This document shows positions 1 to 64,000 of a DNA stretch of 64,000 bases, one piece after another. Position numbers and translations under genes: made by a program. The notes below the pieces were generated by a model. It saw only the letters and a list, made by a program, of their open reading frames with translations. It did not search any database and was not told the DNA's origin. Each line of letters starts with the position of its first letter. The stretch's first letter is position 1. The stretch comes from Pirellula staleyi DSM 6068 (GTDB lineage Bacteria > Planctomycetota > Planctomycetia > Pirellulales > Pirellulaceae): the NCBI GenBank assembly GCA_945875845.1, contig CAMCMB010000031.1, positions 1 through 64,000 on the forward strand. The letters run 5' to 3'.

Positions 1-682
1 TGCAACACCCAAGGAAGGTTCTGGATTTTAGCCAAGGCAGGTTTTTGAATCAGTACCAATTGCCAAGGTTGGTGGAATTTAACAAAACACCCACTCAGCC
101 GCTAGAGAGCTTGCGCAATCATCTAAGGCCTACAGCACCATTCGTGCCAGGCACCTATTAAATCTTTCCCCGGCACCTATTAAATCTTTCAAGCAATCAC
201 TTTTTTCTGGGAACAATGGGGCCAGCCCCAAACCCCTGGATTTATCGCATTGAACAAAAAACAAGCCAATGAAAGGACGACCTTACCAAACGATCGAATC
301 GTATGAGCAAGTAGCCAATGAGCCAACCTTGAGATGAAGCCACCCAGACCAGCTGACACTGGAGTGCACTCTATGAGCAAGCGAGCAAAACGCAAGCACA
401 CGAACGCCAGACACGTCGCCCTACCGATTTATGACGCCACAGGTGCCTTGAACTGTGCAAGAATATATGAGACGACACGACCCATCCTTGATGGCCCATG
501 AGCGATCATGCACTGCGTGTCGATAACTCGAATAGTCGCATAATCAAGAAGCACTTGACCTACGAAACGAAAAGCTTGGACTGGTATTCATACGGAAAAA
601 CTATGCAATAATCCAAAAAGCATTCATTCCACAAAAAGTGGCGAAGGCCACTTGCCAAACCTAGCACTACATAGACGCTCGC
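1..682. other. Left-edge region without a confident gene
   Basis: No convincing gene lies here. On the plus strand one frame is open from position 3 to a TAA at 159-161 (52 codons, no start inside the window), so it could be the tail of a gene entering from the left, but its translation matches no family I recognise. Positions 150-189 hold a duplicated 18-bp motif (separate entry). The rest, 190-682, lies downstream of the minus-strand transporter operon and shows no clear terminator hairpin. Confidence 0.3.
150..189. repeat. Two direct copies of an 18-bp GGCACCTATTAAATCTTT motif
   Basis: Identical copies at 150-167 and 172-189 are separated by 4 bp. The sequence just before the first copy (GTGCCAGGCACC) is palindromic, as in dispersed REP-like intergenic elements. 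I infer a repeat-family member, without search support. Confidence 0.6.
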
Positions 683-2215
683 TTAACGGCTTTGTAATCC
701 TGGCGAGACACATCTTCTTTCGATGAATGCGAAACCGAACTGAACAACGATCGCCAAGACCGCTGCTGGCACCGCACCTTGCAATATGAGTGGGATGCTG
801 GACAGTCGGATTCCGGTCAAAATTGGGGCACCATACCCGCCGGCTCCGATCAATGCACCGATGGTTGCGGTTCCCACATTGATCACTGCAGCAGTCTTGA
901 TACCTGCCAGAATGGACGGGAGCGCTAATGGTAGTTCCACCAGTCGCAATCTCGCACCTCGGCCAAGTCCAAGAACATCTGCGGATTCGATTGTTGCTTT
1001 GGGAATTTGAGTCAATCCAGCATAGGTATTGCGCACAATCGGCAGCAAACTGTAAAAGAACAAGGCCGCGATCGCCGGTACTGCCCCCAAACCAAAGAAT
1101 GGGATCATGAACACCAACAGCGCCATCGACGGAAGTGTTTGGATGACACCTACCACTCCCAGAATCGTATTTCCAAAGGCCTCATTGCGTGCCGCTAGAA
1201 TCCCCAATGGAATCGCGACAGCGATGGCCAAACCCAACGAAATGGTAACCAAAAACATATGCTCAGCGGTTGTCTTGGTTAACCTCCCAAGAAAACGCTG
1301 CCATTTGGCAAGGACACTCTCCGCCTCATAGGATATTCCGAGGTTCATTTTGTCGTTTAAAAACTTGGCCGCAACATTCGATTCTAGCTGGCGATCTAAC
1401 CGGACTTCGGCGGTCATGGCCGACATGGATTTGGAGTCGATCGCATTTTCTAGCTTCATTATCGACTGGGCAATTTTGGGCGCTCGTTCCGCCAAGTCAT
1501 CTCGCATCAGGACCATCGCGTAGTAAGTGGGAAAAAAACCGATGTCGTCCTCAAGCACTCTCAAGTGATAGTATTCGATCTCCGCATCGGTTGTGTAGAG
1601 ATCCGTCACTTGAATCGCGTCATGTTCTAAACCGCGATAGGCAAGGTTGTGGTCCATCGTTCGGATATCTTTTTGTGGTAGCCGGTACTTGGCCGCCATT
1701 GGACGCCAGCCGTCATTTCTCTCCATGAACTCATCGCTAATGCCGAACTTCAGCGCTGGGTGATCTCGCAGGTCGCTGATCTTCAAGATTCCAAGTTTCT
1801 CTGCGGTGACTCCGTTCATGCCAAGCGCATACGTGTTGTTGAAGCCGATTCGATCGGACATGACCACATGCATCTTAGCCATTTCCCTGCGCATGTCGGC
1901 TTCGCTGTGGATTTCAACACCCGACTTGATCACATCGGCTAGAAGCTGCTCTCGAATGGTTCCGGTGTAGTCGACATACGCATCAATGTCTCCCGCAAGG
2001 AGTGCTTTCCATAAAACTTGCGTACCGCCAAGTTCCGAACGATGCTCAACTTGTGCGCCCGCATTGCCTGCCAAATGCGTCAACAGTTCGCCCAAGACAA
2101 CGGATTCGGTAAAGCTTTTGGAGCCAATGGTGACCTTCGGTTTTGCTTGGCCGTAGACAAACCCAGAGTTCAACATCAGAGACAACACGACCACAAAGAA
2201 TGTAGGGACTTTCAT
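683..2215 (-). CDS. Fused substrate-binding protein and permease of a glycine betaine/choline-type ABC transporter
   Basis: A 510-residue importer component joining a periplasmic ligand-binding domain to the inner-membrane permease. Residues 1-23 form a signal peptide. Residues about 27-300 are an OpuAC/OsmF-type binding domain (opening with TIGSKSFTES and a GGT...LLAGDIDAYVDYTGT stretch typical of quaternary-amine binders). Residues about 315-505 form a multi-pass permease with the EAA-like loop SADVLGLGRGARLRLVELP. It starts inside the end of the ATPase gene (ATGA overlap at 2212-2215), so the two are translationally coupled. The ligand cannot be fixed from sequence: glycine betaine, choline, carnitine or ergothioneine are candidates. 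The binding domain comes first, whereas fused OpuB/EgtU-type proteins I know usually have the permease first. Confidence 0.88.
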   Translation of the reverse strand: MKVPTFFVVVLSLMLNSGFVYGQAKPKVTIGSKSFTESVVLGELLTHLAGNAGAQVEHRSELGGTQVLWKALLAGDIDAYVDYTGTIREQLLADVIKSGVEIHSEADMRREMAKMHVVMSDRIGFNNTYALGMNGVTAEKLGILKISDLRDHPALKFGISDEFMERNDGWRPMAAKYRLPQKDIRTMDHNLAYRGLEHDAIQVTDLYTTDAEIEYYHLRVLEDDIGFFPTYYAMVLMRDDLAERAPKIAQSIMKLENAIDSKSMSAMTAEVRLDRQLESNVAAKFLNDKMNLGISYEAESVLAKWQRFLGRLTKTTAEHMFLVTISLGLAIAVAIPLGILAARNEAFGNTILGVVGVIQTLPSMALLVFMIPFFGLGAVPAIAALFFYSLLPIVRNTYAGLTQIPKATIESADVLGLGRGARLRLVELPLALPSILAGIKTAAVINVGTATIGALIGAGGYGAPILTGIRLSSIPLILQGAVPAAVLAIVVQFGFAFIERRCVSPGLQSR

Positions 2216-2943
2216 ACTGTCGGTATCCGTTGTGCATTGATGAATCTTGCGACGTAAGCGTTGATGGGGTTTGAGATCATTTCGTCCAGACGGCCTTCTT
2301 GGACGATCTCACCCTCGCCGAGCATCATAACTCGATCGCCAAAGAATGCCGCTTCCCCCATGTCATGTGTCACCATGATGGCGGTCTTTCCGAGCGTACG
2401 AAATATTTTGCGCAAGTCCTCTTGGAGGTCGAATCGAACCAGTGGATCCAGGGCGCCCATCGGTTCATCCAACAAGATGACTGCTGGATCAAGTACCAAA
2501 GCACGCATAATACCGACACGTTGACGTTGCCCACCGGATAGTTGTGCCGGATAGCGATCGAGTGCTTCAACAGACAGTCGCGTCAACTCCGCAAGTTCGT
2601 CCACTCGCGCGCGAACTTTATCTTTGTCCCAACCCAAATGCGAAGCCAACAACCCAATATTCTGTCGAGCGGTCAAATGAGGAAACAGGCCACCATCCTG
2701 GATCACATAGCCCATTCGTTGGCGAAGCTTTTCGATATTTTTGATCGTAAGTTGTGTGCCGTCAAATTCGATCGTTCCTGAGTCGGGAGCGATCAATCCA
2801 ACGAGAATTCGCAACAAAGTACTTTTGCCGCATCCGCTTGGTCCAATCAACACGGTGGATTCGCCCGTACGGAATTGGACGGTTGTCGGCTTTAGAACTT
2901 GCATCTTACCGAAAGACTTGGAGACATTTTTTAAGGAGAACAT
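2212..2943 (-). CDS. ABC transporter ATP-binding protein (quaternary amine type)
   Basis: This 243-residue ATPase powers the adjacent fused transporter. It has Walker A GPSGCGKST (about residues 34-42), a Q-loop in YVIQDGGLFPHLT, signature LSGGQRQRVG, Walker B VILLDEP and switch histidine VTHD. The ProV/OpuCA regulatory CBS pair is missing, since the protein ends soon after the ATPase core, so gating by CBS sensing of ionic strength is not expected. It starts 7 bp after the acyltransferase gene and overlaps the permease gene by 4 bp, which makes a three-gene operon. Confident as an ABC ATPase; ligand class is inferred from the partner. Confidence 0.92.
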   Translation of the reverse strand: MFSLKNVSKSFGKMQVLKPTTVQFRTGESTVLIGPSGCGKSTLLRILVGLIAPDSGTIEFDGTQLTIKNIEKLRQRMGYVIQDGGLFPHLTARQNIGLLASHLGWDKDKVRARVDELAELTRLSVEALDRYPAQLSGGQRQRVGIMRALVLDPAVILLDEPMGALDPLVRFDLQEDLRKIFRTLGKTAIMVTHDMGEAAFFGDRVMMLGEGEIVQEGRLDEMISNPINAYVARFINAQRIPTV

Positions 2944-2950
2944 TTCAGTG

Positions 2951-4219
2951 TCAGCTTTTCCTTGCTCTTTGAGTATTCATTTCGTCGAGCATTTGTTGTA
3001 CGCGTTGTTCGATTTGGTCGGTAAGATCGGCCGGAGCTAGTCGCTTGTCTTTTCCCATTGGCAACTCGATCGGGCGGTCAAAACGCACCAAAACTTCGCG
3101 TTCTCCATGAACCGTTGGGAAGTCGGCGCCGAGCGCATCTTCCTCAAGTTTATCGAGCGTTTCCGCCATGCGTTCGATGGATGGATTATCGAGGAGATAG
3201 TTGCCAGGGTAGCTGTAGAGTTGGGTAACTAAGAACATATCGTCCATGTCAGCGGACCATTGTCGACGTTGGTCCTCAGTGGCTGTCTCGGCCTCAGTTT
3301 CCCGGGCCGCAATGATCGTTCGACGCACTTCTTTGACTCGCTCTGGAATGAGGGCCTGTTTGGTTTTGAGACTGTAGCGTTGCTCGATGCGGCTCAATAC
3401 TTCCGATGAGAGCTGTTCGATGCGTTCGCTCAACGAACCCGTGTTGGTGGTCCGAAGATACTCCAGTTCTTTCAGTGACAAGATACCTTGTGCGACATGA
3501 AGAATTCGCTCCGTAAGCGGTTTTTGATGCTGAGGTCTCCAAAACAATCGTTTTTCGAGCTCCTCGACGGTTCGAACTAAGCTTGGAGAGGGATCGTCAA
3601 CGTACCAACGTTTGATTGCAACAGGAATGATCGAGATGGGGCGCTCGGACTTGCGCGCAGCCATGAGAGCCATTGCTGCAGCTCCGTCTCGGAACGGCGT
3701 GACACGATCGTTCGTGTGATAAACATCACCTTCAGGAAAAATCATCAAAGGATGCGGTCGATTTTGTAAGATATCGACAGCGGTTTTTATGGCTTGCGTG
3801 TCGGTTCCCTCGCGGTCCACGCTAAAACAACCACAGCGTTGCATAGATAGGCGTTGAAACCAACTGCTGGCCGCAAAAACTTGCCATGCCGTCATGATGT
3901 AAAACGGGATGCTAAGCTTTTCGGCCGCTGCAATGAGACAATAAGAATCCCAGTGGAACGAATGATTGGGAGTTAGTAAGACGCCATGTTTGGCGTTGAT
4001 TGTATTTTGGAGGTGTTCCAGTCCTTGGGCTTGAATGCTCAGGATCTTTTGTTTGCGGAGGGCGTTACGACAAGTCGGTTTGGTGAGATGAAACCACCAT
4101 GGGGTCATGATGGGTGGCCATTGCCCTTGAGGTATTCCGTAGGGTTGATTGTTCACTATCGTTTCGGACCACAACCAGCTCGTTTGGTTAATGAATAAGG
4201 TTCGGTAGCGGAACGGCAC
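2951..4219 (-). CDS. PlsC-like 1-acylglycerol-3-phosphate acyltransferase family protein
   Basis: A 422-residue lysophospholipid acyltransferase-like protein, likely membrane-associated and acting in phospholipid or lipid A-like acylation. The HX4D catalytic motif appears as NHSFHWD (about residues 84-90), followed by a GCFSVDREG block and the FPEG acceptor motif (about residue 160). The long C-terminal part (about 190 residues beyond the acyltransferase core) is charged, helical and not recognised. The start used is a GTG at 4219; an ATG at 4108 (MTPWWFHL) is a good alternative, because the first 37 residues are weakly protein-like. It is the first gene of the operon with the ABC transporter; a functional link between the two is not obvious. 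Confidence 0.82.
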   Translation of the reverse strand: MPFRYRTLFINQTSWLWSETIVNNQPYGIPQGQWPPIMTPWWFHLTKPTCRNALRKQKILSIQAQGLEHLQNTINAKHGVLLTPNHSFHWDSYCLIAAAEKLSIPFYIMTAWQVFAASSWFQRLSMQRCGCFSVDREGTDTQAIKTAVDILQNRPHPLMIFPEGDVYHTNDRVTPFRDGAAAMALMAARKSERPISIIPVAIKRWYVDDPSPSLVRTVEELEKRLFWRPQHQKPLTERILHVAQGILSLKELEYLRTTNTGSLSERIEQLSSEVLSRIEQRYSLKTKQALIPERVKEVRRTIIAARETEAETATEDQRRQWSADMDDMFLVTQLYSYPGNYLLDNPSIERMAETLDKLEEDALGADFPTVHGEREVLVRFDRPIELPMGKDKRLAPADLTDQIEQRVQQMLDEMNTQRARKS

Positions 4220-4302
4220 TAGCCGTCCGGCGAGTCAAATAGAATGAATTCGCAGCATACTCGAAAGTGCGCCGTACCCATAGCGGAGAATCTGTGATTT
4301 GA

Positions 4303-4509
4303 TAACCCGTGCCCGTGACGGGCTGTTGATTTAGTGAAGTCGTTATCGGGTAAGGGCACAGCGACGGACTTCCAAGTCCGTCAATGGAGAATTTGACGGA
4401 CTAGGAAGTCCGTCATACTACTAAATCAACAGCCCGGTGAGCGAGGGATTGCCGAAGGCTCCTTGCTCGCGCGTCGGGTTGTCAACCTGCCGCCGAAAGT
4501 GGTCCATCC
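4303..4509. repeat. Composite intergenic repeat, copy 1 (outer TAACCCG..CGTCGGGT unit with inner inverted-repeat element)
   Basis: The outer unit starts with taacccgtgcccgtgac (4303-4319) and resumes at 4436-4509 with a GAGCGAGGGATTGC..CGTCGGGT stretch. Between them sits a 116-bp inner element with perfect 14-bp terminal inverted repeats GGGCTGTTGATTTA (4320-4333 and 4422-4435) and two internal 20-nt palindromes built on GACGGACTT (4363-4382, 4395-4414). A second copy lies at 56682-56896 with the inner element reversed. This fills most of the 335-bp gap between two minus-strand genes. Confidence 0.8.
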
Positions 4510-4554
4510 AAAAAATTTTAGCCTCCGAGCTAATGTCATACGTCAATACGGAAA

Positions 4555-4905
4555 CTAATTGCTTTCGCCCTTCGACGGTGGATCCGTCTTAGTTTCACTC
4601 GGGGAATCTGCCGGAGGGTTGGTTGATGCAGGTTCAGTGGTACCTGAATCGCTAGGATCTTCTTCAGGTGGTATCAACCCACCCTTGCTCGGGGTGCCCG
4701 GTTCGCCGGGACTGGATTTCACCCAGTCCGAAGTCGCTTTTTTCTTGGCTTCCGACGTATAGTTCTCCTGCCAGTACATCACTTGAACCATGATCTGCTC
4801 GCCATAAAAATAGCCGATGGCTAAAACAACCAGGCAAATAGCGATGAACGGTTTTGAAAGAAGTGAACGTTTTTTCTCGGGGGAATCACTGGAGTTATTA
4901 GACAT
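4555..4905 (-). CDS. Small single-pass membrane protein, unknown function
   Basis: A 116-residue protein that I do not recognise. A positively charged N-terminus (EKKRSLLSKP) precedes one membrane helix at about residues 19-36, and the C-terminal 65 residues are a Pro/Ser/Thr/Glu-rich, low-complexity tail that is probably disordered. The layout suggests an N-in, C-out bitopic protein. It stands alone, between a repeat cluster and the acyltransferase operon. Codon use in the tail looks like coding sequence and the ATG at 4905 is clear. Confidence 0.6.
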   Translation of the reverse strand: MSNNSSDSPEKKRSLLSKPFIAICLVVLAIGYFYGEQIMVQVMYWQENYTSEAKKKATSDWVKSSPGEPGTPSKGGLIPPEEDPSDSGTTEPASTNPPADSPSETKTDPPSKGESN

Positions 4906-4974
4906 AACAAGCTTCTCAAACAGGACCGGAAAATGGATATAGCAGTCCGATTGTAACGTATATGCAGGGAGAGC

Positions 4975-5123
4975 GAGGCTCCTGCCGAGCTGTTTACGCT
5001 AAGGTTTGGCAGGAGCCTCACCCTCCCAATTACGGTTTGGCAGGAGCCTCACCCTCCCAATTACGGTTCGGCAGGAGCCTAACCCTCCCAATTACGGTTC
5101 GGCAGGAGCCTCACCCTCCCAAT
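4975..5123. repeat. Four-copy 31-bp tandem repeat plus inverted half (GGCAGGAGCCTC family)
   Basis: Units of exactly 31 bp start at 5008, 5039, 5070 and 5101, each beginning GGCAGGAGCC and containing CCCTCCCAATTACGG. The fourth diverges after about 22 bp. A reverse-oriented copy of the core, GAGGCTCCTGCCGA, lies at 4975-4988, so the array can fold into hairpins. The same core recurs as single hairpins at 12091-12135 and 31197-31240. Confidence 0.85.
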
Positions 5124-5169
5124 GAGGACCAAGGTCGAATCGCTATCCGTCTGCCGCTCGCCTTAGTTC

Positions 5170-7608
5170 TTATTGGTCCCGGTAAACTTGGGTGCTTTCT
5201 TCTTTGCTGACCGCAACTGGCCTTAATTTGCTCTTGAGTTGGGCTCGGACCACGTGAGTCCCTTCGCGTGTATGTCGAACGGAAACCCGAATCGTTTGCT
5301 GATCCTTGGCTTGCATTTGTGCAATCGGCGCGAAGAGGATGTTGCGTTGCGATACTTTGTAATCCACCGGCGCATCAACTTGCTCTACGACAGATCCTTC
5401 TGGCAAATCGATGGCGAGTTCAACGTTGTTGTCAATTCGCGTTCCAATGTTGGAGATCTTGACGAGGTAGGTCGTCTTGCCCTCGGTTTCGATTGGGTCG
5501 TTGTCATCTTCAATCGTGAACGCGAGTTCGCTTTGGCCTTCCACTCGAACGGGTTTTTCAATCGGATCGGCGCGAATCGCGTCAGCTTCTGCTTGCATTC
5601 TCAAGACGAAGCTCCCTTCCTCGACAGGCAGCAGCGTTACCTCGGTGGTCGCTTTGCTTCCGGCAGCGAGCTCAGCAAGTTTCCATCGCACGGCATGCTG
5701 ACTTGGAAGATAGGTGCCTTGGTTGATAGTGGAATTGAATTGAAGTCCGCTTGGTAGGTAGAGAGTGATTTCCACGTTGGTTGCTATCGCGGTTCCCGAG
5801 TTATTTATACGGACCGTGTAGGTCACTTGCCTTTCCAGGTAACGCAGGCTTGCTCCCTCAATGCTGGTTTCAAGCTTGGGTGAGACAACTTCGATTTGTG
5901 CGGAGGATTCGTTCATCGCAGCATTTTCCGAGATAGCGCGCAGAATGTTGGCGGCTTTGCCGGCCGAGATTGCGGACAATTCGATGTCCCGTTTTTCGGT
6001 TTCACCGGGAGCCAAGTCGCCGAGACTGAGCTCCAAAACCCGAGAACCCGTCGAGTGTCTCAAGTTGGCCGGTACGTCTTCTTGAAGCCGAACGTCCCGA
6101 GCTGTGCCGGTGCCAACATTGGCTACTTCGATCATGATGCGAATGTTCTCGCCTCCCAGCACGACCGGTTCGAATAATTGTTTGACAAGAAGCTTGGGTT
6201 GTGTGCTCATGGTTCGAACGGATGCGTGGGCTGCAAAATTGACGCTCGCAACCGAGCCTATTTCCCCTTCGGCTTCCGGGACGAGCTCGATGGTCAGGAC
6301 TTGTTCGGAGCCTGCAGCCATCTCGCCGAGTTTCCAAACAAGTCCGTTGGGGCCATTGGGTTGAGCTTGAGGGCTCGTCCGAATCAGCTTGGCCCCTTTC
6401 GGTACTGAGTCAACGACATTAACCTCGAACGCAGCGGCGTTGCCAACATTCCGGACGAGCAACGTAAAGATCGCTGGTACGCCCACTTGGACTTCGCTCG
6501 GCGCGCGTTTCTGAATTTCCATGCTCGGGTTTTGCGAACCATCCAATTGCCGTACGCCAGGTGCTGGACTTGAAAACGAAGGAAGCTTTGGAGAAGCCGC
6601 AGGGGACGAATTGTTGGACGAATTGGTTGACAAATTGGTTGACGAATTGGTTGACGAATTGGTTGACGAATTGGTTGACGGATTGGTTGACGCGTACGGG
6701 GAGGTACTGGTCTCTGTGTTGAAGGTCGGTTGGGTGGGTGGAGCGATCGCCGCGGTTGGCGGTAGATTCGGTGGAATGTTGTTGAGCGAATTGGGTAGTG
6801 GAGTCGCGATGGGTTCAGGCGTGGTTACGGGCAGCTGGGGTGAAATCCCGGTCGGTGGCGTCGCACTGGGCACTCCAAAAGAGGGTGGATAAACGGGAGC
6901 AGATTGGAGCGTAGGTAGCGACGATGGCGGGGACGAAAACGGAGGGGACGGAGGGGAATACGTTGGCTGTCCGAAAGTTGCGACGGGTGGAGCGTTTGAC
7001 GTATCTGAACTGCGATCCAACTCACCGGGTGAAGCCGGCATGGACATCGTGCGTCGCTCCTCCGGAATCGGTAAACTCGGCGGACTGGTAGTAAATTGAC
7101 TAGGCAATTGACTAGGCAATTCACTGTTCAATTCACTGGGCAATTGGCTCGGCAACTGACTGGGCAATTGACTGGGTAATTGACTGGGTAATAAGGGAGG
7201 GCTACTGCCGCCGTTGCTTGAGAAGGAGGGTGGCAACGAGCTTAGATCATTAAACGGTGGCGGTTCGGTTAGCAGTTTTGGAGGAGACTCGTCGCGAAGT
7301 GAGTTATCGGGTGACGAGGCGTTGCTGGAATACGACGCAGCGAATGTGCGAGGCTGACGATTGAAATTCGTGGGTGTATCGCCCGAGTTGGAATCGTTTG
7401 CTCGCACGAAGGGAGCGGAAAATTCTTGGTTATCTGCGTCATTGCGCTCGGCCGAAATCGGTTCAGCCGGCTGGTTCGCGTACGGAAGATTATTTTTGTC
7501 GGTTGTGGAATCACCCACTCGAGCGTCGCGTTGCGCGATAGACATGGAAAGCAAAACGAGCGCACTCGTTAAGCCCGCCGCGCCGGCTACATAGACAAAT
7601 CGCTTCAT
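5170..7608 (-). CDS. Secreted or surface-anchored DUF11-repeat protein
   Basis: An 812-residue envelope protein. Residues 1-25 are a signal peptide or anchor. Residues 100-340 are low-complexity Pro/Ser/Asn/Thr sequence, with two in-frame 12-bp tandem arrays (repeated LPSQ and STNS units). Residues about 360-790 contain four DUF11/CARDB-like immunoglobulin-fold repeats, marked by recurring N-x-G-x-A/T and LP-x-G motifs (for example VRNVGNAAAFEV, VANVGTGTARDV, INNSGTAIATNV, ISNIGTRIDNN). Such proteins act in surface structure or adhesion. No enzyme motif is visible. It is divergent from gnd, with 243 bp between the starts. Confidence 0.85.
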   Translation of the reverse strand: MKRFVYVAGAAGLTSALVLLSMSIAQRDARVGDSTTDKNNLPYANQPAEPISAERNDADNQEFSAPFVRANDSNSGDTPTNFNRQPRTFAASYSSNASSPDNSLRDESPPKLLTEPPPFNDLSSLPPSFSSNGGSSPPLLPSQLPSQLPSQLPSQLPSELNSELPSQLPSQFTTSPPSLPIPEERRTMSMPASPGELDRSSDTSNAPPVATFGQPTYSPPSPPFSSPPSSLPTLQSAPVYPPSFGVPSATPPTGISPQLPVTTPEPIATPLPNSLNNIPPNLPPTAAIAPPTQPTFNTETSTSPYASTNPSTNSSTNSSTNSSTNLSTNSSNNSSPAASPKLPSFSSPAPGVRQLDGSQNPSMEIQKRAPSEVQVGVPAIFTLLVRNVGNAAAFEVNVVDSVPKGAKLIRTSPQAQPNGPNGLVWKLGEMAAGSEQVLTIELVPEAEGEIGSVASVNFAAHASVRTMSTQPKLLVKQLFEPVVLGGENIRIMIEVANVGTGTARDVRLQEDVPANLRHSTGSRVLELSLGDLAPGETEKRDIELSAISAGKAANILRAISENAAMNESSAQIEVVSPKLETSIEGASLRYLERQVTYTVRINNSGTAIATNVEITLYLPSGLQFNSTINQGTYLPSQHAVRWKLAELAAGSKATTEVTLLPVEEGSFVLRMQAEADAIRADPIEKPVRVEGQSELAFTIEDDNDPIETEGKTTYLVKISNIGTRIDNNVELAIDLPEGSVVEQVDAPVDYKVSQRNILFAPIAQMQAKDQQTIRVSVRHTREGTHVVRAQLKSKLRPVAVSKEESTQVYRDQ
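6604..6692. repeat. 12-bp tandem repeat inside the DUF11 gene (Asn/Ser/Thr-rich)
   Basis: About seven near-identical units of GACGAATTGGTT encode, on the minus strand, a four-residue STNS-type repeat. A multiple of three keeps the frame, so copy number could vary without breaking the gene. Confidence 0.75.
7093..7192. repeat. 12-bp tandem repeat inside the DUF11 gene (LPSQ-type)
   Basis: About eight 12-bp units related to CAATTGACTGGG encode Leu-Pro-Ser-Gln/Glu repeats in a probable linker of the surface protein. In-frame length variation is possible. Confidence 0.75.
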
Positions 7609-7851
7609 GGACCTGACATCCTTGTCCGGTTTACCTTAGGAATAATTCTTGAAAAACTACAACTGGAGGTCATATCAAATTTCAGGGACCGCATGGAAGC
7701 CCAATCAGGTGCAATTGATGCGAATGCATTCGCGAGCTAGAATTCCGGTTTCGTTTTGTCCAAAACGCTGATTTCAATACCAGCAAATACCCGCTTTTTG
7801 TCAAATTTTCTTCAACACTTTGTGACGGTTGTTTGCAACAACTGAAATCTA

Positions 7852-9327
7852 ATGACCGAATTGTGCGACTTTGGCCTCATCGGCTTGGCTGTAATGGGTG
7901 AGAATCTGGCTCTTAATGTGGAGAGTCGAGGCTATCGCGTGGCGGTCTTCAATCGCACGACCGACAAAGTAGACGAACTGATGAAAGGCCGGGCGGCTGG
8001 CAAGAAGTTCGTCGGATGCCACTCGATTGTGGAGATGGTTAAAAATCTAAAGCGTCCCCGTTTTGTCATGATGCTGGTCAAGGCGGGTCCGGCGGTGGAT
8101 GACCTAATCGAACAACTATTGCCCCATTTGGAACCAGGCGACATCGTGATCGATGGTGGCAATACACACTTTGCAGACACCGAACGGAGGACCCAATACG
8201 TTGAGAGCAAAGGGCTTTTGTACGTAGGAGCAGGAGTCTCGGGCGGTGAAGAGGGCGCTCTCAAAGGACCAAGCCTAATGCCTGGTGGCAGCAAGGCTGC
8301 GTGGGAAACCATCAAACCAATCTTCCAATCCATCGCGGCCAAGGTTGGACCGAAGAACGACATTCCGTGTTGCGAATGGGTAGGTCCTCGCGGAGCAGGC
8401 CACTACGTGAAAATGGTCCACAATGGTATCGAGTACGGCGATATGCAGTTGATCTGCGAAGCATACTTCTTGCTGAAGGAAGCGGCTGGCCTGACCAACG
8501 ATGAGCTCTACACTGTGTTTTCCGAATGGAACACGAGCGAACTGCAGAGCTACCTGATCGAGATTTCGCGAGACATTTTCAGCGTCAAGGACGACCAGGG
8601 CCGAGACGGCTATCTTGTGGACAAGATTCTCGACGTGGCAGGCGCCAAGGGTACGGGGAAATGGATGAGCCAACTGGCCCTTGATCTGGGTGTGCCATCG
8701 ACTTTGGTTACCACGGCCGTTTATGCAAGATCGCTTTCCTCGATCAAAGAGGCACGCGTGCGGGCAAGCAAGGTTCTTGCGAGTCCATCACTTTCCCAAA
8801 ATAAGTTATTTGGAGCGGCCGTTAACGATTTGGTCAGCAACAAAAAGTTGTTCATCGAAGCGGTGAAGCAAGCTTTGTACGCTTCGAAGATATGTTCTTA
8901 TGCGCAGGGTTTTGTTCAGTTGCAGGAAGCGAGCAAAGAGCACAAGTGGGAATTGAATTACGGCGACTGCGCCTTGTTGTGGCGCGGTGGATGCATCATT
9001 CGCGCTCAATTCTTGGATCGCATCAAGGAAGCATTTGATGCGCAGCCGGATCTCGAAAATTTGCTGCTTTATCCTTACTTCCAAAAAGCAATCGAAAAAG
9101 CCCAGGATTCTTGGCGGGCTGTGATCATGGCTGCAACGCATTTGGGGCTGCCAGCACCGGCGTTCACCACCGCTTTGGCCTACTACGACAGTTACCGTTT
9201 GCCACGATTGCCGGCGAATTTGCTGCAAGCTCAGCGAGATTACTTTGGCGCACACACCTATCAGAGAATCGACATGCCGGGCACTTTTCACAGCGAGTGG
9301 CTGGATCTGCGGAAAAAGCAAAGTTAG
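7852..9327 (+). CDS. gnd: 6-phosphogluconate dehydrogenase (decarboxylating)
   Basis: A 491-residue cytosolic enzyme of the oxidative pentose phosphate pathway, converting 6-phosphogluconate to ribulose 5-phosphate with CO2 release and NADP+ reduction. The nucleotide fold is at the N-terminus (GLIGLAVMGENLALN, about residues 8-22, then a VFNRT cofactor loop). GGNTHFADTERR and VGAGVSGGEEGALKGPS are substrate-binding blocks. The family signature DVAGAKGTGKW lies at about residue 260, and the C-terminal helical domain is complete. Length matches the long dimeric form. It is a single gene with its own upstream region. Very sure. Confidence 0.97.
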   Translation: MTELCDFGLIGLAVMGENLALNVESRGYRVAVFNRTTDKVDELMKGRAAGKKFVGCHSIVEMVKNLKRPRFVMMLVKAGPAVDDLIEQLLPHLEPGDIVIDGGNTHFADTERRTQYVESKGLLYVGAGVSGGEEGALKGPSLMPGGSKAAWETIKPIFQSIAAKVGPKNDIPCCEWVGPRGAGHYVKMVHNGIEYGDMQLICEAYFLLKEAAGLTNDELYTVFSEWNTSELQSYLIEISRDIFSVKDDQGRDGYLVDKILDVAGAKGTGKWMSQLALDLGVPSTLVTTAVYARSLSSIKEARVRASKVLASPSLSQNKLFGAAVNDLVSNKKLFIEAVKQALYASKICSYAQGFVQLQEASKEHKWELNYGDCALLWRGGCIIRAQFLDRIKEAFDAQPDLENLLLYPYFQKAIEKAQDSWRAVIMAATHLGLPAPAFTTALAYYDSYRLPRLPANLLQAQRDYFGAHTYQRIDMPGTFHSEWLDLRKKQS

Positions 9328-9549
9328 CCGAGCGGCAGACCGTGTCACCGCCGGAGGGCTTGCGACGAGCCGCTAATTGCCTCCAAATCCAGCCTCGCAA
9401 TTGATTGTGCAGTCGCAATGTCCTACATTCAATAGGACACAGAAACTGTCCGCAGGGTTGGCTAGCGCAATTTGCATAGTCGGCATAATGCGTAAGATTA
9501 GTCGCTCGGCGGCCACAACCTTTTCTAATGATAACGGAATCTCATCGCG

Positions 9550-11229
9550 GTGCCTGAAAAATCCTCGTCGGAAATCCTCGATTCGGCTATGCCTCCACTG
9601 TTGGTTCGACCCACGGCGGAAGGCAAAGCGTGGAGTCCTTCGCAACCGCCACCCTTTCCGCCAAAAATCACTAGCGAAGTCCCTCCGTCGCCTTTCGAGG
9701 TCGGTGGGTTGAACCAATTTAATTTGCCCGTCCCTCCAGGCACTCCAGGCAAGTCTTTGCCCCCATCGTCCCGCGTTTCTCCAAGAACGGAAATAGGTCA
9801 AGCCGAATCCGATAAGGAGAGCCCGGAATCAACCGACTCGATTTATGAGCGCCTGGTTCCGTTGACGTTGAAAGAAACCCCGTCGTGGCTGATCAGCTTG
9901 GTCGTGCATGTCGCCTTGATTTTGCTGCTGGCGCTGATTCCACTGAGCGACCAAATACGAACAACCATCTCGCTGCTTGCCGGTATCAGTGACGAGCAAG
10001 GTCAGGACGAGCTATCGGTGTTTGAAACACAGTCCGATTCCGTCGAATTGGATCCCAACGAGTCTTTGTCGATGAACCTGGAACCCACGCTCAATGAAAT
10101 AGTCGTTGTCGATGTTACCCCATCCATCAATTCACTGACAGACTTGGCTGTCCCGCTCACCATCACAAACGGGTTGCGTGGCCGAACGGGTGCGATGAAG
10201 GATGCTTTGTTGAAGGCGTACGGAGGAACGCAGGGGACCGAAGATGCCGTTGCGGCAGGACTGAAGTGGCTTGCAAATAATCAACGCAAAGACGGCTCAT
10301 GGAGTTTAGTGGGCCCATATACCGACGGAGGGGTCAATGAGAACAAGCCCGCCGCATCCGCGATGGCATTGTTGGCATTTATGGGAGCGGGAAACACGCA
10401 CCAATCCGGCGAATACAAAGAAGTTGTTAGAAAGGGAATTACGTTTGTAGTCAAGTTGCAGAACAAGGAAGGATTCTTTGCCGACCAATCCGCAGGAAAT
10501 CAGCGAACTTACGCGCACGCTCAATGCTCGATTGCCGTCTGTGAGTTGTATGGAATGACAGGAGACAAAGAGCTGCGCGACATAGCTCAAAAGTCCATTC
10601 GGTATGCAGAAAAATCCCAAGGTAAAAATGGTGGTTGGCGCTATCAGCCGCGCGAGGCAGGGGATACCAGCGTAACTGGCTGGTACGTGATGGCTCTGAT
10701 TAGTGCGAGAATGGCAGGGCTCGATGTGGACAGTGAAGTTCTTGAACGGGTCCATCAATTTCTAGATTCCGTGCAACGCCGCAATGGAAGCAATCGTCCC
10801 GATGCCGAAGGGGAGCGATACGCATATATGTCCTACTCAGCATCGACTCCCGCAATGACCGCTGAGGGTATGCTTTGTCGTTTGTACCTGGGCTGGGATA
10901 CCAAAGACCCTCGCATCGTTGAGGGCGCTGAATTTCTTGTCAGCAACCCGATCGCAATGGAACCGGATCGCATTTCTTATTACTACTGGTACTACGCAAC
11001 GACCACGTTGCATCACATAGGCGGACAAGCTTGGACAGCCTGGAATCAGTCGATGAAGGAGGTGCTTCCAAAGATGCAGGTTGCGAACGGAAAAGAAAGG
11101 GGAAGCTGGCCAGGGGACGACGATAATCACGCGAATGCAGGTGGCAGGTTGTATGCAACTTGTTTCGCACTCTATTGTTTGGAATCCTACTATCGCCATC
11201 TGCCGCTAAGCGAAATGGCACCCCAATAA
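9550..11229 (+). CDS. Membrane-anchored squalene-cyclase/prenyltransferase-fold protein
   Basis: A 559-residue protein starting at GTG. Residues 1-100 are a Pro-rich cytoplasmic region, one transmembrane helix follows at about residues 113-134 (SLVVHVALILLLALIPL), then an acidic linker. Residues about 215-550 form an alpha/alpha-toroid of the squalene-hopene cyclase/prenyltransferase type, with recurring QRKDGSW, GFF and GGWRYQP motifs (QW-like). The cyclase DXDD motif is not seen, so squalene cyclisation is unlikely; a binding or structural role is more plausible. Similar proteins are common in planctomycetes. It ends 9 bp before the BMC shell gene, which suggests co-transcription. Confidence 0.8.
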   Translation: MPEKSSSEILDSAMPPLLVRPTAEGKAWSPSQPPPFPPKITSEVPPSPFEVGGLNQFNLPVPPGTPGKSLPPSSRVSPRTEIGQAESDKESPESTDSIYERLVPLTLKETPSWLISLVVHVALILLLALIPLSDQIRTTISLLAGISDEQGQDELSVFETQSDSVELDPNESLSMNLEPTLNEIVVVDVTPSINSLTDLAVPLTITNGLRGRTGAMKDALLKAYGGTQGTEDAVAAGLKWLANNQRKDGSWSLVGPYTDGGVNENKPAASAMALLAFMGAGNTHQSGEYKEVVRKGITFVVKLQNKEGFFADQSAGNQRTYAHAQCSIAVCELYGMTGDKELRDIAQKSIRYAEKSQGKNGGWRYQPREAGDTSVTGWYVMALISARMAGLDVDSEVLERVHQFLDSVQRRNGSNRPDAEGERYAYMSYSASTPAMTAEGMLCRLYLGWDTKDPRIVEGAEFLVSNPIAMEPDRISYYYWYYATTTLHHIGGQAWTAWNQSMKEVLPKMQVANGKERGSWPGDDDNHANAGGRLYATCFALYCLESYYRHLPLSEMAPQ

Positions 11230-11238
11230 AGCAATGAT

Positions 11239-11955
11239 ATGAGCAAAACCACGTTAGCAAGTTTAGAGGAATGGCTTCCTAAATCCGAGACGGCAGATGT
11301 CACCCTGCCGGATTCGATTGGCATTTTAGAAACGCTTGGCTGGACAGCCGCCATCGTTGCATTGGACCAAATGTCCAAGCAAGCCCAAATACAAGTGATC
11401 CAAGCAGAGTGGAACGATATGCTCGGCTCGGTGATCAAAATCGCCGGTTCGATCAGCGATGTTGAGTCCGCGTTGGAGATGGGCCTCAAAACGGCGACTC
11501 TCTTCCATCCCACATCCGACCCAAATGCTGCCCCCAAGTCGATGATTCGAATCATCAATCGACCGGATGAACAAGCATTGCGAGCTATACTAAGCCCAGA
11601 CGAATACAATGTTTTGATCGAACAATCCGTTGTCAAACGCCCTTCAACCACGAACACCACCGCAGGAACCAACGAGATGGCCGAGAACAGCCAAGCACTG
11701 GGATTTATTGAAACGCAAGGCTTCACGGCTGTCTTTGAAGCCATCGATACGGCCTGCAAAGCCGCATCGGTGGAAGTGGTTGGCAAAGAGAAGCTAGGGG
11801 GTGGGTATGTCACCGTAGTCATCCGCGGCGACGTGGCCGCCGTGAATGCGGCCATTGATGCTGCCAAACCTCGTGTCGAAGGGCTCGGCAAATTGATTGC
11901 GTGCCACGTGATCGCTAGGCCATCCTCCGCCGCGCTTTGCTTGTTGCCGAAATAA
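11239..11955 (+). CDS. Bacterial microcompartment shell protein with two BMC domains
   Basis: A 238-residue protein with two tandem BMC folds. Domain 1 (about residues 23-115) starts SIGILETLGWTAAIVALDQM and is divergent. Domain 2 (about 151-237) is close to canonical hexamer-forming shell proteins: ALGFIETQGFTAVFEAID, then GGGYVTVVIRGDVAAVNAAI and HVIARPS, ending LLPK. Tandem-domain (BMC-T) proteins usually form trimeric pseudohexamers in polyhedral shells. No second shell protein, BMC-P pentamer protein or signature enzyme (aldehyde dehydrogenase, phosphotransacylase, aldolase) is present in this window. It follows the terpene-cyclase-fold gene by 9 bp. The family assignment is sure; the role is open. 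Confidence 0.9.
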   Translation: MSKTTLASLEEWLPKSETADVTLPDSIGILETLGWTAAIVALDQMSKQAQIQVIQAEWNDMLGSVIKIAGSISDVESALEMGLKTATLFHPTSDPNAAPKSMIRIINRPDEQALRAILSPDEYNVLIEQSVVKRPSTTNTTAGTNEMAENSQALGFIETQGFTAVFEAIDTACKAASVEVVGKEKLGGGYVTVVIRGDVAAVNAAIDAAKPRVEGLGKLIACHVIARPSSAALCLLPK

Positions 11956-12261
11956 CAACCTTGCACAGGCAGCTGACTTGTTAGTGGCGTTACCTTTCGA
12001 AATTGCGGGCAATTTCACCGGGAGAGCGCGGCCACCCCTGGAAACAGGTTTTCCTCGACTTTGCCCAATCCATTCATTGCTGGTGAGGGTGAGGCTCCTG
12101 CCGAACCGTGGCGTAAATAACTCGGCAGGAGCCTCGTTCTCCCATTTTTCCCAATGAGTTACAGGGCGTATTTCCAATCGCAACTATTGACCCCACCACC
12201 AAATATAGCGATATTAGGCAATGTTACTGAATTTTGCTAAACCATACTAAGATCGCTAGAT
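11956..12261. other. Intergenic region with a hairpin repeat
   Basis: No gene is seen in this 306-bp gap between the BMC gene and the ATPase gene. It contains a 45-bp hairpin repeat (separate entry), with AT-rich sequence just before the start of the downstream gene that may hold its promoter. Confidence 0.5.
12091..12135. repeat. Hairpin repeat GAGGCTCCTGCCGA / TCGGCAGGAGCCTC
   Basis: Perfect 14-bp arms at 12091-12104 and 12122-12135 enclose a 17-nt loop. The core is shared with the arrays at 4975-5123 and 31197-31240. The short trailing T-run (CCCATTTTT) would allow it to act as a terminator for the BMC gene, but the family's dispersal argues for a mobile repeat. Confidence 0.75.
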
Positions 12262-13443
12262 ATGGACCCTCGAACCAATCCATATGCTCCTGGTGCAGGA
12301 ACTCCCCCACCGGAACTTGCCGGTAGACAGGGGCTAATTGAATCGGCGTCTATTGCGTTGGATCGCATCCGACAAAGGCTTTCGGCCCGAAGTCTCGTGA
12401 TGTACGGCTTGCGAGGGGTAGGCAAAACCGTGCTTCTCAACCAAATTCGCTTAAACGCCGAGGCTGCGGGCACCATCTGCGTCCCGATCGAAGCACCTGA
12501 ATCGAGATCGTTGCCTGCGATCCTCTTGCCTTCCCTGCGAAGCAGTTTGATTCGGCTAAGTCGAGCTCAGGCAGCGAAAGCTGGGGTCAAGAGAATTTTT
12601 GGCGCGCTAGCATCGTTTGCCAAAGCCTTCAAAGTGAAATATGAGGACATTGAATTCTCCGTTGATTTGGAACCTGTCGAAGGAATTGCGGACAGCGGTG
12701 ACTTGGAGCACGATTTGGCTGAACTGATTCAAATACTCGGCGAGGTCGCCCGAGAACAAAATACCGTAATCGCCTTGTTTATCGATGAGCTGCAGTATGT
12801 GGAAGAAAAACATCTGGCTGCGTTGATCACCTCCCTTCACCGAGCCAACCAATTCCAATTGCCTGTGACGCTCTTTGCAGCAGGCTTGCCTCAACTTCTT
12901 GGTCAGCTAGGCAAAGCAAAGTCTTATGCAGAGCGATTGTTTGATTTCCAGCCAATTGGACCTCTGACTCCGGAACACGCGAGAGAAGCAATCGTGATAC
13001 CGGCAAAGAAGCAGCATGTCGATTTTGACGACGTTGCCGTCGAAGAAATAGTGCGTGCAACTGGCTGCTATCCTTATTTTCTGCAGGCGTGGGGGCAACA
13101 TTGTTGGCAAATCGCTTCCTCATCGCCAATTACGGTTCTCGATGCCATCGCAGCAACGGAAGCTGCCATTGCGCAATTGGATAGCAGCTTCTTTCGTGTG
13201 CGCTTCGACCGACTGGCACCATCCGAGAAAAGATACATGCGAGCGATGGCAGAATTAGGGGCTGGTCCACACCGGTCAGGCGACGTTGCAGAGATTCTAA
13301 AGCGGCAAGTCAACAGCATTGCACCCACTCGCAGCGCGCTTATTCGGAAAGGGATGGCTTATAGTCCCGCCCATGGTGATATCGCATTTACGGTCCCCTT
13401 GTTCGATGGCTTCATGAAACGAATTTTGCGTTTGGAGGAATAG
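12262..13443 (+). CDS. AAA/STAND-like ATPase
   Basis: A 393-residue P-loop ATPase. Walker A is GLRGVGKT (about residues 50-57), Walker B is VIALFIDELQ (about 170-179), with a sensor-like LFAAGLPQLL segment, an ATGCYPYFLQAWG block typical of archaeal-ATPase/STAND relatives, and a C-terminal winged-helix-like region (KRYMRAMAELG). An Ala/Lys-rich insert lies at about 95-125. Relatives of this type occur alone or on mobile elements, and substrate or partner is unknown. It is convergent with the FtsK-like gene, 16 bp apart. ATPase is sure, function is not. Confidence 0.78.
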   Translation: MDPRTNPYAPGAGTPPPELAGRQGLIESASIALDRIRQRLSARSLVMYGLRGVGKTVLLNQIRLNAEAAGTICVPIEAPESRSLPAILLPSLRSSLIRLSRAQAAKAGVKRIFGALASFAKAFKVKYEDIEFSVDLEPVEGIADSGDLEHDLAELIQILGEVAREQNTVIALFIDELQYVEEKHLAALITSLHRANQFQLPVTLFAAGLPQLLGQLGKAKSYAERLFDFQPIGPLTPEHAREAIVIPAKKQHVDFDDVAVEEIVRATGCYPYFLQAWGQHCWQIASSSPITVLDAIAATEAAIAQLDSSFFRVRFDRLAPSEKRYMRAMAELGAGPHRSGDVAEILKRQVNSIAPTRSALIRKGMAYSPAHGDIAFTVPLFDGFMKRILRLEE

Positions 13444-13459
13444 ACGGATTTTCTTGCAA

Positions 13460-16400
13460 CTATGCGTTTATTTTACTTACAAGGATCTTGTTTAAGACGC
13501 TTTGCAATTCGAACGGTCGAAACTTGGTGGCTTTCCCTTCGATGTCGTCGTGGATCAACGCAACATATCGCTCGAGCCGGTTGGCTGCGTTCGTATCGAT
13601 GAGTTGATTGGAATCCGATGCGCTCATTTGCATCAGTATTCGTAGCTCAATGTCGCGCAGCGACTGCCTCGAAATCCATCGCGTCAACGTTGCGGCGCTG
13701 TCGGCCCATAGCCATACATGCATGCCCAAAGTTGGACCGTCTCGCATTAGGTCCGCCAAGACCGCATCCGGCTTCGGACTACCATCCCCAGCCTCACCAA
13801 ACGAATACTCCTCACTTCGTCTGAGTTCTCGAAAACGAGATATATTGACGACCGCAACTAACATTGATGGATACGCCTGATCGGGTGCGGCGCTACGTCG
13901 GTCCAGTTCTAGCTTGATCGCTTCCATCGTGGTATCGATACTGCGTACATCTGCGATTTGAACAAGCCTTTTGTTGTTGGCCAATTGCCCAATCAGGATT
14001 CGCAAGGACTCATCTTCGTTTCGCGAACCGTCCATAAGCACAACCGAGGGTTGGTTGGAGGAACCATCCGTCGTCGGAGCCACATGCGAAAAACCTGCGA
14101 TCAAGCTCGCCAGAAGTGCAGCAGCGCTCGATTCGTCTTGCCCCACGACCATCACATTGCGACCAGCGCTCCGCGACAAGGACTTGATGATCGGCGGATC
14201 GATCGAGACACTCTCGCCCAAAATCATAGGCAAAGATGCGTCATCCATGTGCAAATCGGCCAAAGCCATGGCAATACTGGCCTCATCCCAGACGGCTGGT
14301 TTATGTCCTTCGAAAACAACCTGCCTACCCAACGCGTTGGTGGTCGGCGAGTGTGGAACCGGGAATTTCTTGAGCCCGACCAAGCGTTCTACTTGAGCAT
14401 TCTTTTCAACATAGGCGACTTGGAAATTCAAATTGCTTTCGAACCTTCCACCCGCGTCGTTGTAAATCGCTTGCCCAGAGTGCCTCAGTCGTTCTGCCGC
14501 CGTGTTGTCTTCGCTAAGTATCAACATGGCATCGGAGCTATCGCAATGCAATGCAATCCGCACCGCCATTTGCGAAAGCGTTGTGCGGGGCAACGAGTAG
14601 GCCCCGCCAAGCGTTTGTGAGGCCAATAGGAGATGGATTCCAAACGATCGCCCCTGACGAACAATCCGATCCATCAGCATCGAGGCCTGTTGAGAAAGCT
14701 TGTCATCCTCGACAAACAACTCTTGAAACTCATCGATGAGAACTAAGATTCGCGGCAAACTATGCTGAGGATATTTTTTGGCAAGGCTCGGTAGATCTTG
14801 CACTCCCCATTGCCGAAAAGCTTCCCCACGCGCATGCAGCACGCGATCCAAATACTCGAGCGTGCTGACACCAAACTCTCGCTTGCTCTCAATTCCGATA
14901 ATATCCGCATGCGAAAGCATCGTCTCGGCATAGACTTGAAACTCCACCCCCTTCTTAAAGTCCAATAGAACGAGACGCAACTGTTCTGGCGAGTATTTCA
15001 TCGCGGCACTTGTAATCAAAGTGTGCAACAAAGAGCTTTTCCCCGAACCCGTTTTCCCTGCGATCAGCACGTGCTGGGCTGTGCCCATACCCAGTTTCAA
15101 AGACTGAACGCGTCCCGCATCCGAAATGCCCAAGGGAATCGAGAGCCCCTCGGCGCTGGATGTCGTTTGCTGTCCGCTAGCTGGTATTTCAATCGATTCA
15201 AACGGGACAACACGTTTGCCCAAATTGAGAGTGGAAGCAACATGATGCTCCATGATCTCTTGGATTCGTTCCTCAGAGGGTGGCTGCTCGGGCAACACAC
15301 GGCACATCGACAACTCGGGATGATCGATGGTGATCTCAACAGAGGGATCGCCGGCGATGGAATCAACGACTTGGCTTGGTATGGCTGCCAACTTGAGTCG
15401 CAAGCCAAATTCATTCAGTTTAGAACGGTCTGCGAATGTCGGCCAAACGTAGGAGTCGGAAACTTGCAGTATGACTCCTACGCCACACTTCCCACCGGAT
15501 GACATTATCGAACAAAGAGATTGCCAGGAGTGGTCATCCAAACCGAATGGAAAGTTGGACCAGACGATGAGTCGGTAGGGAACCGCCATCGGACCAGCAC
15601 TATTGTTGTACTCGATCAAGTTCGCATACCGATTGCGGAGACTCTGCTGAATGATGTCTTCCACATGCCGAGCCGTGTTTGCAAGTTGTTCGGAGATATG
15701 AAGTGGCTGCGTCCAAACTCGGTGGTTTACCAACGAGGGATCCACGTCCGCCAACGACATGATCCAGGAGAACTGCTTGCCCAAACCCTCGGGGTCAATG
15801 ATCGTTACATTCAAGTTACCCGCAGGAACCGATGTTACCGCTCGAAGTAGAGTGTTGCGAACCATCCGATCCGAAGCGCCTTTGCATTCGGGATCTGTTT
15901 CCAAAACCAATGCACCATGCGACAACAAATCGTAAAAGATAGACCAAGGCTGTTCCAAAGCCTCGTTCGAAAAATTCGAATCGTTGATCTTGGATTGAAG
16001 GTGTTCGTGCGGTTGAATCTCACCGAGTTTCCAAGCCAAAGAATCGCTGATGCGTGGCCAATTGCCATCGGTATAGCATTGAGAATCCCAAGGAGGAAAG
16101 GCTCCAAGAGTTTGGTTCTGAAGGGCGTGCATTCGTCTTGCCGAACGATCGCAACCATTCAACCAGCGCTGCATCGAGAATTTCTGCGAACGCTGAAACT
16201 CATCCTCAAGGTTCGCGAAAAACGCTTTCCGGTCCCGCTTCCATGTCTCTTTGGACGTTTCGTTTTGTCTGGCAAGTGCGTCGAGACGAGGCTCTTGGTC
16301 CGAATCGGTTTTACGTTGTTGTTCTTTTCTATTGGCAGCGAAAGCACCACGTTTCTGACGACTTGAGGCCACGAGCGTCTCAGCCTGCAAGGTGTATTCA

Positions 16401-17416
16401 TTCATGAGCCGGGTTCGATTTTGTTGATACTGTTCCTCCAGCTTGAGCTGGTTCGCAGAGTATTGATTTTCGAAGCGAGCCATTTCGTTTTGACAGTTGT
16501 TTTCTGCGATGCGTCCCCCTTGGGCCAGGATCAGATAAGCGATCTGCTCATCCTGGACAACCATTGGGAACATACGGCGAATCGTGCGTGTTACCATAGG
16601 CGTCGTCGTAAAATGGATGATGGCAGAAAAAACGATCGATCCAACTATGCCAACTACCGCGACTAGGATTGGGCCTACTCCCAGAGACCACGCGATGAAT
16701 GCGCTTAGCGCGCCGAGGATCGGGCCGAACGCCAAAAACCAATACGAACCAAGCATCTTAGTTACCGGATTGGATTGCATTCGTTGAATGTCTTTAGCAA
16801 GCGATTTTTTTTGAATCTCGAATTGCTTGCCTACCTGATTGAGATCTAGCAGTGCCAAAACTTCCTTGGTGCTTTCGACCGAAAGACTGGCGGAGAGGTT
16901 TTGCAAGTCGACGGCGCCGGTTCGAATTCCAACCCATTCGCGGCACTCATCCATTTGGTGCTCCACCGCCATCCGTTCCGTTTCCAATTTGGCTTTGATA
17001 CCATCTCTCGCACTCGCCAACGACGATTTCGTATCGTCGAGTTTTTTTTTCAGTGCGTTGGACGCATTTTCGTTTTCGCTTTTGATTTTCGCCTTGTTGT
17101 GGCTGAACTCGGACTTGAGTCGTTTCGACTCTTCCTTCTCGTCGAGGATATTTTGAAGTGTTTCGCGTTCAGCTATCGCCATCTGCTTTTCAAGTTGCGA
17201 ATCCCAATGGGTGATGGCTTTGCGCCAGCCTTCAAAGTGTTCTCTCTGCATTCGACTTTGTTGAATCGAAAAGGCAGAAGTAGCCTCGTTGCGTTTCAAT
17301 TCGAGGGAATTTTTGTCGACAGATCGAGAACGTTCCAAATGATTTAGCCGAACTCGCAAGCCTCGCAGCATTCGGATTTGTCTAGCAAACAATTGTCCGT
17401 TGAGATTCGTGCGCAT
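13460..17416 (-). CDS. FtsK/SpoIIIE (EccC-like) multi-ATPase membrane protein
   Basis: A very large protein, 1318 residues from the ATG at 17416, which lies 5 bp after the upstream gene's stop; an ATG at 17449 would overlap that gene by 28 bp. Numbering below uses the longer form. Long coiled coil is predicted at about 30-225 and 330-410 around two membrane helices at about 231-281. Three FtsK-like modules follow. The first (about 510-680) has no Walker A. The middle (about 770-990) is intact, with Walker A AGKTGSGKSS (about 798) and Walker B VLIDEFQE (about 905). The third has a broken P-loop, VVGQDESSAA (about 1103). This resembles type VII secretion EccC or DNA-pumping ATPases. No WXG100 or other secretion gene is nearby. 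Confidence 0.82.
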   Translation of the reverse strand: MRTNLNGQLFARQIRMLRGLRVRLNHLERSRSVDKNSLELKRNEATSAFSIQQSRMQREHFEGWRKAITHWDSQLEKQMAIAERETLQNILDEKEESKRLKSEFSHNKAKIKSENENASNALKKKLDDTKSSLASARDGIKAKLETERMAVEHQMDECREWVGIRTGAVDLQNLSASLSVESTKEVLALLDLNQVGKQFEIQKKSLAKDIQRMQSNPVTKMLGSYWFLAFGPILGALSAFIAWSLGVGPILVAVVGIVGSIVFSAIIHFTTTPMVTRTIRRMFPMVVQDEQIAYLILAQGGRIAENNCQNEMARFENQYSANQLKLEEQYQQNRTRLMNEYTLQAETLVASSRQKRGAFAANRKEQQRKTDSDQEPRLDALARQNETSKETWKRDRKAFFANLEDEFQRSQKFSMQRWLNGCDRSARRMHALQNQTLGAFPPWDSQCYTDGNWPRISDSLAWKLGEIQPHEHLQSKINDSNFSNEALEQPWSIFYDLLSHGALVLETDPECKGASDRMVRNTLLRAVTSVPAGNLNVTIIDPEGLGKQFSWIMSLADVDPSLVNHRVWTQPLHISEQLANTARHVEDIIQQSLRNRYANLIEYNNSAGPMAVPYRLIVWSNFPFGLDDHSWQSLCSIMSSGGKCGVGVILQVSDSYVWPTFADRSKLNEFGLRLKLAAIPSQVVDSIAGDPSVEITIDHPELSMCRVLPEQPPSEERIQEIMEHHVASTLNLGKRVVPFESIEIPASGQQTTSSAEGLSIPLGISDAGRVQSLKLGMGTAQHVLIAGKTGSGKSSLLHTLITSAAMKYSPEQLRLVLLDFKKGVEFQVYAETMLSHADIIGIESKREFGVSTLEYLDRVLHARGEAFRQWGVQDLPSLAKKYPQHSLPRILVLIDEFQELFVEDDKLSQQASMLMDRIVRQGRSFGIHLLLASQTLGGAYSLPRTTLSQMAVRIALHCDSSDAMLILSEDNTAAERLRHSGQAIYNDAGGRFESNLNFQVAYVEKNAQVERLVGLKKFPVPHSPTTNALGRQVVFEGHKPAVWDEASIAMALADLHMDDASLPMILGESVSIDPPIIKSLSRSAGRNVMVVGQDESSAAALLASLIAGFSHVAPTTDGSSNQPSVVLMDGSRNEDESLRILIGQLANNKRLVQIADVRSIDTTMEAIKLELDRRSAAPDQAYPSMLVAVVNISRFRELRRSEEYSFGEAGDGSPKPDAVLADLMRDGPTLGMHVWLWADSAATLTRWISRQSLRDIELRILMQMSASDSNQLIDTNAANRLERYVALIHDDIEGKATKFRPFELQSVLNKILVSKINA

Positions 17417-17421
17417 ATTCG

Positions 17422-17979
17422 TTACCCAATGCCAATCCGATAGCACCATCGGTGCGTGAGCATTCTCTCTGGATCCGATGCAGGAACAATCGCGATCGTC
17501 CGGTCAGCATCATCATACCTAAGCTGCCCGATGGTTGCGAGCAATTGGAGCTTGGTTGGAACGAATTCGCGTTTCAGATGGTTTAGCCCGATTTCAGAAC
17601 TAGTCGCACTGGCGACAATCCATTCGGTCGAGACACGATATCTCGAACCGAACCCAATGGACTCTTTGGAGTTCTTGCACGCAACGTCGAATTTCAGCGA
17701 GGATGCATACTGAGATTCGATCGCGATCGACCAGTGTCCGTTTCCGGACAAGCCAACTCCCAAGAGAACGGGACACAAGCTCGCTCCGATCGATTCTTCG
17801 ACGATTTGTTGCATGGGTGGGCTCACAGGCCATGCGTCCGCAGGGGTCCCTTCGATCGACTCGAGCACCGGATAAAACGAATCGCCATCCAGCGTTCCGA
17901 TCTCGTGTGCTAGCCGATCACCGAGCCTCCGATAGCGAACGCACAATACGCCTGCCGACAACGAAGCCGTGCGGTTCAT
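17422..17979 (-). CDS. Hypothetical protein between prfB and the FtsK-like gene
   Basis: A 185-residue protein that I do not recognise. It has no signal peptide or clear membrane helix and reads as a globular mixed alpha/beta protein. Its ATG overlaps the prfB stop (ATGA at 17976-17979), and it ends just before the FtsK-like gene, so it is translated within a prfB-led operon. Given the position it may be an accessory factor of the large ATPase; this is inference from context only. Confidence 0.7.
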   Translation of the reverse strand: MNRTASLSAGVLCVRYRRLGDRLAHEIGTLDGDSFYPVLESIEGTPADAWPVSPPMQQIVEESIGASLCPVLLGVGLSGNGHWSIAIESQYASSLKFDVACKNSKESIGFGSRYRVSTEWIVASATSSEIGLNHLKREFVPTKLQLLATIGQLRYDDADRTIAIVPASDPERMLTHRWCYRIGIG

Positions 17980-19092
17980 TCCTTGCTCGTTTCGCTGACC
18001 ATTCGATATTTCAGAAACGCTTCCAGGAATCCTTGAATCTCGCCGTCCATGGCTGCGTGGAAGTTGCCGATTTGGTGACCCGTTCGCGAATCCTTGACCC
18101 GTTGATCCGGGTGCAAGAAATAATTTCGAATTTGGGATCCAAAGCCGGTAATCGTTTTGTTCTGGTACTTGGTTGCTTGTGCGGCTTCGCGTTTTTCTTC
18201 TTCGACGCGAGCCAATCTAGCTCGCAGCATTTTCCATGCTTGAGCGCGGTTCTTGTGCTGGCTGCGATCGCTCTGGCATTGAGCTACGATTCCGGTTGGA
18301 ATGTGAGTCAATCGAATTGCCGAACTTGTTTTGTTGACGTGTTGACCGCCAGCACCCGACGCGCGGTAGACGTCTTCACGGATATCCTTTTCGTTGATTT
18401 CGATTTCAACTGCATCGTCTACTTCCGGCGAAACGTCGACCGCCCCAAAACTTGTTTGACGTTTGCTTTCCGCGTTGTAAGGACTGATTCGAACCAAGCG
18501 ATGGATCCCTTCCTCACCTTTCAGATATCCGTAGGCGGACGGGCCGCGAATGATCACGGTCGCTTGAGTGATACCCGCTCCCTCGTTGTCCGAGCGGTCG
18601 ACCAACTCAGCGGTGTATCCGTTTTTCTGAGCCCATGAGATATACATGCCGAGAAGCATTTCCGCCCAATCGTTGGCGTCGAGTCCACCTTCTCGGGCAT
18701 GCACGGAGAGAATCGCTCCGCACTCGTCCATTGGACCATTTAACAAGGCCTTGAGCTCGAGTTGTTCCACAGCCTTTTCAAGCTTGCCAACCTCCGGCTC
18801 CACTTCCCCCGCAACGGAGGGCTCGTCATCGATCATGCTTGCAAGCTCAGCCAAATCATCGCATGATTGAATGGCTTCGCGCAACGGTTCAACGATCGAT
18901 CTTAAACTCTTCAGTTCAAGGACAATTTGCTGGGCTCTGTCCGAGTTATCCCAAAAACTGGGCCCAGACATGAGCTCTTCTCGTTTTCCAATTTCTTCGA
19001 CTTTGTTAGCGTAGTCAAAGACCGTCTCGAAGTGAGACCAAACGAACACGGACCGCGTCGATGCGACTTAACAGTAGATTGCTATCACTCAT
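17976..19092 (-). CDS. prfB: Peptide chain release factor 2, with programmed +1 frameshift
   Basis: RF2 releases the peptide at UGA and UAA codons. The full protein is 371 residues, made of 19092-19018 joined to 19016-17976. The zero frame runs ATG (19092) for 25 codons to CTT TGA C (19020-19014), the classic RF2 shift site. Skipping one T continues in the +1 frame as DYANKVEEIG, matching the E. coli junction at the same codon number. The catalytic GGQ loop is present (RASGAGGQHVNKT), as are the C-terminal HPDQRVKDSRTG and HIPTGIVAQCQSDRS blocks. The anticodon-like SPF tripeptide reads SPY here. An ORF finder picks a false start at 19049. Confidence 0.95.
19014..19020 (-). promoter_or_regulatory. 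RF2 programmed +1 frameshift site CTTTGAC
   Basis: Reading on the minus strand, zero-frame codon 25 is CTT (19020-19018), followed by in-frame TGA (19017-19015) and C (19014). Low RF2 lets the ribosome slip forward one base, so the gene autoregulates. The upstream Shine-Dalgarno-like element found in E. coli (AGGGGG) is weak here (GAGACGGT). Confidence 0.93.
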
Positions 19093-19246
19093 CAAATTTT
19101 AAAAATCGTTGGTGGCGGGAGCCCGGTGATTAAGCCCGGTGATTGAAAACTGGGTGCGAGTTCAAAATGCACTCACGCGGCAATCGTTCGGTTGCCGATA
19201 ATAACGATTGTAGCATATCGTTGGAATTTTGGTCCATGGTGACGTC

Positions 19247-19690
19247 ATGCAAATTCAGTCTTCGCGATTTGGGAAAATGGACATCAATCACTCGGACATG
19301 TTGCTTATGCCGCAGGGATTGATCGGTTTTGAAACCTGCCGTCACTGGGTTTTGCTTTCCAGCCAAGACAACGAAGAAGTGGCTTGGTTGCAATCGGTGG
19401 CGTTGGCGAACGTCGCCTTGCCGGTCGTCAGCCCTCGACGCTTTTCCTCCAGTTATCGTGTTCACGCAAACAGGCGGGACCTTGCTCTATTGCACCTGCA
19501 TACCGAGGATCAGTTGTATGTGCTGAGCATCGTCAGCAAGAACGGTGGTACGTTGACGGCAAATCTGAAGAGCCCGATACTCCTCAACGCATCGCGTCAT
19601 ATCGCGATCCAATTGGTTGTCACGGACGATCAGCCATTGGCTTTGCCGCTTGGACTCGCGAACTCGGGTGCGATTCGCCGCGTTGCGTAA
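19247..19690 (+). CDS. fliW: Flagellar assembly factor FliW
   Basis: FliW binds flagellin and antagonises the translational repressor CsrA, coupling filament synthesis to assembly. From the ATG at 19247 the protein is 147 residues (MQIQSSRFGKMDI); an upstream ATG at 19229 adds six residues. Family features are the early LLMPQGLIGFE block, WLQSV, and the terminal region with TANLKSPILLNASRHIAIQ. No csrA, flagellin or other flagellar gene is in the window; fliW sits between prfB (divergent) and a Nudix gene. Confidence 0.9.
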   Translation: MQIQSSRFGKMDINHSDMLLMPQGLIGFETCRHWVLLSSQDNEEVAWLQSVALANVALPVVSPRRFSSSYRVHANRRDLALLHLHTEDQLYVLSIVSKNGGTLTANLKSPILLNASRHIAIQLVVTDDQPLALPLGLANSGAIRRVA

Positions 19691-19754
19691 TGATTCGCCA
19701 AGCTCGTTTCTTTCCAGCTCACCAAATTCGACAGACCTCAGCGGGGGACAATCG

Positions 19755-20276
19755 ATGGAACTCTCGGCAGCCTATCGTTTCTGCCCTAGGTGTGGCAGTC
19801 CGCGTCAACCCGAAGCAGTTGATCGCCCTTTCCGATGCCAAGCTTGTCATTACACGAGCTTCTTTGGCCCGGTTACCGCTGTCGGGGCAGTCATCCTCAA
19901 TGAACAGGGGAAAGTCCTGCTCATCGAACGAGCACGAGATCCTGGCAAGGGATTGCTTGGGATGCCCGGTGGCTTCATCGACCAAAACGAAACTGCGGAG
20001 ATTGCTGTTCGTCGTGAGATTTTAGAAGAGGTCGGCATTTCAGTGGGTGATTTGAACTACCTCATGACAGCCCCCAATGCATACGTCTACCAAGGGATCA
20101 TTAACCCCGTGATCGATATCTTCTTTCATTCCAAAATCAGCTCGGGCCAAGCGATTATGGCTGAGTCATCCGAAGTATCATCCTGGATATGGACGGACCT
20201 ATCACCTGGGATACTTGAACGCATCGCTTTTCGATCCAACCGTTTGGCCTTGGAAAAATTTTTGCAGCTCAGCTAG
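19755..20276 (+). CDS. Nudix hydrolase with N-terminal zinc ribbon
   Basis: A 173-residue hydrolase of nucleoside diphosphate-linked compounds. The N-terminus is a zinc ribbon (FCPRCGSP and FRCQACHY, residues 8-35), as in NudC-like NAD pyrophosphatases. The complete Nudix box starts at GMPGGFIDQNETAE and ends RREILEEVGI (about residues 72-96) with all catalytic glutamates. The start ATG at 19755 is preceded by a G-rich stretch (GCGGGGGAC); an earlier in-frame ATG at 19617 would overlap fliW. Substrate unknown; it may be co-transcribed with fliW (64-bp gap). Confidence 0.9.
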   Translation: MELSAAYRFCPRCGSPRQPEAVDRPFRCQACHYTSFFGPVTAVGAVILNEQGKVLLIERARDPGKGLLGMPGGFIDQNETAEIAVRREILEEVGISVGDLNYLMTAPNAYVYQGIINPVIDIFFHSKISSGQAIMAESSEVSSWIWTDLSPGILERIAFRSNRLALEKFLQLS

Positions 20277-20666
20277 CCCAACGGGCTTTCGCAGCTTAGC
20301 CCAGGGCTAAGTAGTTGGTGCCCCATTCGGGGCGTTGGACTCGTGTTGCCGAACAGCCGACAAAAGTCAAAGTAGTAGGCACATTCCATGTGCCGTCCAC
20401 CTGGAATCCTGGTAAAAGCTTGACTGCGAACGGTACGGCGGAGCGTGCCTGCACCTTTTGTCGGCTGTATCTTCCTCGATTAATAGGTTGTTGGAACATT
20501 GGAGTGTCAAGTGACTGAGAGAATGCCTTCGCGGTCCGTGTGTCTTGGGCCTAGTGCGGGCCAATAGAACTTGCGATTTGGATACATCGCTTTCAATCTC
20601 GTTGATAACAAACGCTATGGACAGGCCGTACGACTGCGGCAGAACTTGTTGAGGAGCAAACTACAG
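20277..20666. other. Intergenic region containing a MITE-like element
   Basis: No gene is seen between the Nudix and DUF805 genes. The region includes the inverted-repeat element at 20355-20466 (separate entry). The remainder, 20467-20666, shows no clear structure. Confidence 0.5.
20355..20466. repeat. 112-bp element with 12-bp terminal inverted repeats
   Basis: It begins AGCCGACAAAAG and ends CTTTTGTCGGCT, a perfect inverted pair. Inside are smaller inverted motifs (AGGCAC..GTGCC). Size and structure fit a MITE or dispersed hairpin element; no coding capacity. Confidence 0.75.
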
Positions 20667-21536
20667 CTACTTGGAAGGTACCACCCCGTATCTGTTCTCC
20701 CTGGTTTCGCCAGGAAGCAGCAATAAGACTGAGAGAATTAGCCCCCCAGCACCAGGAAGAAACCCAAGCAGTAACCACCATCCCGATTTCCCCGAGTCGT
20801 GCAATCTTCTAACAGCAATTGCAGGTGTTAGAAAAAGCAATGGGAGAATGAACAGAAATGGAAGAGGCCCGCTATCGGGAGCATCTGGACTCTGACTATG
20901 AATAAGAATGATAGAAATTATAAAGGGAATGAAACAGATGGCCAAGTTGATTAAATGGAAAACCCAGAATTTCAAGACGCCGATACGACCTGAAAATGTT
21001 GTGCATTCGCGAAGCGTTTGAAGATACCAGTGAAGATACGAGAAATGATTGGATGGGTTCGGCGACATGAAACGAGTGCCCACTTCTTGCTCGCATTCTG
21101 TATTCACCATAGCCGACGACTTCTTGAAAAATGCATTTGTTTCTGGTCTGGTTAAAAAATAGACTAACGCTCCGAAGAAGGTGACTGGCATCAAACTTTC
21201 CCATAAGATCGAGAATAAATTGCCAAAAAAGTGCAGCTCGGGCATAAAAGCCGGCATTAAAATTTCACGTACTTGCTCAAAAAGACCAAACAAAAAAACG
21301 ATTGGCTGCAAACCAAAAAAGGCAATTCGCCCCCAGTTATTTCCACGCAGAAACGTTATCCCACAGAATACGCTAAGTATGGAGCGAGTCATCAGCACAA
21401 CCGCATATAAGTCAACTCGCTGCCCCTCCAGTAGCCAATGAAGAATTGCCAACCCTACCAATAATAAATCGAATGCGCTAGCAAAAATCAGAATGATTGC
21501 GATTACCGTTACGCTTTGTGGTCGTTCAATTGACAT
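20667..21536 (-). CDS. DUF805-domain membrane protein
   Basis: A 289-residue multi-pass membrane protein. The N-terminal half (about residues 10-130) has four hydrophobic helices of unknown type. The C-terminal half (about 165-285) is a DUF805 domain with the marker RRLHDSGKSGWWLLLGF and a terminal ENRYG. DUF805 proteins are small inner-membrane proteins of unclear function. Fusion with an extra four-helix domain is longer than the usual 110-150 residues. It stands alone. Confidence 0.83.
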   Translation of the reverse strand: MSIERPQSVTVIAIILIFASAFDLLLVGLAILHWLLEGQRVDLYAVVLMTRSILSVFCGITFLRGNNWGRIAFFGLQPIVFLFGLFEQVREILMPAFMPELHFFGNLFSILWESLMPVTFFGALVYFLTRPETNAFFKKSSAMVNTECEQEVGTRFMSPNPSNHFSYLHWYLQTLRECTTFSGRIGVLKFWVFHLINLAICFIPFIISIILIHSQSPDAPDSGPLPFLFILPLLFLTPAIAVRRLHDSGKSGWWLLLGFLPGAGGLILSVLLLLPGETRENRYGVVPSK

Positions 21537-21654
21537 CGTTTAGTGGTCCGGTTCTTCGCCGATTTTAGTGGTTCAATTCGAAAAATTGTTCGATTACTTG
21601 ACAGCCCTTTTGTCGTTCCGCATTCTGCAAAAGTGAAGAACCTCGTCCTCTATT

Positions 21655-22959
21655 TTATGGATGCCATAGCTTGCTGGATTTCCAAGCGGTAATTCGCGCC
21701 TTTGCGCATGCTCCACCAAGAAAACTATCATCCATTTGCCATGCGACGTCGGTAATACTTTCCTGTAGCGCAATCGCAGATTCATAGTCACCATTGGCGG
21801 CCATGGCACATGCCTTAGTAATCATGGCATACGGATCCTTGGAATCTTCGCTTAACAGCTCATCAGCCAGCGTCATCGCTAAATCCGAATTGCGAACAGA
21901 TGCATCTTTGGCGGTTGATAGAAGGAATGCTTTAGCAAGTCTGACGGGGTAAGATTTGGGATCGAGCCTGCTAGCATCGTCATAATCAGCCATCGCTCCC
22001 ACGTAATCCTTTGTTATCAGTTTTACGCTTCCGCGACTAAGGTAACATTCCGCTTGCATTGGATCGAGCCGAATGCCTTCGTCTAAATCCTTGATGGCCC
22101 CCGCATAGTCATACAAGAAGACTTTGGCTTGGCCCCGACCGTGGTATGCAATTGCATTCTTTGGGTTTAGCCGAATAGCTTTATCGAAATCTTTGACCGC
22201 TTCAGCGTAGTTGCCCAAATGCTTCTTGACAGATGCGAGATTTGCGGTGGCAGCGGAAAACTTTGGATCTAGCCGAATGGCTTTCTCAAAGTCTTGAATT
22301 GCGGCGGCATAGTCCTTCAAATCTTTTTTTGCGATCCCGCGATTGTACGGTCCTATCGCATCCATTGGATCGAGCTGGATGTAATCGTCATAATCCGCGA
22401 TGGCTCCAGCATAGTCCTTCAAATCGGACTTGGCATTTCCTCGCATGCCGTAGGCTCTTGCATACGTTGGATCGAGTCGAATCGCTTCATCATAATCATC
22501 GATTGCCGCGACATAGTCTTTCAATTCGGACTTGGCATCTCCACGGTACTTGAACGCAACTGCATCCGTTCGATCTAATCGAATGGCTTCGTCAATGTCC
22601 TTGATGGCGTTGTCTAAATCGCCTTTCTCCTCCCAGCAGACAGCACGTTGTAGAAATGCCCGAGTTGATCTTGGGTTCTTTCGAATTTCTTCCGCGTAGA
22701 AATCAATAGCCTCGTTCAATTGCATACATTCAGCTTTTCTTATCCAATAACGTCCTAGCCGAAGCAAGTCACCTTTAACTTCCTTGACTTCTCCAGGTAA
22801 TGAAAGCACTTTGTACTTATCAATGACCTCTGTGCCATTCATTACGACTGCCGAATCCTTCCAAAAGACACGCTTGCCAAGCCATTCATCTTCGGAACGA
22901 ATAGACGGTTGACAACCTGCTAAAAGTAAGAAAGCAATTAGGCGAAGAGAGTTTGTCAT
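21655..22959 (-). CDS. TPR-repeat lipoprotein
   Basis: A 434-residue protein from the ATG at 22959, chosen because it opens with a lipoprotein signal (MTNSLRLIAFLLLAGC, lipobox LAGC). After a 75-residue N-terminal domain (EDEWLGKRVFWKD start) come about eight or nine tetratricopeptide repeats with the A-x-x-D-x-D-E-A-I-R-L-D-P pattern (residues about 85-350). Such lipoproteins scaffold protein complexes at the membrane. It follows the giant propeller gene with a 49-bp gap. TPR is sure; partner unknown. Confidence 0.87.
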   Translation of the reverse strand: MTNSLRLIAFLLLAGCQPSIRSEDEWLGKRVFWKDSAVVMNGTEVIDKYKVLSLPGEVKEVKGDLLRLGRYWIRKAECMQLNEAIDFYAEEIRKNPRSTRAFLQRAVCWEEKGDLDNAIKDIDEAIRLDRTDAVAFKYRGDAKSELKDYVAAIDDYDEAIRLDPTYARAYGMRGNAKSDLKDYAGAIADYDDYIQLDPMDAIGPYNRGIAKKDLKDYAAAIQDFEKAIRLDPKFSAATANLASVKKHLGNYAEAVKDFDKAIRLNPKNAIAYHGRGQAKVFLYDYAGAIKDLDEGIRLDPMQAECYLSRGSVKLITKDYVGAMADYDDASRLDPKSYPVRLAKAFLLSTAKDASVRNSDLAMTLADELLSEDSKDPYAMITKACAMAANGDYESAIALQESITDVAWQMDDSFLGGACAKARITAWKSSKLWHP

Positions 22960-23008
22960 AGCCACACCCAAGTATTCCAAACGGCAAATTTGAAAGAAAT
23001 CAACCTCG

Positions 23009-26000
23009 CTACATGAACGACCTAAATGCAATCGGCGGGCCGCACACGGAATTCCCCAGTCGAGATCGACGACTACTCACCAGTTCTTCTCGCCACGACT
23101 CGGCACTCAAAACAATGTCAATTAGCCGGGTTCGCAGCGATTTGATGCATTCCTGCGGATTCGCCTCGCCTCTCTCGCCTTCGCCGCTACCTAGCCGTAG
23201 CACCTGAGCATTGAGGTAATTTATTACTAGTAATACGTCCAAGGGTGAGACATAATCATCACCGTCAACATCGAGGTAGGGCGGTGGTTTCGGTCCCGCA
23301 GGTGTTTCGCTTGGCAATATTCGAGTTGAGAATTGGTTGATATCGTTCACAAGAACCAGAACGTCCAAAGGACTGATTAGTCCATCTTCGTCGACGTCAT
23401 AACGATCTCTTGGATTTTGCCAACGATGCGGAGGAAGCTCACGAACAAAGACATCGTTTTTCCCGTTCCAGTCCCCAGCAATAAGGTTCGACGCCAAGCT
23501 CACAAATGCGACCCGGCTACCATCGGCGCTGATCGACGGCGAAGTGGAATCGCTATTGCCTTTAGCTGTACCGTCTTGATTGATACTTGCGAGATAAGTT
23601 GCCGGAGTGACGTCAAGTTCTCGAACGAAAACATCGAAAAGGTTATCGGTGTCCTGTGGATCCAGATTGTTAGATGCAGAAACGTAAACGACACGATTGC
23701 CGTCCGCGCTAATTCTGGGAAGGATCCCGCCACTATTTGCCTTTTCAGTGCCAGCTGCGTTCACGGTCACCAAGATGATTCTATCACTACCATCTAATTC
23801 GCGCACATAAACATCCGAATCGAAATTCCTATATGGGTCGAGTGGTACAAGGCTGTTGCCTGTTGCGAAGGCAACTCGCATCCCATCGGCGCTGATGCTT
23901 ACGGAGTCAGAATCCATATTAAAAAGACCTGGCCCGCTGGCGAGAAATGTTGTGGGTATCGGCTCGAGCACGCGCACGTAAACATCGTCGTTTGGGTTAC
24001 GATCGCGAGGATCCAGATTGGTGGAACGGCTCAAATATGCAACTCGCTTTCCGTCTGCACTGATCGTCGGAGACTCCGAAAAGAAGTCTCCCTTCTTGTC
24101 GCCAGCCGCATTGACGCTCGCCAAAATTGTCTTTGGAGAACTATCTACTTCCCTCACGAAAATGTCATAGAATGGATCTGTATCCAAAGGATGTAGATTC
24201 GACGCACTACTTGAAAACGCAATGCGAATTCCGTTAGCGCTAATCGACGGTGAATCGGAAGAGGAGTTTCCCTTCGTATTACCATCATCACTTACTGACG
24301 CAAGAATGGTTTGGAACGGAGCAATCAAGTCTCGCACATAGACGTCTTGAAGCAAATCCTTATCCATCGGATCGATGTTGGTAGCATTGCTCACAAACGC
24401 TACTTTTTCACCGTTAGCGCTAATTATGGGCTGCGATGAGTATCCGTTACTTTTAGTCGTTCCACTTGTATTCACGCTCGCAAGTAAAGTCGATGGAGTG
24501 CCATCCAATTCGCGAACGAAGATATCCGAGATATTATCGGTGTCTAAAGGATGAAGATTGTTCGCAAGGCTGCGAAATGCAATACGCGTCCCATCCGCGC
24601 TGATAGTCGGTGAATCCGAGTTTTGATTGCCTGCTGCGACTCCGTTGACACCTATGCTCACGAGAATGGTTTGGTGCGTGATCTGATCATACCGATACAC
24701 CTGCTGGATCCCTTCTGGCACTACAATGCCAGCAACCAAATTTGCTGCTGTGCTTAAGAAAACCAGATAGCGACCATCTGCACTCCACATATGTTGGACG
24801 GAATTCGTAGGTGGTACACCTGACGATTGGATACTTGGATTTAGATCGGCACCTGGACCTGAGGTCAGTGCGGGGCGCATGGGGTTAGCCATTGATGCTA
24901 AATCCGATTTCTCTGTATCGACCGAATAGACTACGACATCCGAGGCTTGATTGAAGTCATTAGAAACGATATTAGAGCCATCACTTGCAAACGCAATCTT
25001 TGTTCCATCACCACTAATGGAGAGGCTCTTTGAGGAGCCGAAATCATTTTCAATTGCAAACGCAATCCCACTAGCAAGAACGGTTCGCGGAGTCACATCC
25101 AGCTCGCGTACATAAATATCGGATAGAGTATCTGAATCGCGAGGGTCTAGATTGCTGGAATCGCTCGCATACGCCACTCGTGTTCCATCATCGCTGATGA
25201 CCGGATAATACGAGGAACGATTTCCCTTGACCGTGCCGCTGGAATCGACACTTGCCAAAAATGTTGTTGGAGTATCGCCGATATCCCTAACGTAAACATC
25301 CCAAAGTTGGTCAAGATCCAGTGGATCAAGCCTGCCAAGAGTAATGAAGGCTATTCGTGTTCCATCTGCGCTGATGGACAATCCAGAAGGCCACCAATAG
25401 CCGCCGGAATTGCTCTTGTAGGTGCCGTTCGCATTCACATTTACCAGCGTCGTTGCAGGGACGTCTATCAATGTTCGCACGTAAACGTCTGGAATCGGAT
25501 CTCGATCGAGTGGATCGAAATTGGTTGCCGAGGACTCGAACGCCACTCTTTTTCCATTGGCGCTAATCACAGGTGATTCTGAGCTGCCGTTTCCTTTGAC
25601 CGTACCCTCTCCATTCACACTGACGAGGATAGTCGTAGGTGTATCATCCAATTCTCGAACGTAGATGTCTGATCCATTGTCTTGATCCAGGGGATCCAAG
25701 TTGCTTGCATAGCTGGAGAAGGCAATCCGCTTTCCATCAGCACTAATGGATGCCTCCTGGGAAGTATTGTTGCCCTTGATTGTTCCATCTGCATTGACAC
25801 TTGCTAGAAAGGTCGCGGGTAGTTCCAGGTCTCGTACATAAATGTCTGAATTCGCATCTGCGTCCCTTGGATCGATGTTTGATGAATAACTATGAAACAC
25901 GACACGGCTTCCGTTTGCGCTAATCCTTGGATTGAACGAATAACTATTTCCCTTCGAGGTTCCGGCATTGTTCACGCTAGCCAAAATCGTGTTTGGCTGG

Positions 26001-26596
26001 TTTCCTAGTTCACGTACATAGATATCTGGGTAGTTATCCTGATCCATTAAATTGAGATTGGTAGCCTCGCTGCGAAATGCCACTCTTGTGCCGTCTGCAC
26101 TAATCGTTGGGGAATCGGACTTGCCGTTTCCGCCATTAACACCATCAGAGGCGACGGATACAAGCACGACTTCATGATTTACTCGATCGTAGCGATACAC
26201 TTGTTGCATGCCAGGCGGAAGTGTTCCAACAGCCACCAGATTCTGTGAATTACTCACAAAAACCAGATAGCGGCCATCGCTACTTTGCATTCGCAGGCTA
26301 GAGTCTCCCTGCGGGCTGTCCAGAATAGCTCCGCTCATCGCCGTGCGACTAGGCGAAATTAGCGGACTGACAATAGATGCCAAGTCCGTTGTCGCTAAGA
26401 GTTGCCGATACTCCAAAGATTCGAACATCAAATGTCGTCGGAATGCCTCTCGAGTAAATCGTCTATTTAGGTAGGCTGCTGAACGATGGCAGACACAAAT
26501 ATTCAACCAAGCACTCGTAATTGCCTTGTTTTGTAATTTTATCCCGATGCTGCTGGTAATCAAAACCAGAACTTTCTTTTTATCCGTTCGGTTCAT
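23009..26596 (-). CDS. Giant secreted beta-propeller protein with dockerin-like C-terminus
   Basis: A 1195-residue exported protein. The N-terminus carries the planctomycete motif FESLEYRQLLA (about residues 57-67). Two cassettes follow, each of eight TolB/PD40-like repeats of about 57 residues with the pattern SPTISADGTRVAF then DIYVREL and ASVN-x-x-GT-x-KGN. Cassette 1 starts at MQSSDGRYLVFVS, cassette 2 at MWSADGRYLVFLS. The C-terminus has two calcium-loop motifs, DVDEDGLISPLDVLVLVND and DVDGDDYVSPLDVLLVINY, like a type I dockerin, then a conserved tail. It is probably a surface or secreted protein with two eight-bladed propellers. No catalytic motif seen. Confidence 0.88.
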   Translation of the reverse strand: MNRTDKKKVLVLITSSIGIKLQNKAITSAWLNICVCHRSAAYLNRRFTREAFRRHLMFESLEYRQLLATTDLASIVSPLISPSRTAMSGAILDSPQGDSSLRMQSSDGRYLVFVSNSQNLVAVGTLPPGMQQVYRYDRVNHEVVLVSVASDGVNGGNGKSDSPTISADGTRVAFRSEATNLNLMDQDNYPDIYVRELGNQPNTILASVNNAGTSKGNSYSFNPRISANGSRVVFHSYSSNIDPRDADANSDIYVRDLELPATFLASVNADGTIKGNNTSQEASISADGKRIAFSSYASNLDPLDQDNGSDIYVRELDDTPTTILVSVNGEGTVKGNGSSESPVISANGKRVAFESSATNFDPLDRDPIPDVYVRTLIDVPATTLVNVNANGTYKSNSGGYWWPSGLSISADGTRIAFITLGRLDPLDLDQLWDVYVRDIGDTPTTFLASVDSSGTVKGNRSSYYPVISDDGTRVAYASDSSNLDPRDSDTLSDIYVRELDVTPRTVLASGIAFAIENDFGSSKSLSISGDGTKIAFASDGSNIVSNDFNQASDVVVYSVDTEKSDLASMANPMRPALTSGPGADLNPSIQSSGVPPTNSVQHMWSADGRYLVFLSTAANLVAGIVVPEGIQQVYRYDQITHQTILVSIGVNGVAAGNQNSDSPTISADGTRIAFRSLANNLHPLDTDNISDIFVRELDGTPSTLLASVNTSGTTKSNGYSSQPIISANGEKVAFVSNATNIDPMDKDLLQDVYVRDLIAPFQTILASVSDDGNTKGNSSSDSPSISANGIRIAFSSSASNLHPLDTDPFYDIFVREVDSSPKTILASVNAAGDKKGDFFSESPTISADGKRVAYLSRSTNLDPRDRNPNDDVYVRVLEPIPTTFLASGPGLFNMDSDSVSISADGMRVAFATGNSLVPLDPYRNFDSDVYVRELDGSDRIILVTVNAAGTEKANSGGILPRISADGNRVVYVSASNNLDPQDTDNLFDVFVRELDVTPATYLASINQDGTAKGNSDSTSPSISADGSRVAFVSLASNLIAGDWNGKNDVFVRELPPHRWQNPRDRYDVDEDGLISPLDVLVLVNDINQFSTRILPSETPAGPKPPPYLDVDGDDYVSPLDVLLVINYLNAQVLRLGSGEGERGEANPQECIKSLRTRLIDIVLSAESWREELVSSRRSRLGNSVCGPPIAFRSFM

Positions 26597-26617
26597 AATT
26601 TCGTTCTGTTTCTGACA

Positions 26618-27202
26618 TTATGGATTTTCAATCTGCGGTATCGTCTTGATGAACTCGCGGATGGGCTGGTTCTTTATGTAAACGTCTTCGATCACACCGA
26701 TGCCTCCTTTTACGTGGACTAACGCGTATGCGTCTCCTTGTGTTTCGCCACGAAGATTTCCAAATCGTCGGTAGGCTTCCTCGGCTTTTGGAGCGGCGCT
26801 CTCTTCCATGAAGAACTTGTCGAAGGGCATACCGAAATAGCCTCTGCCCGGGTCGTTGAAATCAGGATATGCGAAGTACACTCGCAAGTAGTCGGCACTT
26901 GCTGGTGGCTCAAGGGACACCTGTTTGAACTGAGCAAATCCGTCCTCTCCCTCTGCCAGTTCTACATAGGCTGGCCCGCCTCCAAGCTTGTCCCCCGGCC
27001 GAATGGGAGCTTCTTCGGTATCGAAGTTTAGAAAGACGTAACGGCCTCGAAAGGCATCGTAAGGGTCTATGGGGGCAGTTCGGAATTTGTAGACGCGGCC
27101 CGTCTGCAAGATGTCCTCATATCTCCAAATTTGACTCACGGGCACCGCCAACTGAACCACGACCAACAATACATACAATCCAAAGATCCATTTGGAATTC
27201 AC
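26618..27202 (-). CDS. GDYXXLXY-domain membrane protein
   Basis: A 194-residue protein with one N-terminal membrane helix (WIFGLYVLLVVVQLAVP) and a periplasmic GDYXXLXY domain, whose signature appears here as RGRYVFLNF. Function is unknown; the family is usually encoded beside or fused to DUF2157 proteins, as here. The start is the GTG at 27202: it gives a 4-bp GTGA overlap with the upstream DUF2157 stop and has a strong AAAGGAGA site 9 nt before it. A TTG at 27223 is the longer alternative. Confidence 0.84.
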   Translation of the reverse strand: MNSKWIFGLYVLLVVVQLAVPVSQIWRYEDILQTGRVYKFRTAPIDPYDAFRGRYVFLNFDTEEAPIRPGDKLGGGPAYVELAEGEDGFAQFKQVSLEPPASADYLRVYFAYPDFNDPGRGYFGMPFDKFFMEESAAPKAEEAYRRFGNLRGETQGDAYALVHVKGGIGVIEDVYIKNQPIREFIKTIPQIENP

Positions 27203-28521
27203 GATTGTGCGTCTCCTTTCCAATGCAACATCAACAAGTTCGTTGCCAAGAACCCAATACCGATCGCGATAAACGCCACACCGCGCTGTACGAAGCCAAG
27301 GTCGGCATCAAAGAACCGACACAAGATCACACTCGATAATACTGCCATCCCGGTATTGACCACGCTCAGCTTTCGCTGCTTCAACCCGATCACCAGCGTC
27401 CCGATGCCAAGAGCACACAGGTACAGATTGAATAACACGACTGCGATGGCTTTTTCATTGAAATGCGTCAATAACCACCCAAATAGTGACAGGATCGACA
27501 CTGCGCCGAGCATCACTTCGTACCTCGATCGTTGAACCCAACTCCATAACCAAAGTGCAATTGACGTCACCATGATGATTACAACCACCGTCACTTCTGT
27601 TGCCAACAACAACCTCGAGTTGGCTATTTCTCTGCCGTCGTAAGAATAATATTGCCATGAGTCGCTGTAACTCATGATCAATGCTAGCCCGAATCCACCT
27701 ACTGCGCCAACGGTCTGAAATGGTCGTTGCCAAACCGTTGATGCATCAGCCCACCAACGCGAGCCGACGAGCAAAAGCAGCCCAAACAACCCACCTAGAA
27801 GCATAGGTTCTGAATGAAATTCAAGACTTAGATTTTCCATCGAAATCGGTACTGCGATGCATAGAGTTATCGCAAGCACCCAGGCAAATAACACTGGCCG
27901 TGGATGATAATGACTAGTTCGGCTTGTTAGCCACAAGTAGGGCAAGGCCAAACCAACCAATGGAAAGTACCAAAGAATTCTCAGCCCGTAACGCTCGCTC
28001 GCCGTGGTCCAAACGGTGATTCCGATAAGATACAACAAGGCTGGCAATGTCGATCCCAGCAGGTATGCAACGGGCAAACCAAGTAGCGACCATGTCAGCA
28101 TAAAATCATCAAAACTACCCCCGAGGTTGTATGTCTGACCAATCAACGAGATTGCAACACCAATGGAGATGGTTTGAAATGTCCCCACCCCTTCCCGCCA
28201 GGCCGTACTCGCCCGCTGCGTCATCAGTAACCAGCCGCCCAATGCTGCTGACACGGACAAAGGCAATACCGAGATCAACGCTCGCATCGGCCGCGAGAGC
28301 TCTTCCCAGTTGTGTGCCAGCAAAAGGATAATCCCACCGCCGATCAGGACTGCGCCCAGGATACTAAATAAGATAGTTGCCCAGCGTTTCGCCGAGCTTG
28401 CAAGGGCTTTCGGCTCACCATAGTGCTCACGGATTCTCTCCGCAACCTCTGGTGAAATGATCCCTTGGCTCACAAGCTCCGGTAATTCTCGGTACAACCA
28501 CCCCAATGTCTGTCTGTTCAT
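27199..28521 (-). CDS. DUF2157 multi-pass membrane protein
   Basis: A 440-residue inner-membrane protein. Residues 1-45 form the soluble start of DUF2157 (LYRELPELVSQGIISPEVAERI), followed by about 11-13 hydrophobic helices beginning WATILFSILGAVLIGGGI. Function is unknown. The coupled GDYXXLXY gene overlaps its stop by 4 bp, so the two probably form one complex; in other bacteria these parts can be fused. Clear ATG at 28521. Confidence 0.87.
   Translation of the reverse strand: MNRQTLGWLYRELPELVSQGIISPEVAERIREHYGEPKALASSAKRWATILFSILGAVLIGGGIILLLAHNWEELSRPMRALISVLPLSVSAALGGWLLMTQRASTAWREGVGTFQTISIGVAISLIGQTYNLGGSFDDFMLTWSLLGLPVAYLLGSTLPALLYLIGITVWTTASERYGLRILWYFPLVGLALPYLWLTSRTSHYHPRPVLFAWVLAITLCIAVPISMENLSLEFHSEPMLLGGLFGLLLLVGSRWWADASTVWQRPFQTVGAVGGFGLALIMSYSDSWQYYSYDGREIANSRLLLATEVTVVVIIMVTSIALWLWSWVQRSRYEVMLGAVSILSLFGWLLTHFNEKAIAVVLFNLYLCALGIGTLVIGLKQRKLSVVNTGMAVLSSVILCRFFDADLGFVQRGVAFIAIGIGFLATNLLMLHWKGDAQS
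27202..27221 (-). promoter_or_regulatory. Strong Shine-Dalgarno site that fixes the GDYXXLXY start
   Basis: On the minus strand AAAGGAGA precedes GTG (27202) by nine bases, inside the end of the DUF2157 gene. It is one of the few strong ribosome sites in this window and decides between GTG and the upstream TTG. Confidence 0.8.
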
Positions 28522-28593
28522 GCCTTATTCCGAGAGTTTTCTTGGGTATTCAGAAGGACCGAGCGATCGCGGCGACGTCTTCATATCCCTAGC

Positions 28594-28848
28594 TTAGAAA
28601 AAAGTCCGGGCTATCGATCTCAATGTTCTTTTCCATGGACGATTGGCAATTGTCTCTTCCCGAACCCGCAAATGCTGTGCCGCATCCTTGTAAATGCTGC
28701 TCGAAATACGAATTTCTAGTCTAATTGAGAGGGCGAACTCCGCCGCAACCTGCGGTACTTTGATTCGCCGAGATGGTTGGATTTGCTGAATTGAACAGAA
28801 GCGGGTTAATGTCGCACATCGTTCCCTGGAGAGATACAAGTCAGCCAC
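28594..28848 (-). CDS. Possible small hypothetical protein or remnant
   Basis: An 84-residue frame in the gap between the DUF2157 and ceramidase-like genes. Its translation (for example PQVAAEFALSIRLEIRIS) is protein-like but matches nothing I recognise, and there is no ribosome site or operon context. It could be a decayed gene fragment. Weak call. Confidence 0.2.
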   Translation of the reverse strand: MADLYLSRERCATLTRFCSIQQIQPSRRIKVPQVAAEFALSIRLEIRISSSIYKDAAQHLRVREETIANRPWKRTLRSIARTFF

Positions 28849-29016
28849 CCATTTACGCTGCCGGTAGGAATCACGCCGACGCGAGTACTGTCAGATCGCT
28901 TGACTTGCACCATTTTGACACGTGCGTGTCACATGGGTGAGCAAGTTCCCTCGTTCGCGACATTGGAAAAGTTTAGCGACCCACGACTCAAGGTCGTGGG
29001 GGCTCAAACCACCTGC
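28849..29016. repeat. Dispersed repeat: CACATGGGTGAG...AGCGACCCACGAC
   Basis: The stretch at about 28920-29025 (ACATGGGTGAGCAAG, then TTTAGCGACCCACGACTCAAGG and GGGGCTCAAAC) is related to 35285-35370. The two copies differ by substitutions and short indels. CACGAC..GTCGTG forms a small hairpin. Confidence 0.6.
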
Positions 29017-31128
29017 TCAGGGGCCGAGGAGCGGTTTCCGGAATATGGCGACTTCGTCGATTCGCCCCTCCCAACTGAAGTCTCTGCTTCCACGCCCGCC
29101 TAGAAACAGGTCGTCGACTCCCAATGGCAAATCAAACGGCATGTCGGTCTTGATCTCGGGTTCTGGATTGTCATTGAGATTGACTCGCACCGTGTTGCCA
29201 TCGCGAACGAACTGGACCTTGGCCCAAGTCCATCGAGGAACGACCGTCTTGCCGATCACCCAATCGCGATTTCCCGATTGAAAGATGAGCTTGCCCGCAT
29301 TCTCACCCTTGCCTACCAATCCCAATGCGTCACCCTGTGGCAGATGTCCATGATTGCGGCCACGACAAAACATCCAGCCAGCAACTTCGCGGCCGTCCAG
29401 CGGCATGCCATTCCAAATCCACAACGACACACTGTACTGGTCACCCAAATCCGACACGCGAGCACGCATGCGACCGCCTGCCATTTGGGCCGAACGGTTC
29501 ACTTCGCCATCCAGACAGTGGTCCTGCGACGCGGGCCCCTCCAAGAAAAACACAACCCCGGGCTCATAGAACCCATCCAAATGATTGCCGGAAGAATCGA
29601 TTGCTCTAGGGCCAGCGGTTTCGTCCATCCGCCAGTAGGCTGCCGGTTGCATGGAAAGAGTTTTATTGACAGCGATACCACGGCTCTGAATGTAGGATCT
29701 TCGTGGCTTCGCACAAGCATTCTCGAGTTGTTCAAGACACGCTTCTATGATCTTTGGCTCCGCTTCGACCTCAAGACCAGCCGAACGGGCCGCCCATGTG
29801 TTGTAGCCCCCGAGGACATGCTGTTCGGGTGGGGGGATGTATCCATCGCCACCGTTGGCAAGTTCGATCACCATCGTTTGAGTGAGCGGACTTTGTAGCT
29901 TTAATTTCATGCCGCTCAACGCATACGTTTCTGTCGGCGTGGTTGCAATCGCGATCGTACCAATACGAAGTGCTTGAACGACGACATCCGTTTCTTTTCG
30001 TTCGTCCAGGATGATTTGTTCTCGAGCGTAGACTTCCGCAGTCGTCTTGGGTGGCTGGCCAGCCAATTTCTCGACGATGGGTTTCGCCCAGTCCAGGCGT
30101 TGCTGATCGGGAACGCGGTACCTCATGTGCAATCTTGCTTCGCTCATCGCAAGATCCGCTTTCCCGTCGTACTCTATCTTGTCATATGCCTCGGCAGCGA
30201 GATCGACGAGCCCTTGGGTGTATTCCTCGATCTTGATGGTTTCAAATTCGATCGGCGTTTTCTTGGTGTAGTCCAACCGCCAAATGTCGCCGCTGCAACC
30301 ATGCGACATGATCGCAACGAATGGAGGACGCCCCCCAGCGGGCTCCTTGGCGATCCGCGATTTCATGCCATCGCAAAAGCGACCGAAGTAGTCGGCACCC
30401 ACAGGTTTTTCGCCACTGAAGTAGTGCATTGAGAAATTGGCCAGAAGCGCGATCGGCTCGCCAGCCTTGGATTGAAATGAAATCATGGAAAGATCCGGAT
30501 CTTCTGGACCTGACTCGCCGGTGACATCTTCCCAGACTCGTCCAGCATGCATGTTGGCCCGAACGGTTTTGTTTCCGAATGGATCTTCTGCGATACGATC
30601 GGGTCGACGAATCCATCGACGCACGGCGGTATAATTGGCTGCGTTCCGCACAGCCCAACCCACACGTGCCGGTTCAAGTTGATTACTTGCCAACTCGATG
30701 GCTTCTACCAATTTGATTCGGAGGAACGGCAAATAGTTTTCGTCTGCGTCTGTTCCGAGACACCCCATGGCTGCCGGAACCGAATGGGCGTGCGTGGCGG
30801 AAATCAACATCCGATCGGTTCGAATGTTGGTTTTCTTGGAGGCCATCGCTTTGACTTCGTCCAGGAAAGGCCGAGAGAGCATGCAACTGTCTACGACGAC
30901 GATAGCAATCCGTTCCAATCCGTCCTTGAGGACGATCGCACGTGCATGAATGGGCGTGGTAACCGACGTGGCTGTGTTGCTTGTCATACCTCCATTGATG
31001 AGGACAGGAAATGACACGGGCGTGATATCAACGACCGCTGCTCCTGCCATTAGATCGCCGTACCCCCTTTCAGTCGTAAAACCAATAGAAAGCAACAGTG
31101 CGGCCAGAAACCGTAGTGGTGGGAACAT
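29017..31128 (-). CDS. Neutral ceramidase-like secreted protein with C-terminal LamG domain
   Basis: A 703-residue exported protein. A signal peptide covers residues 1-24. A neutral/alkaline ceramidase-type N-terminal domain follows (AGAAVVDITPVSFPVLING, then an ISATHAHSVP zinc-binding block and an NFSMHYF histidine). Residues about 490-700 are a LamG/concanavalin-type fold (YWRMDETAGPRAIDSSGNHLDG start). In planctomycetes this family is widespread and lipid substrates are not proven, so hydrolysis of ceramide is only a family hint; related domains occur in many surface hydrolases. Single gene, ATG at 31128. Confidence 0.83.
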   Translation of the reverse strand: MFPPLRFLAALLLSIGFTTERGYGDLMAGAAVVDITPVSFPVLINGGMTSNTATSVTTPIHARAIVLKDGLERIAIVVVDSCMLSRPFLDEVKAMASKKTNIRTDRMLISATHAHSVPAAMGCLGTDADENYLPFLRIKLVEAIELASNQLEPARVGWAVRNAANYTAVRRWIRRPDRIAEDPFGNKTVRANMHAGRVWEDVTGESGPEDPDLSMISFQSKAGEPIALLANFSMHYFSGEKPVGADYFGRFCDGMKSRIAKEPAGGRPPFVAIMSHGCSGDIWRLDYTKKTPIEFETIKIEEYTQGLVDLAAEAYDKIEYDGKADLAMSEARLHMRYRVPDQQRLDWAKPIVEKLAGQPPKTTAEVYAREQIILDERKETDVVVQALRIGTIAIATTPTETYALSGMKLKLQSPLTQTMVIELANGGDGYIPPPEQHVLGGYNTWAARSAGLEVEAEPKIIEACLEQLENACAKPRRSYIQSRGIAVNKTLSMQPAAYWRMDETAGPRAIDSSGNHLDGFYEPGVVFFLEGPASQDHCLDGEVNRSAQMAGGRMRARVSDLGDQYSVSLWIWNGMPLDGREVAGWMFCRGRNHGHLPQGDALGLVGKGENAGKLIFQSGNRDWVIGKTVVPRWTWAKVQFVRDGNTVRVNLNDNPEPEIKTDMPFDLPLGVDDLFLGGRGSRDFSWEGRIDEVAIFRKPLLGP

Positions 31129-31196
31129 TTCGACTCTCTGTGAGGAAGTTAAAAAAGATTCAGGCTTTGGATCAGGAATTCGATACTTGGGAGGTT

Positions 31197-31240
31197 GAGG
31201 CTCCTGCCGAACCGTTGCGTCGCAAGCTCGGCAGAACCTC
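31197..31240. repeat. Hairpin repeat of the GAGGCTCCTGCCGA family
   Basis: Arms GAGGCTCCTGCCGA (31197-31210) and TCGGCAGAACCTC (31228-31240) pair with one bulge/mismatch. It shares flanking GGGAGG..CCTCCC with the copy at 12091 and the array at 5008. Confidence 0.7.
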
Positions 31241-31340
31241 GCCCTCCCTTTGTTTTCGAAACCATTAGACAGCTATCGCTTGCCACAATTCTAATTGTTT
31301 TTTGATCTGGGAGTGCACTCAACAATTTGTGGAATTGGAA

Positions 31341-31380
31341 GCAATGTTCCTGTCGATTTCGCAATGTTCCTGTCGATTTC
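31341..31380. repeat. Perfect 20-bp tandem duplication
   Basis: GCAATGTTCCTGTCGATTTC occurs twice head to tail (31341-31360, 31361-31380) upstream of the small membrane protein gene. Recent duplication is likely since the copies are identical. Confidence 0.9.
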
Positions 31381-31455
31381 AACGAGCAGGTTGTGCTAAG
31401 CTCTCGCCATGAGCGCAATTCCGTTCGCAAATCCCTGTTTCCCCAGGACAAGAGC

Positions 31456-31875
31456 ATGAAATTCGCTGGCTTGATCATCATTTGTGCGAGTAGCTGCCTG
31501 GCATTGATTTTACCAGCCATCGGCGTTGTCCATTTCCCGAAAGCCGTCCGATCGGCGAAGCCTTTGCCTGTTTCGCTCCTCCTGTCGCCTCAATCGCCTC
31601 AACAGCCACAAGCCTTGTTTGCGCCACCCGCATCGAGTGGAACGAGTTGGGCACCCGCAACTCCATCCGTCATGCAGACTGAACTGTTACCAAACCCAGC
31701 TTCACCATTTCCTCCGACGATGCGGTCACAAGACTCAGCACAGCCAACTTCAACCGAGGAAGCGGGGTTGGTCGAAAAATATCCTGCCTCCAAAATTGGG
31801 ATAGGAGTTTGGCTATTGCTATGCCCCGTGTGCCTGATTGGTCTAGCGATCTGGTCGTTGTCGCCCAATCCATAA
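31456..31875 (+). CDS. Small two-helix membrane protein
   Basis: A 139-residue protein from the ATG at 31456, where a hydrophobic N-terminus begins (MKFAGLIIICASSCLALIL). The middle (residues 30-105) is Pro/Ser/Gln-rich. A second membrane helix ends the protein (GVWLLLCPVCLIGLAIWSL). Unknown function; layout suggests a disordered periplasmic loop between two helices. An earlier ATG at 31327 in the same frame lies inside the tandem duplication and is less likely. Convergent with the BRCT gene. Confidence 0.55.
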   Translation: MKFAGLIIICASSCLALILPAIGVVHFPKAVRSAKPLPVSLLLSPQSPQQPQALFAPPASSGTSWAPATPSVMQTELLPNPASPFPPTMRSQDSAQPTSTEEAGLVEKYPASKIGIGVWLLLCPVCLIGLAIWSLSPNP

Positions 31876-31893
31876 CCGATGGAAAAAAGAGGG

Positions 31894-33114
31894 CTAGACC
31901 CGCCCGAGTCGATCAAGGGCTTCTTCGGCCCAAGGGCTTTGAGGGGAAAGTTGCACGAACCGGATCCAGTGACGAACCGCTTGTTCTTCATCCGCCATTT
32001 CATCCAGACACTTTGCTAAATGGTAATGGACATCCGGGTAACGATCGTCTCTCACGAGCGCGCCTTGAAACGCTGCGATCGCTAACTCCGTTTGCCCTGT
32101 TTCTGCCAACACGCATCCTAAATTCGCTCGCGCCTCAATAAAATCCTCATCGAGTTCGACCGCGTTATAGTATCGTTCGCGAGCGGCCGAGTTATCACCA
32201 CTTCGGTATAACAATTCCGCAAGTTGAAAACAAATCTCAGCCGTCATTCCGTACTTTGCAAGAATAACGCGATACCATTCGATCGCTTGTTCGAAGTGCC
32301 CCCCGTCCTCCAACTCTTCGGCCACGTGGAGCATGTCATCGCGAGTCCAATTTTGTACGTCGTTGGAATTGGCATCTACGCCCGCGATTCCGAGCGAATC
32401 GCTGAGCCCCGAATCGTAGCTGATCCCCGTAGCCTGAAACGGCAAGGTACGCGTACCTTGTGATTCCAATTCCTCGTCTCGATCGAAATCCAAATGCAGT
32501 TGCCCGTTGGCACTAAGCAATTGCCCACCATGTCTTAACAACAATCTGCGACCATCGACGACCAGATCCAGTTCCATCAGAGAACGATTTGCGACCCAAG
32601 GAGCAAACTCGGTCAACTGGCGTTTGATGTCGGTGGGACGTGCACCGCGCGAGATCCAACCCGATAGTTGCCGAGCGTTTTGAACTTGCTCAAAGTCGAA
32701 ATAGGGGAGACGATGCGCAACTTTCTTACTGGTAAGCAGTCCCATGCGAAGCCATCGTCGAATGTTCCTCACAGGCGTCTTGATGAGTCCGGCCACCATG
32801 GCAGGTGTGTAGAGCTGCATGCTGGACGATTCGTCCACCACACCTAACTGCTGCCAAAGATCATGCTCATGCACGAGCGTCGTACGGCCTTCTCGCATTC
32901 CCTTTCGAATCGAATCGCTGAGCAAATCCGAAAGATCTTCGGCTGGCAATTCGTCTGCTCCGATAATCACTAAATCGACGTCGCCAGCGACGCGTTCGAG
33001 AGGATTGCCTCCGTGCTCGCGAACGAGTTGCATGGCTTCTTTGCGAGGGAGCGCTCCGAGCTTACCGACGAACACAACTCGCTTGTTTTCCAGTATCGAC
33101 GCGTCGTCGGTCAT
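31894..33114 (-). CDS. BRCT - MerR-type HTH - TPR fusion protein
   Basis: A 406-residue multi-domain protein. Residues 8-92 form a BRCT-like domain (NKRVVFVGKLGALPRKEAMQ, then VTLVIIG-type core VDLVIIGADELP). Residues 98-165 look like a MerR-family DNA-binding helix-turn-helix (YTPAMVAGLIKTPVRNIRRW, then RLPYFDFEQV). Residues 250-400 are TPR-like (AIEWYRVILAKYG, EARANLGCVLAETGQ). A BRCT domain joined to a MerR reader is unusual; this is probably a regulatory or scaffold protein, maybe tied to DNA damage. Its ATG overlaps the surE stop (33111-33114). No enzyme motif. Confidence 0.78.
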   Translation of the reverse strand: MTDDASILENKRVVFVGKLGALPRKEAMQLVREHGGNPLERVAGDVDLVIIGADELPAEDLSDLLSDSIRKGMREGRTTLVHEHDLWQQLGVVDESSSMQLYTPAMVAGLIKTPVRNIRRWLRMGLLTSKKVAHRLPYFDFEQVQNARQLSGWISRGARPTDIKRQLTEFAPWVANRSLMELDLVVDGRRLLLRHGGQLLSANGQLHLDFDRDEELESQGTRTLPFQATGISYDSGLSDSLGIAGVDANSNDVQNWTRDDMLHVAEELEDGGHFEQAIEWYRVILAKYGMTAEICFQLAELLYRSGDNSAARERYYNAVELDEDFIEARANLGCVLAETGQTELAIAAFQGALVRDDRYPDVHYHLAKCLDEMADEEQAVRHWIRFVQLSPQSPWAEEALDRLGRV

Positions 33115-33911
33115 CGGATTCCTATTGCAGTCAATCCTGCTACGGAGAGCTTCCAGTTTGGCATTTTTTCAAGCAGACCATGCTTGGTCATATTGAATTG
33201 CAAAGGAGTCACGGTGATGTGACCGGCTGCTAAGGCGTTTAAATCGGTCTCATGATCGGTCGGCTTTGGCGGTGGATCATTGGTGGACCAGTAGTAGTTG
33301 CGGCCTTTCGGATCTTGGCGCTTAATGTAATGATCGCCGTACCGTTCGACACCCATTGGCACACAATGCACTTCCGGAGTTTGGCCAGAGCGAAAAACTT
33401 GGGTAGCAGCCGTGGGAATATTGATATTGTAAAGCTCGCTGCTAGGCCCTTGGTTTTCGAGGATCTGCCGAATGAGTGCAACCGCGAGCTGAGCCGCGGA
33501 TTCGAAATCCGCATGAACATCGTGCTCGAGCGACACAGCAATACTTGGAATCCGAAAAAACGCACCCTCAATCGCAGCAGCTACCGTACCGGAATAGAGG
33601 ACATTGATCCCAGCATTCAAGCCACCGTTGATTCCACTTACGATTAGATCGAGGGGCTCGCCAGCCAATTCCGCCACACCCAGTTTGACGCAATCGGCCG
33701 GTGATCCATCCACGGCCCATCCACGGAAATCGTCTCCGTCGAAAATCTCTTTGCAGGTCAAGGGTGTTAGGTACGTGATCGAATGCCCAACCCCACTCTG
33801 TTCTGTCGCGGGTGCAACCACCACAACATCTCCGAGTTGGACTAACGCCTCACGCATGGCTCGAAGACCTGGGGCATAAATACCGTCATCATTTGCAAGA
33901 AGTATCTTCAA
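33111..33911 (-). CDS. surE: 5'-nucleotidase SurE
   Basis: A 266-residue metal-dependent nucleoside monophosphate phosphatase, linked to stationary-phase survival. The start is TTG at 33911 (MKILLANDDG), which matches the family N-terminus exactly, with metal ligands in NDDG (residues 7-10). GSPADC and SGINGG (about residues 88-94 for the latter) complete the site, and TVAAAIEGAF follows. Slightly longer than E. coli SurE at the C-terminus. Translationally coupled to the BRCT-MerR-TPR gene. Confidence 0.95.
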   Translation of the reverse strand: MKILLANDDGIYAPGLRAMREALVQLGDVVVVAPATEQSGVGHSITYLTPLTCKEIFDGDDFRGWAVDGSPADCVKLGVAELAGEPLDLIVSGINGGLNAGINVLYSGTVAAAIEGAFFRIPSIAVSLEHDVHADFESAAQLAVALIRQILENQGPSSELYNINIPTAATQVFRSGQTPEVHCVPMGVERYGDHYIKRQDPKGRNYYWSTNDPPPKPTDHETDLNALAAGHITVTPLQFNMTKHGLLEKMPNWKLSVAGLTAIGIR

Positions 33912-34096
33912 CTTTAGGTAACCCTCTATCTTTATTCGTGCCGGTTGTTGGATTTGTTGAATTGGAAATCAAGAAGCAAGAGCGTGCAACCCGAAAGTGT
34001 TCCGTTTTAGAGGACAAGTTATGCAGTACAATTTATGCAGTACAATTATGTTTTCGTTCGTTCGTCCAATGTTTGGGTAGAAACAGAGAAACGGTT

Positions 34097-35173
34097 ATGC
34101 TGCGCACTTGTGTTCTGGTGATCGTCTGCGATTTGCTGAACCTGACGCAATCTTTCGGCCAACAGCCTTGGCAGAATTTCGACACAACAACCCGCGCTAG
34201 CCTGCGAGGACTGGCTGCGGTCAGCAAAGATGTCGCTTGGGCATGTGGTAGCCAAGGAACCATCGTTCGCACCCTGGACGGAGGATCGCGTTGGAATCGA
34301 ATCTCCATTCCCCAATTGGACAAACTCGACAAACTCGAATTCCGGTCGATCCATGCTTGGGACGGCAACCGAGCGATCGTGGCCACGGCGGGTCAGCCAG
34401 CGGTTATCATGAAGACCATTGACGGGGGAAGCACTTGGTTGAAAGTTTACGAGAATCCGTCGCCGCAAGCCTTCTTTGATGGGATGAGATTTTTCAACGA
34501 CCAGACTGGACTTGCGTTTAGCGATCCCGTTGACGGCGGCTTGTTGATCGTCAAGAGTTTGGATGGCGGTAATTCCTGGTCCGTTATCGAGCCTTCGGCA
34601 ATTCCAAAAATGGAGGATGGAGAAGCTGGGTTTGCAGCCAGCAATTCGACTCTGTTCGTTTCGGAAAACAAGGCCTGGATTGGCCTGGGCGGAGGAAGCG
34701 CTGGTTCGAGTCGTATGTTTCGCTCGAATGATCGAGGAGATAGCTGGGCGTTCGAGCGGGTGGAACCAATCTTGCGGGGCGAGTCGGCAGGGATTTTCTC
34801 CGTTGCATTCGATGGCGAGTTCAAAGGAGTTTGCGTTGGCGGTGACTATCGGAAGGAATCGACCGCAGAGCACAACATCGCTCTCTCCGAGGATGGAGGC
34901 ATGAGTTGGCGAAGTCCAAAAAAAAGTCGACCTCTCGGCTTTCGTTCGTGCGTCGTCTCGGCTCTTGTTCGTGCACCATCCGCTGCAGCGGAGTCGCCTA
35001 TGTGGTTAACATGCGGGCCGACCGGCTGTGATTGGAGTTCCGATCGCGAGTCATGGCAGGCGTTATCGGAGACAGGCTTTCATGTGCTGAGCGTATCAAT
35101 CGACAACGTTGTGTGGGCAGCGGGCTCAGACGGCAGAGTGGCGAAATTTTTAGGATTGCGCGATAGGCGATAA
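34097..35173 (+). CDS. Exported Ycf48/BNR-type beta-propeller protein
   Basis: A 358-residue exported protein from the ATG at 34097, where a signal peptide begins (MLRTCVLVIVCDLL, cleavage near QSFGQ). Repeated blades carry BNR/Asp-box motifs: TLDGGSRW, TIDGGSTW, SLDGGNSW, SNDRGDSW, SEDGGMSW. The fold resembles photosystem II assembly factor Ycf48 and sialidase-type propellers, but no catalytic residues are recognised and a photosystem role is excluded by the organism. In-frame upstream codons exist but lack the signal peptide. Confidence 0.82.
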   Translation: MLRTCVLVIVCDLLNLTQSFGQQPWQNFDTTTRASLRGLAAVSKDVAWACGSQGTIVRTLDGGSRWNRISIPQLDKLDKLEFRSIHAWDGNRAIVATAGQPAVIMKTIDGGSTWLKVYENPSPQAFFDGMRFFNDQTGLAFSDPVDGGLLIVKSLDGGNSWSVIEPSAIPKMEDGEAGFAASNSTLFVSENKAWIGLGGGSAGSSRMFRSNDRGDSWAFERVEPILRGESAGIFSVAFDGEFKGVCVGGDYRKESTAEHNIALSEDGGMSWRSPKKSRPLGFRSCVVSALVRAPSAAAESPMWLTCGPTGCDWSSDRESWQALSETGFHVLSVSIDNVVWAAGSDGRVAKFLGLRDRR

Positions 35174-35510
35174 CGCTAGCGCAGCGTCCTGTCTCTGCCC
35201 CAACGACCTTGTGTTGTTGGTCAGCAAGTTTGGTCCGCTAAACCCGAGTCCCACCGCCAAGCGGCTCCGGCCCCCATGCGCTTGCCACATGGGTGAGGAG
35301 AGTTTCCTCGGCCAGCAACGTTAGAAACTTCAGCGACCCACGACACAAGGCCCGTTAGGGGGCTCAAACCGTCTGACGGCGAATTGATTGTTAGCCGACC
35401 AAACTTTGCTGCTCATGACACAAGGTCATGAGGGGCAAAAACAGCCTGCTCTGCGGCTTGCTCAGTGATTCTGCTCGCAATCAACGTCAGCCTGCAATCA
35501 GTCATGATCG
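35174..35510. repeat. Intergenic dispersed repeats (CACATGGGTGAG and TCATGACACAAGG motifs)
   Basis: No gene. About 35285-35370 is related to 28920-29025 (ACATGGGTGAGGAGAG, CAGCGACCCACGACACAAGG, GGGGCTCAAACCG). A shorter echo follows at about 35410-35440 (CTCATGACACAAGGTCATGAGGGGC), itself a hairpin (CTCATGAC / GTCATGAG). Confidence 0.6.
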
Positions 35511-36917
35511 TTAAACAATTTGGTGAATTACTTTGCCTCGCAGTTGCGTTAACCTCTCGTTTCGTCCGAGATGTGGGTAGATGAGCAGATCTTGGTCAAG
35601 GCCCAACTGGTTCAAGATCGTCGTGTGTATGTCCCGAAAGTGATAGGGGCTTTCGACCGCACGAAGTCCGATCGCGTCGGTTGCGCCGACAACTTGGCCT
35701 CCGCGAATTCCCCCTCCTGCCATCCACATGCTGAAACCTAAATTATGATGATCGCGGCCCTTGCCGCCTTGGGCTTCCGGTGAACGGCCGAACTCTCCTC
35801 CCCAAACGACCAAGGTCGTATCGAGCAGGCCACGCCGCTTTAAATCGATCAGCAAACCTGCGATGGGTTTGTCGGTCTCGGCCGCCATTCGACAGTGATT
35901 CTCTTCGATGTCCCCATGAGCGTCCCACTGCGTGTTTCCAGAGCCTCCGCCAGACACAACCACGGTAAAGCGTACACCTTGCTCCACCATTCTTCGTGCG
36001 AGGAGGCAGCGCCGACCATAATCGTCGGTTGGCTCTGTTCCCACACCGTACAATCTCAGTGTCTCCTCTGATTCTCGTGTTACATCGAAGACATCTGGCG
36101 CCTCGGTTTGCATCTTAAACGCGAGTTCATAGGATTCAAGCCGAGCTGCAAACTCAAGGTCTTCCGAAGTGAGCGAAGACTCGTTGAGATTGCGAATGAG
36201 GTCCATGGTTCGACGGCGTTCGTTCAATGACACGCCGGCTGGCAGTTCGAGATTGAGGACTGGCCGTTCGCCGGGTCGAAACATGGTTGGCTGAAACGCC
36301 GCGGGCAAAAAACCATTGCCATACATCGGTTGCCCCGCTTCCAATGCGCCTTCTGGATCGGGCATCACGACATAGGCGGGAAGCGATTGGCTTTCCGAAC
36401 CCAATCCGTAAATCGTCCAAGCCCCCATGCTCGGAAACCCGGGCATCACGCGGCCTGACAGGAGTTCATACTGGGCCGCTGAGTGGACAACCATGTCGCC
36501 ATAACACGACCGAATGACCGCAATGTCGTCAATCATCTTCGACACATTCGGAAATAGGTCCGATACCTCGATGCCACTTTGCCCATGGCGTTGGAACTGG
36601 CGTTTTGTCCCGAGCAAGCGAGCATCTTTTTGGACGAACTGATACTTGGCATCGCCGAACTCCGTCGGTCGAACTTGGCCGTTCAGGGTGTTGAGCAATG
36701 GTTTAGGATCAAACGTTTCGAGATGGCTTGGTCCTCCCGCCATGAACAGGAAAATGACCGATTTTGCTTTCGCCGGAAGATGTGCAAGCTTGGGTGCCAA
36801 GGGAGACTTGGATTCCGCCAAGGACTTCTCCCGAAGCATCGCCGCAAGTGCAAGAGACCCAAAGCCGCAAAACGAGTCGCCAAGCATTCGTCTACGTTCG
36901 AAGCAGGTTCGATTCAT
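35511..36917 (-). CDS. DUF1501 domain protein
   Basis: A 468-residue protein of the DUF1501 family (alkaline-phosphatase/sulfatase-like fold), highly multiplied in planctomycetes and of unproven activity. The N-terminus has a twin-arginine-like run (ERRRMLGDSFCGFGSLALAAML). Family blocks are FLFMAGGPSHLETFDPKP, GDMVVHSAAQYELLSG, WGGEFGRSPEAQGGKGRDHH. It begins 12 bp after the DUF1549/DUF1553 gene and is normally encoded with it, so they probably act together at the membrane or in polysaccharide breakdown. Confidence 0.92.
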   Translation of the reverse strand: MNRTCFERRRMLGDSFCGFGSLALAAMLREKSLAESKSPLAPKLAHLPAKAKSVIFLFMAGGPSHLETFDPKPLLNTLNGQVRPTEFGDAKYQFVQKDARLLGTKRQFQRHGQSGIEVSDLFPNVSKMIDDIAVIRSCYGDMVVHSAAQYELLSGRVMPGFPSMGAWTIYGLGSESQSLPAYVVMPDPEGALEAGQPMYGNGFLPAAFQPTMFRPGERPVLNLELPAGVSLNERRRTMDLIRNLNESSLTSEDLEFAARLESYELAFKMQTEAPDVFDVTRESEETLRLYGVGTEPTDDYGRRCLLARRMVEQGVRFTVVVSGGGSGNTQWDAHGDIEENHCRMAAETDKPIAGLLIDLKRRGLLDTTLVVWGGEFGRSPEAQGGKGRDHHNLGFSMWMAGGGIRGGQVVGATDAIGLRAVESPYHFRDIHTTILNQLGLDQDLLIYPHLGRNERLTQLRGKVIHQIV

Positions 36918-36929
36918 GAATTCACCCTT

Positions 36930-39278
36930 TTATCGCACATAAAGAAATGCATTGAGGTTGAACAGCGCCAGAGCAAATTCTCGCGTTGAACCCTTCTCGA
37001 GAAATGAAATTGCAAACCCTCGCTCACCGTCGGTCGGCAATCGCCCCAAGGTCCATTCGAAAGCAAAGTCGATTTGGCGTGCGACATCGCTTCCTACCTC
37101 ATGCTTGAGCCGTTCGGCGAATGCCTCGGCCATTTGATTTGCCATCGGACCGTTCAGCAGCTCAAGTGCTTGGGGTGCATGCGTGCTTTGTTGCCGTCCA
37201 AAACAACTCGTCTGCAAGGTGGGTTGATCAAAGACCTCCATGAACGGCAATCGCAAGTTGCGTTTCGCAAAGAGATAGACCGATCGTCGCATGCGATCAC
37301 CGATTTCTGGCGTAACTTCCCATTGCGATGGCTTGTACAGTTGGGCCACAAGTTGCTTATCCACCGGGAGGATGACGCTCGGGCCACCGATTGCAAAATT
37401 GATCTGACCGGAAGCGATCAACATGCTGTCGCGGATCTCCTCCGCACTCAGCCGCCGTAAGGGATAATGCCAAAGCAGTGCATTGTCTGGATCGAGTGAG
37501 TGTCCGACTTCTTTGGAGATGGGTTGACTGGATTGCCGATACGTGCTGCTTAGAAGAATCAAACGATGGAGCGATTTGGCTTGCCATCCACCGCGCATGA
37601 AAAAGTCTGCTAGATAATCCAATAATTCGGGGTGGCTCGGCAGCTTGCCATTGAGTCCGAAGTCGTTCGGCGTAGCAACGAGTGCTCGGCTGAAGTGATT
37701 GAGCCAAATACGATTGACGAAGACCCGCGAAGTCAATGGATGCTTTGGACTGGTCAGCCATTGTGCTAGGGCGGTTCGCGGTTTGGCTCGATCGATTTGT
37801 AAGGGTTCAACGTCGTTGGAGAACACCTTGGGAATTCCTTCGGCGACGCGTTTGCCGGGGAGTGAGAAATCGCCTCGCCGCAATACATAAATGGGCGTTT
37901 CCTTTTCCAATTGGTTTCGTACCGTACTGATCGAAGGGAGCGCGGGCGGAAGTTCTTTTTCCAGTTTATCCATTTTCTTTCGGGTCAGCTTCTGCTCGTC
38001 GAGCGACTGCGTCGCGAGTTGGCTCTTGAGCTCATCGATTTGAGTCTGAACGGCGGTGTTTGCTTTTTCCCAAACAAGCTTTTCCGATTCGGGAACCATG
38101 GGTACGTCGACATCCTGGGAAGCCGCAAAGAACGCCTGAAGACGGTAGTAGTCCGCCTGAGAGATCGGGTCGAACTTATGATTGTGACAGCGTGCGCAAC
38201 CCACCGTCAGACCCATGATCGCCGAACCAATGATGTCGGTGCGTTCTGTCAAGACTTCATTGCGGCTCCCTGCGACTTCTTGGTTGCCGGCATTGCGGCG
38301 CACCGCCCCCAAGCGATGAAACCCAGATGCCACCAAGCCCTGAGGTTGGTTGGAGTCCATCTCATCGCCTGCCAATTGCGCCGTAATAAACGCGTCGATT
38401 GGTTTTCCATCGTTGAAGGATCGAATGACATAATCTCGGAAACGCCAAGCCCCTTGGATCGTGCGATCGTATTCGAACCCTTCCGTTTCTGCGAACCGCA
38501 CGACATCCAACCAATGTTGGCCCCATCGTTCACCATAACGTGGGCTGGCAAGCAGCTCATCGATCAGTCTCTCATAAGCGTCAGGCGCGTCGTTCGTAAC
38601 AAAGCTGTGCACTTGGTCCGGCGTCGGAGGCAATCCATGAAGATCAAAATAGACCCTCCGAACCAGTTCCGATTTGTCGGCGGGCGGAGCTGGCCCCAGG
38701 CCACTGCTTTCCAATTTTGCAAGAATGAACGTGTCGATGGGCGACGTGGGCCACGACGTATTGAGAACCGCCGGAAATGCTGGCACCTGAATCGGTTGAA
38801 ACGACCAAAACCCACTGGACTTTTGAATATTGGGAGTCGAGTCGGGCAATATCGCTGCCCCCTCCCGTGGGTCTGCTGCCCCCGTTTCAATCCAACGCTG
38901 GATGTTGGCAATCGCGGCATCATCCAGTTTGGCAACGGGTGGCATCTCAAGATCTTGGTAACGTATGGCCGAGAGCAAAAGGCTTTGTGCGGCATTGCCG
39001 GGAACAACCGCCGGCCCCGAATCCCCCCCAATTCTCAAGCCTTCCCGCGTATCGACCCTTAAGCCACCCTGCAATTCATTGGAGGACTCCGAATGGCACT
39101 CGTAGCAATGCTTGACCAAGACAGGACGTATTTTTGTCTCAAAGAAATCTAGATCATCCGACAATTGGGACGATTTGGGGGGATCGGAATAGGAAACTTC
39201 GGCAGAACAACTCGCGATGATCAAGCTCAAGGCGATGATTCGGTATTGGGTGATAATCCTTGCGATCCTGGCAACCAT
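36930..39278 (-). CDS. Cytochrome c-like (PSCyt1)/DUF1549/DUF1553 protein
   Basis: A 782-residue exported protein from the ATG at 39278, which opens a signal peptide (MVARIARIITQYRIIALSLII); an earlier ATG-less extension to 39338 is unlikely. A heme c site CYECH (about residue 58) lies in the PSCyt1 domain, followed by DUF1549 (PSPIDTFILAKLESSGL-like block; DLHGLPPT) and C-terminal DUF1553 (RVFVNRIWLNHFSRAL, FGLNGKLPSHPELLDYLA, STHAPQALELLNGP). It is a typical planctomycete paralogue family; electron transfer coupled to an unknown reaction is inferred. It pairs with the downstream DUF1501 gene. Confidence 0.92.
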   Translation of the reverse strand: MVARIARIITQYRIIALSLIIASCSAEVSYSDPPKSSQLSDDLDFFETKIRPVLVKHCYECHSESSNELQGGLRVDTREGLRIGGDSGPAVVPGNAAQSLLLSAIRYQDLEMPPVAKLDDAAIANIQRWIETGAADPREGAAILPDSTPNIQKSSGFWSFQPIQVPAFPAVLNTSWPTSPIDTFILAKLESSGLGPAPPADKSELVRRVYFDLHGLPPTPDQVHSFVTNDAPDAYERLIDELLASPRYGERWGQHWLDVVRFAETEGFEYDRTIQGAWRFRDYVIRSFNDGKPIDAFITAQLAGDEMDSNQPQGLVASGFHRLGAVRRNAGNQEVAGSRNEVLTERTDIIGSAIMGLTVGCARCHNHKFDPISQADYYRLQAFFAASQDVDVPMVPESEKLVWEKANTAVQTQIDELKSQLATQSLDEQKLTRKKMDKLEKELPPALPSISTVRNQLEKETPIYVLRRGDFSLPGKRVAEGIPKVFSNDVEPLQIDRAKPRTALAQWLTSPKHPLTSRVFVNRIWLNHFSRALVATPNDFGLNGKLPSHPELLDYLADFFMRGGWQAKSLHRLILLSSTYRQSSQPISKEVGHSLDPDNALLWHYPLRRLSAEEIRDSMLIASGQINFAIGGPSVILPVDKQLVAQLYKPSQWEVTPEIGDRMRRSVYLFAKRNLRLPFMEVFDQPTLQTSCFGRQQSTHAPQALELLNGPMANQMAEAFAERLKHEVGSDVARQIDFAFEWTLGRLPTDGERGFAISFLEKGSTREFALALFNLNAFLYVR

Positions 39279-39601
39279 TGTTGAACAATCCGAAAGAAGT
39301 GAACGAACGAAGCGCGAGAGCACCCTAAGGATAGCCAACGTATGGCAATTTGCCCACCGAAATTGGGTGAGCCGAGGCCAATCGACACCGCCCGACGCGA
39401 CCCGAGAGTTAAAATCCCAAAAAGACGAGCCGTTCCGTTAAATAGGGATGCCTCGACTATGCTAGAACGGCAGGAAGAACGAAGTCGACTCAACTCAAAA
39501 TAAACTTAAAAATGGGGACCTGGCGATTCGTGGCCAGCGTCGATGGGTTAGTATATGGAGCCCAAGCTTGAGCTAAGCGTTGGTCAAAACTTCGCATCGC
39601 A
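39279..39601. other. Intergenic region, nothing recognised
   Basis: A 323-bp gap between divergent genes. I see no repeat, RNA or open frame of interest. Promoters for both flanking genes should lie here. Confidence 0.4.
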
Positions 39602-41140
39602 TTGGCTCAGCCCTATCCCCTCCCATTCTTTGGAATCAACACACACGTGTTTCAGTTTACTGCATCCCCTTGGTGGCCATTTGTTGTTTTGTCCGTCAGT
39701 GTTTGCTTTATCGTTGTTGCGATCAGTTGGTGGCGGATGCACGCGTTCGTTGCGTTGTTGCTCGCGTCGCTTGTTGCGGGTTTACTTACTTCACGTGCGT
39801 CCTGGGAAGTCATCGGCAAGGATGGCAAGGCTGTCGTTCTTTCTCATTGGGTAGGTGTCATCGAGCACATAGCCAAAGGACTAGGTGATACCGCTCGGGA
39901 TATCGCCATCTCCATCGCGCTCGCGTCGATTATCGGTATGTGTTTGATGGAGAGCGGTGCGGCCGACAAAGTCGTACGCCGGTTCCTCAAAATCTTTGGC
40001 GAGAAACGTGCTGGTTGGGCGTTGTTATGGGCAACTTACATACTGAGTATTCCAATTTTCTTTGACACGATGTTCATGCTCATGGTCCCCTTGGCCAAAG
40101 CACTGCGTTTGCGGACCGGCAAAGACTACATGCTTTACGTTCTATGTGTCTGTTGTGGAGGGGTGATTACTCACTCCTTGACCATCCCTCATCCAGGTCC
40201 GTTGGCGATGGTCGATAACCTGAAACTCGACATAGGTGTTTCTTTGGCGGCAGGTTTGATCGGCGGATTGATTCCGGCTGTCATCGGCTACTTTGTTTGC
40301 GTGTTCTTGAATTCACGGATCGACGTTCCGATTCGCGATTCAAAACTGACATTATCGGAAATCGACAAACCTGAATCCGAGCTCCCTTCCCTTTTTTGGT
40401 CGATGGCACCGGTCGTTTTACCAATCATTCTCATCGGTTTTTCATCTTTGTTTCGAGTGATCGCAGACGGGGCAACCAAGCCCGACCAACAAACCGCTTG
40501 GTGCCTTGCCGCCTACAACGCACTCGGCGGTGAAGCGAATTTTGCTTCGGTGCGAGGAACGGTTGATTTCTTTGGCCACAAGAATATCGCCCTTTTGATC
40601 GGTGCCGGAGTCGCATTGCTAGTCATGGCGAAGCAGCGAGGATACAGTCGCGAGAAGCTGGAGCAACTCGTCGGTCCACCGCTTGAAACGGCAGGTATGA
40701 TCATTCTGATCACCAGCGCGGGTGGGGCGTTTGGAGGCATGTTGCGAGTCGCCGGAGTCGGGGAGGCTGTCAAAGCAGCAGCGGCCGGTCAAGCGGTCAA
40801 CTTGGTCCTCTTGTCCTACGTCGTTGCCGTTGTGATTCGAGTTGCTCAAGGCAGTGCAACCGTTGCTATGCTGACGACCGCATCGATCATTGCTCCGATG
40901 ATGGAGCCATTGCTCGCGGACGGGACCCTTGGGGTTCACCCTCTCTACATCTACTTGGCCATTGGTTGGGGTGCAATGGGCTTTTCGTGGATGAACGATA
41001 GCGGTTTCTGGGTCGTCAATCGCCTGAGCGGTATGACTCAACGAGAAACGCTCCAGTCATGGTCGGTACTCGCGACGTGCCTGTCCATCTCAGGTCTGGT
41101 AGTCACCTTGCTTGCCTCGAAAATTTTGCCGCTCGTGTAG
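39602..41140 (+). CDS. GntP-family permease (gluconate/sugar acid:H+ symporter type)
   Basis: A 512-residue inner-membrane transporter with about 12 hydrophobic helices. Family blocks are GLGDTARDIAISIALASIIGMCLMESGAAD (early), SIPIFFDTMFMLMVPLAKAL, and ITHSLTIPHPGPLAMVDNL, with FSWMNDSGFWVVNRLSG near the end. The GntP family imports gluconate and related acids; the substrate here is not fixed. The start is uncertain: TTG at 39602, or GTG at 39647. It is alone; gnd lies 30 kb away, so no direct gluconate link can be drawn. Confidence 0.86.
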   Translation: MAQPYPLPFFGINTHVFQFTASPWWPFVVLSVSVCFIVVAISWWRMHAFVALLLASLVAGLLTSRASWEVIGKDGKAVVLSHWVGVIEHIAKGLGDTARDIAISIALASIIGMCLMESGAADKVVRRFLKIFGEKRAGWALLWATYILSIPIFFDTMFMLMVPLAKALRLRTGKDYMLYVLCVCCGGVITHSLTIPHPGPLAMVDNLKLDIGVSLAAGLIGGLIPAVIGYFVCVFLNSRIDVPIRDSKLTLSEIDKPESELPSLFWSMAPVVLPIILIGFSSLFRVIADGATKPDQQTAWCLAAYNALGGEANFASVRGTVDFFGHKNIALLIGAGVALLVMAKQRGYSREKLEQLVGPPLETAGMIILITSAGGAFGGMLRVAGVGEAVKAAAAGQAVNLVLLSYVVAVVIRVAQGSATVAMLTTASIIAPMMEPLLADGTLGVHPLYIYLAIGWGAMGFSWMNDSGFWVVNRLSGMTQRETLQSWSVLATCLSISGLVVTLLASKILPLV

Positions 41141-41152
41141 CGACCACTGGCT

Positions 41153-41487
41153 GGTAACCCGACGCGTGATTTTTGGAGTTATGCTATATGGCTTAGGGCT
41201 GGAGGCCCGACACATCCACTGCCGGTGTCGCAAGCTCAATCCCCGTCGCCATTCAAACCGGGGCTTACCAGCCCCGGCATTGGGTGTGCCGACCCTACGG
41301 GCCTAAATCGCGCAACGTCAAAACGCGTAAGCGAGGAGCCGACTGCAATCCCTGACTCACCGTTGGGTTACCATAGCGTGGCACGAGCGTCTCGCTCTTG
41401 AATTCATGAGGCGAGACGCCCATGCCACTTTTGAATACCCCGTGTCACAGTCCATTAAAGCAACGATCGCTCACGCGTCGGGTTGCC
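41153..41487. repeat. 335-bp nested repeat bounded by 17-bp inverted repeats (ACCCGACGCGTGA)
   Basis: GGTAACCCGACGCGTGA at 41153-41169 pairs with TCACGCGTCGGGTTGCC at 41471-41487 (16 of 17). Inside are a reverse copy of the GAGCGAGGGATTGC unit (about 41321-41370), a hairpin GTGGCACGAGCGTCTCGC / GCGAGACGCCCATGCCAC (about 41370-41430) and a GGCTGGAGGCCCGACACATC unit (about 41197). This belongs to the same outer family as 4303-4509 and 56682-56896, and explains the 425-bp gap downstream of the permease. Confidence 0.75.
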
Positions 41488-41565
41488 AATTCAAAGCCAA
41501 TCCGCGAAAGATCGCATAATGAACGCTTCTTTTGGGGAGCAAAAACCGACGATGCTTTGCCTTGG

Positions 41566-42996
41566 CTATGAGTACAACTGAATCGCCTTGACAATCGCGT
41601 CCATGTCGTTTGGTACGGCAATCGCTCGGTTTGCAAACGAAGCGCGTGAAACTCCGCGACTGCCGAGCACGTCATTGAATTTGTCTTGGTCGGTTGTATG
41701 GTATGCGACGGTGGCAGTTGGGTCTTTGAGTTGGTGCCCTGTCAAGATACAGACAACGCGGTCGTCCATACCGATGACCCCTTGCTGCCTCAGCAATTTG
41801 GCTCCTGCAACGCTGGCAGCGCTCGCTGGTTCGCAACCGATTCCGCCTGCCCCCACCTGGGCTTTGGCATCGAGAATTTCCTGGTCAGAAACCTTGCGAA
41901 CCACCCCATCGCAGACGTCCAATGCTCGCAAACACTTTTTGAGATTCACGGGTCGATTGATCTCGATGGCGCTTGCAATGGTGTCTGCCTTAATATTGCC
42001 TTTATCCAATTCATCGTAATACCAGCACGCGATTTCCATGCGTGGACGGCCGCGGCTCCATCGAAGATTGCGATGATTGTAGACCACGTCCAAGGTATCG
42101 GCTCCCGCTGCGTTGATGACCGCCAATCGAGGCACGCGATCGATCATACCCAGTTCCTTCAGTTCCATGAATGCTTTGCCGAACGCGCTGCTGTTGCCTA
42201 GGTTTCCGCCCGGCACGACCACCCAGTCAGGTACTTGCCATTGAAGCGCTTCAAGAACTCGGTACATGACCGTCTTTTGGCCTTCGAGTCGAAACGGATT
42301 GATACTGTTGACGAGGTAAATTCCGAGCTCTTTCGAAACTTCCTTGACCCGCGCCATGGCGTCATCAAAGTCGCCCGAGATTTGAACGGTCAAAGCCCCG
42401 TATTCGAGCGCTTGAGATAGTTTACCGTAGGATATTTTGCCTGATCCAATGAAGATGACGGCTTTCATCAACTGTGTAACCGCGCAGTACATAGCCAAGG
42501 AAGCGCTCGTGTTGCCAGTCGAAGCGCATGCAGCCCGCTTGGCACCCACCATGTGAGCGTGCGTAAAGGCCGCGCACATGCCGTTGTCTTTGAAGGAACC
42601 CGATGGGTTCATCCCTTCGTATTGCAAATAAAGTTGGCCGGGACGAATTCCAACATATTTCGCCACGGAGTTGGCCTGTTGCAGCAGCGTTTGGCCTTCA
42701 CCGACGGTAATGACGCGTTCTTGCGGTGCGAACGGGAGCAGTTCGTGAAAACGCCAAACACCGCTAAATCGAAGTGGTTCGTGTCGGCGCGTCCACATCT
42801 GTTGAAAATCGCTCAATCGTTTTGGTACTTTGATGCGATCCCAATTGTAGGCAATATCCAGCAAATCCCCGCATCTCCCGCAAGACACAAGCACTTGTTC
42901 GATACCGTAGGTTGCACCGCAGTCCACATTCAGACAACGCTGATAGGCAAGATCCGACTTGACGTCAGTTTCGGCGGGCGAGAGTAAGGTTGCCAT
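41566..42996 (-). CDS. thrC: Threonine synthase
   Basis: A 476-residue PLP enzyme converting O-phosphohomoserine to threonine. The N-terminus carries a Cys-rich zinc-ribbon-like segment (CLNVDCG...CGRCGDLLD). The PLP lysine sits in [10 protein letters not shown] (about residue 134), with the STGNTSAS phosphate loop and a [16 protein letters not shown] block. Length fits the class with an N-terminal extension. It is divergent from lspA with a 200-bp promoter region between them; no other threonine genes are next to it. High confidence. Confidence 0.95.
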
Positions 42997-43196
42997 ATTA
43001 AATGGGGGGCCGGAGTGGGTTGGTTGCGGTTTGCATCACAAGTCTTGGATGAAGTCGACTTATTGATATTGCCAAGCGTCGTCAATTTCGGAATATTCGG
43101 CAAGGTCCTTCAAGTCGGATATTCTGCCGGAATTCTCCAGGCGGTATAGTTTACCCCGTGTTTTAAGAAATCGGAAACACCAAGCAGAAAAGTCTT

Positions 43197-43784
43197 ATGG
43201 AAGCCATCACCTCAATGACGGAATTTAACCAAGGTATCGCCCAAACAACGCGAGTTCCGGCAAGTCGCTTTTTCGTTTTTGCTCTGTTGGCTGTCGCAGG
43301 AACGGCTGCCGATTTGCTATCTAAGCAGTGGGTGTTCGCTTGGCGCGGGCTTCCTCAGGAGTTGCCCGAACCATGGTGGTTGGTGGAACCGTACATCGGA
43401 ATCGAAACCGCCGTGAATCAGGGAGCTCTGTTCGGACTCGGTCAGGGCAAAGGTTGGCTGTTCGCAATCTTGTCCATCGTTGCATCGATCGGGATCTGCA
43501 TTTGGCTGTTTGTTTTTAAGGCGTCCATGTCGAGATGGCTGACGGTTGCGATGGGGTTGGTGATGGGCGGAATTTTTGGAAACCTTTACGATCGATTGGC
43601 GATTCCAATCATGCCGGCCGAATTTCGGGGCGGCGTTCGCGACTGGATCCTGTTCAAGTACCAAGATTACGTTTGGCCGAACTTCAACATTGCGGACTCC
43701 CTGCTGGTCGTTGGCGCGATCATGTTGGCCATTCATTCGGTGTTTCTACAAGCCAAAGAACCGTCGCATGTGGAACGTTCTTAG
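43197..43784 (+). CDS. lspA: Lipoprotein signal peptidase (signal peptidase II)
   Basis: A 195-residue inner-membrane aspartyl protease that cleaves prolipoprotein signal peptides. Four membrane helices are visible. The catalytic aspartates lie in GGIFGNLYDRLA and WPNFNIADSLLVVGA, and NQGALFGLGQG is the conserved periplasmic block. The 23-residue cytoplasmic N-terminus and a short insertion (RGGVRDWILFKYQDY) are typical of planctomycetes. It serves the lipoproteins encoded here, such as the TPR protein and the dicytochrome c. Confidence 0.95.
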   Translation: MEAITSMTEFNQGIAQTTRVPASRFFVFALLAVAGTAADLLSKQWVFAWRGLPQELPEPWWLVEPYIGIETAVNQGALFGLGQGKGWLFAILSIVASIGICIWLFVFKASMSRWLTVAMGLVMGGIFGNLYDRLAIPIMPAEFRGGVRDWILFKYQDYVWPNFNIADSLLVVGAIMLAIHSVFLQAKEPSHVERS

Positions 43785-43802
43785 TGCCGGTCCTGCAGAG
43801 TA

Positions 43803-43824
43803 AAACGATTGTCCCCAATCGTTT
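43803..43824 (+). terminator. Perfect hairpin after lspA, possible terminator
   Basis: AAACGATTG (43803-43811), loop TCCC, CAATCGTTT (43816-43824): a perfect 9-bp stem 19 bp after the lspA stop. There is no T-run after it, so termination is plausible rather than shown. Confidence 0.45.
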
Positions 43825-43921
43825 GGTACTGCGAGTCCGCCGAACGTAGTCAGCGTCCGAACGATCTGGGGCGATTCTACCAATCAATGCCAGGCCGAAG
43901 CGATTGAGGACAATCGCCCTA

Positions 43922-44160
43922 GTGCGCCTTTGAAGGCGTTTGATCCGTTGGGTGAAAGTCCCGACCAGGGTAACGTTACCACCCTGAATCCAACATGGTA
44001 ACTGCGTTTCAGCGATGAAAGGTGGAGAGCAACCTGAGGAGAATAACCAGTCCGTAGCGAAAGCGAACTCGATTCGGCCAATCCTGTCGAGGAGATTCCT
44101 AGCGAAGCGCCCTGCGTGGGAACGACTTACTGGCGTGGCTCATGGGGCGTCGCTAGCACC
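43922..44160 (+). mobile_element. Possible 5' remnant of a bacterial group II intron
   Basis: It begins GTGCGCC at 43922 and continues GGTGAAAGTCCCGACC, then a CAGGGTAACGTTACCACCCTG hairpin and ATGGTAACTGCG, all reminiscent of the 5' domain I of bacterial group II introns (GUGYG start, GGTGAAAGTCC). No reverse transcriptase gene and no domain V hairpin with AY 3' end were found; the similarity stops near the end of the next gene. It would be a truncated, non-mobile relic. Moderate confidence based on memory of such sequences. Confidence 0.45.
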
Positions 44161-44161
44161 A

Positions 44162-45619
44162 TTAGCTCGCAGGTAACGACTGCCCTTTTCGATGCCGTTT
44201 GATAGCCTGAACAGCCAGTCGTCTAAGTTCGATTGCGTCGCCGACGTCCGAGGATAGGCTCGCCGAGCGGTTCAGAAGTTGATCCATTTGCTCAGCGGGC
44301 AGCCACAACAAAGTCACATCGGTATCCGCCTTCAAACTGATTGCATCGGTGGACGACCCTGCTGTCAAACTGTCCCCAAAACACTCTCCTGCACTGAGTG
44401 TCGACACGACCACCTCTTGACCTTCGTTGGACTGGGCCAACAGCGAAATCTGGCCACGGAGAATCAACGCCCCACCCTGGAATGGCTTCTTTGGGGAATG
44501 CATGAACTCCCCAGATGTGTACTCGCGTATGTTGAGTTGAGCCAGTTCGGCAGGTTGCAAGGAAGCTTTGAAGCGAGGTTGTTCGTTAAGCCACTGAGAG
44601 GTTGTTTTTTCTGGCTTGCCTGGATTTTCACCAGGACGATATTCCATTTGGATCGGGAACGGGATCGTCAATCCTTCGCGACGGGCCATATACCAAAGTC
44701 TGGTCATCACATCGTCTCGTGTGGCTCCGAGCGTTTCTTGCATTTCGACGGTGAAGATCATCCGATAGAGGATCGAAAAGTCGGAATAGTTGACCGTTCG
44801 AACAAGGGGTTCCGGATCGCTCTTGACCCCAGGGGTACTGCGGAGGACTTCCAAGAGTAACTCTTTGACTTTGCTGGGGGGATCATCGTAGCTGAAGCCC
44901 ATTTCGACGACCTCAGTACGTTCAGGAGTCGGTCGCGAGAGATTGCTGAAGGCTCCTTTGTAGAGCGAGACGTTGGGTACAACCCGAACCTCACGCGTTG
45001 GGGTTTCGATGTGCACCGACCGCCAATTTATCTCGGTTACTTGGCCGATGACACCATCGACGTTCACCCAGTCGCCGACATTCAATGGGCGTTCGAGCAA
45101 CAGCATCAACCCCGAGACGATATTTCCAAGGGGTTCTTGGAGTGCAAGACCGATCACGATCGAACCGAGTCCCAGTGCCGTTAGGGCTCCTTGGATCTCC
45201 ATCCCCCAAACCTTGCTGTAGATGACCATGGCACCAATCGCCACGAGCAATGCCTGAGCCAAATCTCGAAAAAGCTTGGGCACACGCTCACCGATCGAAC
45301 GCGCGCGACCCGTGCCAAAGACGATGCCGTTGACAAACCCTAACAAGGCAAACAGGAGTGCAACCCAAAAGACAGTCTCAATCCAACGCGATATGCTGCT
45401 TTCGCTCGGGAAATTCAAAATCCAGTTGACAAACAGCAGCAATGCAAGTGCCGGTAGAACTAGATTTCTGATGGTTCGCAAGTTTTTTGCAAGAGGATTC
45501 GATCGACGCTCCAGAGAGAGAATCAACTCGTTGAGGATCAGCAATCCAAGAGGAAACCCAATCGCCAGTCCAATGGGTTGCCAGAGAGGCAATTGAGTCA
45601 AATCGCTCAGGTCATTCAT
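44162..45619 (-). CDS. Mechanosensitive (MscS) channel with C-terminal cyclic-nucleotide-binding-like domain
   Basis: A 485-residue membrane channel. The start ATG at 45619 overlaps the stop of the cyclase-like gene (ATGA, 45616-45619); an upstream extension lies inside that gene and is non-coding. Four helices (about residues 15-141) precede the pore helix and MscS core (ALTALGLGSIVIGLALQEP, residues 147-165; GDWVNVDGVIGQVTEI). Residues about 365-470 form a CNB-like beta-roll. Its phosphate-binding cassette is degraded: FGDSLTAGSSTDA replaces GE..R-S/T-A and lacks the arginine. The channel probably gates by tension and perhaps by its partner. Confidence 0.88.
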   Translation of the reverse strand: MNDLSDLTQLPLWQPIGLAIGFPLGLLILNELILSLERRSNPLAKNLRTIRNLVLPALALLLFVNWILNFPSESSISRWIETVFWVALLFALLGFVNGIVFGTGRARSIGERVPKLFRDLAQALLVAIGAMVIYSKVWGMEIQGALTALGLGSIVIGLALQEPLGNIVSGLMLLLERPLNVGDWVNVDGVIGQVTEINWRSVHIETPTREVRVVPNVSLYKGAFSNLSRPTPERTEVVEMGFSYDDPPSKVKELLLEVLRSTPGVKSDPEPLVRTVNYSDFSILYRMIFTVEMQETLGATRDDVMTRLWYMARREGLTIPFPIQMEYRPGENPGKPEKTTSQWLNEQPRFKASLQPAELAQLNIREYTSGEFMHSPKKPFQGGALILRGQISLLAQSNEGQEVVVSTLSAGECFGDSLTAGSSTDAISLKADTDVTLLWLPAEQMDQLLNRSASLSSDVGDAIELRRLAVQAIKRHRKGQSLPAS

Positions 45620-47727
45620 ACCGACACCTGCCAAGCTTCGATGGGTGCTCGTCCCTCGAACTCGAACTGCGTAGGGCCTTCGAGCTGGAATTGTTCTCCG
45701 ATACGGTCTCGTACCGATTGGGTGATTCGGATCGAAGAAGTGCCTTTGTCTACGGCGAGTTTCTTGGCGATGGTCACCGTGTCTCCCCAAAGGTCGTAAA
45801 GGAACTTGCGTCGACCAACGACACCACCGACGATCGGACCGGAGTTGATGCCGATCGCGATGTGGAGTGCCGCCTTAAACTCGCGGAGAGAGTGGGCGAC
45901 GATACGCACGGCTTCTTGAGCAAACTGGGCCATCCTACGCGCATGGTCGGGGCGGCTGACCGACAAACCGCATACGGCCAAGTAGGCGCCACCGATGGTT
46001 TTGACCTTTTCAATCCCAAACTTTTCGGCTGCTTCGTCCAGAGACACAATCAGGTCCCCAAGCACACTCAGCGCTCTGGTTTCCCCAGCTTCGCGGCTGA
46101 ATTCCTCCAAGCCGATAAGCTCGGCGAAGATGACCGACACGTCGGCGAATTGCTGGCTGGCACGCTCATCGCCGTCTCGACGCTGGGCGATGGCCGAGGC
46201 TGGCAAGATGCTCCCGAGGAGTTCTTCGTTTTCTCGGATTTGATGCTCGAGTTTTTCTGTTTGCGACTTGATGCTACGAGCCATGTTGTTGAAAACCGTG
46301 CCGAGCTCCCCAAATTCGTCTTTGGTGGCCACTGGAACTTGGACGTCGGTTTCTCCAGCCCCGAGGCGACGAGCACCCACGATCAACTGCTTGAGCGGTT
46401 TGATCAACCAATTGGAGAACAGTAACGCAAGCAAACTACTGAGCAGCGCCATGGCAGTAGCGGTTATGACCACTTTCTGTCCGAACTCACGGATCGGTCC
46501 GTAAGCCTCATCGGCATCGATTTCGACTAACACACCCCATCGCAATGAGTTGAGTTCGATAGGACCGTAAGCACTGACGACTTTCTTGCGGCGATAATCC
46601 AGCTCTTCCATGATCCCAATTTCACCGGCCAAGGCCGCGCGAGCCGGCTTGGTATCCACAGGAAGCACTCCCAACACACTTCCTTGTCGCTTGATTTGGC
46701 TAACGATAGGTTCTTGAAAATTGATGCTGCGAAGTTCACCGAGAAAGCTCTCGGGGTCTTCCATCATGAACCGATTGAGGCTCCGCATCGTCATGTCTGG
46801 TCCGACCAGATAGCATTCCCCAGTCTCCCCCAAGCCTTCGTCACGCCATTTGCCTCCGCCGGTAATCAAGGCATTGAAACTATCCGCAGGAAACTGGAGC
46901 ACCAGGATACCGATCATGTCGGGCCCATCGAAAATAGGGCTAAGGGCAAAAGCCTCCTGTCTGCCCAGATTTGGGCGGTAGGCTTCAAAGTCGGCGATTT
47001 TGTAGGCGTCCCGGTCTTGCGCAAACTGCAGTTCCTTGGCTTTTCGGGCAAGCTTGGTGTTGCTGTAAGGCCCGTTTTCGAGGCTTGTTGCAAACTCGGT
47101 GGTTTTGGCGTAGCTGTAGACAATATTCATTGTTTCAGGATCGACGAGCATAATATCTTCGAATCCAAATATCTTCACCGCACGCGCAAAACTCGGGTGC
47201 ATCTGCTCATGGACTAATCGGTAGTTGCTCGTGTCGCTTTGAGCCAATTGCAACAGCCCCTTGGATTCATACTCGTTGGGATTCTCAACAATGTAGTGGT
47301 ATTGCAAATAGCGACCTTCAGGGCTCATCGGCAAGTACTGTTCGACGAGCGGTTGGGTATCGATGATCTGCCGCAACTTGGGAAGGAACGTGCCTGTGTA
47401 AAACTCCTTGATTTTTTCGGACTCAGACGGGCTGGTCTGAATCAACTTCAATTCGTTGTAGGCACTCTTAAAAGCTTTCATGCCCTCAATGGCTATGCGG
47501 CTATCGGATATCGATACAACTTGATCTCGGAGCGATTCGAGCCTGATACGCAAAGCCGAGGTCTTGGCAACCTGGATCCCTTTGAGTTGATTCTTGATGC
47601 TTTTTTCAATCGAGGCTTTCCCCGATGTGTAGCCGACCCAAGCCATCGCGCCCAAGGCGCTGAGGGCCACGAGCAGCAAAAGAAGGATCATTTTGGACTG
47701 GATACTCAGCCGGTTAAATCCAAGCAT
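45616..47727 (-). CDS. Membrane receptor with degenerate class III nucleotide cyclase domain
   Basis: A 703-residue sensor. A first membrane helix lies at residues 11-33, an extracellular Cache-like domain at about 40-400, a second helix at about 415-440, HAMP at about 440-495, then a cyclase domain at 520-700. The cyclase consensus is altered at catalytic positions: metal Asp 1 is Glu (FAELIG, E536), metal Asp 2 is Gly (KTIGGAY, G580), and the transition-state Asn and Arg are Thr652 and Lys656 (GDTVTIAKK). Substrate-specifying Lys576 and Asp649 remain. The domain is probably inactive. Coupled by 4 nt to the CNB-channel gene. Confidence 0.9.
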   Translation of the reverse strand: MLGFNRLSIQSKMILLLLLVALSALGAMAWVGYTSGKASIEKSIKNQLKGIQVAKTSALRIRLESLRDQVVSISDSRIAIEGMKAFKSAYNELKLIQTSPSESEKIKEFYTGTFLPKLRQIIDTQPLVEQYLPMSPEGRYLQYHYIVENPNEYESKGLLQLAQSDTSNYRLVHEQMHPSFARAVKIFGFEDIMLVDPETMNIVYSYAKTTEFATSLENGPYSNTKLARKAKELQFAQDRDAYKIADFEAYRPNLGRQEAFALSPIFDGPDMIGILVLQFPADSFNALITGGGKWRDEGLGETGECYLVGPDMTMRSLNRFMMEDPESFLGELRSINFQEPIVSQIKRQGSVLGVLPVDTKPARAALAGEIGIMEELDYRRKKVVSAYGPIELNSLRWGVLVEIDADEAYGPIREFGQKVVITATAMALLSSLLALLFSNWLIKPLKQLIVGARRLGAGETDVQVPVATKDEFGELGTVFNNMARSIKSQTEKLEHQIRENEELLGSILPASAIAQRRDGDERASQQFADVSVIFAELIGLEEFSREAGETRALSVLGDLIVSLDEAAEKFGIEKVKTIGGAYLAVCGLSVSRPDHARRMAQFAQEAVRIVAHSLREFKAALHIAIGINSGPIVGGVVGRRKFLYDLWGDTVTIAKKLAVDKGTSSIRITQSVRDRIGEQFQLEGPTQFEFEGRAPIEAWQVSV

Positions 47728-47759
47728 AGGGGATCGCGATCAAGCGTTTAGATGGGGCC

Positions 47760-47813
47760 TTGAAGTCTACTTGAAGTCTACTTGAAGTCTACTCGAAGTC
47801 TTACTGAAGTCTT
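47760..47813. repeat. 11-bp tandem repeat upstream of the cyclase-like gene
   Basis: About five imperfect units of TTGAAGTCTAC lie between 47760 and 47813, ending 33 bp upstream of the start ATG at 47727 when read on the minus strand. The position in the leader or promoter makes a regulatory effect possible. Confidence 0.8.
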
Positions 47814-48115
47814 CTCAAAGTTGTGCCCAAAGGATACCTTTGCGAAATCCTTTGGCTCGTAAGAATAACTTACCTAACCGATCTTTTTGGTCAAGGATCT
47901 CCGAGTTTACCGAAGCAAACGATTTTTCCAGGAGAGTCGGATCCTCATGTTGCCAGAAGCGACTTCGTGAACCGACCAAGGATCAACAGGCCAGCCACCC
48001 AGAGCAAGGTAAGCAAGCAAGGCGAGCCGTAGCGGATCCAACGCCGCCAATCGCCTTCTACATTTCCGGAATATTGGTCGCCGTTGGAACGTTTCTAATC
48101 TTGCCATTTACTAAA
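47814..48115. other. Intergenic region, nothing recognised
   Basis: No gene or clear repeat is visible between the tandem repeat and the MATE gene end. Long open frames on the plus strand here run antisense into the MATE gene and look like shadows. Confidence 0.4.
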
Positions 48116-49540
48116 TCACTCGACGATCTGAGCCTCGATGACTCGCTTGGTTTGCCAGCCGCCTTGCAAATATCGAAGCGTGAAGATGACGGCGAGGAGG
48201 ATTACCCAAACGGTGATGACAGACCACCAATAGTAAAGCCCCCCCATGCCTTCCCACGTGCTAAATGCAATCCCGCCGATCAGTGTCGAGATCCCAGCAA
48301 AAAGGTGACCACCCAACACAAAGCGAGTATCACCAGCACCCTTCAATGCCCCCACGAAAACCATTTGAAACGCGTCAAAGACACAATAGCAAGCAATAAA
48401 GTAGAGAAGGGGTTTCAGAACGGGACGCATCTTTTCGAATCGTTCAGGTTCGGATTCAAAGGAGTAGATTGTCATCACCCAATCCGGAAACAAACCGTAA
48501 AGGATCACGAAAATCATGCTATAGGCAATCCCAATCAATAATCCACTGAACACCATGCGCTTGGCTTTTTCTACCTGCTCCTGTACCAAATACTTGCCAA
48601 CCAACACTCCGACCGCCGTACCAAGTCCAACCAAAGGAATGAACGCCAGTAAGTTAACATTGAGCGCGAGGGTCGTGGCTGCGGCCGCCTGATCTCCCAA
48701 TCGCCCTACAAGCACCATGATCGTGGTGAAGCACCAGGCTTCTGCCACAACCGACACACCCGCAGGCCAACCGAAATGAACAAGTCGCTGCATCAGAGGC
48801 CAGTCTCGCTTTAACAAATCTCGCACGCGGTTGCCTCGCTCCTCGACTGTTTCTCGATCTTGGTTCGCATGCATGACCCCGCTTTTTCGCCGAAAATCGC
48901 GACTTGCCATCCATGCGAGCACGACTAACTTCAGTATCAATGCAATACTGCTTGCTAGTGCAGCTCCTCGAACACCCATCGCCGGAAAACCGAATACTCC
49001 GAAGATCAATACGTAGTCCAAGAATCCATTGACGATAGTGACAAGCATATCGGTGTAGAGCAAAATCATCGACCGACCGCTTCCCGAAAAAAGTCCGGTC
49101 AAAGAGGATGCGATGATCGTTGCCCAAGTTCCAGGAATGAGCCAAACAAAGTATTGCGCTTCCTGTTCGGCCAAATGCTTCTCATGCCCGATAAGCGCAA
49201 AGAGCGGCTCGGAAAACAGCCCCAGCGTCAAAAGAAACGGGCCGCACATCAGGCCGAGCAAGACTCCCTGCCAAACGACCTGCAATGCACGACTTGGGCG
49301 TTTGGCGGACAAGTACTGGGCAACAAAGGTATTCGTGTAGCCGCAAATACCAATCGGCAGACAATTGATGGACCAAAGAATGGTTCCCGCGCCGAGAGCA
49401 GCAGCTGCCGCCGAATCGGAGAATCGGTAAAGCATCCATCGGTCTACAAAGAGCGTCACGGAAAACAAGCCGGTCGCCAGCATAAGCGGCCAAGCCGTCG
49501 ACAGGACTTCCTGCAAATCTTTTCGCAATTGGGCAATCAT
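48116..49540 (-). CDS. MATE-family multidrug/toxin efflux transporter
   Basis: A 474-residue inner-membrane exporter with about 12 helices, using Na+ or H+ gradients to expel cationic or other small molecules. Family traits are the paired six-helix halves (LSTAWPLMLATGLFSVTLFVDRW start; FGWPAGVSVVAEAWCFTTIMV start of half 2), GTWATIIASSLTGLFSGSGR between helices, and LLFVDR-type contacts. Substrate unknown. It lies downstream of ctaB after 37 bp and may share its transcript. Confidence 0.9.
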   Translation of the reverse strand: MIAQLRKDLQEVLSTAWPLMLATGLFSVTLFVDRWMLYRFSDSAAAAALGAGTILWSINCLPIGICGYTNTFVAQYLSAKRPSRALQVVWQGVLLGLMCGPFLLTLGLFSEPLFALIGHEKHLAEQEAQYFVWLIPGTWATIIASSLTGLFSGSGRSMILLYTDMLVTIVNGFLDYVLIFGVFGFPAMGVRGAALASSIALILKLVVLAWMASRDFRRKSGVMHANQDRETVEERGNRVRDLLKRDWPLMQRLVHFGWPAGVSVVAEAWCFTTIMVLVGRLGDQAAAATTLALNVNLLAFIPLVGLGTAVGVLVGKYLVQEQVEKAKRMVFSGLLIGIAYSMIFVILYGLFPDWVMTIYSFESEPERFEKMRPVLKPLLYFIACYCVFDAFQMVFVGALKGAGDTRFVLGGHLFAGISTLIGGIAFSTWEGMGGLYYWWSVITVWVILLAVIFTLRYLQGGWQTKRVIEAQIVE

Positions 49541-49577
49541 CGGGCAAGTGTCAGTTCGAATGCGCGGCTATTGGAAC

Positions 49578-50525
49578 TCACTGGATGCCCCAGCGGACTA
49601 CGACCAATAGCATGATTGCCGGTAGGTAGATCAATGAACTGTGCAAGAGTTTTTTCGCCGTCAAGTTGTTGCGATCTTGTAAAAATCGAAGTGACGCGGC
49701 CGCTTGGCCTAAACACGACGCTGCACCTAAAACAGCAACTACCCAGGTAACGATAGATATCGGTTGCAGAACCCAAATCGAAAGAGGGATGAGCAAAAAA
49801 GCCGGAATGATCGCGTGCCAACCAGCCGCAATTCCGGTTGGCTCCTCCTTCGTGAGCATGCGGAAACCTGCTTGCTCGTATTGATCTCGATAAAGCCAAG
49901 CAATCGCCATGAAGTGCGGGAATTGCCATAGGATCACGATGGCGGTCAAGGCCCAGCCATCTAAATCGAAAACACTGCCCCCGGCAGCCGTCCAGCCGAT
50001 CATGACCGGCAACGCGCCGGGCAATGTCCCAACTGCCGTGTTCCACCACGAGTAGGTTTTCATGGGGGTATACACCCAGCAATAAATCGCCCACGTCGCG
50101 ACCCCGCAAAGCATGGCGTGAAAATTCGCTCCCAACCATAGATAGACTGCGCCAACAATTACCAGCAGCCAGCCAAACACAGCCGCCTCAATCGATGTCA
50201 ATCGACCACTCGGCAGAGGGCGTTTTCGAGTTCGAGGCATCAGCGCGTCTCGTTCTTGCTCAAACCATTGGTTCAGCGTACTGGCGCTTGCCGCAATCAT
50301 TCCCGTAGCAATCAACGTGTTCAAGCAGACCAACCACGAAACGCTCGTTCCATTCATTCGCGAGGCCGCTAACATTGCCACCCCGACGGTCAAGAGTATC
50401 ATCAACATGATACGTGGTTTGGTCAGCGCCACGTAATCGTTCCACCACGTCACAGAGGCCTTCGTGACCGCCAACTCGGAAGACTCTTCGACTGTTAGAC
50501 TGGGTGTGGAAACCGAAGAAGTCAT
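49578..50525 (-). CDS. ctaB: Protoheme IX farnesyltransferase (heme O synthase)
   Basis: A 315-residue UbiA-family integral membrane enzyme that farnesylates heme B to heme O, the first step to heme A. Prenyl-diphosphate and metal binding motif NQWFEQERDALMPRTRKRP (about residues 85-103) with the second motif DLDGWALTAI..REDQ-like YRDQYEQAGFRM. About nine helices. Its ATG overlaps the heme A synthase stop (50522-50525). Together these two feed cytochrome c oxidase, whose subunit genes are not in the window. Confidence 0.93.
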   Translation of the reverse strand: MTSSVSTPSLTVEESSELAVTKASVTWWNDYVALTKPRIMLMILLTVGVAMLAASRMNGTSVSWLVCLNTLIATGMIAASASTLNQWFEQERDALMPRTRKRPLPSGRLTSIEAAVFGWLLVIVGAVYLWLGANFHAMLCGVATWAIYCWVYTPMKTYSWWNTAVGTLPGALPVMIGWTAAGGSVFDLDGWALTAIVILWQFPHFMAIAWLYRDQYEQAGFRMLTKEEPTGIAAGWHAIIPAFLLIPLSIWVLQPISIVTWVVAVLGAASCLGQAAASLRFLQDRNNLTAKKLLHSSLIYLPAIMLLVVVRWGIQ

Positions 50526-51571
50526 ACTGTACTTCCAACAGCAACTAGCTCTGTTGCCTTCTCTTGATGAATCGTTGTGTCATTGATCATGGGTTGAGCT
50601 TTTTCCGCTTTTTTCGTTCGCGTGGCGACTCGGCATACCATCCACAGTGAAAAGACGATTAACAACGAACCAGTCGCTTGATGGCCCGTGACAATCATCG
50701 ATTCCCAAAAGCCCTTGCCCTGCAATGTGTAGTTGGCCAGCCAAGGTGTCAGTTCCACCCAAGGTGTGGCGTAGTTTGCAACCCAAGTCGCAAGTCCCAA
50801 GGCAACTTGTGCAAGCACGACGATCAAAAGCATGTTCGATGGCAGTCTCAATTCCATTACACGTCGATTGTGATCTGTGCGGACCAAGACGCAAATCCCA
50901 AAAATGCTCAAAGTGATCAAAGTTGCCATCAACAAATGGGTGTGTACGATCGAAGTGAAAAAGGGAGGCAGCCAAGTTGGCTGTGCATGTCGCAATTGAG
51001 CCCCCACAAATAGCTGCACAATCGACATCAACACGAGCAAATACGAAAAGCGTAGAAGTCCACGGGAAACCGGTATCCTACTGCCGTCTTGAGTCGCTCT
51101 ACGCCAATCCGAAGAACATGCCATTAAGATAAAGCTCCCCAGGGCGAACACGAGTGGCCCCGTGCAACCGTGGATCATGGCTGCCGTCCGTGCGTCGAGA
51201 AGCACCCTAGCCCCCCCCAAAACACCTTGTGAAATGATGGCTGCTAAAAATAAAAAGCACACGTTTCTTACCCAAGTTCGCTTTTCATTGCGATACGCGA
51301 CGACGCAAAGACATATCGCCAATAAACCAACGAGCGACGCCAAGAGTCGATGACCATGCTCCACGAACAAATCAAAGGGTCCATACAGCCAGGCTGACCA
51401 CGGATAAAGGAATAGGTTGTATCCAAAGGTGCCGGGCCAATCCGGCACAGCCATGCCAGCATCATGCGTTGTCACGAGCCCGCCCAACCAAATGAGCGGA
51501 AAAGTTAGCAACGTGACCAACATTGCCCAACGATAAACCCACCGCGAAGAATCCTCATTCACTGGAAGCAT
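50522..51571 (-). CDS. ctaA: Heme A synthase (COX15/CtaA)
   Basis: A 349-residue integral membrane enzyme oxidising heme O to heme A. Heme-binding histidines appear in FVEHGHRLLAS, MIHGCTGPL, SIVHTHLLM and TGHQATGSLL, arranged in the two-repeat eight-helix fold. GGLVTTHDAGMAVPDWPGT is a typical N-terminal block. The ATG at 51571 overlaps the upstream dicytochrome gene by 17 bp, and the stop overlaps ctaB by 4 bp. Confidence 0.93.
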   Translation of the reverse strand: MLPVNEDSSRWVYRWAMLVTLLTFPLIWLGGLVTTHDAGMAVPDWPGTFGYNLFLYPWSAWLYGPFDLFVEHGHRLLASLVGLLAICLCVVAYRNEKRTWVRNVCFLFLAAIISQGVLGGARVLLDARTAAMIHGCTGPLVFALGSFILMACSSDWRRATQDGSRIPVSRGLLRFSYLLVLMSIVQLFVGAQLRHAQPTWLPPFFTSIVHTHLLMATLITLSIFGICVLVRTDHNRRVMELRLPSNMLLIVVLAQVALGLATWVANYATPWVELTPWLANYTLQGKGFWESMIVTGHQATGSLLIVFSLWMVCRVATRTKKAEKAQPMINDTTIHQEKATELVAVGSTV

Positions 51572-52778
51572 GCTGAACCTCCTGACTCAGACTGATGTTT
51601 CTCGTATTTTCCGACAGAAAGTGAACGTATTCGACAAGGTCTCGAATATCCTCTTCTGTTAAGCCAGGGTTGCCGTTCTCTTTCTTGGCTACAGGCAGCA
51701 TTGGGCTTCCCTCGATCCCTAAAACCAATCTCAAGTAGATATCCCCCCGTGAAGTTCCACCGCGGAGCGCACCCAATTTTAGATTTCGCGGTCGATCGAT
51801 CACGGGTTTCAGAGCCCCATATTTTTTCATCGACTTCCACTCGGATTTGTGGGCAGGATCGATTCCCGCTCGAATCGTCCAGTCCTTGGTCCAATCATCG
51901 AAATCTTGAGACGTCCCATTTCCCGATCCGTCTACTCCGTGGCATTTTACGCATGCCGTCCATTCGCTTTCGAATAACGCCTTGCCGTTCGCAACCGACT
52001 CCATTCGCCCGTCTTCACTTGGGTTCGCAACCCACTCGGGCCGTTGGACGCTGTGGGAATCGGCGGCCAACCAATCGTTTGCCACTCGCGTCAAAATCGC
52101 CAACGAAGTTGACTCATCGACTTCTTGTTCCGACAAAGCGACCAATAGCCTGCGCTCAACCTCTCCTCGAATAGCCAAAAAGCGAACGTAGTGGGCCAGC
52201 GCGTCCACGTCGTCCACAAATTCCTTGGAATCACTAAGGGTTCCAAACGCTGGCATCGCGGTTCCCGGCAGGCCCTGTTCGAGAGTCCGAACGATATCGG
52301 AATGAGTTGGTTTCTTCCCAATGGGAGTTGATTTGAATTTGAACGAACCGCGACGAAAATCTCGTGGGTAGGGAGCAAGCAAAGCCGCAGAGGGTCCCCG
52401 CCCATCGCCCGAGATGCCGTGGCATTGAACACAATGCTTGCGAAACAAACCGCGTTCGACTTTCGATTGATCCCGCCCAACAGGCCCAGACGATCGTACA
52501 ACTTTTTCCATATCGATCGGTGGCAACACAGACGCTGGCCAAGTCGGCAAATCTGCGGTCCCCAGCAGCTGTTCGGTCGCACCCTTGGCTCGATCCGCCA
52601 ATTGCCTGATATCAGGTGGAGTCAAATCCATGGAAATGCTCGCGGCATGAAGCTGGTTGCTGCGAAACTCGATTTTTTCCGAATTGCAGCCACACAGCAC
52701 CATCCCCAGCGCAGTGGAAAAAAGCCACAGGCTGGCTTGGAGGAAACGCGGAAAGCGGTGATGAATATCGAAAAACAT
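51555..52778 (-). CDS. Exported diheme cytochrome c lipoprotein
   Basis: A 407-residue c-type cytochrome. A lipoprotein-type signal ends in LCGC (about residue 30). Two CXXCH heme sites are visible: HCVQCHG (about residue 118) and CVKCHG (about residue 282). The first heme domain is followed by MPAFGTL, a likely methionine ligand region; the second by SPMLPVAK. It starts the operon for heme A synthesis, so it probably feeds or donates electrons to an oxidase, or replaces a coxidase-linked electron carrier. Exact partner unknown. Confidence 0.9.
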   Translation of the reverse strand: MFFDIHHRFPRFLQASLWLFSTALGMVLCGCNSEKIEFRSNQLHAASISMDLTPPDIRQLADRAKGATEQLLGTADLPTWPASVLPPIDMEKVVRSSGPVGRDQSKVERGLFRKHCVQCHGISGDGRGPSAALLAPYPRDFRRGSFKFKSTPIGKKPTHSDIVRTLEQGLPGTAMPAFGTLSDSKEFVDDVDALAHYVRFLAIRGEVERRLLVALSEQEVDESTSLAILTRVANDWLAADSHSVQRPEWVANPSEDGRMESVANGKALFESEWTACVKCHGVDGSGNGTSQDFDDWTKDWTIRAGIDPAHKSEWKSMKKYGALKPVIDRPRNLKLGALRGGTSRGDIYLRLVLGIEGSPMLPVAKKENGNPGLTEEDIRDLVEYVHFLSENTRNISLSQEVQHASSE

Positions 52779-52944
52779 TTCAAATTACTGCCGAAATCAC
52801 GGTGGCTCAGACTGGATTAGATTCGTGGTAACCGAGCCGAGAGGGCGTTGAGCAACACTGGATTCTCTCATATTTCCGTTGGATTCGTAGGGGACAAATA
52901 GACGCGGTCCTCTATTCTGTCCTGCCAATACCTCGGAGCCAACA

Positions 52945-52978
52945 AAAAAACCTCAGCTTGAAAGCCGAGGTTTTTGTG
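52945..52978 (-). terminator. Rho-independent terminator for groES-groEL
   Basis: On the minus strand AACCTCGGCTT (loop TC) AAGCTGAGGTT is followed by TTTTTG. One pair is G-U on this strand but A-C on the other, which shows it terminates the minus-strand transcript from groEL. It lies beyond the tandem repeat array. Confidence 0.85.
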
Positions 52979-52990
52979 ATTTCCTTCGTT

Positions 52991-53175
52991 GCGCTTAGTT
53001 GCACGACGCTCCGCCGTCGTGATTACTGCGCTTAGTTGCACGACGCTCCGCCGTCGTGATTACTGCGCTTAGTTGCACGACGCTCCGCCGTCGTGATTAC
53101 TGCGCTTTGTTGCACGACGCTCCGCCGTCGTGATTACTGCGCTTTGTTGCACGACGCTCCGCCGTCGTGATTACT
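52991..53175. repeat. Five-copy 37-bp tandem repeat with internal hairpin
   Basis: Units start at 52991, 53028, 53065, 53102 and 53139, each GCGCTTAGTTGCACGACGCT then CCGCCGTCGTGATTACT (units 4-5 have TTTG for TTAG). CGACG..CGTCG makes a stem in every unit. After the last unit, GCGACGCGGAGCGTCGCAC is an inverted partial copy. No spacers, so not CRISPR. It lies inside the groEL 3' untranslated region. Confidence 0.92.
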
Positions 53176-53225
53176 GCGACGCGGAGCGTCGCACAACGAA
53201 AATAGCGTGCCTTAGGCTTGAAGGC

Positions 53226-54863
53226 CTAGTACATGTCGTAGTCGCCGCCGTGGCCACCGCCGGACTTTTTGCCGTGCCCGTGGTCATCCTTCGGCTTTTC
53301 GGCAATCAAAGCGTCGCTGGTCAACAACAGGACGGAAACCGAAGCTGCGTTCGCAAGTGCGGTACGCGTCACCTTGGTTGGGTCGATAACACCCGCCTTA
53401 ACCATATCCTCGTAGACGTTGGTCAGTGCGTTGTATCCGTTATTGCCCTTGGATTCCGATACCTTGGCGCAAACAATGCCACCATCTTGGCCGGCGTTGG
53501 CTGCGATCATGGTCAACGGAGCACGGCAAGCACGTAAAACGATGTTGTAACCCGTGACTTCGTCAATGGTCAAAGTCTCAGCAGGCGAAACTTGACTTGC
53601 AGCGCGAATCAAAGCAACTCCACCGCCTGGTAAAATGCCTTCTTCGATCGCAGCACGCGTTGCATGTAGCGCGTCTTCAACACGAGCTTTCTTTTCTTTC
53701 ATTTCGCTTTCGGTTGCGGCTCCGACGTTAACCTTGGCAACACCGCCGGCCAATTTGGCCAATCGCTCTTCGAGCTTTTCACGGTCGTAATCGCTTGAGG
53801 TGTTGTCGATTTCGCGTCGGATTTGATCGATTCGGGCCTTGATGTCACTCGCTTTGCCGGCACCTTCGATAATGGTGGTATTGTCTTTATCGATGATGAC
53901 CTTTTTGGCGCGACCAAGGTCTGCCAGGGTCAACGCTTCGAGTTTCTTGCCGAGGGCTTCGAAAACAGGTGTTGCATTGGTCAAGATTCCAATGTCTTCC
54001 ATCATGGCCTTGCGGCGATCGCCGTAGCCAGGGGCCTTTACGGCTGCGATTTGAAGAGTCCCACGCAATCGGTTGATAACCAAAGTTGCAAGGGCCTCGC
54101 CTTCGACGTCTTCGGCGATGATCAACAGAGGCTTGCCTTGTTGAACAACTTGTTCGAGCACAGGGACCAAGTCCTTGATATTGGCAACTTTCTTTTCGTA
54201 GACCAAGATGTAAGGGTCTTCAAGAACTGCTTCCATCGTTGCTGGATCGGAAACGAAGTAAGGCGACAGGTAACCGCGATCGAACTGCATGCCTTCAACG
54301 AATTCGAGTTCATCGTGAAGGCTCTTGCCTTCGTCAACGGTAACCACACCGTCTTTGCCAACGCGTTCCATTGCGTCGGCGAGCAAGTTGCCGATGGCTC
54401 GGTCATTGTTTGCAGCGATGCTGGCAACGTTGGCCATTTCGGATTTGTCTTTGATTTTGATCGACATCTTGCGAAGTTTTTCAGTGATGTCGGTCACAGC
54501 GGCTTCGATACCGCTCTTCATTTGGATTGGGTTGACGCCCGCAACGACAGCCTTGAGGCCTTCGTTGAAAATCGCTTCGGCCATCACGGTCGCGGTCGTT
54601 GTTCCGTCGCCAGCCACGTCGCTGGTCTTGGACGCGACTTCACGCACCATGCGTGCTCCCATATTTTCGTAAACGTCTTCCAAGTCGATTTCCTTGGCAA
54701 CCGTCACACCGTCTTTCGTGACGGTCGGGCTGCCGAAACTCTTTTGAAGAATAACGTTTCGCCCTCGGGGCCCAAGAGTCACTTTAACGGCGCGGGCAAG
54801 CTTGCTGACACCGCGGCGAATCGCTTCGCGTGCTTCTTGATCGAAAGCAATAATTTTTGGCAT
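53226..54863 (-). CDS. groL: Chaperonin GroEL (Hsp60)
   Basis: The 545-residue ATP-dependent chaperonin forming double rings with GroES. Ordered features: N-terminal [22 protein letters not shown]-type start, [13 protein letters not shown] loop DGTTTATV (about residue 87-94), apical domain and GGGVAL ATP-binding block (about residue 414), C-terminal [20 protein letters not shown] replacing the usual GGM tail with His/Gly. It forms an operon with groES (67-bp gap). No CIRCE operator is seen upstream, so HrcA control is doubtful. Confidence 0.97.
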
Positions 54864-54930
54864 TGAAAAAACTCCGTAAAACTGTGTTGCTAATGGTATT
54901 TAGTAAAGTGGCGAGAAATGGTTGGCGGCT

Positions 54931-55248
54931 CTAGCCGATCACTGCCAAAACTTCATTTTCGCTCATCAAAAGATATTCTTCTCCATCGACTTCGATGTTT
55001 TCGCCAGCGTAGCTTGTGAAAAGGACGTGATCACCGGCCTTGAGCTGCAACTTCGAGCGGCTGCCATTGTCCAGAACGCGTCCATCGCCAACGCTGATTA
55101 CCTTGCCGCGAGTCGGGCGATCCTTTGCGGAGTCAGGCAAAAAGATCCCGCCGCTGGTCTTTTCCTTTGATTCTTCGCGTTGAACGACGATTCGGTCCCC
55201 AAGAGGAACGAGCTTGACCTTGGTCTTTTCTTTGGTGGCGGCAGCCAT
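54931..55248 (-). CDS. groS: Co-chaperonin GroES (Hsp10)
   Basis: A 105-residue lid of the GroEL cage. The start ATG at 55248 (MAAATKEKTKVKLVPLGDR) fits the family; the upstream in-frame ATG at 55305 adds a non-conserved 19-residue leader. Markers are PLGDRIVVQREESKEKTSGGIFLPDSA (mobile loop), VISVGDGR and AGDHVLFTSYAGENI. Slightly longer N-terminus than E. coli. First gene of the groES-groEL operon. Confidence 0.97.
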   Translation of the reverse strand: MAAATKEKTKVKLVPLGDRIVVQREESKEKTSGGIFLPDSAKDRPTRGKVISVGDGRVLDNGSRSKLQLKAGDHVLFTSYAGENIEVDGEEYLLMSENEVLAVIG

Positions 55249-55768
55249 GTGACGGAACTCCAGTTGATAAGGGTTGTGATTCAGTTTTTTAGTTGGTTCG
55301 TGCAATTACGCCAAAACGGCACATCACGTGGTAAGACCGCCCAAAGAGCAATTGGCGTGCCACAAACCCTTTGCCGCACCCGGGCTGGGAACGCAAGCCA
55401 TGGCCGACGGCCTTCTTCAACATAGCTAGGGGCAACGCCCCTGGAACGAGAACACCCAACGAACCGTTTGGCCTACGGCCATATTCAATCTCCTTAGACT
55501 CGCGCCGATTAAATTTGGCCAAAATAATCCTGTTTTTCATCCCTTCCTCGGGTGTTTCCCTAGGCTACGTTGAATATGGCCGTTGGCCAATGACCTCCGG
55601 TGTACCGGGACAGCGGGAATACGACCGGGCGTCAAGCGGTGCCATGGGAATAGTCCACAAAGAACTCGTTGTCAGAAAAACAATGGAATGACGTTGTTTC
55701 ATGCCGGCCCTCGGTCCAGAATAGCGTCTGGAATCGCGTTGGAATTCGCAAATCAGAAAGTAGTTAGT
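55249..55768. other. groES upstream region with long inverted repeat
   Basis: No gene in this 520-bp gap between divergent genes. A 21-bp inverted repeat, TTTGGCCTACGGCCATATTCAA (55467-55488) and TTGAATATGGCCGTTGGCCAA (55570-55590), with one mismatch, encloses about 80 bp. No CIRCE (TTAGCACTC..GAGTGCTAA) is present. Promoters of groES and the membrane protein lie here. Confidence 0.55.
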
Positions 55769-56659
55769 ATGCCGATCCGTGTTACCTGCCAATGTGGACA
55801 TAACCTAAGTGTTCCCGACAATATGGCCGGAAAGTCAGGCAAGTGTCCCAAGTGCCAGCAAGTGATTAAGGTACCGGCTGCAGCTGCCCCTGCGAAATCG
55901 GGGCAGTCAGTTCCAAACCCCCAGAATGTCAAGGCAGCCACGTCCTCCGCTCCTGCGAACGCGAAGAGCACGAAAGCGTCCGCCGCGTCCGCCGTCGCTC
56001 CCTCAGCAGCAACCGGCGGTTTAGGCGGTCTGCTCGATGCGGCTGGACTTGTACAGCGCACAGGGAAATTTTGCCCTGCTTGCGACGCTCCAGCTGCAAA
56101 CACGGCAGTAATCTGCATTAAGTGCGGTTTGAACTTTACCGAAGGGACCAAGCTCGAAGGATTCCAATCCACCGAGAAAAAGCGGTTTGGAAACAAACGG
56201 CTCAACGAAGCTGCGGACATGATGTCGCGGGAGCTAGAAACCGAAAAACGTCTGCTCAACACAGGCAGCCCATGGTGGTTCATGTTTGCGGGCTTGATGG
56301 GGCTGGTCATCTTTATCGGTGGCGCTCTCGTGAAAATGGATGCAACGACGAGCGGAAAGAAATCGACCATCGACTCTATTGCACGGATTCAACAGGCGGA
56401 TTGGTTGAGTGTAATGAGTTTTTCTACCGGAACGGCGTGCGCTTTGATTGCTTCCTTTGCGTACATTGCCATTCTTTTCACCGCTTTCTTCGAATCGACC
56501 AAGCAAGGCTTACTCTGCCTCTTCGTTCCCGTCTTCTATCCGATTTACTACATGTTTTCTAGGATATCATCCAAGCGACTCTTCGGAACTGTTTTGATTT
56601 TTTGGTTGACTCTGATCGTTGCTGGTTGTTTGCTTGGCTACGCGTTACCGAGAATATAA
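55769..56659 (+). CDS. Zinc-ribbon membrane protein
   Basis: A 296-residue protein from the ATG at 55769. Residues 5-32 are a zinc-ribbon-like motif (CQCGHNLSVPDNMAGK...CPKCQQ), residues about 35-95 an Ala/Pro/Ser linker, residues about 98-120 a second cysteine pair (CPACDAPAANTAVICIKCG), followed by four hydrophobic helices (from about residue 165 to the end). The layout is common among planctomycete inner-membrane proteins with an N-terminal zinc ribbon; function is unknown. Longer upstream frame excluded by lack of conserved start. Confidence 0.75.
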   Translation: MPIRVTCQCGHNLSVPDNMAGKSGKCPKCQQVIKVPAAAAPAKSGQSVPNPQNVKAATSSAPANAKSTKASAASAVAPSAATGGLGGLLDAAGLVQRTGKFCPACDAPAANTAVICIKCGLNFTEGTKLEGFQSTEKKRFGNKRLNEAADMMSRELETEKRLLNTGSPWWFMFAGLMGLVIFIGGALVKMDATTSGKKSTIDSIARIQQADWLSVMSFSTGTACALIASFAYIAILFTAFFESTKQGLLCLFVPVFYPIYYMFSRISSKRLFGTVLIFWLTLIVAGCLLGYALPRI

Positions 56660-56681
56660 GATGGACACAGAGTGCAGATCG

Positions 56682-56896
56682 TAACCCGAGCCCATAACGG
56701 GCTGTTGATTTATGCTTTCATGGTACGACGGACTTCCTAGTCCGTCGAATTCCACATTGACGGACTTGAAAGTCCGTCGTACCGCCCTTACCCAATAACG
56801 ACTTCACTAAATCAACAGCCCGCGTAAGCAAGGGATTGCGGCCGCTCCTCGCTTACACGTCGGGTCACCAAACTGTCGCCAAAAAGTGATCCATCC
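56682..56896. repeat. Composite intergenic repeat, copy 2 (inner element inverted relative to copy 1)
   Basis: Outer flanks are in the same orientation as at 4303: TAACCCGAGCCCATAAC (56682-56698) and GCAAGGGATTGC..CGTCGGGT (from 56822). The 123-bp inner element (56699-56821) has the same perfect 14-bp ends but the side chains GCCCTTACCCAATAACGACTTCAC lie next to the right end instead of the left, so the inner unit is reversed. It fills the gap of 288 bp between two plus-strand genes. Confidence 0.85.
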
Positions 56897-56947
56897 CACG
56901 TTCCGTAGTTTGTTTAACAGTTATCCCGAGGCATACTCGATACCATC

Positions 56948-57619
56948 ATGCAAAACAAATCGAATCCAAAACAATCGCGCAGCAGGTGCATCCAGAGTTT
57001 TGTATTTGCGATCACCGCGCTATTCATTCATCCCGCCGATGCTCAAGTCGTTCAACTGCCGACCACGGGTACGTTTTCGATTCAGTCCGGTGTGAGTGTT
57101 CCAGATTCGGGGTCCGCATACGCAGGAGGCTATCGATCGGGGACCGTCGGCAGTCAATCTCGGGGACCGTTCGAACGGCCTGCATACGGCTCGCAGATGT
57201 CCGCCGCAGCTGCATCCGTCCATGCAACCATCATCGATTTGGGCGAACTCGATCGAATGATTCGCTCTCAAGCGGGAACCAAGCCGGCCCAAGTCGAATT
57301 GGCAAACGAAGATACTCGGCCCTCGAAGTTTGTTCATGGAGCCAAAGCCTTTCCCGCTCAAAACGCACAGTACGAGTACTTGGCCGCATTAAGCCATGAT
57401 GCAAAGGCAGCACCATCCCATGTGAGCGAAGACACCCGTTACTATTTGACGCTAGCGCAGGGTGCCCGACAAAAAGGACACTGGCACGCAGTCGAACTCT
57501 ATTACAAACTGGCATGGGAAAGCCTTCCCTTAGATCGACGCGAGAATGCTTTGGTGGCATTGGCCAACGCGCGAAGCCAACCCGAGAAAAAAGAAACCAA
57601 CCCATCCAAATCACGATAA
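56948..57619 (+). CDS. Secreted hypothetical protein
   Basis: A 223-residue protein with a signal peptide (about residues 1-32, ending ALFIHPADAQ) and a mostly Ser/Ala-rich mature region. The last 80 residues (about residues 145-215) have a TPR-like helical stretch (ALSHDAKAAPSH...YYLTLAQGARQKGHWHAVELYYKLAWESL). I do not recognise a family. The stop lies 19 bp before the esterase gene's start, so co-transcription is likely. Confidence 0.65.
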   Translation: MQNKSNPKQSRSRCIQSFVFAITALFIHPADAQVVQLPTTGTFSIQSGVSVPDSGSAYAGGYRSGTVGSQSRGPFERPAYGSQMSAAAASVHATIIDLGELDRMIRSQAGTKPAQVELANEDTRPSKFVHGAKAFPAQNAQYEYLAALSHDAKAAPSHVSEDTRYYLTLAQGARQKGHWHAVELYYKLAWESLPLDRRENALVALANARSQPEKKETNPSKSR

Positions 57620-57638
57620 TCCGCAGACTTGCATTCCT

Positions 57639-58535
57639 ATGAAAATCTTCTCCCAAACCGTGATCCTATTCGTCCTTGCTTCATTGTCGATTCCAACGGC
57701 TTTAGCGCAGCCCCCCGAACTCCCTTTACCGATTTGGCCTGATCTGGCACCGGGCGAATCCACGCGCGAGCAAGGGACCGCTTTGCCGCTCAGGTCTACC
57801 GACCAGCCCATCATTAAGCGCGTCGAAAACATCACTCAACCGACGCTGGATGTTTTCCTGGCAGAAAAGCCCAACGGAACAGGCATCGTCATCCTACCTG
57901 GCGGCGGATTCAAGTACGTCGTTCCCGATCTCGAAGGCTCAGAGGCAGCGGCGGCACTGAATCGCATTGGAATCAGCGTCTTCGTTCTTCGCTATCGAAC
58001 GACTCCGGATGCGGCGGACAAACCTTGGGCTCGTCCCTTGCAAGATAGCCAACGCGTCATCCGCACCTTGCGTTCACAAGCCAAAAAATGGAATCTCGAT
58101 CCACAAAAAATTGGGCTGCTTGGTTTTTCTGCCGGTGGGCAAGTTGCCGCAATCCATCTCACTCAAACGGAACCTGCCTACTCGTCCATCGACGAAATCG
58201 ACAAGTCGAGTTTTCGACCAGACTTTGGAATTCTCATCTATCCATGGCGAATCTACGACGGAGCCACGGACGATCTCATTTCGCCTATCAAAGTAGGCAA
58301 GGAAACGCCACCGACCTTTTTGGTGCACACACATGATGATCAGTCCACGGCATTGGGCGCGGTCATGTTCTATGCGCATCTAAAGAAACAGAACATCTCG
58401 TCGGAGCTGCATGTGTACCAAAACGGAGGTCATGGATACGGCGTTCGATCCAGGCCCAAGTCCGCCATCGGTACTTGGCAAGATCGAGCAATCGAATGGT
58501 TGGAGCTGCGAGACTTGGGACGTGCAAGCGAATAA
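57639..58535 (+). CDS. Exported alpha/beta-hydrolase (esterase/acetyl xylan esterase-like)
   Basis: A 298-residue secreted hydrolase from the ATG at 57639, where the signal peptide starts (MKIFSQTVILFVLASLS). The nucleophile elbow is GFSAGG (about residue 165, Ser nucleophile), an oxyanion HGGG-like segment is LPGGGFKYV, and the catalytic His is in NGGHGYGV near the end with Asp in VHTHDDQS. Similar to BD-FAE/acetyl-xylan esterase relatives; substrate not determined. It follows the secreted hypothetical gene closely. Confidence 0.83.
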   Translation: MKIFSQTVILFVLASLSIPTALAQPPELPLPIWPDLAPGESTREQGTALPLRSTDQPIIKRVENITQPTLDVFLAEKPNGTGIVILPGGGFKYVVPDLEGSEAAAALNRIGISVFVLRYRTTPDAADKPWARPLQDSQRVIRTLRSQAKKWNLDPQKIGLLGFSAGGQVAAIHLTQTEPAYSSIDEIDKSSFRPDFGILIYPWRIYDGATDDLISPIKVGKETPPTFLVHTHDDQSTALGAVMFYAHLKKQNISSELHVYQNGGHGYGVRSRPKSAIGTWQDRAIEWLELRDLGRASE

Positions 58536-58540
58536 GGCGA

Positions 58541-59092
58541 TTAGGCAAACGCCCCCTTTCGATCGAAATAAATGACGCAACCGTCACTCAGAGAAACCGA
58601 GAATAATCCGTCATCCGGAATAGAATTTGAAGCATCTCTGTATTTTCCGCTGGATTGCAAAGCAAACCACCGAATGAAACGTTCGGCAGTATCCGCGATT
58701 AGGTAGTGTTCGACTCGTTGGTTCTCGTAGAGTTCTCTTTTGGCACCGTTGTCTTTGGTTGCGGTCGACTCGCTAAGAACTTCGATGGCTAAAACAGGCG
58801 GTTTTTCGAGATGGCGGGTGGGTTGATTGCCACAAACGATCATCACGTCGGGTCGAACGACCGTATCGTGTTGGACAATCCAATCAAGCCCTGCGTAGAC
58901 AGCACAATCGCATTTGCCGTTTGTTAACGACGAGTCGATTTGAGCCACAAACTTGGCCACCGCTCGTTCGTGTGGTGCAAATGGCGATGGACTCATTGCG
59001 ATGGCAGTGCCGTACCATAGCTCCCAGTTTCCTTCCCAATGCTGGTAGTCGGAGACCGTGTAATGCGGTCGGAATTTGCGAACGGTGGACAT
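58541..59092 (-). CDS. Uma2/DUF820-family endonuclease-like protein
   Basis: A 183-residue protein from the ATG at 59092. It carries the PD-(D/E)XK-like fold marks of Uma2: VVRPDVMIV (catalytic Asp), VLAIEVLSESTATKD (catalytic Glu) and AKRELYENQRVEHYLIAD. Uma2 proteins expand in cyanobacteria and planctomycetes with unproven function; many are solitary. Convergent with the esterase gene (5-bp gap) and separated from larB by 95 bp. Confidence 0.85.
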   Translation of the reverse strand: MSTVRKFRPHYTVSDYQHWEGNWELWYGTAIAMSPSPFAPHERAVAKFVAQIDSSLTNGKCDCAVYAGLDWIVQHDTVVRPDVMIVCGNQPTRHLEKPPVLAIEVLSESTATKDNGAKRELYENQRVEHYLIADTAERFIRWFALQSSGKYRDASNSIPDDGLFSVSLSDGCVIYFDRKGAFA

Positions 59093-59187
59093 GTTCAAGC
59101 TCGCTCGGCAGAGAAAAAGGAAGTGGAATACATCGTCGATTAACCATAACGTGGGATCGTTCGAGAAACAACCGGCGCAGTTGGACT

Positions 59188-60000
59188 CTAGAGCTTCTTG
59201 GCTGCGATGAGTCCGGCCATGTAGCCTCCCTTGAAACCGGCGTCGATGTTGACGACAGCGATATTCGCCGCACAACTATTGAGCATACTCAGCAAGGCGG
59301 ATAGGCCTGCAAAATTGGCTCCGTAGCCAACGCTTGTAGGAACTGCGATCACTGGACATCGCACGTGACCTGCAAGGACGCTTGGCAATGCCCCTTCCAT
59401 GCCTGCAACGCAAACGATGGCCGACATCTGCTGGAGTTTCGGCACCTGAGCCATCAAACGGTAGGGGCCGGCTACTCCGATGTCTTGGATGAGCTTGGTT
59501 GGCAACCCCATCCAGGCCAGCGTCTCCAGTGCTTCCAGTGCAACAGGCTCATCGGTGGTTCCAGCGCTCACCACTGCTACCATGCCGGGCAAGTTGTTGC
59601 CTTTCAAACCATTTTCGCTCGCTGTGGCTTCGATGCTCTCGGGTGCTAGTGGAGTTGCCTCTCGACCGATGCGCAGGGTGCGTGCTACATGATTCCAGCG
59701 CGTATAAGTGAACATTTCTGAGAGCGTTCGCACTTGTTCCGCCGTAACCCGAGTCACCAACAGTTCCGCGTTTGCTTTGAGCAGAGCTTCCGCTACTGTC
59801 CTGATGGAATCAGGAGATTTCCCGGCACCATAAATCACCTCTGGGTAGCCGCATCGCCGCGTGCGATCCAAGTCCGGCGTGACCGCCCCTTTCGATTGCA
59901 CGGCTGCGTGCAAAATCCCTTGCCCCATTTCAATGGCGGACAGTTTTCCGGATTGAAACTCCGACCAGAGTATTGCGATTTCTTCGTTTTCGTTTTGCAT
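59188..60000 (-). CDS. larB: Nickel-pincer cofactor biosynthesis protein LarB
   Basis: A 270-residue homologue of AIR carboxylase (PurE) that carboxylates and hydrolyses nicotinic acid adenine dinucleotide, the first step to the nickel-pincer cofactor of lactate racemase-type enzymes. Markers are the PurE-like core VSAGTTDEPVALEAL, IQDIGVAGPYRL, GMEGALPSVLAGHV and the late TSVGYGANFAG...NIDAGFKGGYMAG. LarC, LarE or a racemase are not in the window. It starts 11 bp after the pyroglutamyl peptidase stop. Confidence 0.92.
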   Translation of the reverse strand: MQNENEEIAILWSEFQSGKLSAIEMGQGILHAAVQSKGAVTPDLDRTRRCGYPEVIYGAGKSPDSIRTVAEALLKANAELLVTRVTAEQVRTLSEMFTYTRWNHVARTLRIGREATPLAPESIEATASENGLKGNNLPGMVAVVSAGTTDEPVALEALETLAWMGLPTKLIQDIGVAGPYRLMAQVPKLQQMSAIVCVAGMEGALPSVLAGHVRCPVIAVPTSVGYGANFAGLSALLSMLNSCAANIAVVNIDAGFKGGYMAGLIAAKKL

Positions 60001-60011
60001 GGATGCCGCAG

Positions 60012-60629
60012 TTATGCGATCGAGTTGTGGTGTTCGGACTCGTGGATCATGTCAAGAATTCTCCCGATGGCTTCGGCGGATTGTTCGCGGGGCATGGATG
60101 GGAAATCGCGTCGGCTGTGCAGAACTTGCTCTGGTGTTAGCGGCAGATGCAAGAAACCAATAGAACATTTCCGCCGCCGTATTTCATGCCAGCGATGCGA
60201 AAGATACATGACTGCATTGCACAAATAAGTCCCCGCATGGAACGATACCGAACAGGGAATTCCCGCCGATCTCAAGTTGATATTCCAATCATCGAGTGGG
60301 AATTGTGTTCGATAAGCGATCGGACCATCCGCCACCAAAGGTCCAAAAAAGTCGCCAGCAGCTTCCGTCATGCCCGCTACGTTCAACGCGATCGCCTCCA
60401 ATTGAACCCGGCTAATTCCGGGGGCTTGGCCCAAATGCAAAATCGCGTCGAATCCCAGCTCAAGATCCTTATCAAGGCGAGCTTGCAGTTTTCCCAGATC
60501 GACGGGGTATCTCCGCGTGGTCACCCCTGGTGCTATGCCTCGATCGTGCAAGTAGGTCACGAGAGCTTCCCAACTGGAATTCTGCTCCCAGGTATCGTAA
60601 GGTTCAAAGGCCGTCAGCAGGACTCGCAA
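60012..60629 (-). CDS. Pyroglutamyl-peptidase I family (C15) cysteine peptidase
   Basis: A 205-residue peptidase removing N-terminal pyroglutamate. Catalytic triad blocks are visible: Glu in GISRVQLEAIALN, Cys in FHAGTYLCNAVMY, His in IGFLHLPLTPEQV. The start is set at TTG 60629 (RVLLTAFEPYDTW), which gives the family length; a GTG at 60728 is the alternative and adds a leader that does not look conserved. Coupled to larB downstream; no functional link obvious. Confidence 0.82.
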   Translation of the reverse strand: MRVLLTAFEPYDTWEQNSSWEALVTYLHDRGIAPGVTTRRYPVDLGKLQARLDKDLELGFDAILHLGQAPGISRVQLEAIALNVAGMTEAAGDFFGPLVADGPIAYRTQFPLDDWNINLRSAGIPCSVSFHAGTYLCNAVMYLSHRWHEIRRRKCSIGFLHLPLTPEQVLHSRRDFPSMPREQSAEAIGRILDMIHESEHHNSIA

Positions 60630-60828
60630 TTCGGATCTCGTATTTTCGTGGTTTGCCGCGAAACGGACAATTCTCAAACTATTTATACCCCTTTTGTAGT
60701 CAAAAAACTTGGTTGTGCATCCCTCCACTTGCCAACAAGTCTGGAATTACGCAGATCGTTGAGATAAAGTGGAGTGATGAGTTGTGAAGTCACTCCTACC
60801 CGTGAACACTTTTGGAAGGCGATTTTGG

Positions 60829-61686
60829 ATGATTCGTTTGGATAGTTCTCTCCGTTGTGGCTTGGCTGCGACTATGGCAATTGCTTCCCTTGCGGTTCAA
60901 TCCCTCGCGATTCGGGCAGACGACCTATTCCCGGATAAAAACCTTGAAGCAGCAGTCCGACGCGAAGTCTTTGAAAAACGGTACAACACCGAAGCGTTGA
61001 CGGCCGATGACGTCAAAAATATTTCTCAAGTGGTCGGTAAAGGCAAAGGAATCAAAAGCCTAGAAGGACTTCAAAACTGCAAAGCCCTCATGAAGCTCGA
61101 TTTAGAGAAGAACGAAATCGCCGACCTGGGGCCCCTCAAAGAACTGAAACTTTTGCAATCGATCGACTTGTCCTCGAACAAAATCGAATCCATTGAGCCC
61201 ATCGCCGGCCTGGTTCAGTCTCAGTATTTGGAACTATCCGAAAATGCGATTGTCGACTTGGCCCCGCTGCGAGAAATGTCCAACTTGCGATCGCTTTACG
61301 TCTCGGACAACAAAATCAAATCGCTCGAACCACTCGTCGGGCTGAAAAAAATGTGGACCCTCAATATTGCAGGTAATCCAATCGAGGACCCCGCTCCCAT
61401 CGCACAGCTCAAAGGCCTCGACTCAATCAACCTCAAGGGGTGTGGAATCAAGAGCGTCGAATTCATTCGCAACTTGACTCCGAATTTCCTAATGCTCAAC
61501 GGCAACGCCATTGCGGACCTCGGACCGTTGGCGGAATCTTGCGAAGCGGATTCCAAATCGGATCGTCGCTTTGCCCCTTTCCTCAGATTGTATTTGGATG
61601 ACGCATTCCTCAAGGAACCCAACCATGCTGCTGCCACCGAACGCTTGCGCGTCGCCGGCGTGCGCATCAACCCAGCGAACAAATAA
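60829..61686 (+). CDS. Exported leucine-rich repeat (SDS22/internalin-type) protein
   Basis: A 285-residue protein from the ATG at 60829 (a GTG at 60784 adds 15 residues). A signal peptide covers about residues 1-30 (CGLAATMAIASLAVQSLAIRA). Residues about 60-240 hold five to six LRRs of about 22 residues with the pattern LxxLDLxxNxIxDLxPL, for example LMKLDLEKNEIADLGPL and LRSLYVSDNKIKSLEPL. Unknown partner; a binding role outside the cytoplasm is inferred. Confidence 0.85.
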   Translation: MIRLDSSLRCGLAATMAIASLAVQSLAIRADDLFPDKNLEAAVRREVFEKRYNTEALTADDVKNISQVVGKGKGIKSLEGLQNCKALMKLDLEKNEIADLGPLKELKLLQSIDLSSNKIESIEPIAGLVQSQYLELSENAIVDLAPLREMSNLRSLYVSDNKIKSLEPLVGLKKMWTLNIAGNPIEDPAPIAQLKGLDSINLKGCGIKSVEFIRNLTPNFLMLNGNAIADLGPLAESCEADSKSDRRFAPFLRLYLDDAFLKEPNHAAATERLRVAGVRINPANK

Positions 61687-61727
61687 ATTGTCAGGAGCAA
61701 TCGGCTCCAAATCCAAGAGTAGCATCA

Positions 61728-63212
61728 ATGAAGTCGTCCATACTCAAGTTTTTTTCAGTAGGTAGTGTTTTTTTGTCGTTCGGAATAGGCAACTATTCCT
61801 TAGCTCAAACAGAGAACGGAGAGCCCGCTTTTCGACCCCGAAGTGATTCGAGTGCGATTCGTGACACCCAAGCGTTCCGCGATCAACTCAACAAGATGAA
61901 GGACTCGCGAGGGCCCATCAATCCGCTGGGGGATTTTCTTCAACGCAACTCGCAGACAGTTCAAAGCCAACGAGGCCGAGACACGGAATCGGAGCAAAAA
62001 CCCACACTGAGAAACAGTTCGGATGACTTTCGATCGTCTGAGCCAACTTCAGAACCAAAACGATCCAAGGGAATCGTTTTGCTGCCCGGCCCCAAGTTCA
62101 CTATTATTCAACAAGCTAGTCCATCCCCGGCGAGCTACGCTGCGCTAGATGCCTTTCGACCCGCAAGATTTGTTTCCGACTCGGAAGCTACCAGTCGTCC
62201 CACACTTCAAGCCCCCGTTTCGTTTGCGTCCGCCGAAGTTCCGGTCGTCGAAAAATCCATACCGATTGCTGCCTACTATCAATTAGGTCCTGTATTGCCA
62301 GGTGGCAATGGAGGGCCAGCGCCCCGTCCCACATTTCCCAGCGCAGTACCTTCCACGACTTCAGCTCCTCCTCCGGGGTACGTTCCTCCGGGGTACGTTC
62401 CTCCTACAACGTATGCCCCTCCTCCTACGTATGCTCCTCCTACGACCTACGCCCCGCCTCCTACGTACGCTCCGCCGACGACGTATGTTCCTCCGACGAC
62501 GTATGTTCCTCCGACAACCTTTGCTCCTCCTCCTACGTACGCTCCTCCTACGACATTTGTTCCTTCGCCTACGTTTGCTCCTCCTACCACCTTCGCTCCA
62601 CCTCCTACGACGTATGTTGCTCCACCGACAACGTTTGCTCCTCCACCCGCGACTTACATTCCCCAGTCCTTTCCGCAAACGAGTATTCCGCCGGGTTTTT
62701 CGCCAAGCAACCCACCGCCGATGACCTCAACGCCGATAGGGGGTCTAGGAACGACTGGAGGAATCCCCATGAATCCAGGCACTACGTATGCGGCACCACC
62801 TCCGTATTACCCTGCGAACCCAACGAACCCTATGCTTGGTGGAGTTCCGACCCAAAGTCCGAGCGATACCATAAATCGCAACCAGCCGCGTCCGAACACC
62901 ATCAACGGCCCTCCGTTTGTCAGCGCACCTCCGTGTCAATTCGATGCGGATTACATGGTCTCCTCGAATTGTCGTCCATCGGCGGATCCCTGCGGACCTA
63001 ATCAAGGTGATAAGCGTTCCGAAGGGTCACCGTTTTCCTATGTCCCCCCAACTTCGATGACGTCTAGGTACCGTAATCCACCTTACCCAACGCTTATCGG
63101 ATTTGGTCAAACGCTGGACAATTCCTATGCCAGTCGGGGTATTGTCGGCCAGCCGAAACTTTACAAAGATGGTCAGCCGGTTCGGAATTTCGTACGTTAC
63201 CTTACACCCTAA
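61728..63212 (+). CDS. Secreted proline-rich repeat protein
   Basis: A 494-residue exported protein. Signal peptide at 1-27 (SLAQ end). Residues about 205-320 form a low-complexity run of PPTTYAPP, PPPTYAPP and PPTTYVPP units, encoded by nearly regular 12- and 15-bp repeats at 62365-62670. The ends of the protein are not recognised, though the C-terminal 90 residues are conserved-looking (YVPPTSMTSRYRN, LIGFGQTLDN). Likely a surface or matrix protein. Spacing of 41 bp after the LRR gene. Confidence 0.75.
   Translation: MKSSILKFFSVGSVFLSFGIGNYSLAQTENGEPAFRPRSDSSAIRDTQAFRDQLNKMKDSRGPINPLGDFLQRNSQTVQSQRGRDTESEQKPTLRNSSDDFRSSEPTSEPKRSKGIVLLPGPKFTIIQQASPSPASYAALDAFRPARFVSDSEATSRPTLQAPVSFASAEVPVVEKSIPIAAYYQLGPVLPGGNGGPAPRPTFPSAVPSTTSAPPPGYVPPGYVPPTTYAPPPTYAPPTTYAPPPTYAPPTTYVPPTTYVPPTTFAPPPTYAPPTTFVPSPTFAPPTTFAPPPTTYVAPPTTFAPPPATYIPQSFPQTSIPPGFSPSNPPPMTSTPIGGLGTTGGIPMNPGTTYAAPPPYYPANPTNPMLGGVPTQSPSDTINRNQPRPNTINGPPFVSAPPCQFDADYMVSSNCRPSADPCGPNQGDKRSEGSPFSYVPPTSMTSRYRNPPYPTLIGFGQTLDNSYASRGIVGQPKLYKDGQPVRNFVRYLTP
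62365..62670. repeat. Tandem 12-15 bp repeats encoding Pro-Pro-Thr-Tyr
   Basis: About twenty units such as CCTCCTACGACGTATGCT encode PPTTYA/PPPTYA/PPTTYV. All unit sizes are multiples of three, so copy-number changes keep the frame. Confidence 0.85.
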
Positions 63213-63228
63213 ATTAGGCCGATCTGAT

Positions 63229-64000
63229 TTGGAATCAAGTGCCCGCTATTATCTGGATCATGCCGCAACTTCATGGCCCAAGCCGCCGGGATCTTTGGAA
63301 GCGTGCATCGATTTTCAGATCAACAATGGGGCTTCCTCAGGTCGAGGTGTCTACCATTCGGCGGAAGCCTCGTCGCGACTCGTGCTTACCGCCAGGCAAG
63401 CCGTTGCGCGCTTGATCCATGCACCGAGTGAACGCCATATTGCCTTTTGCAACAACGGAACCCATGCGCTCAACGCTGCGATCTTGGGCCTCCTTCATTC
63501 ACCCACACTTCGAGGCTGCCACGTCGTTACGACCGCCACCGAACACAACAGCGTATTGCGACCGTTAGAGCTCGCACACCAAACGAACGGAACGACTTGG
63601 ACCGCTGTGCCCTGCGATGACACCGGCATGGTCGATCCAAACCGCATCTTGGAAGCGATGACACCCGGCACGCGACTGGTTGTGGTGAATCATGCATCGA
63701 ACGTCACCGGTGCAATCCAAGACATTCGAACGCTGGCGGGAATTGCAAAGTCGAAGAACGCGATCTTCGTTGTCGACGCAGCACAATCGCTTGGCTACCT
63801 ACCTATCGATGTCCTCGAATGCGGAATCCAAATTTTGGCCGCACCTGGTCACAAAGGAGCGGGGGGAATGCTTGGAACGGGAATTCTCTATGTCGATGAA
63901 CATGTACAGCACTTGATCGAACCGATCTGGATTGGTGGGACAGGTTCCCAAAGCGATTCGATTGCAGGACCATTCGATTGGCTTTCGGCGGTCGAATCGG
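63229..64000 (+). CDS. Cysteine desulfurase-family aminotransferase (partial, cut by window end)
   Basis: A PLP enzyme of the class V aminotransferase/SufS-like family. From TTG at 63229 the frame runs open to the window end (257 residues so far). N-terminal YYLDHAATSWPKPP, then SSGRGVYHSAE, NNGTHALN, the TEHNSVLRPLE histidine, VNHASNVTGA, VDAAQSLG with the PLP-binding Asp and the Schiff-base lysine in AAPGHKGAGG. The start codon is TTG because no ATG lies upstream in frame before the stop-rich region. The rest of the gene lies to the right. Confidence 0.88.
   Translation, partial: MESSARYYLDHAATSWPKPPGSLEACIDFQINNGASSGRGVYHSAEASSRLVLTARQAVARLIHAPSERHIAFCNNGTHALNAAILGLLHSPTLRGCHVVTTATEHNSVLRPLELAHQTNGTTWTAVPCDDTGMVDPNRILEAMTPGTRLVVVNHASNVTGAIQDIRTLAGIAKSKNAIFVVDAAQSLGYLPIDVLECGIQILAAPGHKGAGGMLGTGILYVDEHVQHLIEPIWIGGTGSQSDSIAGPFDWLSAVES

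Follow-up and report, generated by a model that had tools for sequence, protein, structure and literature searches.

A receptor whose class III cyclase domain looks dead as a maker of cAMP is encoded directly beside an MscS-family channel in the window, the 64,000-nucleotide stretch of Pirellula-like planctomycete DNA that was analysed. In the favoured reading, held as evenly poised between right and wrong, the two genes constitute a signalling unit (the module below) in which the receptor controls the channel without making cAMP, the pseudo-cyclase relaying the signal, perhaps by direct contact. A literature search covering titles and abstract beginnings among the matches listed, with subscription papers mostly outside its scope, returned no description of such a receptor/channel pair, and the accessible portions of PMC4284465 and PMC1592074 contain nothing on a receptor/MscS-CNB pair.

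Both genes are encoded on the reverse strand, with the features collected in Table 1. The first-pass annotation had taken the ATGA overlap of the two genes as a sign of tightly matched synthesis; the overlap stands for the window, while matched synthesis is applicable solely to its close relatives, since the overlap occurs in 7 of 21 members (the window plus the loci from a contig scan that used peptide patterns from planctomycete rows) and a gap separates the genes in the others, so that what is conserved is the order of the genes, not their overlap. Of the tandem 11-bp repeat upstream of the receptor, L050 has only a part and L051-L054 have nothing.

Table 1. Coordinates of the receptor and channel genes and of their parts, numbered along the window
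Feature	Position	Strand	Basis
Channel gene, 485 aa: YnaI/MscS-like membrane part and C-terminal CNB domain	44162..45619	-	ORF, Pfam, phmmer, model, Foldseek
Degenerate CNB domain, residues 365-451, D425 in the place of the cassette Arg	44267..44527	-	Pfam PF00027, alignments
MscS beta and C-terminal cage domains, residues 164-318	44666..45130	-	Pfam PF00924, PF21082
Pore-lining helix, residues 142-175, GSIVIGLALQEPLGN, MscS TM3 equivalent	45095..45196	-	model helix, alignment
ATGA overlap, receptor stop TGA inside channel start ATGA, 4 nt	45616..45619	-	translated ORFs
Receptor gene, 703 aa: N-terminal TM helix, extracytoplasmic dCache-type sensor, second TM, HAMP, linker helix, pseudo-cyclase	45616..47727	-	ORF, Pfam, AlphaFold2
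Pseudo-cyclase, class III cyclase fold, residues 524-701	45625..46158	-	Pfam, phmmer, Foldseek
HAMP domain, residues 436-487	46267..46422	-	Pfam PF00672, 50.6 bits
Extracytoplasmic sensor, about residues 33-415, dCache-type by homology	46483..47631	-	relatives' dCache_1 matches

The external sensor had been annotated as a Cache domain, an assignment that draws no Pfam call in the window receptor even at E<=1 and is carried by its relatives L173 (51.7 bits) and L198 (45.7 bits), which pass the dCache_1 cut-off of 45 bits; L191, L192 and L193 score below it. The AlphaFold2 model of the receptor has a mean pLDDT of 82. Its cyclase domain matches Guanylate_cyc (PF00211) with 116 bits and, among the best 50 Foldseek matches, superposes on most isolated class III domains with TMt of 0.79-0.86 and on 5o5k, 5o5l and 9bcv with 0.69-0.72. 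The fold and the adenine-selecting K576 and D645 are thus those of mammalian AC- and Rv1625c-type class III adenylate cyclases, but the catalytic, metal and triphosphate residues are replaced: E536 and G580 occupy the metal-binding positions, both Asp being gone, T652 and K656 those of the transition-state Asn and Arg, and A624 and E691 those of the triphosphate Arg and Lys (for the roles of D, D, N, R, R and K in class III cyclases, see the part of PMC2576301 available). The first four of these substitutions had already been listed in the first-pass annotation, whose numbering is correct, and phmmer alignment to AC9 and AC5 puts them on the same catalytic D/D/N/R columns. The possibility that a better alignment would restore the active site is rejected, as repeated, separate alignments return identical columns.

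The loss extends through the family, which was read in 45 receptors from planctomycetes, Verrucomicrobia, cyanobacteria and one alphaproteobacterial MAG. D, D, N and R are retained together in only 3 of the 44 readable module cyclase domains and the triphosphate Lys in none, and all 16 cyclase controls, read out of 44 non-module PF00211 matches in module genomes, retain D, D, N and R. L184, split into two ORFs that read apart as D, D, N, A, is left out of this count, and L185, L186, L189 and L190, with other outputs after the sensor, are excluded as lying outside the receptor family. The module domains form graded intermediates, from those keeping D, D, N and R, through those that have lost the Arg and those that have lost the metals, to those that have lost nearly all. 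One cyanobacterial clade, in which degeneration of the cyclase domain is complete, has longer receptors, and both of those examined carry a C-terminal globin, as expected of an integrator rather than an enzyme.

The partner gene is a channel of the MscS superfamily by its beta-domain, pore helix and cage. Specifically, MS_channel_2nd and MS_channel_3rd (PF00924, PF21082) match above cut-off, the best phmmer matches are YnaI/MscS (best E 1.2e-20), and the model (mean pLDDT 72) retrieves MscK, YnaI and MscS with Foldseek. Its CNB domain matches cNMP_binding (PF00027) with 38.5 bits against a cut-off of 27.5, and in the motif FGDSLTAGSSTDA D425 stands where aligned cassettes have the phosphate-binding Arg, which bears out the annotated absence of that residue. 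MscS-superfamily channels with a CNB domain, of which the window channel has the MscS beta and cage domains and the C-terminal CNB, are reportedly known as bCNG channels. MscS-CNB channels outside the module are present in the same phyla, but differ from its channels: they retain the Arg in 26 of 27 cases, as against 0 of 43 readable module channels, and the module alone is defined by pairing with a dCache-HAMP-cyclase receptor. These controls comprise all 25 non-module cyanobacterial matches reaching query position 416 (24 with Arg, L295 being the exception) and two planctomycete channels from the family search, both with Arg; the 43 include L256, which lies apart from its partner L178 in the same genome, and leave out L061 (CNB in another frame), L062 (CNB off the contig) and L257, a module-type channel with no receptor in the stretch examined, which also lacks the Arg. 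The degeneracy annotated on both sides of the window pair is real, and it is shared well outside the window's genome. Counting against the favoured reading, the Arg is also missing from the CNB proteins L270, in the window's own genome, and L262, L268 and L274, in module genomes, which, together with L295, indicates that its loss is not unusual for CNB proteins in general.

The pattern of residues kept and lost can be read in another way, rather unlikely but deserving weight, in which the cleft of the dead cyclase dimer has kept the ability to bind an adenine compound (ATP, AMP or adenosine) and the pair reports both the external ligand and the internal adenine-nucleotide status to the channel. 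The metal and triphosphate residues are mostly gone and K/R576 with D645, the pair of residues that selects adenine in class III adenylate cyclases, persists in 37 of 44 module rows, which points to a retained ligand site instead of the favoured reading; the pair is nonetheless missing in the other 7, and the loss of the triphosphate Arg and Lys argues against ATP. A precedent is offered by the trypanosomatid PKA regulatory subunit, a CNB protein that, according to the part of PMC10959531 available, has polar residues in place of the phosphate-binding Arg, as the module channel also lacks it, is independent of cAMP and has switched to nucleosides. That protein belongs to a kinase, not a channel, and its ribose-binding Glu is not matched at the corresponding cassette position of the module CNB (L418 in the window), so that a trypanosome-like nucleoside switch of the CNB is rejected for want of its marker.

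It is improbable that the channel is still cyclic-nucleotide-gated, binding cNMP without the Arg, with another cyclase supplying the nucleotide and the receptor regulating the supply. The CNB score above the Pfam cut-off, the FGE of the cassette, retained in most cyanobacterial module members, and the presence of other PF00211 domains in 15 of the 17 module genomes searched, with D, D, N and R in every one read, would fit such gating. Against it stand the uniform absence of the Arg, the acidic residue (D or E) that takes its place in the planctomycete module rows read and should repel phosphate, and the two remaining genomes, G584 and G585, in which the search found no other PF00211 domain.

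Still less credit is given to the degenerate domain as one half of a heterodimeric cyclase with an intact partner, after the manner of mammalian C1/C2, even though half-sets do occur in some cyanobacterial rows, L065 and L067 having N and R without metals, and L169-L172 and L176 having the metals and N without R. The window protein lacks D, D as well as N, R, K, so that neither shared site would be complete in a heterodimer with an active cyclase, and the arrangement is rejected for this protein. Moreover, the two other cyclase domains found in the window's genome have D/G and D/T at the substrate-selecting positions as against K/D, and no partner was found in G584 and G585.

The first-pass annotation had proposed a search for the pair in relatives, and conservation extends far beyond the planctomycetes. 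Of the 45 receptors, 44 are followed immediately, on the same strand, by the channel gene, L182 among them, where a possible 141-aa ORF occupies the gap between the genes; this neighbour analysis excludes the cyclase plus HAMP matches of the phylum search, such as L104, L105 and L109, and the cyclase matches L070-L092 (adjoining channel in 0 of 23), excluded as lacking a channel match. Outside the pair, the 33 loci compared hold 75 shared gene clusters, of which three join two locus groups and none more, and the pair joins all the groups, a pattern by which chance neighbourhood is rejected. The receptor and channel trees have their main clades in common, and the module channels form a clade separate from four outside channels used as the outgroup. 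In samples drawn from larger groups, the pair occurs in 8 of 14 genomes of the window's genus and 1 of 185 others of its family (199 family genomes searched), a patchiness that counts against the favoured reading, and full-type receptors occur in 1 of 392 genomes of the window's phylum (its own), 22 of 339 cyanobacteria, 1 of 337 of the verrucomicrobial phylum and 1 of 299 of the alphaproteobacterial order, the last two being already in the set.

The dead cyclase domain is under purifying selection, not decaying, as judged from coding sequence. Its dN/dS is 0.088, 0.049 and 0.102 in three close pairs, lower in each than that of the sensor, 18 planctomycete/verrucomicrobial rows all agree at 75 of its 180 positions, and together with HAMP it is the most constrained part of the receptor. 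In every pair and domain with finite dS the ratio is well below 1, which, with retention of the pair across distant bacteria, leaves hardly any room for neighbouring decayed genes, paired by chance or on the way out as pseudogenes, despite the channel of L061 in two frames and the one receptor, L184/L196, split between two ORFs; pseudogene decay is accordingly rejected.

Under the favoured reading, in which the receptor acts on the channel without a messenger, an outside ligand would bind the dCache-type sensor and the signal would pass through the second TM helix, HAMP and the linker helix to a dimeric pseudo-cyclase. Serving as a conformational output domain, the pseudo-cyclase would then bias the pore of the channel encoded with it, most likely through contact with the cytoplasmic cage, the degenerate CNB or both. 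Dimerisation, direct contact, the direction of gating, the ligand and the physiological role are inferred, and the osmotic or ionic switch of the first-pass annotation is conjectural. In a mirror-tree comparison of 38 pairs, the partial correlation of the cyclase domain is highest with the channel pore/cage (0.62) and is -0.10 with its own sensor, a weak, suggestive signal that may merely reflect domain rates. Conversely, identity to the window in L055-L060, L063, L066 and L068 is 34-42% for the CNB versus 72-78% for the pore/cage, and such faster divergence of the CNB is not what a tight contact surface predicts. MscS channels are heptamers and class III cyclase domains are dimers; direct coupling would thus need a stoichiometry to fit both, which also counts against direct contact.

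As to ancestry, it can be suggested tentatively, at less than even likelihood, that a cyclic-nucleotide circuit collapsed into protein-to-protein signalling, the old cyclase becoming a direct allosteric subunit or partner of the channel as the messenger-making sites, in graded steps, and the messenger-reading sites were lost and the pair was retained. Descent from an old cAMP circuit, as first annotated, is plausible from the sequences compared. In its favour, cyanobacteria hold pairs (L242-L245, L255) in which a class III cyclase and an MscS-CNB channel are likewise encoded side by side in the same orientation, in one case overlapping by 4 nt; these differ from the module in that the cyclase D, D, N, R and the CNB Arg look intact when read by eye and in that the sensor is another one (CHASE2 by Pfam in L242, L244 and L255). 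The three module cyclases with D, D, N and R, L173 among them, also favour it, but their channels, like all those read, lack the Arg, and no member intact on both sides was found among the 45 receptors and their channels, although such a member may exist unseen beyond the sampled genomes.

Pseudo-enzymes are well known as signalling parts among kinases. Here, a dead cyclase domain is held under strong selection in a family paired with a putative effector across distant bacteria, and its graded intermediates make the turn from a second-messenger circuit to direct signalling testable. If the favoured reading is true, an MscS channel would answer to a dedicated receptor instead of to tension alone.

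The receptor and channel genes come from a 7.0 Mb genome (contig 31) that has Pirellula MAGs as its nearest named relatives; as read from the window sequence, they overlap by the 4-nt ATGA that the first-pass annotation had reported. Pfam assigns HAMP and Guanylate_cyc domains to the receptor and an MscS beta domain, an MscS C-terminal domain, and a cNMP_binding domain to the channel. For the receptor, AlphaFold2 (mean pLDDT 82, pTM 0.58) predicts a mixed sensor region between two long helices, the first N-terminal and the second continuing into HAMP; a linker helix then leads to a class III cyclase fold, which Foldseek matches to isolated class III domains with TMt values mostly of 0.79-0.86. 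The channel model, of moderate quality (pLDDT 72, pTM 0.44), has four long helices ahead of its pore helix and beta domain; by sequence and structure comparison, the protein matches MscK, YnaI, and MscS, with a pore helix of sequence GSIVIGLALQEPLGN and both the beta and cage domains there. In the window receptor, where a Cache sensor had been proposed, no such domain is called by Pfam; the sensor is classed as dCache-type by homology, because two receptor relatives, L173 and L198, score above the dCache_1 cut-off. Sensor relatives with other outputs occur in planctomycete genomes, namely with a methyl-accepting domain (L206, L207) or PAS/histidine kinase (L205). The direct repeat preceding the receptor is partial at the L050 locus and absent at L051-L054; its 11-bp spacing is reminiscent of OmpR/PhoB-type operators.

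Features of the receptor-channel locus in the window
Feature	Position (nt)	Strand	Length	Remark
Receptor gene	45616-47727	-	703 aa	
Channel gene	44162-45619	-	485 aa	directly downstream of the receptor gene
Direct repeat CTTGAAGTCTA	47759-47821		11 bp	about five copies, just upstream of the receptor start

The class III active site is composite, with the metals held by one chain and Asn, Arg, and Lys supplied by the other. PMC2576301 assigns the metals to two Asp, the ribose to Asn, the transition state to Arg, the triphosphate to Arg and Lys, and adenine selection to Lys and Asp. Aligned by phmmer with AC9 and AC5, the window receptor has E536 and G580 where C1 carries its two metal aspartates, and T652 and K656 where C2 carries Asn and Arg; these are the substitutions originally read from the sequence. 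Moreover, A624 and E691 occupy the triphosphate Arg and Lys positions of the alignment, and the adenine-selecting pair (K576, D645) is retained. Since each site draws on both chains, even a heterodimer of the window receptor with any intact cyclase would have two broken sites, which makes cyclase activity of this protein unlikely.

Across the family, the two metal Asp, Asn, and Arg (D,D,N,R) are all kept in 3 of 44 fully readable receptors (L168, L173, L175), although L175 lacks the triphosphate Arg; the triphosphate Lys is found in 0/44, in an alignment that is uncertain for the most divergent rows. The second Asp and Asn are missing in all 18 planctomycete and verrucomicrobial rows, the first Asp in 17, and Arg in 15. 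Cyanobacterial rows show a graded loss: metals and Asn kept with Arg gone (L169-L172, L174, L176), first Asp and Arg gone (L164-L167), N,R kept with the metals gone (L065, L067), and nearly all active-site residues gone (L178-L180, L182, L183, L187, L188). As a control, D,D,N,R is present in 16/16 other cyclase domains read (of 44 listed) from module genomes, and all eight residues are retained by the six controls whose substrate-selecting pair is likewise K/D. In the receptor tree, the D,D,N,R rows fall inside the family, a topology that needs several independent losses or a regain, and a minimum of three changes fits either. Judged by substitution patterns, the dead cyclase domain is under strong constraint. 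Specifically, its dN/dS in three close receptor pairs (0.088, 0.049, and 0.102) is in each case below that of the sensor (0.263, 0.176, and 0.119), HAMP and linker give 0.082, 0.131, and 0.056, and 75 of 180 cyclase-domain positions are invariant across the 18 planctomycete/verrucomicrobial rows. For the channel, the closest pair gives 0.197 (membrane and cage) and 0.156 (CNB), and the CNB diverges faster than pore and cage. Five family receptors of cyanobacterial genomes (L192, L194, L195, L198, L199) have an extended C-terminus, with a Pfam globin after the degenerate cyclase in both tested (L192, L198); their loci have in common a third gene, PBP_like_2 by Pfam in the two tested (L194, L198).

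The combination of an MscS channel with a CNB domain is that of the known bCNG channels; the module channels share it but lack the Arg of the phosphate-binding cassette. The window cassette (FGDSLTAGSSTDA) carries D425 at the Arg position of aligned cassettes, in agreement with the first-pass annotation, and the Arg occurs in 0/43 readable module CNBs, being missing even in channels whose paired cyclase keeps D,D,N,R. The position is filled by Asp or Glu in planctomycetes, Glu or His in Verrucomicrobia, Ser in cyanobacteria (Thr in two), and Ser in the L069 channel. Outside the module, the Arg is present in 24/25 cyanobacterial and 2/2 planctomycete MscS-CNB channels; the sole cyanobacterial exception, L295 (G873:C2), has Tyr. 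Loss of the Arg is not rare among CNB proteins at large, since module genomes encode several unrelated ones that also lack it. Other CNB proteins of the window's genome include two with the Arg (L260, G000:C103; L280, G000:C20) and one without (L270, G000:C1). In the channel of L061/L046, the MscS part and the CNB are in different frames, reflecting a sequencing error or a broken gene.

The genome-contig scan yields 43 receptor relatives, 20 of them of window type (L050-L069; L064, L066, and L068 truncated at the contig end). These 20, all MAGs, comprise 13 planctomycetes, 4 Verrucomicrobia, 2 Pseudanabaenaceae cyanobacteria, and 1 Acetobacteraceae, by taxon labels that may be wrong; in each of the 20, the channel comes directly after the receptor, and the other 23 relatives of the scan gave no channel match. 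Of 339 cyanobacterial genomes in a wider search, 24 give matches (22 with family receptors, two of another kind), and a smaller search adds receptor L159. The 45 receptors read (the window's, the 20, L159, and 23 more cyanobacterial, L164-L184, L187, and L188) bear out the predicted conservation of the pair and extend it beyond planctomycetes: in 44, the channel follows directly on the same strand, at gaps of -4 to about 960 nt, the widest (L182) with a possible 141-aa ORF. A 4-nt overlap is found in 7/21 of the window and contig-scan set. The one receptor not directly followed by a channel, L178, comes from a genome with a module-type channel at another site. Module-type channels with no receptor match in the fetched stretch are L256 (G698:C2, the genome of L178) and L257 (G716:C150). 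At L196 (G848:C1), the receptor is broken into two ORFs separated by about 1 kb, and a full-length channel follows; the gap holds an opposite-strand 283-aa ORF, possibly an insertion. Among 33 loci compared, 75 gene clusters are shared outside the pair, of which 3 joined two locus groups and none more. The distribution is patchy (8/14 genomes of the window's genus, 1/185 others of its family, and 1/337 and 1/299 of the verrucomicrobial and alphaproteobacterial groups searched, the last two genomes being already in the set). Because the receptor and channel trees share the same main clades, the pair was probably passed on, and carried from phylum to phylum, as one unit.

The derivation from an old cAMP circuit, as first suggested, finds its strongest support in a contrast with other pairs. 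Five of the 18 outside MscS-CNB channels with surroundings fetched (L242-L245, L255) have a class III cyclase gene as their immediate same-strand neighbour; these channels have the cassette Arg, and the neighbouring cyclases read as D,D,N,R intact, with CHASE2 confirmed by Pfam in all three tested (L242, L244, L255). An intact cyclase-to-channel circuit would be expected to resemble such pairs, whereas the module has losses on both sides. The contrast does not prove ancestry, because no module member read has both sides intact, the Arg being missing even beside D,D,N,R.

Parts, residue losses, pairing, and constraint are established from sequence. In the inferred mechanism, ligand binding to the sensor would shift the linker helix together with HAMP; the pseudo-cyclase dimer would then change shape, and this would bias the channel, most simply through contact with the cage or CNB. 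Cyclase-domain distances track those of the channel pore/cage region (partial r 0.62 across 38 pairs, versus -0.10 with the receptor's own sensor), a weak hint toward such contact; conversely, the dimer/heptamer mismatch and the fast-diverging CNB speak against a simple contact model. Alternatively, and as the main competing explanation, the cyclase cleft may bind an adenine compound, consistent with the adenine-selecting pair kept in 37/44 receptor rows. PMC10959531 describes how, in trypanosome PKA, a CNB that lost the Arg can switch ligand, but the Glu that marks this change there is absent here. Supply of the channel with cAMP by another cyclase is less likely, because the module genomes G584 and G585, whose completeness is not given, show no other PF00211 domain. 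No literature on the receptor/channel pair was found among open-library titles and abstract openings. The module joins a family of MscS-CNB channels in which the cassette Arg is missing to a family of receptors whose cyclase domains lack active-site residues.
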